From: an uncultured Caulobacteraceae bacterium
Lineage (GTDB): Bacteria > Pseudomonadota > Alphaproteobacteria > Caulobacterales > Caulobacteraceae
Assembly: GCA_903884915.1 (NCBI GenBank)
Contig: CAISGS010000403.1
Span: 1-23,698 of the forward strand
Reading direction: 5' to 3'
Length of the DNA: 23,698 nucleotides
In this document: positions 1-23,698 of the stretch, in pieces
Layout of the letters: the number at the start of each line of letters is the position of its first letter
How positions within the stretch are numbered: the stretch's first letter is position 1
Notes under the pieces: generated by a model
Seen by the model: only the letters and a program-made list of their open reading frames with translations
Database searches by the model: none
Told to the model about the DNA's origin: nothing
Position numbers and translations under genes: made by a program

Positions 1-1190
1 AGATCAAAGCGCTGGCCGAGGGTGGAAAGTTGAAGCCCGAAGAGGCGGTGGCGATGACCGAGCAGCTGCGGCTCGCCATGGTGGACAAGATGCTGCCTGC
101 CTATGAGCGGCTCGCGGCGTGGATCGTGAAGGACAAGCCGAATGCTTCGCCCGAAGCGCATGGCGTGGGCGCGCAACCTGAGGGCGCGGCTTACTACAAT
201 TCACGACTCTATCTCTCCACCACGACGGACATGACGGCGGACGAGATCCACGAGTTGGGTCTCAAGGAAGTCGCGCGTATCCGGGGCGAGATGGAGGTGA
301 TCAAGGACCAAGTGGGCTTCAAGGGCTCGCTGGAAGACTTCTTTGAGTACATGCGAACGGCCAAGCAGTTCTACCTTCCGAACAACGACCAGGGGGCGGA
401 GCAGTATCTGGCGCTGGCGCGGGGCTATCTCGACGCGATGGAGAAGAAGCTGCCGGAATATTTCGGCAAGCTGCCTAAGGCGAAACTGCTGGTGAAGCGT
501 GTCGAGGCGTTCCGGGAAGAGCCCGGCGGGGCCCAGCATTATGAAGCGGCGACGCCCGATGGGTCGCGACCGGGCACGTTCTACGCCCACCTGTCGGACA
601 TGAGCGCGGAGCCAACCTACCTGCTCGAAGACATTGCGTATCATGAGGGCCTGCCCGGCCATCACATGCAGATCTCGATCCAGCAGGAGCTCGAGAAAGA
701 GACGGGGCCGGACCGGCTGCCGAAATTCCGCACGCAGTATTTCTATGGGGCGTATGTCGAAGGATGGGGGCTCTATTCCGAAGCGCTTGCGAAGGAGATG
801 GGCTTCCTGCAGGACCCGTACAATGACTACGGCCGGTTGTCGGGAGAGATCTGGCGCGCGATCCGGCTTGTGCTCGATACGGGCATCCACGCGAAGGGCT
901 GGAGCGAGGAGGAGGCGGTGAAGTATTTCACCGAGAATTCCTCGATCCCGAAAGCAGCGATCGCATCCGAAGTGCGCCGCTACATCACCACGCCCGGACA
1001 GGCGACGTCGTACAAGATCGGCATGATCCGGTTGCAGCAGATGCGCGACAAGGCGCGGAAGGAGCTGGGCGTCAAGTTCAGCTATCCGGCTTTCCACGAT
1101 CAGATTCTCGGCGGCGGCGCTCTGCCCATGCCAGTGCTTGAGCGGAAGATCGATCGTTGGATCGAGAGCCAGAAAAAGGCGGCGACCTGA
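1..1190 (+). CDS. DUF885 family putative metallopeptidase, 5'-truncated by window edge (copy 1 of 4)
   Basis: The reading frame is open from base 3 to the TGA at 1188-1190 (395 residues). It aligns with roughly residues 215 to the end of the three complete paralogues that follow, so the N-terminal third and the expected lipoprotein signal lie outside the window. The DUF885 metal-site motif HEGLPGHH is encoded at 642-665, followed by EGWGLYSE, whose Glu is the likely third metal ligand. The C-terminal blocks GQATSYKIGM and FHDQILGGGALPMPVLE match the family. As I recall, the family belongs to the MA clan of zinc peptidases; substrates are unknown. Compared with copies 2-4 this copy has a small insertion after the metal motif (LEKETGPDRLPKF versus LTGIPKF). 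A 172-nt gap with no clear promoter separates it from copy 2, so it may or may not be in the same transcript. Confidence 0.9.
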   Translation, partial: IKALAEGGKLKPEEAVAMTEQLRLAMVDKMLPAYERLAAWIVKDKPNASPEAHGVGAQPEGAAYYNSRLYLSTTTDMTADEIHELGLKEVARIRGEMEVIKDQVGFKGSLEDFFEYMRTAKQFYLPNNDQGAEQYLALARGYLDAMEKKLPEYFGKLPKAKLLVKRVEAFREEPGGAQHYEAATPDGSRPGTFYAHLSDMSAEPTYLLEDIAYHEGLPGHHMQISIQQELEKETGPDRLPKFRTQYFYGAYVEGWGLYSEALAKEMGFLQDPYNDYGRLSGEIWRAIRLVLDTGIHAKGWSEEEAVKYFTENSSIPKAAIASEVRRYITTPGQATSYKIGMIRLQQMRDKARKELGVKFSYPAFHDQILGGGALPMPVLERKIDRWIESQKKAAT

Positions 1191-1362
1191 GGTGACTGAT
1201 ACGGCGTTGAGCCCGATCTCGTCCTTAGAGACGATCGCTTCGCAGTGCCTTACGATGATATCCCACTGCTGACTGTAGAATTGACGTCATCCTGTGGAGG
1301 CCAGAGGCCGTCTCGAAGGACGCGGGCGGGCTTGCCGGACGAATGGATTGGAGAGCGTGTCG

Positions 1363-3195
1363 ATGAGAGTTCTGTTGGCTTCCGCATTCGCTGCGCTGCT
1401 CGTGGCCTGTGGCCCGACACCCTCGATGCCTGTTGCGCCGACGGCGGAGGCGATCAAGGCAGAGAGCGAGAAGCTCACCCAATATCTCAACGCAGCGTAT
1501 GAAGAAGAGCTCGCGATGAATCCGCTGCAGCTCACCTCGATGGGGCGCAAGGAGAAGTATGACGAGCTGGGCGATTTCTCCGAGGCGGAAAATCTGAAGT
1601 TGCTCGAGTGGCGGCGCCAGAGCGTGGCCGGCATGAAGGCGCAGGTCAGCCGCGACAAGCTGAACGACGACGCGAAGACATCGTGGGATATCTGGGACTC
1701 GGAATTGAAGCGCGCGGAGCTGCAGCAGAAGTGGCTGCGCTTCAGCTACGTGTTCGGCTATGGCGGACCGCATACCGACCTGCCGAACTTCCTGATCACC
1801 TATCACAAGGTGGATGAGCCTGCGGACATGGACGCGCTGATCGCGCGGATCGGCAAGCTGGGCGCAGCGCTGGACCAGTCAACGGAGCGGGCGAAGCTGG
1901 CGGCGGCGGATGGGATAAGGACGCCGAAGTTCGGCTATGACCGCACAATGCAGGAGGCAGCGAACATCATCACAGGCGCACCGTTCGGGAAGGGACCGGA
2001 CTCACCCTTGTGGGAGGATGTGAAAGGCAAGATCGCGGCGCTGAAAACAGCAGGCAAGGCGACGCCGGAGCAGGAGGAGGCGTGGCTGGCGGCCGCCAGG
2101 ACTGCGCTGGTCGACCAGATGAAGCCGGCTTACGCGCGGCTGATCGCATGGATGAAAGCGGATCAGGTCAATGCGCAATCCGGCAAGGTGGGCGCGCTGA
2201 CGTTGCCGAAAGGCGCGGACTGGTACAACGCGTCACTGGAAATCCAGACGACGACCAAGATGACGGCGGAGGAAATCCATCAGCTCGGTCTCTCCGAGGT
2301 GAAGCGCATTCATGCGGAGATGGAGGCGATCAAGGACAAGGTCGGCTTCAAGGGCGACCTGAAGGCGTTCTTCGAGTTCATGCGGACGGACAAGCAGTTC
2401 TACCTGCCTGACACGGATGCGGGGCGCGCGGCCTACCTCAAGAAGGCCGAGGGTTATCTCGATGCGATGAAGGTTAAGCTGCCGCAGTATTTCGGCCGGC
2501 TGCCGAAAGCGCCGCTCATTGTGAAGCGGGTTGAGGCGTTTCGCGAAGTGCGGGGCGGGGCGGCGCACTACTACGCACCGACGCCGGACGGGAAACAGCC
2601 GGGCATTTTCTATGCACACCTGTCGGACATGAGTGCGGTGTCGCTGTGGGCGCTGGAGAGCCTTGCCTATCACGAGGGCGTGCCGGGCCATCACATGCAG
2701 ATCGCGATCCAGAACGAGCTGACTGACATTCCCACGTTCAGAACGCAGTACGGATACTCGGCGTTTGCGGAAGGCTGGGGTCTCTATGCCGAGGAACTCG
2801 GCAAGGAGATGGGGATGTTCACGGACCCGTACAACGATTTCGGGCGGCTTAACTCGGAGCTGTGGCGCGCGGTGCGGCTGGTGCTTGACACTGGGCTGCA
2901 TGCCAAGGGCTGGACAGAAGACGAGGCCGTCGCCTGGGCGATGGCTAACTCGGCACGGCCCGAGAGCTCAATCAAGAGCGAGGTGAAGCGGTTCCTGCTG
3001 TGGCCGGGGCAGGCGACAACCTACAAGATCGGAATGCTCACGATCCAGAAGCTGCGCGATGAAGCGAAGGCGGCGTTGGGCGACAAGTTCGACTGGAAGA
3101 CATTCCACGACACGGTGATCGATGGGGGCTCCATGCCGCTGCCGATCCTCGAGAACCGTGTACGTGCGTGGATTGCAGAACAGAAAAAGGTCTGA
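1363..3195 (+). CDS. DUF885 family lipoprotein, putative metallopeptidase (copy 2)
   Basis: A 610-residue protein of the usual DUF885 length. The ATG at 1363 was chosen because GGAGAG lies 7 nt upstream (1350-1355) and because it starts a clean lipoprotein signal, MRVLLASAFAALLVAC, with lipobox LVAC and Cys16. A start at 1294 in the same frame would add 23 residues that bury this signal. The protein should be anchored in the periplasm or outer membrane. The putative zinc site is H437-E438 with H443/H444 in HEGVPGHH, and E470 in AEGWGLYAEE. The C-terminal part has the family blocks WPGQATTYKIGM and FHDTVIDGGSMPLPILE. All expected catalytic residues are present, so it is probably active. Its stop overlaps the ribosome-binding site of the next copy, which implies cotranscription. 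The function as a peptidase is inferred from the family; no substrate can be read from the sequence. Confidence 0.92.
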   Translation: MRVLLASAFAALLVACGPTPSMPVAPTAEAIKAESEKLTQYLNAAYEEELAMNPLQLTSMGRKEKYDELGDFSEAENLKLLEWRRQSVAGMKAQVSRDKLNDDAKTSWDIWDSELKRAELQQKWLRFSYVFGYGGPHTDLPNFLITYHKVDEPADMDALIARIGKLGAALDQSTERAKLAAADGIRTPKFGYDRTMQEAANIITGAPFGKGPDSPLWEDVKGKIAALKTAGKATPEQEEAWLAAARTALVDQMKPAYARLIAWMKADQVNAQSGKVGALTLPKGADWYNASLEIQTTTKMTAEEIHQLGLSEVKRIHAEMEAIKDKVGFKGDLKAFFEFMRTDKQFYLPDTDAGRAAYLKKAEGYLDAMKVKLPQYFGRLPKAPLIVKRVEAFREVRGGAAHYYAPTPDGKQPGIFYAHLSDMSAVSLWALESLAYHEGVPGHHMQIAIQNELTDIPTFRTQYGYSAFAEGWGLYAEELGKEMGMFTDPYNDFGRLNSELWRAVRLVLDTGLHAKGWTEDEAVAWAMANSARPESSIKSEVKRFLLWPGQATTYKIGMLTIQKLRDEAKAALGDKFDWKTFHDTVIDGGSMPLPILENRVRAWIAEQKKV

Positions 3196-3205
3196 GGAGA
3201 GTTGG

Positions 3206-5047
3206 ATGCGTAACTGGGTAGCAGCCGGCCTGTTGGCCGTTGTGGTGGCATGTTCTCCTACCGAACCTGCAAAGCCTGCCGCGCCGACGGCGGCGGACAT
3301 CGCGACGACGACCGCGGACATCAACAAATGGTTCGACGAACAGTACGAGCAGGAACTGCAGATGAGCCCGATCGGGCTCACGGTGCAGGGCCGTAAGGAC
3401 CATTACGGCGAGCTCGATGACATGAGCGAGGCCGCGACGGACAAGCATCTCGACTGGCGGCGTAAGAGCGTTGCGGAGATGAGGGCGAAATTCGATCCGA
3501 AGAAACTTGATGAAGAAGCGCACACGTCGTTCGATGTCTGGGCGCTGGCGCTGGATACCGAAGAGAAGGGCGCGAAGTTTCGCCGCTCGCCATATGTGTT
3601 CGTGAAAGATGGTCCGCACGTCTTCCTGCCGCAGGTCTTCATGAACTTCCACAGTGTGGAAGAAAAGAGCGACATGGAGGCGTATATCTCGCGCCTCAAC
3701 GCAGTGAAGCGTGCGATGGGGCAGATCCTCGATCAGGCGAAGGCGGCTGCGGACGCGGGCAACCACGCGCCGCGCTTTGCCTACACGCAGGCGATCCAGG
3801 AATCGAAGAACGTCATTTCCGGCGCGCCGTTTGGCCGCGGCAAGGACACGCCGCTATGGGCCGACGCCAAAGCAAAGGTGAAGGCGCTGGTCGACGGCAA
3901 GAAGGTGACGGCCGAGGAGGGGAAGGCCCTGCAGGCGGATGCTGAGAAAGCGCTCAAAGAAAGCGTGAAGCCGGCTTATGACGCCGTGATTGCGTGGCTG
4001 ACCGAGGACGTGAAGAACACGCCGGAACAGGCGCAGGGCGCATCGCAGCTGATGAAGGATGGTGCGGCTTTCTACGAGACCGCGCTGGAGACCCAGACTA
4101 CGACGACCATGAGCGCGGATGAAATCCACCAGCTGGGCCTGAGCGAGGTCGCGCGTATTCACGGCGAGATGGAGAAGATCAAGGACCAGGTCGGCTTCAA
4201 GGGGACGCTGCCGGAGTTCTTCACCTTCGTGCGCACATCGCCGCAATTCCAGCTGCCCAACAATGACAAGGGCCGCGCCGAATACATCAAGATGTCGGAA
4301 GACTTCCTGAGCGGCATGGAAGCCAAGCTGCCGGAGTATTTCGGCATGCTGCCGAAGGCAAAGCTCATCGTGAAGCGGGTCGAGCCGTTCCGCGAGGAGC
4401 CAGGTGGCGCGCAGCACTATTTCCCTGGCACGGCGGACGGTTCGCGGCCGGGCGTGTTCTACGCCCACCTGTCGGACATGAAGTCGATGCCGACCTTCTC
4501 GCTTGAGGCGATCGCCTACCACGAGGGTGTCCCGGGCCATCACCTGCAGATCTCGATCGCGCAGGAGCTGACCGGCATTCCAAAGTTCCGCACGCAGTAT
4601 GGCTATACGGCCTACCAGGAGGGCTGGGGGCTCTACTCCGAAGCGCTGGCCAAGGACATGGGTTTCTACAAGGATCCGTATTCAGACTTCGGCCGCCTGT
4701 CGGCCGAGATCTGGCGTGCGATCCGGCTCGTTGTGGACACGGGTATCCATTCGAAGGGCTGGAGCGAAGAGCAGGCGGTGAAATACTTCCTCGACAACGG
4801 CCCGACACCGGAAGGCGCCGTGCGCTCCGAGATTCGCCGCTACATCGTTTGGCCCGGTCAGGCGACCTGCTACAAGATCGGCATGATCAAGATCCAGGAG
4901 CTTCGGGCGCTGGCGCAGAAGGAGCTTGGCGACACGTTCACCTATGCCGGCTTCCACGACACCGTGCTCGGCGGTGGTGCTCTGCCCCTGCCAGTGCTGG
5001 AAGCGCGTGTGAGGCGCTGGATCGACCACACCAAGACCAAGGCTTAG
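3206..5047 (+). CDS. DUF885 family lipoprotein, putative metallopeptidase (copy 3)
   Basis: A 613-residue paralogue. The ATG at 3206 follows AGGAG (3195-3199) by 6 nt and opens the lipoprotein signal MRNWVAAGLLAVVVAC, with lipobox VVAC and Cys16. A longer in-frame start at 3122 would lie inside copy 2 and hide the signal. After the lipid-attachment Cys comes a Pro/Ala-rich linker (SPTEPAKPAAPTAAD), typical of a tether for an envelope enzyme. Metal-site residues are H439-E440, H445/H446 (HEGVPGHH) and E472 in QEGWGLYSE. C-terminal blocks WPGQATCYKIGM and FHDTVLGGGALPLPVLE are intact. It starts 10 nt after copy 2 and ends 9 nt before copy 4, consistent with one operon. The copies differ most in the N-terminal helical third, which suggests divergence in substrate or partner recognition. 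Confidence 0.92.
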   Translation: MRNWVAAGLLAVVVACSPTEPAKPAAPTAADIATTTADINKWFDEQYEQELQMSPIGLTVQGRKDHYGELDDMSEAATDKHLDWRRKSVAEMRAKFDPKKLDEEAHTSFDVWALALDTEEKGAKFRRSPYVFVKDGPHVFLPQVFMNFHSVEEKSDMEAYISRLNAVKRAMGQILDQAKAAADAGNHAPRFAYTQAIQESKNVISGAPFGRGKDTPLWADAKAKVKALVDGKKVTAEEGKALQADAEKALKESVKPAYDAVIAWLTEDVKNTPEQAQGASQLMKDGAAFYETALETQTTTTMSADEIHQLGLSEVARIHGEMEKIKDQVGFKGTLPEFFTFVRTSPQFQLPNNDKGRAEYIKMSEDFLSGMEAKLPEYFGMLPKAKLIVKRVEPFREEPGGAQHYFPGTADGSRPGVFYAHLSDMKSMPTFSLEAIAYHEGVPGHHLQISIAQELTGIPKFRTQYGYTAYQEGWGLYSEALAKDMGFYKDPYSDFGRLSAEIWRAIRLVVDTGIHSKGWSEEQAVKYFLDNGPTPEGAVRSEIRRYIVWPGQATCYKIGMIKIQELRALAQKELGDTFTYAGFHDTVLGGGALPLPVLEARVRRWIDHTKTKA

Positions 5048-5056
5048 GAACAGCTG

Positions 5057-6883
5057 ATGCGTTTGTGGATCTCCGCTGCGGTTGCGGCAGTTGTGATGGG
5101 CTGCACGCCAGCCACCCCGCCTGCTCCGACTGCGGAGGAGATCGCGAAGACAAGTGCTGAACTAACTGTGTGGTTCGACGCCAGATTCGAAGAACAAGTG
5201 CAGATGAGTCCGCTTTCCCTGACCATGCTTGGGCGCAAGGAGCAGTACGACAAGCTGAACGATTTCAGCGACGCGCAGGCTGATCGCCAGCTGGCCTGGC
5301 GGCGCGCGAGCGTTGCCGAGATGAAGCAGAAGTTCGACCCGGCGAAGCTGGACATTGAATCCAGAACTTCGTTCGACCTGTGGGTGCAGCAGCTGGACAT
5401 GGACGAGAAGGCCAACAAGTTCCGTGACTTCGGCTATGTCTTCATCAAGGACGGACCGCACGCCTTCCTGCCCAACTTTATGATGAGCTTCCACGAAGTG
5501 TCGGAAAAATCCGACATGGACGCCTACGTTTCGCGCCTCAACGGCTTCGGCCTGGCGATGGACCAGACGTTGGAGCATGCAAAAAAAGCCGCCAGCCTCG
5601 GGCATCGCCCGCCGCGCTTCGCCTATGTTCAGGCATTGCAGGAATCGAAGAACATCATCACCGGCGCGCCGTTCGGGAAAGGCGAGGACTCGCCGCTGTG
5701 GGCCAACGCCAAAGGCAAGATCAAGAAGTTGCAGCACGATGGCAAGGTGACGGCAGCTGAGGTCAAGGTGTTGGAGGATGGCACCTCGAAGGCGCTGATC
5801 GAAACCGTCAAACCGGCCTATGCCCGGCTGATCGCCTGGCTGACCGAGGACGAGGCAAAGGCGACGGCCGAGTCTCAGGGCGTGGGCGCGCAGCCGGATG
5901 GCGCGGCGTTCTACAACATGATGCTGGAACAGCAGACCACCACGACCATGACAGCTGACGAAATCCACGAGCTGGGGCTCAAGGAAGTCGCGCGCATTCG
6001 TGGCGAGATGGAGCAGATCCGCGCGGCGGTAGGCTTCAAGGGCGACCTGCCCGCGATGTTCAAGTTCATGCGTGAAGACAAGCAGTTCTATCAACCAGAC
6101 ACGGATGTTGGCCGCGCGGCCTACCTGAAGCAGGCCGAGGATTATCTGGCCGGGATGACGGCGAAGCTGCCCGCGTATTTCGGACGCCTCCCGAAGGCGC
6201 CGCTTGTCGTTAAGCGCGTTGAAGCGTTCAGGGAAGAGAAGGGCGGCGTGCAGCACTATTATCCGGGCACGCCCGATGGATCGCGTCCGGGCATCTACTA
6301 CGCGCACCTGTCGGACATGACGGCGATGCCGATGTGGGACCTCGAGAACACGACGTACCACGAAGGCCTGCCGGGCCATCACATGCAGATCTCGATCGCG
6401 CAGGAGCTGACCGGCATTCCGAAGTTCCGCACGCAGACGGGCTATACCGCTTATGCGGAAGGCTGGGGGCTCTACACCGAGCTGCTCGCCAAGGAGATGG
6501 GGTTCTACACGGACCCCTATTCCGATATGGGCCGGCTGAACGCCGAGATGTGGCGCGCCGTGCGGCTGGTGATCGACACCGGCATCCATTCCAAGGGCTG
6601 GGGCGAAGAGCAGGCCGTGAAATACTTCATAGACAACAGCCCGACGCCGGAAGCGGCCATCCGCGCCGAGATCCGCCGGTACTTCGTCTGGCCCGGCCAG
6701 GCGACGTCGTACAAGATCGGGATGCTGAAGATCCTCGAGCTCCGGGCGTTGGCGCAAAAGGAGCTTGGGCCTAAATTCACTATGGCCGGCTTCCACGATA
6801 CGGTGCTGGCGGGCGGCGCGTTGCCGCTGCCGATCCTCCAGACGCGCGTGAATCAGTGGATCGAAAGGGTGAAGGCGGGATGA
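5057..6883 (+). CDS. DUF885 family lipoprotein, putative metallopeptidase (copy 4)
   Basis: A 608-residue paralogue. The ATG at 5057 lies 9 nt after the stop of copy 3, with AGGAA at 5046-5050 as ribosome-binding site. The lipoprotein signal is MRLWISAAVAAVVMGC (lipobox VMGC, Cys16), followed by a Pro/Thr-rich linker. Metal-site residues are H435-E436, H441/H442 in HEGLPGHH and E468 in AEGWGLYTE. The tail has WPGQATSYKIGM and FHDTVLAGGALPLPILQ. It is closest by eye to copies 1 and 3, sharing for example the RTQ-GYTAY block and GTPDGSRPG region. The stop codon TGA overlaps the start of the following small lipoprotein gene (ATGA at 6880-6883), which indicates translational coupling. A peptidase role is known only at family level; the natural substrate is not deducible. 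Confidence 0.92.
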   Translation: MRLWISAAVAAVVMGCTPATPPAPTAEEIAKTSAELTVWFDARFEEQVQMSPLSLTMLGRKEQYDKLNDFSDAQADRQLAWRRASVAEMKQKFDPAKLDIESRTSFDLWVQQLDMDEKANKFRDFGYVFIKDGPHAFLPNFMMSFHEVSEKSDMDAYVSRLNGFGLAMDQTLEHAKKAASLGHRPPRFAYVQALQESKNIITGAPFGKGEDSPLWANAKGKIKKLQHDGKVTAAEVKVLEDGTSKALIETVKPAYARLIAWLTEDEAKATAESQGVGAQPDGAAFYNMMLEQQTTTTMTADEIHELGLKEVARIRGEMEQIRAAVGFKGDLPAMFKFMREDKQFYQPDTDVGRAAYLKQAEDYLAGMTAKLPAYFGRLPKAPLVVKRVEAFREEKGGVQHYYPGTPDGSRPGIYYAHLSDMTAMPMWDLENTTYHEGLPGHHMQISIAQELTGIPKFRTQTGYTAYAEGWGLYTELLAKEMGFYTDPYSDMGRLNAEMWRAVRLVIDTGIHSKGWGEEQAVKYFIDNSPTPEAAIRAEIRRYFVWPGQATSYKIGMLKILELRALAQKELGPKFTMAGFHDTVLAGGALPLPILQTRVNQWIERVKAG

Positions 6884-7140
6884 GGCTTCTGTTTATCGCC
6901 GGACTGTTTGTATTGGTTGGATGCGGCGGCTCTCCGCTGACCGGCGATGCCAAGGCCGTGCACGATCTGTGCGTCGCCAATGGCGGCGTGGCGTCCTACT
7001 GCGACTGCACGACCAAGGAGCTGCAGGCGAAGATGACGCCCGAGCTGTTTGCGCAGGTGGCAAAGGGCGAGACGGGAGGCGATCCCGCGACAACGCTGGA
7101 CGTGATGATGGCGGCGGACAAGGCCTGCAAGAAGCCGTAG
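6880..7140 (+). CDS. small cysteine-rich lipoprotein, function unknown
   Basis: An 86-residue protein starting at the ATG inside the ATGA overlap (6880-6883) with copy 4 of the DUF885 genes. It begins with a lipoprotein signal, MRLLFIAGLFVLVGC (lipobox LVGC, Cys15). The mature part is short and has four more cysteines, one in HDLC, two in YCDC and one near the C-terminus in DKACKK. An even number of Cys in a periplasmic protein suggests two disulfides or a metal or haem contact, but no CxxCH is present. I do not recognise a family. The overlap and the end-of-operon position suggest a role tied to the DUF885 lipoproteins, for example as an accessory or inhibitor; that is inference. An in-frame start at 6856 would place a charged stretch before the signal and is less likely. 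Confidence 0.8.
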   Translation: MRLLFIAGLFVLVGCGGSPLTGDAKAVHDLCVANGGVASYCDCTTKELQAKMTPELFAQVAKGETGGDPATTLDVMMAADKACKKP

Positions 7141-7161
7141 CTCAGGCTGGCGCGGTTGCGG

Positions 7162-8130
7162 CTATTCCGCAGCAACGGGCGCCGGTTTGGCTGCTTGCGT
7201 TTTCAGATGTTTGCGAGTGAGGCCGGGCGTCCCGGCCTGTTCGGGGTGCGCCGCGAGATAGGCCTGCTTTAGCTCGGCGGAGCGGGAGTGGTTGCCATCT
7301 GGCGACCAGCCGGGCTTGTTGATGAAGCGGGCGACCCAGCGCCAGGGACGCGGGCCATCCGTCCAGCAATCTTGCAGGAGTGCGCCGAGCTGGCCGTAGG
7401 CGACAACGATCGGATTGTGCGTCGCCAGCAGCTTCACGGTGCCGTAGATGGGTTTGTCATAGTCGAGCTCGGGAACGAAGGAGCCGAACATCCGGTCCCA
7501 GATGATGAAGACCCCCGCAAAGTTCGCGTCGAGATAGCGCGGGTTGGTGGCGTGGTGCACGCGGTGGTGGCTCGGCGTGTTCATCACAGCTTCGAACCAT
7601 TTCGGCATCCGGCCGATGGCTTCTGTGTGAATCCAGTACTGGTAGACGAGGTTGATGCCGGCCGCGAAAGCGATGAAGGCCGGATGGAAGCCAAGCAGCA
7701 CCAGCGGCGCCGCGATGATGACGAGGCCGGTGAGCGGTCCGAACCAGGGCTGGCGCAGCGCGGTGGTGAGATTGTAGTGCTGCGAGGAATGATGGGTGTG
7801 ATGCTCGATCCACCACCAGCGCACGACATGCGCGAAACGGTGCTTCCAGTAATAGATCAGGTCATACGCCACGAAGACGATCAAGAAACTCCACCACGTC
7901 ACCGGGAATTCGAAAGCGCGATAGGGCCAGAAAGTCATCAGCATCCACAGGCCGACGGTAGCCGTGATCGTATCCACAACGGCGCTGCCCGTGCCCATGA
8001 TGAGTGAGGTGATCGCGTCCTTCGTCTCGTAGCGGCCCTTGGCGCGGCCGGTCTTCACCGCCCACCATTCGAGGGTGACGGTGAGGAGGAAGAAGGGGAT
8101 CGCGAAGATCGTCGGCTTGATGAAATCCAT
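7162..8130 (-). CDS. fatty acid hydroxylase / sterol desaturase family membrane protein
   Basis: A 322-residue integral membrane di-iron enzyme of the FAH superfamily. Hydrophobic segments lie at about residues 5-23, 50-70, 78-95 and 130-165. The three histidine boxes are complete: H97-x3-H101 (KHRFAH), H110H111TH113H114 (HHTHH) and H188HRVH192H193 (HHRVHH), with another conserved His at 168. Members hydroxylate or desaturate lipids such as sterols, carotenoids, fatty acids or ether lipids; the layout of these boxes with NPRYLDANFAG after them resembles alkylglycerol-monooxygenase-like members, but the substrate cannot be fixed. The C-terminal 70 residues form a soluble, Ala/Pro-rich tail. 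The ATG at 8130 is preferred; a GTG at 8148 would add six residues, and neither has a clear ribosome-binding site. It is convergent with the DUF885 operon (21-nt gap) and lies 73 nt downstream of the phosphoesterase gene. Confidence 0.88.
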   Translation of the reverse strand: MDFIKPTIFAIPFFLLTVTLEWWAVKTGRAKGRYETKDAITSLIMGTGSAVVDTITATVGLWMLMTFWPYRAFEFPVTWWSFLIVFVAYDLIYYWKHRFAHVVRWWWIEHHTHHSSQHYNLTTALRQPWFGPLTGLVIIAAPLVLLGFHPAFIAFAAGINLVYQYWIHTEAIGRMPKWFEAVMNTPSHHRVHHATNPRYLDANFAGVFIIWDRMFGSFVPELDYDKPIYGTVKLLATHNPIVVAYGQLGALLQDCWTDGPRPWRWVARFINKPGWSPDGNHSRSAELKQAYLAAHPEQAGTPGLTRKHLKTQAAKPAPVAAE

Positions 8131-8203
8131 GGCCGGGAGGAATCGCACGGGGCGGCCGCGATGTGAAGCGGGCGCCTGAACGGTACGGCCTTTTTGGGTG
8201 GCG

Positions 8204-8998
8204 CTAGGTTGCCGCGATACTGGTAATCATCTCGTCCGGCGCAAATGCTGCGCCATCATGTCGCCAGCGTTGAACGGCGACTGCCTCTGGCGTCACGTGG
8301 AGCAGCAGGAAGCCTGCGCCCGCCCCGCGTTCGCGGGAGCTGGCGAGGGACGGGGCGGTGAGGGTATGTATGGCGGAGGCGGGGTCCTGCGACAGGAAAT
8401 AGCCGTGGACGTGGCCGCACAGGATGATGGACCGGGATGGGGGCTTCAGCAGGGCGAGGGCTCTGGCGGAGCGGCGGGTACGCGACCTGACCAGCGCCTC
8501 GGAGGGCGTGAAGGGGGGGTGGTGGCAAGCGAGGAAGCGCCAGCCAGTGGGGGCGCCTTGTTCTAGTTTCGCCTGCGCTGCGGCAACATGTTCCAGGTCG
8601 AAGACGCCTTGCGACCAGTCGCGGCGTAGCTGGAAGGAACGGGCGGTGTTGGTCGACGCGACTGCGGCCAGTCCATCGCCGCCGGTCCAGAAGCCATCGA
8701 GACCAAGCCGGCCGAAGCGTCCGAAAGGGCTAAAGGCACGCGCATGAAGGGCATAGACCGGCGTGTCGTGATTGCCCGGCGCGGCGACAATTGGAACGGT
8801 TATATGGCCGAGCCAGTTGCCAGCCTGCAGGAATTCGCGACGCCGGCCAGCCTGCGTGAGATCGCCGGTGAGGGCGATGCAGTCGGGTTTGAGCGTTTCG
8901 ATGGCGGTGAGAGCGGCATCAAGACACGCGGGCGATGCGTCACCGAAATGGATGTCGGTGATGTGCATGATACGGAGAGAATGGGTTGCGTCGGGCAT
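8204..8998 (-). CDS. calcineurin-like metallophosphoesterase
   Basis: A 264-residue cytoplasmic protein with the full metallophosphoesterase metal-site series: D15-x-H17 (TDIHFGD), D46 in ALTGDLTQ, N76-H77-D78 (GNHD), H160 in CHHPPF, and H196-x-H198 in GHVHG. This pattern fits class III cyclic-nucleotide-phosphodiesterase-like and related phosphoesterases; cAMP, a phospholipid or a nucleotide-lipid could all be substrates. The ATG at 8998 lies 4 nt after the stop of the upstream lipid-kinase gene, so translation is probably coupled. A longer frame exists from 9034, but it would overlap that gene by about 30 nt and add residues unrelated to the fold. Pairing with a diacylglycerol-kinase-like gene makes a phospholipid-related role reasonable; this is inference. 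Confidence 0.88.
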   Translation of the reverse strand: MPDATHSLRIMHITDIHFGDASPACLDAALTAIETLKPDCIALTGDLTQAGRRREFLQAGNWLGHITVPIVAAPGNHDTPVYALHARAFSPFGRFGRLGLDGFWTGGDGLAAVASTNTARSFQLRRDWSQGVFDLEHVAAAQAKLEQGAPTGWRFLACHHPPFTPSEALVRSRTRRSARALALLKPPSRSIILCGHVHGYFLSQDPASAIHTLTAPSLASSRERGAGAGFLLLHVTPEAVAVQRWRHDGAAFAPDEMITSIAAT

Positions 8999-9002
8999 GT
9001 AC

Positions 9003-10046
9003 TCAGGCGCGCTGAGTTGCTTCAGATGTCGCATCGCGCGGTATGGCGAGAACAGGCAGTGCGTCTCGATCGAGCGTTACGATATTGGCGCGCGAGATGC
9101 GCATGGGTTCGCCATCAAGGACGACCAGAGGACGGCGACTGGGGAGCTTGATGTCGACCTGTTGTGCGCGGGCGATCCTAAGGCGCGGAGAAGCGCGCCA
9201 GCCGCCGGATAGGAAGGCGGCGCCAAAAAACAGCATCTGCCACACCGAGCGTATCCTGAGCGAGGCGATTTCGAGATGGTGGCCGTGCTCCTCTCCACCC
9301 GGAGCGAGAATGCGCTCAAGGCCGCCGACGGCGATGACCAGTGAGTGAGCATTGCGCCATTTCATCCCATCAAGACGCCAGCCGATCCGGCAGTGAAGCG
9401 ACGGGCCAATGTTTTGGAGGAGGGCGCCAGCTGCCTGCCAGATGCGATGAAACTTATGCTGCGAACGAACGGCCTCGCGCAGGCGGGTCATCGGGCCGGG
9501 GAAACCGAAGGCAGCAGACAAGAAGAAGCTCTCGCCGCCGATGCGGCCAACGTCGAGCAAGCGCGGCCTGAGCATCGGCAGTTCGGTTGTGGCGCGGGCG
9601 AGGTCACCGTGGCCGAAGATGATCTTCGGTAAGACGTTCATGGTGCCGCCGGGCATCAGGATGACCGGAATGCCTGTGACTACTGCACGGGCGGCAGCAT
9701 TGCGCGCCGTGCCGTCGCCGCCGACGACAATCACTGCCGAAGGCCTGTCATTGAATGCCTTGTCAAAGGCCGCGTCCAGTCCAGAGGGAGCAACCGACAG
9801 GACGTCAAACGTAGCGTCCGGAAGGGCGGCCTTGAGACCTTTCTGATCGAACCTGGAGCTGCTACCGGCGCCGTTGTTGACGACGACGACATAGCTCGAG
9901 TGCTGCGATTTTTGCGGGGGTGTGGCGTCCCTTGATATGGCGGGCGAGTTGGAAGCAATGACATCCTCGGCGACCGGCGCGTCATTCACGCCCGACTGTG
10001 TTGCATAGCGCTGTTCGCTGGCGGTCGGCGTCACTTCCATTTGCAT
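9003..10046 (-). CDS. diacylglycerol kinase catalytic-domain protein (lipid kinase)
   Basis: A 347-residue protein with the DAGK catalytic fold. The nucleotide-binding signature VVGGDGT is at residues 107-113 and the second motif MPGGTMNVLPK at 131-141. An initial beta-strand with VVVNNGAGS starts near residue 53, and the conserved DGEP occurs near the C-terminus. The family phosphorylates diacylglycerol or sphingoid/undecaprenol-like lipids with ATP; it acts at the inner face of the membrane. The first 50 residues are polar and low in predicted structure and precede the fold, so the true start may be further in, although no better-supported start is visible. It heads a leftward unit with the metallophosphoesterase (4-nt gap) and perhaps the FAH-type hydroxylase, and is divergent from the CocE-type hydrolase gene. 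Confidence 0.87.
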   Translation of the reverse strand: MQMEVTPTASEQRYATQSGVNDAPVAEDVIASNSPAISRDATPPQKSQHSSYVVVVNNGAGSSSRFDQKGLKAALPDATFDVLSVAPSGLDAAFDKAFNDRPSAVIVVGGDGTARNAAARAVVTGIPVILMPGGTMNVLPKIIFGHGDLARATTELPMLRPRLLDVGRIGGESFFLSAAFGFPGPMTRLREAVRSQHKFHRIWQAAGALLQNIGPSLHCRIGWRLDGMKWRNAHSLVIAVGGLERILAPGGEEHGHHLEIASLRIRSVWQMLFFGAAFLSGGWRASPRLRIARAQQVDIKLPSRRPLVVLDGEPMRISRANIVTLDRDALPVLAIPRDATSEATQRA

Positions 10047-10154
10047 CCCGCAATAGCGTCCCTGCGCACAATGCAGTCAACCGACTCCACCCATCCGTCT
10101 GCTTGCGCCGACAGAAGCGGAATGCTCGGGACGTGTTCAAGTTCCCTGTGCGGG

Positions 10155-10183
10155 TTGACCTTAGGGGCCGCTCAGCGTGATTG
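10155..10183 (+). promoter_or_regulatory. candidate sigma-70-type promoter for the CocE-type hydrolase gene
   Basis: TTGACC at 10155-10160 is followed after exactly 17 nt by TGATTG at 10178-10183. The -35 element is 5 of 6 against TTGACA; the -10 element is weak. It lies 40 nt upstream of the start codon at 10223 in the divergent intergenic region and no better pair is visible there. This is a pattern match only. Confidence 0.3.
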
Positions 10184-10192
10184 TGCGCTACA

Positions 10193-10210
10193 GCGGCTGG
10201 GACAAGCCGC
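10193..10210 (+). promoter_or_regulatory. stem-loop directly upstream of the ribosome-binding site
   Basis: GCGGCT (10193-10198) and AGCCGC (10205-10210) form a perfect 6-bp stem around a GGGACA loop. The hairpin ends about 2 nt before the ribosome-binding site GGGAGAGA (10213-10220) of the CocE-type gene at 10223. It may act in the 5' leader on translation or mRNA stability, or be chance in GC-rich DNA. Confidence 0.3.
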
Positions 10211-10222
10211 AAGGGAGAGAAC

Positions 10223-11944
10223 ATGCGCAAGTGGACGGTGGCCGCGCTCGCGGCGGTTTCGGCTGTGGCTCTGGGCGTCGGATTGCTCGTGCCAGGGGCA
10301 ATGGCGCAACAGCAGCCGGCCGGGAAACAACAGGCAGGTCAGGCAGCTGTGCAGGGAAGCGCAGCCAACCCACTGGCGGAGGGCGCCACCGAAGTCTTCG
10401 CCACCATGCGCGATGGCGTGAAGCTGGCAGGCAATCTCTACCTGCCCCAAGGCAAAGGCCCGTTCCCCTGCATCGTGGTGCGCACGCCGTACGGCAAGGA
10501 CGAGATGTACAAGGATCCGCGGGGCGCTGAAGGCTACCAGAAGGCCGGCTACGCATTTCTGGTTCAGGACACGCGCGGCAAGGGCCACTCGGAAGGTTTC
10601 TACCAGGCATTCGTGAACGATCGCGATGATGGTTATGATACGATCGAGTGGATGGCGAACCAGAGCTGGTGCAACGGCAAGGTCGGCATCACCGGTCCGT
10701 CGGCCATGGGCATCACGGGCAATCTCGCGGCCATCGCCAACCCGCCGCACCTGACGGCGGCCTATGTGGTGGTGGCGCCCTTTGACCTGTTGCAAAACAG
10801 CTATCCGGGCGGGGTCTTGAAAGAAAAGGACGTGCTGGGCTGGTCCAAGGGCCAAGGCATGTCCGACGCGGTGCTCGACCAACAGCGCCGCCGCGTCGCT
10901 GATGATGTGTTCTGGAACCGTGCGGCCATGAGTGAGAACCGCAAATATATCCAGATCCCCATCTACAATTTCGGCGGCTGGTACGACATCTTCAACCACG
11001 GCAACATTTCCAACTTTGAATATCTGCAAAATCATGGGGCCAAGGGCGCACGCGGCAATCAAAAGCTGCTGATGGGCCCTTTCGGCCACGGACCCCTGTC
11101 CGGCAATCTGGAATATCCCGGCTTTGACTCTTTGAAGCTGTCGGGCGAGCAGGAAATCCGCTGGTTCGACTATTGGCTCAAGGGGATCGACAACGGCATC
11201 ATGGCTGAGCCGCCGGTGAACTATTATATGATGGGCTCGGCCCAGAAGGGGGCCCTGTCCGCCAAGTCTCGGATGGTAGCGTCCGCCAACTGGCCCCCAG
11301 CCAATCGCCCAGTGTCCTACTATTTGACGCCGGACATGAAGTTGACCATCAAAGCTCCAGCAGCCGACAGTGCCAAGATTGGCTATCAGTTTGATCCGGC
11401 TAAGCCTGTGCAGACCGTCGGCGGGGCCAATCTGACCTTTGATCGAGGCCCGATGGATCAACGGGCCATTGGGGATCGAAGCGATTATCTGCGCTTCCAA
11501 ACCCCTGTCCTCGAAAAGGACCTGTCGATTGCCGGACCGGTGAAGGTTGAGCTCTATGGGGCTACCGATGGGCTCGATACGGATTTTGTCGCCAAGCTGG
11601 TCGATGTCTATCCTGACGGCTATGAGGCACTGGTTCTGGATGCACCGATCCGCACCCGCTATCGCAATGGTCGGATGCCTGATCAGGTCAAGATGATGAC
11701 GCCCAATGCCCCGGAAGCCTTGGAGATAGACCTCTGGTCCACAGCCCTGACCTTCGAGCGGGGCCACCGCATCGCGCTGCATATCACCTCGTCCAATAGT
11801 CCGCGCTTCGAGGTCAATCCCAATACGGGTGAAGCCCCTGGTGAACATAGGCTGCCAGCGCGGGTGGCGACCAATATGATCTATATGGATGCCAGCCATC
11901 CGTCGGCCTTGGTGCTCCCAGTGATCTATCCAGAAGGGCAATAG
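10223..11944 (+). CDS. secreted CocE/NonD family hydrolase (X-Pro dipeptidyl-peptidase S15-like)
   Basis: A 573-residue exported protein. The ATG at 10223 follows GGGAGAGA and opens a Sec signal, MRKWTVAALAAVSAVALG and onward, with probable cleavage after residue 28 (AMA|QQQ). The catalytic domain is an alpha/beta hydrolase: VVRTPYGKDE near residues 85-95, nucleophile Ser160 in GPSAMG, Asp255 in GGWYDIF and His289 in GPFGHG, forming a complete Ser-Asp-His triad. The C-terminal jelly-roll domain typical of CocE/X-Pro peptidases follows, with APIRTRYR and the IALHITSSNSPRFEVNPNTG block. The family hydrolyses acyl esters, cephalosporin side chains or Xaa-Pro peptides. The gene is 73 nt upstream of the copper-monooxygenase fusion gene and both products are exported, so they probably share a transcript and a compartment. 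The exact substrate is unknown. Confidence 0.92.
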   Translation: MRKWTVAALAAVSAVALGVGLLVPGAMAQQQPAGKQQAGQAAVQGSAANPLAEGATEVFATMRDGVKLAGNLYLPQGKGPFPCIVVRTPYGKDEMYKDPRGAEGYQKAGYAFLVQDTRGKGHSEGFYQAFVNDRDDGYDTIEWMANQSWCNGKVGITGPSAMGITGNLAAIANPPHLTAAYVVVAPFDLLQNSYPGGVLKEKDVLGWSKGQGMSDAVLDQQRRRVADDVFWNRAAMSENRKYIQIPIYNFGGWYDIFNHGNISNFEYLQNHGAKGARGNQKLLMGPFGHGPLSGNLEYPGFDSLKLSGEQEIRWFDYWLKGIDNGIMAEPPVNYYMMGSAQKGALSAKSRMVASANWPPANRPVSYYLTPDMKLTIKAPAADSAKIGYQFDPAKPVQTVGGANLTFDRGPMDQRAIGDRSDYLRFQTPVLEKDLSIAGPVKVELYGATDGLDTDFVAKLVDVYPDGYEALVLDAPIRTRYRNGRMPDQVKMMTPNAPEALEIDLWSTALTFERGHRIALHITSSNSPRFEVNPNTGEAPGEHRLPARVATNMIYMDASHPSALVLPVIYPEGQ

Positions 11945-11990
11945 CCTTCGGTGAAGGACATGAGGCGGCGTCCGCAAGAGGTGCCCCTCT
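11945..11990 (+). promoter_or_regulatory. cluster of three small intercistronic hairpins
   Basis: The 73-nt gap between two co-directional genes has three consecutive perfect short stems: CCTTC-ggt-GAAGG (11945-11957, starting directly after the stop codon), GCGG-cgt-CCGC (11965-11975), and AGAGG-tgcc-CCTCT (11977-11990). None is followed by a T run, so a simple intrinsic terminator is not supported. They could tune the relative level of the two cistrons or protect the 3' end. GGGAG at 12008-12012 then serves as ribosome-binding site for the next gene. Confidence 0.35.
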
Positions 11991-12017
11991 CAAAACACAA
12001 GGGAAACGGGAGCGGTT

Positions 12018-14051
12018 ATGGCGATTTTGGGCAAGATCACGACGAGACATCTGGCAACGCTCCTGCAGGTCATGGGGACGATTGCCGCGCTTAGCGTGGG
12101 GCAAGGCGCCTTTCCTGCGGCGGCGCAAACCAAGCCGGCCGCGAGCCCAAGCCGAGTCGATGATTTCTTTTTGGCGGATCAAGATCTGCTCGGTCATCAG
12201 CTCTACCGGATGCGGGATGCCAAGGCCGTGGTTATGGTGACCTATGCGCCCGGCGACCGGCGTCTGAGGGCAGATGCCAAGGCGCTCATGGCCCTCAAGA
12301 CCGTCTATCCCAAGGGCCTAGAACTGTTTGGACTAGACAGCCGTATTGGCGCACGGCGCGAGGTGGTCACAGCCGATATCAAGGCGGCTGGTCTCAATAT
12401 ACCGATCCTCTTTGACTATGAGCAGCTTGTGGGCGAAGCCCTCGGCGTCACCCGCGCGGCCGAAGTCATCGTTATCGATCCGCGCCGCTGGACCATCGCC
12501 TATCGCGGACCGGTGGATGGTGCCAAGCCAGCCCTCGACGGCCTGATGGCGGGGGAGAAAATCGCCCTACCCGCCCGCGTCGCCCTGGGCCAAGCTCTGA
12601 CTTTCCCAGAACGAGCCAAGGCGTCCAGCCACGCGAAGATCTCTTACACCGATAGTGTCGCACCGATTATCCAGGCCAAATGCGCCACCTGCCATCAGCC
12701 TGGCGGGATCGGGCCGATGCCCCTTAACACCTACAGCCAGATCAAGGCCTTCTCGCCGATGATCCGCGAGGTCATCCGAACCCACCGTATGCCGCCCTAT
12801 CTGGCGGACCCCACCGTGGGGGCGTTCAAGGACGATGACCGCCTGACCTTGGACCAGAGAAAGACGCTGGTTCACTGGATTGAAGCGGGCGCGCCGCGCG
12901 GCACGGGCGAAGACCCCTTACAGAAGGTGACCTTCCAAGCCCCCGAATGGCCACTCGGCAAGCCGGATGTGGTGCTCGACGTGCCACGGGTCAAGGTCCC
13001 CGCGACAGGGATCATGGACTATCAGCACCCAGTCGTGGCCAATGCCATGTCCGAGGGCCGCTGGATGAAAGCCACCACCTTCCGCATCACCGATCGTCAG
13101 GCTGTGCACCATATTCTGACCGGTGTCGTTGGCACCGACCATGTGGGCGACACCTTCTCTGAGAGCCAGTGGGGCGCGTCCTTGGGCGGCTATGGCCCGG
13201 GCCGTGGCTCCAACATCCAGCCAGACGATACCGGCGTATGGGTGCCTGCCTCAGGCGGTGTCGGGTTCCAGAACCACTATACGCCCTATGGCAAGGAAAC
13301 GACCGAGAAGACCCAGATGGGGCTCTATTTCTATCCCAAGGGACAGGAACCGACCTATGTCCTGCGCACCTTCCTGATCTTCGATTTCTCAATCGAAATC
13401 CCACCGGGCGAGGAATTCCATAAGGAAACCAGCTATATTGAGTTCCCGAAGGACGCGATCCTCTATGGCATCACGCCCCACGCCCACGTGCGCGGCGGCT
13501 CGGCCCAGGTGTCGATCCTCTATCCCGACGGCAAGGAAGACAAGTTACTGGCCCTGCCCCGCTATAATTTTAGCTGGCAGTACGAGTACTTCTTGAAGGA
13601 CCCCCTGAAGGTACCGGCGGGGGCCAAGATCATTGCGCGCTGGACCTATGACAATTCCACTCGCAACCCCGGCAACCTCGACCCGACCAAGACCGTCTAT
13701 ATGGGGGAGCAGACCTCTGAAGAGATGATGGCGACCTATCTGCACTATCGCTGGGTCGACGAGACCGTAGCCCACCAAACGCCAGACTATGAAACCCAGC
13801 TCCAGGGCAATCTGCTGATGGGAATCCTCGATGACAATATGAACGGCAAGATCGAGATGTCTGAACTGCGAGGCGGGGCAAAGGGCCCGGTCAAGATGCT
13901 CAAGACCTACTTTGCGCTCATCGATACAAGCCATGATGGTGGCATTGATGCCAAGGAGATGGCGGCGGCTGCGAAGTTAATGCCCAAGCGTAGCCCGACA
14001 GCAGGGGTTCCACCCCCGGTCCCGACGATCTCACCGGTGGCATCGCGCTGA
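12018..14051 (+). CDS. exported redoxin-like / cytochrome c / copper type II monooxygenase / EF-hand fusion protein
   Basis: A 677-residue exported protein. The ATG at 12018 has GGGAG 5 nt upstream, and the signal peptide ends near residue 36 (AAA|Q). Order of parts: (1) a redoxin/thioredoxin-like fold at about 48-185 in which the catalytic Cys position is Ala77 (TYAPGDRR); (2) a c-type haem site C222-A-T-C225-H226 with Met258 (RMPPY) as possible axial ligand; these two Cys are the only ones in the protein; (3) a PHM/DBH-like copper monooxygenase region at about 300-590 with H364-H365 (AVHHIL), H420 (NHYTPYG), H488-x-H490 (PHAHVRG) and M570 (EQTSEEM), the full ligand set of the two copper sites; (4) EF-hand loops D605-E616 and D636-E647. 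Hydroxylation with electrons delivered through the haem is a reasonable inference; the substrate is unknown. Confidence 0.9.
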   Translation: MAILGKITTRHLATLLQVMGTIAALSVGQGAFPAAAQTKPAASPSRVDDFFLADQDLLGHQLYRMRDAKAVVMVTYAPGDRRLRADAKALMALKTVYPKGLELFGLDSRIGARREVVTADIKAAGLNIPILFDYEQLVGEALGVTRAAEVIVIDPRRWTIAYRGPVDGAKPALDGLMAGEKIALPARVALGQALTFPERAKASSHAKISYTDSVAPIIQAKCATCHQPGGIGPMPLNTYSQIKAFSPMIREVIRTHRMPPYLADPTVGAFKDDDRLTLDQRKTLVHWIEAGAPRGTGEDPLQKVTFQAPEWPLGKPDVVLDVPRVKVPATGIMDYQHPVVANAMSEGRWMKATTFRITDRQAVHHILTGVVGTDHVGDTFSESQWGASLGGYGPGRGSNIQPDDTGVWVPASGGVGFQNHYTPYGKETTEKTQMGLYFYPKGQEPTYVLRTFLIFDFSIEIPPGEEFHKETSYIEFPKDAILYGITPHAHVRGGSAQVSILYPDGKEDKLLALPRYNFSWQYEYFLKDPLKVPAGAKIIARWTYDNSTRNPGNLDPTKTVYMGEQTSEEMMATYLHYRWVDETVAHQTPDYETQLQGNLLMGILDDNMNGKIEMSELRGGAKGPVKMLKTYFALIDTSHDGGIDAKEMAAAAKLMPKRSPTAGVPPPVPTISPVASR

Positions 14052-14056
14052 TCCTT

Positions 14057-14096
14057 TAGGGGTGACAAAGACCTTTCACACCCCTAGCCTGTTGCA
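14057..14096 (+). promoter_or_regulatory. palindrome over a candidate leaderless promoter for the DUF3883 gene
   Basis: TAGGGGTG (14057-14064) and CACCCCTA (14079-14086) are perfect 8-bp inverted arms, and AAAG/CTTT (14067-14070, 14073-14076) continues the dyad inside. The same stretch contains GTGACA (14062-14067, 5 of 6 against TTGACA), a 17-nt spacer and TAGCCT (14085-14090), placing transcription start at or next to the ATG at 14097; no ribosome-binding site is present. The dyad would therefore cover both promoter elements as an operator. Alternatively it is the terminator hairpin of the preceding gene, but it has no T run. Confidence 0.45.
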
Positions 14097-14932
14097 ATGT
14101 CGAATGAGGCTTGGACTGACGAGGAAAATGACCTGATCGTTGCGGACTATTTCGCGATGTTGGTCAATGACGTCTCTGGGGCCAACTACAACAAGGCCGA
14201 CCATCGCAGGCGATTGGTCCCTCGGCTGCGCAACCGCTCAGAGGGATCGGTCGAGTTTAAGCACCAGAACATTAGCGCCGTCCTGAAGGGGCTGGGTGAA
14301 GATTGGATTGTTGGCTACAAGCCCCCTTCAATTTTCAACTGTCCTTGGTCGATGCGGTCGTGCGTTGGCTAGACCTCCACCCCATTTGGCGCGCCGTTGC
14401 GTTGAGCCCCATCCCGTCGAGCGGGCTCTATGAAGCGCCTCCCCTCTGGATCGGGCCGCCCCCAACGCAAAGCAATGGGCCTGCACCGCAAGAGTTGGAA
14501 CAGATGCTGCACATTGCCCACAAATTCGATGTGGCAGGCAGAGACGAGAAAAACCGAGCCCTTGGGCGCGCGGGTGAGGAGCGGGTCTTAGCCCATGAAC
14601 GCAGCAGTCTAGCCTTGGCCGGTCGGGCAGATCTCGCCAAGGCCGTGCGGTGGGTGGCGGATGAAGATGGCGATGGTGCAGGCTATGATATTGCCAGCTT
14701 CAATCTAGACGGAAGCCCGCGCCTGATCGAGGTCAAGACCACGAACGGCTGGGAGCGCACGCCTTTCTATATCAGCCGCAATGAACTGGCCGTCGCGGAT
14801 GAGCGGCGCGCGGATTGGTCCTTGGTCAGACTGTGGAACTTTGCCCGCGAGCCTAAGGCTTTCGAGCTTCACCCCCCACTAGAGGCCCATCTCTCCCTAA
14901 CCGCCACGACCTTTCAGGCCAGTTTTCATTGA
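14097..14932 (+). pseudogene. DUF3883 domain protein, interrupted by a 1-nt frameshift
   Basis: Two overlapping frames together make one recognisable protein of about 278 residues. The first runs from the ATG at 14097 (MSNEAWTDEEND) through GLGEDWIVGYKP; the second continues with FNFQLSLVDAVVRWL from 14327 and ends with TGA at 14930-14932. They meet in a run of five C at 14322-14326. One extra C would give GYKPPFNFQ in a single frame; as written the first frame ends after a nonsense tail at 14372. The C-terminal half is a DUF3883 domain with the nuclease-like residues GRAGEE, GYDI and IEVKTT, suggestive of a PD-(D/E)xK fold. DUF3883 proteins often occur near restriction or other defence genes, though none is seen here. 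A homopolymer sequencing error is as likely as a real mutation. Confidence 0.75.
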
Positions 14933-14950
14933 AGAGAGGCTGGCAGAACG

Positions 14951-14982
14951 GACCATCCGAACCCTTTCAGATCCGGATGGTC
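14951..14982. terminator. bidirectional terminator-like hairpin between convergent genes
   Basis: GACCATCCG (14951-14959) and CGGATGGTC (14974-14982) make a perfect 9-bp stem with a 14-nt loop. It lies 18 nt after the DUF3883 stop and 14 nt before the stop of the leftward serine hydrolase gene, the usual place for a shared terminator. There is no T run on either side, so it may need Rho or act by hairpin alone. Confidence 0.55.
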
Positions 14983-14996
14983 ACCGCCCCAATGGT

Positions 14997-16250
14997 TCAG
15001 GCAAAGCTCTCGGTCATGGCCGAATAGACCAGCGTGCGAAGGTCGCGGCGCAGGGTTAGGCGGGCGTCGGTGCCGATGACTTGGGTCATGAAGACGACGG
15101 TGAGGTCTTCCTTGGGGTCGATCCAGAAGGCGGTCGAGGCAGCCCCGCCCCAGAAATATTCACCCACCGTGCCGGGCAGCCGGGTCTTGGCGACATCGAT
15201 ATTGACGCCGCAGCCGAGCGAAAAGCCGATGCCGCTATAGCCAGACTCCGAGAAGGCGCCGGCCGGTGCCAGCTCGGTGAGGTCCTGATTGCCGGGCAGG
15301 TGGTTGAGGCTGAACAGGGCCACGCTTTTGGGGCTGAGGATGCGCACCCCATCGAGGGCGCCGCCCTTCACCATCATCTGGCAAAACCGCATATAGTCGT
15401 GGGTGGTGGAGACAAGGCCCCCTCCCCCGGATTCCAGCAAAGGCGGCTTGGCATAGCTGCTCTTTTGGGCGTCATCCTGCAGCTTCAGGCCACCGCCTTC
15501 GCCGGGGACGTAGCAGGACGAAAAGCGCGAGATCTTTTCGGGCGGACAATGGAAGCCGGTATCGACCATGCCGAGGGGTTCAAACAGCCGGGTGCGCAGG
15601 AACTCACCAAAGGCCATACCGGACACCTTCTCGATCAGATAGCCGAGGATGTCGATGGAGATGGAATAGTTCCATTGGGTGCCGGGCGAGAACTCTAGCG
15701 GCAGGCCCGCAAGCTGCTGGATCATGCCCTTTAGGCCGCCGGGGGTCTGGAAGTCATTGATCTTGTGGCGACGATAGGCAGCATCGACGGCCGTGCGCAT
15801 CAAGAAGCCATAGGTCAGGCCGGCAGTGTGGGTGGCTAGATCAATGACCTTCATCGGCCGCGCGGTCGGCGTCGTCAAAAAGCTCTCAGGCATGCCCGGA
15901 ACCAGGGTCGAGACCCCGCTGGCATAGACGCCAAGGCCTTTCCATTCTGGAATATAGGTCTGGACGTCATCGTCGAGGCCGATCATCCCGTCTTCGACAA
16001 GGATCATCAGGGCAACGGCGGTGATGGGCTTGGTCATGGAATAGATGCGGAAGATCGCATCCTCCTGCATGGGCTTAGAGCGCTCCAAGTCCATGTGACC
16101 GGCCATGCCCGTATGGACGTGCTGACCCTTGCGATAGATCTGCGTCATGATGCCGGGCAGCATGCCGCTATCGACATACCGCTTCTTCATCACCGCATCG
16201 AGCCGCGCGAGCCGCTCGGACGAAAGTCCAACCTGTTCTGGGGTTGCCAT
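14997..16250 (-). CDS. serine hydrolase, beta-lactamase / family VIII esterase type
   Basis: A 417-residue protein of the class C beta-lactamase/penicillin-binding fold without a signal peptide, therefore cytoplasmic. The ATG at 16250 lies 9 nt from AAGGAG (16265-16260 on the minus strand); a TTG at 16256 would sit too close to it. The nucleophile motif is S71-M-T-K74, the second motif Y195-S-I (GTQWNYSIS), and the third region has GEYFWGGAAST in place of KTG. This combination, together with LATHTAGLTYG and FWIDP, is typical of family VIII carboxylesterases (EstB-like), which hydrolyse short-chain esters and some beta-lactams. It is the last gene of a leftward trio, 24 nt after the PqaA-like gene. 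It probably cleaves an ester or lactone intermediate inside the cell; clinical beta-lactam resistance is not implied. Confidence 0.88.
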   Translation of the reverse strand: MATPEQVGLSSERLARLDAVMKKRYVDSGMLPGIMTQIYRKGQHVHTGMAGHMDLERSKPMQEDAIFRIYSMTKPITAVALMILVEDGMIGLDDDVQTYIPEWKGLGVYASGVSTLVPGMPESFLTTPTARPMKVIDLATHTAGLTYGFLMRTAVDAAYRRHKINDFQTPGGLKGMIQQLAGLPLEFSPGTQWNYSISIDILGYLIEKVSGMAFGEFLRTRLFEPLGMVDTGFHCPPEKISRFSSCYVPGEGGGLKLQDDAQKSSYAKPPLLESGGGGLVSTTHDYMRFCQMMVKGGALDGVRILSPKSVALFSLNHLPGNQDLTELAPAGAFSESGYSGIGFSLGCGVNIDVAKTRLPGTVGEYFWGGAASTAFWIDPKEDLTVVFMTQVIGTDARLTLRRDLRTLVYSAMTESFA

Positions 16251-16274
16251 GGTCAATAACTCCTTGTTTTTATT

Positions 16275-17696
16275 TTAATGTTTCGGGGCGTCGGGCGCGA
16301 TGATGGGTCTGGCATCTTTCCATTTGAAAGGCAGAACATTCGGCGTCACCGAGACCTCTGTGGTGAATTTCAGCGGATAGAGCCCGCCGCTCGGATAGGT
16401 CATTTCGACAAAATAGGCGGTCCAGCCATTGGCGGGCTTGCCGACCGAGCCGACCCAGGTGCCATCCTTAGCCCGCTGCAGGCTGGTGGCCGTAAAGGCC
16501 TTGCCGATCGTATCGACGCGGAAGTCTCGGGCCTTTGGATTGGTCGCCTGCCAGAGCTTAACCTCTGTCGGCTGGGCCTTGGAGTGGACGACGATGGCCC
16601 CATCGCGCCGGACGGTCCATTGATAGTCTGGGAGCTCGCGACCGTTCAGAATGCTGTCGTAAAAGGCCGTGATACTGTCTTGGATATCGGTGCCCGCCGT
16701 GGAGTGCTTGGAATTGGGGATCATCCGCAAGCGCTTGGTTTGCGGCAGGAGGTGGTAGCCAAACTGGGTATTATCGGGCGGGAAATATTCATCACCGACG
16801 GCATTGATGACGAACTTAGGCATCCGCATCGACGGCCGATCCCGATAGTTCAAGGGGTCCTCGATCTGGTTGACCTGAGTCAAGCCCGGCGACCCGATCG
16901 CGGCGGGGATGAGCCCGTTTTCGACATAGTCCTTCAGCGCGGGCGAGAAATAGCCCATCGCTTCCCAATGGTGCCGCGTGGTCGCTTCGACATCGAGAAC
17001 ATTGATGACGATGGGCACAATGGCCACCACCCGCGGATCAAGCGCCCCGACCAGCCAGGCCGTCCAAGCGCGCTTAGAGCCACCCGAAACGACAAAGCCA
17101 TCGATCTTGATCTTACCGCCCTCCTCGCTCTGCAAATATTGCTGAACCGCGGTCATGGCCGCCGTACCGCTCTTGACCATGGGCAGGCGTACGAGATTGA
17201 GCGGGTTTTGGTCCTTGGCGAACTTGGCCTGCTGATAGGCGATGATTTCATCTTCGACGCGGGGACGGTCAGGCTGCTCGGCAAAGCGCAGGGGCTGGTT
17301 GGGAACATCGTCCAACTGCACCACGACGGAATGGGTCTCTACCGCCATCTTAGCAAAATGCGCTGGCGGGCCTTTGGGCGCTGGATCGGTATTGTCCCCG
17401 TTGGTTATGTAGAGAAAGCTTTTCGAAAATTTGAGATCGTCGGGGACGATGACGGTCACCCAATGTTTCCACACCGGCTTATCGACCTTCGTGGCATCGA
17501 GCCAAGTCTGGGAGGTCATGGCCAGCACCGCGCCATGATAGCCGGGGCCGCTAAAGCGATGGTCTACCGTCCAGCCAAAGGCGGGATCGGGCGCTTCGAC
17601 ATAGGCATCCAAGGCATTTCTTGGGTTGGCCGTCGCCGGAGCGGGCGTGGTGGCAAACAACAGCAATAACGCTGCCAGTCCAAAGGTGATCCTCAT
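16275..17696 (-). CDS. exported PqaA-like (PhoPQ-activated pathogenicity-related) alpha/beta hydrolase
   Basis: A 473-residue protein with Sec signal MRITFGLAALLLLFATTPAPATA, likely cut near residue 23. The ATG at 17696 has GAGGG 5 nt upstream; a TTG at 17708 would overlap that site. It matches the PqaA-type family: nucleophile Ser207 in VSGGSKRAWTAW, acid Asp302 in NAVGDEYFPPD and His331 in NSKHST, forming a full triad. Additional family blocks are ITNGDNTDP, PNQPLRF and EDEIIAY. The family was named for a Salmonella PhoP-regulated gene, but in environmental bacteria it is a set of secreted hydrolases of unknown substrate. It sits between an acyl ligase and a cytoplasmic esterase in one orientation with gaps of 38 and 24 nt, so all three are likely cotranscribed. 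Confidence 0.88.
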   Translation of the reverse strand: MRITFGLAALLLLFATTPAPATANPRNALDAYVEAPDPAFGWTVDHRFSGPGYHGAVLAMTSQTWLDATKVDKPVWKHWVTVIVPDDLKFSKSFLYITNGDNTDPAPKGPPAHFAKMAVETHSVVVQLDDVPNQPLRFAEQPDRPRVEDEIIAYQQAKFAKDQNPLNLVRLPMVKSGTAAMTAVQQYLQSEEGGKIKIDGFVVSGGSKRAWTAWLVGALDPRVVAIVPIVINVLDVEATTRHHWEAMGYFSPALKDYVENGLIPAAIGSPGLTQVNQIEDPLNYRDRPSMRMPKFVINAVGDEYFPPDNTQFGYHLLPQTKRLRMIPNSKHSTAGTDIQDSITAFYDSILNGRELPDYQWTVRRDGAIVVHSKAQPTEVKLWQATNPKARDFRVDTIGKAFTATSLQRAKDGTWVGSVGKPANGWTAYFVEMTYPSGGLYPLKFTTEVSVTPNVLPFKWKDARPIIAPDAPKH

Positions 17697-17734
17697 AGTC
17701 GCCCTCAAATTTCTAATGGGTTGATGGTCAAGCC

Positions 17735-19453
17735 CTAAGCCAGGCTCGCAAAATGTTTCACCGCTTCTGCCCGCAGGTCACGTTTCAGGATCTTGCCCGA
17801 TGCGGTACGCGGCAAGGGCTCGTGCGTGATGAGGATGTAACGGGGGACCTCAAACTTCGCGAGGTGACCGGCGAGATAGTGGCGGATGGTCTCAGGATCG
17901 AGTTCCTTATCGCTGAACACCGTTGCTCCGACCTCTTCGCCCAGACGCTCATCCGGAACGGCATAGACCGCGGCCTCGTGAATGTCGGGATGGGTCAGCA
18001 AAGCCGCTTCAACCTGGCCGCAGCCGATATTCTCACCGCCTCGGATGATCAGGTCCTTGATCCGGTCGACAATGAACAAGAAGCCCTCATCATCCAGATA
18101 GGCCACGTCCCCGGTGCGAAACCAGCCATCCTCGAAAAGGGTCTTGTTGAGGTCATCGCGGTTCCAATAGCCCGGAAAGACCGAGGTTCCGCGCACCAGA
18201 AGTTCGCCCGGCTCGCCCGCGCTAAGGGCCTCCCCCGCCTCGTTGACGATCAGCAACTCCAAGACTGCCGAACAGCGCCCAGAGCTGGCGGGACGGCCTA
18301 GATAGTCGAGGCCGCCAATGCCGGTGCCGATGGCATTGGTTTCGGTCATGCCCCAACCGGTGGCCGGAAGGGCCTTTTCGAACGAGGCTTCGATCTGCCG
18401 GACCTGTTCTGGGGCACGGGGCGCGCCGCCGCCGCCGACACTGACCATGCTGGACAGGTCCTTGTTGGTCTCCTTAGCCACCCGCACCAGATCGCCGGTC
18501 ATGGCCGCCGGTCCGGTGAAGGTCGTAATCCGCTCGCGCTCAATCAGGCTGGCGGCCTGATCTGGGTCCCATTTGTACATGGCCACCAGACGGCGCTGTG
18601 TGCGGTAGGACTGAAGGAATACGGCGTGGGAGCCGGTGACATGAAAGAGCGGTACCCCCAGAAGGGTCGCGGGTTGCTCGACCGGCTGAACCATAGGAAT
18701 ACCGCTGCTCAAGGCTCCCGCCCGAAGGTCCAACTCCCAAGACATCAGCGCGGAGATGACGTTGCGATGGGTTGAGACCACGCCCTTTGGAAAGCCCGTC
18801 GAGCCAGAGGTATAGTAGATAATCGCATTATCTTCGGGCTCGACCTTCACCGCCGTAAGGGCTGGTCCGTCGAAACTGGCCAAGAGGTCTGCCAGATCTT
18901 CAGCACCGGCAACCTTACCGGCGCGCACAGAGACGACCTTGAGGGCCGGGTCAACCTTGGCCCGCGCCAATCGCTCGAGCCGCTCAGCATCCGCGAAAAG
19001 GACCTTGGCCCCACTGTCGGCCAAGCCATAGGCCATCTCGTCGGGCTGCCAGTGCGCATTCATGGCCACCGCGATGGCGTCAATGGAGGTGGCGGCCTGA
19101 AAGACCAGAACCCACTCGGGATAGTTTCGCATGGAGATCGCGACCCGGTCCCCCTTAGTGATCCCGAAGTGGTGAACCAGAAGGCGGCTGATCTTTTGAG
19201 CCTGGCGCTGGGTTTCGGCAAAGCTGATCCGCTCCTGCTCATAGATGATGAACGGAAGATCGCTGGCGGTGGCTTCAAACATTTCGCCCAAGGAGGCCGG
19301 TGCATGGGCAAAGACCTTCTGAGCCCGTCCACGGATGATCATGGTCTCGAGCGCATAGGGCTCACCCGGCGCTGTCAAAATAGCCAAGGCCTCAGCCCGG
19401 CTCATTACGGGAGCGGCCGCTGCGCTGGTCTCTTGCATAGTGTTGAGGGTCAC
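17735..19453 (-). CDS. class I adenylate-forming acyl ligase (acyl-CoA synthetase-like)
   Basis: A 572-residue cytoplasmic enzyme with the complete ANL superfamily motif set: P-loop YYTSGSTGFPKG (213-224), GWGMTETN (366-373), TGD (447-449), hinge DRIKDLIIRGGENI (463-476) and catalytic Lys554 in PRTASGK. It activates a carboxylic acid with ATP, normally followed by transfer to CoA. Acid specificity (fatty, aromatic or other) cannot be read reliably. The GTG at 19453 has GGAG about 10 nt upstream; an ATG at 19438 lacks a ribosome-binding site and is the alternative. It is the first gene of the leftward trio with two ester/amide-hydrolase-type enzymes, suggesting that an acid released by the hydrolases is activated here for degradation. 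It is divergent from the glycoside hydrolase gene. Confidence 0.9.
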   Translation of the reverse strand: MTLNTMQETSAAAAPVMSRAEALAILTAPGEPYALETMIIRGRAQKVFAHAPASLGEMFEATASDLPFIIYEQERISFAETQRQAQKISRLLVHHFGITKGDRVAISMRNYPEWVLVFQAATSIDAIAVAMNAHWQPDEMAYGLADSGAKVLFADAERLERLARAKVDPALKVVSVRAGKVAGAEDLADLLASFDGPALTAVKVEPEDNAIIYYTSGSTGFPKGVVSTHRNVISALMSWELDLRAGALSSGIPMVQPVEQPATLLGVPLFHVTGSHAVFLQSYRTQRRLVAMYKWDPDQAASLIERERITTFTGPAAMTGDLVRVAKETNKDLSSMVSVGGGGAPRAPEQVRQIEASFEKALPATGWGMTETNAIGTGIGGLDYLGRPASSGRCSAVLELLIVNEAGEALSAGEPGELLVRGTSVFPGYWNRDDLNKTLFEDGWFRTGDVAYLDDEGFLFIVDRIKDLIIRGGENIGCGQVEAALLTHPDIHEAAVYAVPDERLGEEVGATVFSDKELDPETIRHYLAGHLAKFEVPRYILITHEPLPRTASGKILKRDLRAEAVKHFASLA

Positions 19454-19738
19454 TGACTAAGGGCTCCGTTCAAGCGTTCTATCGACGCCAAAAGACGTTT
19501 TACTGCTCATAGACACCCCGACGCGAAAGCCACAAGCCAACCCAGTCTAAGCCCTACAGTGTCAAACTATGTTACGGGCGCGGCGGTTTCACAAGACGTT
19601 CACGGGGATTAAGCTGGGGCGCCTTCTTAACGGCGGTGGATTGCCGAGATAGGCGCGGCTCTAATCCTTTTGACTCCTAAGGTTCGGGCTCTAAGCTCAA
19701 GGGGACATACCGCGCTGTGGCTTGAGGCTGTTTTCCCT
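19454..19738. other. divergent intergenic region between acyl ligase and glycoside hydrolase genes
   Basis: These 285 nt should hold both promoters. On the minus strand a perfect TTGACA (19565-19560) is present, but no good -10 lies 16-18 nt beyond it. A short inverted pair AAAA-gacg-TTTT is visible around 19491-19502. No convincing coding frame or strong operator dyad is apparent. Confidence 0.4.
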
Positions 19739-21970
19739 ATGCTCGACCCCTCCCACCCCGTTTGGCATCATCCGCTTAGATTTGACGACGCGCCGCCGTC
19801 TTCGGATCAGGGCGTGCCGCTCGGTGATGGCCGGGTTGGTGTCAGTCTTTGGGGCAATGCCAATACAGTCTGCCTATCAGTGGACTGTGCCGACCTCTGG
19901 GACCTTCGCCCCATCCCCGAATATGAGGGTGCGGACTATCGCTGGGACCTTGTCGCAGCCGCTCATCGGGCAGGCGATCATGATCATCTCCAAACCCTGC
20001 TGGAGGAGCCCTATAACCGCGCCGGTCCAACCCGACTATCAGCCGGCCGGCTCGAGCTGACCTTTGCCGCGCCCGCCACCCACTGGCATCTTGAGCGCGC
20101 CACCGGCTTGGCCCGAATAGATTTCGCCGATGGATCCGAGCTTCTCGCCCTCATCACCGCCACGGGCAGCGTCGGGCGGCTACAGGTCAAGGGTACCGCG
20201 CCGAGCGTTCGCCTGATCACGCCGCCCTTTGGTGGCCCGCCCGAAGGATTGACACCCGACCCAGGGTTCAATCTCAGCCGTCACAATGCTTGGGACCTTG
20301 GCTATCCCGCGCCGCAGATTGTGGCGGAAGCCAATCTCGACGGATTTTTCCAAAAGGGCTTTGGCGACTTTGCCTTTGCCGTCGCTGTGGCGCACGAGAC
20401 AAGGGACGAACTTTGGCAAGCCGCTTGGCATATTGGAACGGGCTCTGACGAGGACCTGCTCAACACGACCGTCGCCACCGTCAATGAGGCCCTCACCCGC
20501 CCCTTTACCGACGAGGCGCAAGCTGTGGCTGACTGGTGGTCTGATTACTGGTCACGCGGAAGAGCCCAGCTTCCAGACCCGCTGATCGAACAGACCTACT
20601 ATGCGGGCCTCGCCCAGTTCGGTGCAGCGGCCCGGCGCGGTTGCCCGCCTGCCGCTCTTCAGGGCGTGTGGACCACAGACGATGGCCGCCTGCCGCCTTG
20701 GAAGGGCGACTATCACCACGATCTCAATACCCAAATGACCTATTGGCCCGCCTATGTCGGCGACCAACTTGAGGCTGGATTAGGCTTTTTGGATTGGCTC
20801 TGGGAGACAAGGCAATGCTGCCGAGACTGGACGCGCCGGTTCTACGGGGTTTCGGGGCTGAACGTGCCCATGACCGCCGATATCGCCAATCGCCAACTGG
20901 GCGGATGGCGGCAATATACCCATTCGGTTTCCACCGGCGCATGGCTGGCCCATCATTTTCATCTCCATTGGCGCTACAGCCAAGATCGTCAGTTTCTTCG
21001 AGACAGGGCCTATCCCTATCTCAAAGAGGTCTGTGATTTCGTTGAGGCCATCAGCGATCAGCGTGACGCGCTCGGCTTTCGGTCGGTCGCCCTGTCCTCG
21101 TCGCCCGAGGTGGGTGACAATCGGCCAGAGGCTTGGGTTGAGGGCTGGAGTAGCTATGATTTGAGCCTCTTTCGGTGGGTTCTGGGGGCGGCAGCGGACA
21201 TGGCCAAGGCCCTAGCCCTTCCCGACCAAGCGGCCCATTGGCGTAAGGTGGAGGGTGAATTTCCGCCCTATAGCCTATCTGCCGAAGGGGGACTTTTAGT
21301 AGCACCCGGCGTGCCCTACCCCGAGCACCATCGCCACTTTTCCCATGCGGTTGGCATTCATCCGCTGGGACTGTTCGATAGCCTAGAGGGGGCGGGGTCA
21401 GACCGACAACTGGCAAGAGCGACGGTTGCCGAGATTGACCGGGCGTCTGGCGATTTTTGGATGGGCTATAGCCACGCTTGGGCCGCAGCCCTGTCTGCGT
21501 GCATCGGGGATGGCGAGACGGCCCGCAAAAGGCTACGCGACTATCAAACCGCCTTTGTCTTTCCCAATGGCTTTCATGCCAATGGAGACTGGCGCCGCCT
21601 TGGCTATGGCAAGGCCCCGTTCGGTGCCTTCACGATTGAGGGCGCGATGGGCGCGGCTGATGCGGTCCAAACCATGCTGATACAGAGCGCGCCGGGACGA
21701 ATGCGCTTGTTCCCCGCGATCCCAGCCGACTGGTTGGATGTGTCCTTTGATGGCCTAAGGGCCGACGGCGCGGTGCTGGTCTCTGCAGCAGTGGAAAGGG
21801 GCCGGTTGGGCCGAGTGATGCTCAAGGCCCACACTTCGGCGCATATCCAACTGGCCTATCGAGACCAGGTTTCAGCCTTAGAACTCACCCTTATCGCTGG
21901 CCAGACCCTGACCCTCGATGAAGGCCAGATCGCGCAACTCGAGACTGCACCAAAGCTCAGCTCCTTTTAA
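19739..21970 (+). CDS. GH95-type glycoside hydrolase, cytoplasmic
   Basis: A 743-residue protein resembling glycoside hydrolase family 95 (alpha-L-fucosidase/alpha-L-galactosidase group). It shows an N-terminal beta-domain opening with WHHPLRFDD and VPLGDGRVGVSLWG, then an (alpha/alpha)6 barrel with ALQGVWTTD, YHHDLNTQMTYWPAY (325-339), SSSPE with E457 as probable general acid, HRHFSHAVGIHPLG (531-544) and GYSHAWAAALSA. The usual Asn-x-Asn of the active site reads D328-L-N330. The ATG at 19739 is preferred because the family's opening block begins just after it; a TTG at 19670 would add 23 unrelated residues. No signal peptide is visible, unlike most GH95 enzymes, so it probably acts in the cytoplasm on imported substrate, in line with the GPH symporter downstream. 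Sugar specificity is not certain. Confidence 0.85.
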   Translation: MLDPSHPVWHHPLRFDDAPPSSDQGVPLGDGRVGVSLWGNANTVCLSVDCADLWDLRPIPEYEGADYRWDLVAAAHRAGDHDHLQTLLEEPYNRAGPTRLSAGRLELTFAAPATHWHLERATGLARIDFADGSELLALITATGSVGRLQVKGTAPSVRLITPPFGGPPEGLTPDPGFNLSRHNAWDLGYPAPQIVAEANLDGFFQKGFGDFAFAVAVAHETRDELWQAAWHIGTGSDEDLLNTTVATVNEALTRPFTDEAQAVADWWSDYWSRGRAQLPDPLIEQTYYAGLAQFGAAARRGCPPAALQGVWTTDDGRLPPWKGDYHHDLNTQMTYWPAYVGDQLEAGLGFLDWLWETRQCCRDWTRRFYGVSGLNVPMTADIANRQLGGWRQYTHSVSTGAWLAHHFHLHWRYSQDRQFLRDRAYPYLKEVCDFVEAISDQRDALGFRSVALSSSPEVGDNRPEAWVEGWSSYDLSLFRWVLGAAADMAKALALPDQAAHWRKVEGEFPPYSLSAEGGLLVAPGVPYPEHHRHFSHAVGIHPLGLFDSLEGAGSDRQLARATVAEIDRASGDFWMGYSHAWAAALSACIGDGETARKRLRDYQTAFVFPNGFHANGDWRRLGYGKAPFGAFTIEGAMGAADAVQTMLIQSAPGRMRLFPAIPADWLDVSFDGLRADGAVLVSAAVERGRLGRVMLKAHTSAHIQLAYRDQVSALELTLIAGQTLTLDEGQIAQLETAPKLSSF

Positions 21971-22465
21971 GAAGACAGCGACGAGGCCATCATACAAGCC
22001 ATCACGGCGGCTGAGGATGAGGGGATGGCCTGTCTCGATGGAGCGGGGAAACCCATAAGGGTTGCCACAGGCTGGCGTGACCCTGCGCCCTTCGATCAGA
22101 TCTTTATCGAGCGCCTCTGTCACGAGGCGTCCTGAAGGGTGCGGTCTAGCCGTTGCTCCTTGTCCGAGATGTGTATAGCCTCGACAAAACAAAGAGAATA
22201 CCGAGACAAAAAACTCGGAAATGGGTCATGGGACGGGAAACGGAATGCGTAAGCACAGCCGCAATACCAGTTTTGAATGGCGCTGTTCGGGCGGCCGCCT
22301 GCGCCGCTTGGCACCAGATAGATATGATCGAAACGGCTGCTTTTCCTTAGCGGGTGTTTTCAGCGTTAAGACCATGCAAGCCGCCCGCATGGTCCTGACA
22401 CACAACCAAGTTAGCACCGCCATCCATGCCCATGGTCCAGCGCGACAGTCGCCTATGGTGCCTGC
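21971..22465. other. 495-nt intergenic region with possible gene remnant and regulatory sites
   Basis: Between the glycoside hydrolase and symporter genes. The first 165 nt are open in the hydrolase frame after its TAA and would encode EDSDEAIIQAITAAEDEG followed by 36 residues from ATG 22025 to TGA 22133-22135; this reads like the tail of a lost protein, but I recognise no family. A weak hairpin CCGAG-CTCGG spans 22201-22218. The last 100 nt hold the CATGGTC elements described separately. No RNA gene is evident. Confidence 0.4.
22370..22437 (+). promoter_or_regulatory. candidate operator dyad plus third half-site upstream of the symporter gene
   Basis: GACCATGC (22370-22377) and GCATGGTC (22387-22394) form a perfect 8-bp inverted repeat with a 9-nt spacer. 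The half-site CATGGTC returns in the same orientation at 22431-22437, 43 nt (about four helical turns) further on. TATGGT at 22454-22459 is placed like a -10 element for a leaderless transcript starting at the ATG 22466. A sugar-responsive repressor or activator site is a reasonable reading. Confidence 0.4.
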
Positions 22466-23698
22466 ATGACCGACGTGAACACAACGCCTCAGGCCGACAG
22501 TGCGCCGCATTTTTCGAGGGCGCAGCGCCGATCCGGGCCCGTGCCCTTTGCGACCAAATTCTTCCAAGGGTTGGGCTCTTTGCCCGGGCAACATGAGGAT
22601 TTCGCGTTCCAGACGCTGCTGCTCCTCTACTATTCCCAGATCCTAGGCCTGCCTGCCTCCTATGCCTCAGCGGTCTTGGCGATCGCCCTGATCGTCGATG
22701 CCATCAGCAATCCTTTGATCGGCGCCTGGTCTGATGGGTTCAGGTCGCGACTGGGACGCCGCCACCCCTTCATGCTGGCCGCCATCGTCCCGACCGCTCT
22801 GTTCATGTTCCTGCTGTTTCGTCCGCCGGCTGGACTATCCGTCCACGGACTAACGGCTTGGATGCTTGTCACGACGGTTTTGGTCCGGTGTGCCATGGGC
22901 TTTTTCGTGGTGCCGTGGAACGCTGTGGCCGCAGAACTGTCGGAGGACTATCGCGAGCGCACCTCAATCATCACCTATCGCATGGTGTTGGGCTGGTCCG
23001 TGGGCGTCGCCTTCATTTTCTCCACCTACAGCTTCATCTTTCCAGCCAGCAAGGTCTTCCCCAATGGGCTGATGGACCGGGATAATTACGCCACGTTCGC
23101 CATTGTCATCTCGAGCCTGATCGTGATCTGGATGTTCACGACCGCTTGGATGACCCGCAATCAGATCCCCTATCTGCCACAGCCGACAGATGCGGCTCCC
23201 CGGCAGTCTTTCATGGATATGGCACGGCGGACCCTAACGGCCCTGACCAACCGAAATTTCCGCCTTCTGTTCATCTCGACCCTGTTCATCGCCGCCGTTG
23301 CCGGGGGCAATCAGGTATTTGATGTCTATATGAACCTCTACTTTTGGGAGTTTGGACCGGGCGATCTGCGCTGGTTCGCTCTGGCCGTCGTGGGGGCTGT
23401 GGGATCGTTTTTGACCGTTGGATTGCTGCAGAAGCATTTCGAGAAACAGAAGATCATGGCCGGATCGGTTTTTGCCCTCATGGTTTTGGGTATGATCAAG
23501 GTGATCTTGCGGTTCACCGGGGTCTGGCCAGACAATGGCGATCCCATGCTGCTGATCCTGTTGGTGATCCACACCAGCTTTGGGGCCTATTTCTACGCGA
23601 CGGTCCTGATCATGTTCGCCTCGATGGTCGCTGATATTGTCGATGAGCAGGACCACCAAACCGGCCTTCGCCAAGAGGGTGTCTTCTCCGCGGGCATA
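22466..23698 (+). CDS. GPH-family (MelB-like) sugar:cation symporter, 3'-truncated by window edge
   Basis: An open frame from the ATG at 22466 to the window end (411 residues so far, no stop). It starts MTDVNTTPQADSAPHFS, then runs into a polytopic membrane protein of the MFS_2/GPH type. The family signature between the second and third helices is clear: NPLIGAWSDGFRSRLGRRHPFML. FFVVPWNAVAAELSEDYRERT corresponds to the conserved loop after helix 4, and a second six-helix half begins near residue 260. GPH members import glycosides, pentosides, hexuronides or oligosaccharides with Na+ or H+. It follows the cytoplasmic GH95-type hydrolase, suggesting joint use of one glycan. No ribosome-binding site precedes the start, compatible with a leaderless mRNA. 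The end of the protein lies beyond the window. Confidence 0.88.
   Translation, partial: MTDVNTTPQADSAPHFSRAQRRSGPVPFATKFFQGLGSLPGQHEDFAFQTLLLLYYSQILGLPASYASAVLAIALIVDAISNPLIGAWSDGFRSRLGRRHPFMLAAIVPTALFMFLLFRPPAGLSVHGLTAWMLVTTVLVRCAMGFFVVPWNAVAAELSEDYRERTSIITYRMVLGWSVGVAFIFSTYSFIFPASKVFPNGLMDRDNYATFAIVISSLIVIWMFTTAWMTRNQIPYLPQPTDAAPRQSFMDMARRTLTALTNRNFRLLFISTLFIAAVAGGNQVFDVYMNLYFWEFGPGDLRWFALAVVGAVGSFLTVGLLQKHFEKQKIMAGSVFALMVLGMIKVILRFTGVWPDNGDPMLLILLVIHTSFGAYFYATVLIMFASMVADIVDEQDHQTGLRQEGVFSAGI

Follow-up and report, generated by a model that had tools for sequence, protein, structure and literature searches.

PHM and DBH are the textbook ascorbate enzymes of animals. We compared them with the product of one gene in a 23,698-nucleotide stretch of DNA (the window) from an uncultured Caulobacteraceae bacterium (assembly GCA_903884915.1, contig CAISGS010000403.1, forward strand). 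This protein, referred to below as the window protein, is 15% identical to rat PHM (PDB 1sdw, 1opm), from which it differs in carrying a haem c domain in front of the copper core and in having no cysteines beyond the haem pair. Human DBH (PDB 4zel) has an extra domain of its own with the DOMON fold, which is related to domains that bind haem or sugars; the excerpt of the paper describing it mentions no haem there, unlike the haem c of the window protein (PMC4846438). According to the same excerpt, DBH also has a helical domain for dimerisation and 14 cysteines in disulfide bonds, neither of which is a feature of the window protein. Certain bacterial proteins annotated with haem c and Cu2_monooxygenase domains, for which we use L112:4195-5439 (-) and its relatives P0242-P0361, likewise consist of haem c followed by a PHM core with the same ligands. 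They differ from the window protein in that redoxin was not found, the EF-hand positions are almost unaligned and the length is mostly about 400-450 residues. Among the best 120 of 486 matches to L112, the named sources include Polyangium and other Myxococcota, and some proteins are annotated as 'Copper type II ascorbate-dependent monooxygenase'. Among the matches listed from the open-licence literature, none dealt with bacterial PHM proteins fused to a haem, and we know of no activity for any of the relatives listed here.

Other known systems bear on the remaining parts of the protein and its gene neighbourhood. Thiol-disulfide proteins of the redoxin or ResA type (3u5r, 2cvb, ResA) have a cysteine where the window protein has Asp80. 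A purely functional parallel is found in Coprinopsis and Neurospora, where, according to an excerpt of PMC5960967, a PQQ pyranose dehydrogenase feeds LPMO through a cytochrome domain, likewise a case of a PQQ dehydrogenase driving a copper monooxygenase. The LPMO system differs in that the copper enzyme is of another kind, the haem is haem b (excerpt of PMC6472588), the organisms are fungi and it is the dehydrogenase that bears the cytochrome. The fold and copper ligands of the window protein are of the already known PHM/DBH kind, and its fused haem is common to a wider bacterial group. What distinguishes it is the addition of redoxin and EF-hand parts, a repeated change at the redoxin cysteine column and the PQQ neighbour of its gene in related loci.

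The gene lies at positions 12018..14051 of the window on the plus strand, as do all features given below, and encodes 677 residues. Compared with its nearest ortholog, L003, dN is 0.0098 and dS is 0.124 (dN/dS about 0.08, NG86), indicating that the 677-residue protein is under purifying selection and that the open reading frame is a real gene. Read by eye, residues 1-36 (12018..12125) resemble an N-terminal export signal, with a K/R-containing start, a hydrophobic stretch and AAA before QT; pLDDT of the predicted model is low at the protein start. The protein is most likely exported to the periplasm. A thioredoxin-like redoxin domain lacking cysteine follows at about residues 43-190 (12144..12587; structural matches 3u5r, 2ywi, 2cvb/2ywo and ResA), then a haem c domain at about residues 205-300 (12630..12917), the PHM-type copper core at residues 314-611 (12957..13850) and two EF-hand loops at residues 605-616 (13830..13865) and 636-647 (13923..13958). 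This is the domain order that a first-pass annotation of the sequence had proposed, including the two C-terminal EF-hand loops. Each loop falls just under the Pfam cut-off and is recognisable by motif and conservation as an acidic, 12-residue putative calcium loop ending in Glu, and the loop ends D605, E616, D636 and E647 are kept in 121/121 closest proteins. Calcium is probably bound by the EF-hands and would stabilise the protein.

The copper ligand set that had been predicted for this protein (H364, H365, H420, H488, H490 and M570) holds residue by residue in alignments to DBH and PHM. A profile built from 32 copper cores matches human DBH with an E-value of 6e-4 and places H420 (13275..13277), H488 and H490 (together 13479..13487) on DBH H333, H412 and H414; the DBH positions were counted by hand, the chain index running 39 below the residue number, and the ligand numbers (His333, His412, His414) are those given in an excerpt of PMC4846438. 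For PHM, the L112 protein served as a bridge. It aligns with residues 209 to 576 of the window protein (E 6e-30) and with rat PHM (E 2.8e-7), where the HH, HY, HxH and DEM motifs are in register. The HH pair, H364 and H365 (13107..13112), was aligned to PHM by the tool, and its counterparts there are residues that we take to be His107/108. The segment GGTSSDEM holds PHM Met314 and lies opposite GEQTSEEM of the window protein, which carries Met570 (13725..13727). Thus, the three-histidine CuH set (HH plus H; H364, H365, H420) and the CuM set (HxH plus Met; H488, H490, M570) are both present. All six ligands are kept in 121/121 closest proteins (the query and the best 120 of 2691 matches) and in 121/121 proteins of a cysteine-bearing paralogue group (the paralogue and the best 120 of 3435 matches).

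The structural comparison agrees with these alignments. VIA-align, applied to Foldseek's top 1000 chains, of which 983 aligned, recovered the two-domain PHM/DBH copper core fold over 272 residues with an rmsd of 3.3. In the predicted model the block 561-570, which carries Met570, has a mean pLDDT of 62. Pfam places PF03712 above the cut-off in the window protein; PF01082, the N-terminal copper model, gave no Pfam match there and is above the cut-off in the bridging L112 homologue. By predicted fold and aligned ligands, the copper core is genuinely homologous to PHM and belongs to the PHM/DBH kind.

Peptide amidation is unsupported for this protein. The residues that we take to bind the peptide carboxylate in PHM, Arg240 and Asn316, do not appear to be kept: placed by eye, they lie opposite Thr486 and Ala572, both at positions that vary in the family. 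These positions, which are beside the CuM ligands, differ by clade (among 106 rows, 486 is F in 52 and T in 50, and 572 is A in 44, F in 29 and Y in 27), a pattern expected if the paralogues differ in substrate. The same variation, together with the lack of a known substrate, could be read as a sign that the protein is no hydroxylase at all and that the PHM fold instead serves a copper/haem redox sensor, a copper-handling protein or a peroxide-using enzyme. We regard this as improbable, since nothing is missing from either copper ligand set or from the fold, several paralogues occur per genome, and substrate diversification would be expected to leave variable sites next to invariant metal ligands. 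As for the substrate itself, the earlier suggestion that it belongs to the cell envelope found no support in our analysis.

The haem c domain of the window protein scores below the Pfam cut-off for Cytochrome_CBB3, a domain found in 32/32 proteins. The single CATCH site noted in the first pass is confirmed at residues 222-226 (12681..12695), and its CxxCH residues are kept in 121/121 closest proteins. We add to it Met258 (12789..12791, in the motif MPP), overlooked previously, which by conservation is likely the second axial haem ligand; C222, C225, H226 and Met258 together make up the c-type cytochrome pattern of CxxCH and a candidate second ligand. CxxCH and Met258 are invariant in the 121 closest proteins and equally in the 121 of the paralogue group (the best 120 of 2691 and of 3435 matches, each with its query), and haem and copper ligands are intact in 105/105 open reading frames from the loci, duplicates counted. 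Even in the L112 protein and the best 120 of its 486 relatives, Met258 and each copper ligand are kept in 121/121 and CxxCH in 119/121, the two exceptions being short records of 346 and 335 residues; this list favours whole-length resemblance to the query, and best-scoring relatives favour proteins that retain the haem. Across the same set the redoxin cysteine column is empty and the EF-hand positions checked are almost unaligned, and the precomputed Pfam annotation of the 120 relatives contains no redoxin domain. These alignments suggest that haem and copper core form the unit.

Given this co-occurrence of haem and copper ligands even without redoxin or EF-hands, a fused haem that feeds the coppers becomes more credible. 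Our preferred reading, to which we assign a probability of roughly 0.6, is that the window protein is an exported two-copper hydroxylase of the PHM/DBH kind that receives electrons via its own haem c rather than from free ascorbate, with the redoxin fold as a folded spacer or docking domain after thiol loss. A redox partner would pass electrons to the haem domain, haem c would transfer them to CuH and CuM, and CuM would bind O2 and hydroxylate a C-H bond of the substrate. That a haem in the same chain could deliver electrons had been raised in the first-pass annotation; the co-occurrence of ligands and the PQQ neighbours described below strengthen the idea, which remains a matter of inference. 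An alternative is that ascorbate or another small reductant reduces the coppers directly, as in PHM and DBH, leaving the haem as a side input, a sensor or a structural element. The true homology of the copper core to PHM speaks for this, as does the reduction of DBH by two ascorbates described in an excerpt of PMC4846438, but the conservation of CxxCH and the Met ligand comes close to that of the copper ligands, also in proteins that lack redoxin and EF-hands, and we consider direct reduction unlikely.

The redoxin domain had been described as dead, with Ala77 in place of the catalytic cysteine. The thiol is indeed absent; however, the residue was misassigned, as the alignment puts the cysteine column at residue 80, so that Asp80 (12255..12257) and not Ala77 stands for the lost cysteine. 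This column holds Asp in 120/121 closest proteins and Cys in 120/121 proteins of the paralogue group (the best 120 of 2691 and of 3435 matches, plus queries). Asp80 thus replaces the catalytic cysteine of thiol redoxins in a domain that is devoid of cysteine, which rules out thiol chemistry by the redoxin of the window protein. Past residue 25, 118/121 closest proteins (the query and the best 120 of 2691) have two cysteines, i.e., the haem pair alone, and the other 3 have three.

We followed the same column over open reading frames from a wider set of loci; the genome scan for such loci retained the best 80 of 225. The 104 open reading frame rows were reduced to 91 by leaving out rows at least 98.5% like an earlier one, and residue 80 is Asp in 64 of these, Cys in 24 and Ser in 3. 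When the redoxin part is left out of the tree, 5 changes are required to explain the Asp label, and the starred branches force at least 4 of them; the tree is quick and unrooted, bears SH-aLRT supports only and includes L102 as a long branch. The repeated exchange of Cys, Asp and Ser while haem and copper stay fixed offers a natural test of where in the fusion the chemistry takes place. A second copy in the same draft genome, which is 83% complete, is 50% identical to the window protein and retains the redoxin cysteine. Among the 80 loci, the nearest outside relative is L003, which is 98% identical and lies on a contig titled Caulobacteraceae bacterium, and 18 of the next 26 loci (L004-L029) have Phenylobacterium titles.

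At an E-value of 0.001, the window protein (P0001) matches 10/299 genomes of its phylum. The match covers most of its length in two of these (its own and G259), the haem and copper parts in G096, the source genome of L112 and a member of a different family in the same phylum, and short stretches in seven. The Pfam model Cu2_monoox_C (PF03712) hits 2/299 phylum genomes and 0/14 control genomes; these Pfam counts are too low, since PF03712 missed G259, which P0001 finds. Within its own taxonomic family, P0001 matches 27/199 genomes, eight of them in at least 5 places each, and it has no match among plasmids.

The clade of the window protein comprises 37/91 rows (SH-aLRT 99) and was delimited after part of the neighbourhood was known. 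A PQQ beta-propeller dehydrogenase gene lies directly downstream on the same strand in 15/35 testable clade loci versus 0/52 of the rest, rows with fewer than 300 bases after the gene (2/37 and 2/54) being left out. A divergent TetR gene of one subfamily lies upstream in 19/37 clade loci versus 0/52 of the rest, after leaving out rows with fewer than 600 bases before the gene (0/37 and 2/54). The corresponding Fisher values are 1.2e-7 for the PQQ neighbour and 1.6e-9 for TetR, with loci counted regardless of kinship and with search models made from genes first found beside this clade, so that the comparison is partly biased. Within 5 kb, a PQQ gene occurs in 17/37 clade rows versus 2/54 others (L034, L046). 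Against chance as the cause of the PQQ neighbour stands the zero count among the 52 testable other loci. Four of the 15 neighbours were put to Pfam (L005, L030, L092, L096), which confirmed the PQQ domain in each; the others were assigned by model search. A CxxCH precedes the propeller in 13/15 and is absent from L030, and the L012 gene is incomplete. Despite its CxxCH motif, the haem domain of the L096 neighbour gave no Pfam match at E 1e-4. In one of these loci, L092 (2964-18247, +), a single 19.5 kb stretch carries the copper enzyme three times, with a PQQ dehydrogenase after one of the copies.

That PQQ dehydrogenases, mostly with a haem c motif, adjoin the gene in much of the clade likewise makes a fused haem feeding the coppers more credible. 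In clade members with this neighbour, hydroxylation would be followed by oxidation of the alcohol in the same compartment, and the downstream dehydrogenase would be a plausible electron source for the copper enzyme; its role could be to provide electrons, to oxidise the product or to do both. Because alcohol oxidation releases two electrons and one hydroxylation consumes the same number, the pair might be redox-neutral in principle. One may go further and picture a self-fuelling, ascorbate-free cassette in which the copper enzyme converts CH2 to CHOH, the PQQ-haem c dehydrogenase converts CHOH to C=O and the electrons return from haem to haem, so that the system runs on O2 and substrate; we offer this as speculation that is rather doubtful as a whole.

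The PQQ link could instead be purely metabolic, the dehydrogenase oxidising the product alcohol and sending its electrons to the respiratory chain while a general periplasmic cytochrome or other donor reduces the haem. Such an arrangement agrees with our preferred reading apart from the donor, and we think it a genuine possibility, if a tentative one. The PQQ neighbour is absent from 20/35 testable clade loci, and neither a PQQ dehydrogenase nor the clade-type TetR is found beside the gene in the window or in L003, as a metabolic link would allow. By analogy, a separate cytochrome c is linked to PVA dehydrogenase (PMC4611681), itself a PQQ enzyme that bears a c-type cytochrome (excerpt of PMC6472588). 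On the other hand, direct exchange accounts at least as well for the clade-specific adjacency and for the presence of a haem c motif in each partner. Our preferred reading is also weakened by the window's own genome (83% complete), where only distant PQQ dehydrogenases were found (26-30% identity for the five longest matches); in the four of these genes that were read, the haem motif lies in the C-terminal half. We also considered 'PVA dehydrogenase' as a name for the PQQ neighbour and set it aside: a 40% homologue of the neighbour (H1) lies on a plasmid of Sphingopyxis 113P3, whereas the known pva operon of that strain is chromosomal (PMC4611681).

Returning to our preferred reading of a haem-fed copper hydroxylase, haem c is nearly invariant in the bacterial PHM relatives examined and the window's clade often adds an adjoining PQQ dehydrogenase, which together suggest how PHM-type enzymes may work without ascorbate. 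The question of the bacterial PHM-type reductant can now be tested directly with two or three purified proteins. If true, the proposal would provide a further, exported route of C-H hydroxylation that might be of use in catabolism or biocatalysis.

The cysteine-bearing paralogues have different neighbours. A second redoxin gene follows the copper gene in 9/23 testable cysteine-bearing rows versus 0/64 others, and other TetR-type genes occur near these paralogues (cluster 7, plus cluster 6 by eye). Cluster 7, seen at L032:4128-5540 (+) and seven other loci, is a 470-residue open reading frame; in L032, the only member put to Pfam, a TetR-type DNA-binding start is joined to glycosyltransferase domains. 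Beside the L112 gene, we noted by eye a TonB-dependent-receptor-like protein and a 630-residue FG-GAP-repeat-like protein (1861-3984 and 5581-7473, -).

In the window itself, a peptidase S15/CocE-type hydrolase gene (10181..11944, start codon uncertain) ends 73 nt before the copper enzyme gene and is a possible operon partner. This family is also near the gene in L003, L004, L028 and L104, with about 31% identity in L004 and L028. The hydrolases of the window (10181-11944) and L003 (4200-5927) are 83-87% identical while the copper enzymes are 98% identical, an uneven divergence. Downstream, a small gene at 14303-14932 (+) encodes a NO VEIN C-terminal domain (E 3.9e-21) and is unlinked to the copper enzyme. 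At the other end of the window, 30-6883 (+), four consecutive DUF885-type genes were recognised by eye, of which the first seems to be truncated at the edge of the window; the one at 5057-6883, the only one of the four put to Pfam, matches with an E-value of 1.2e-177.
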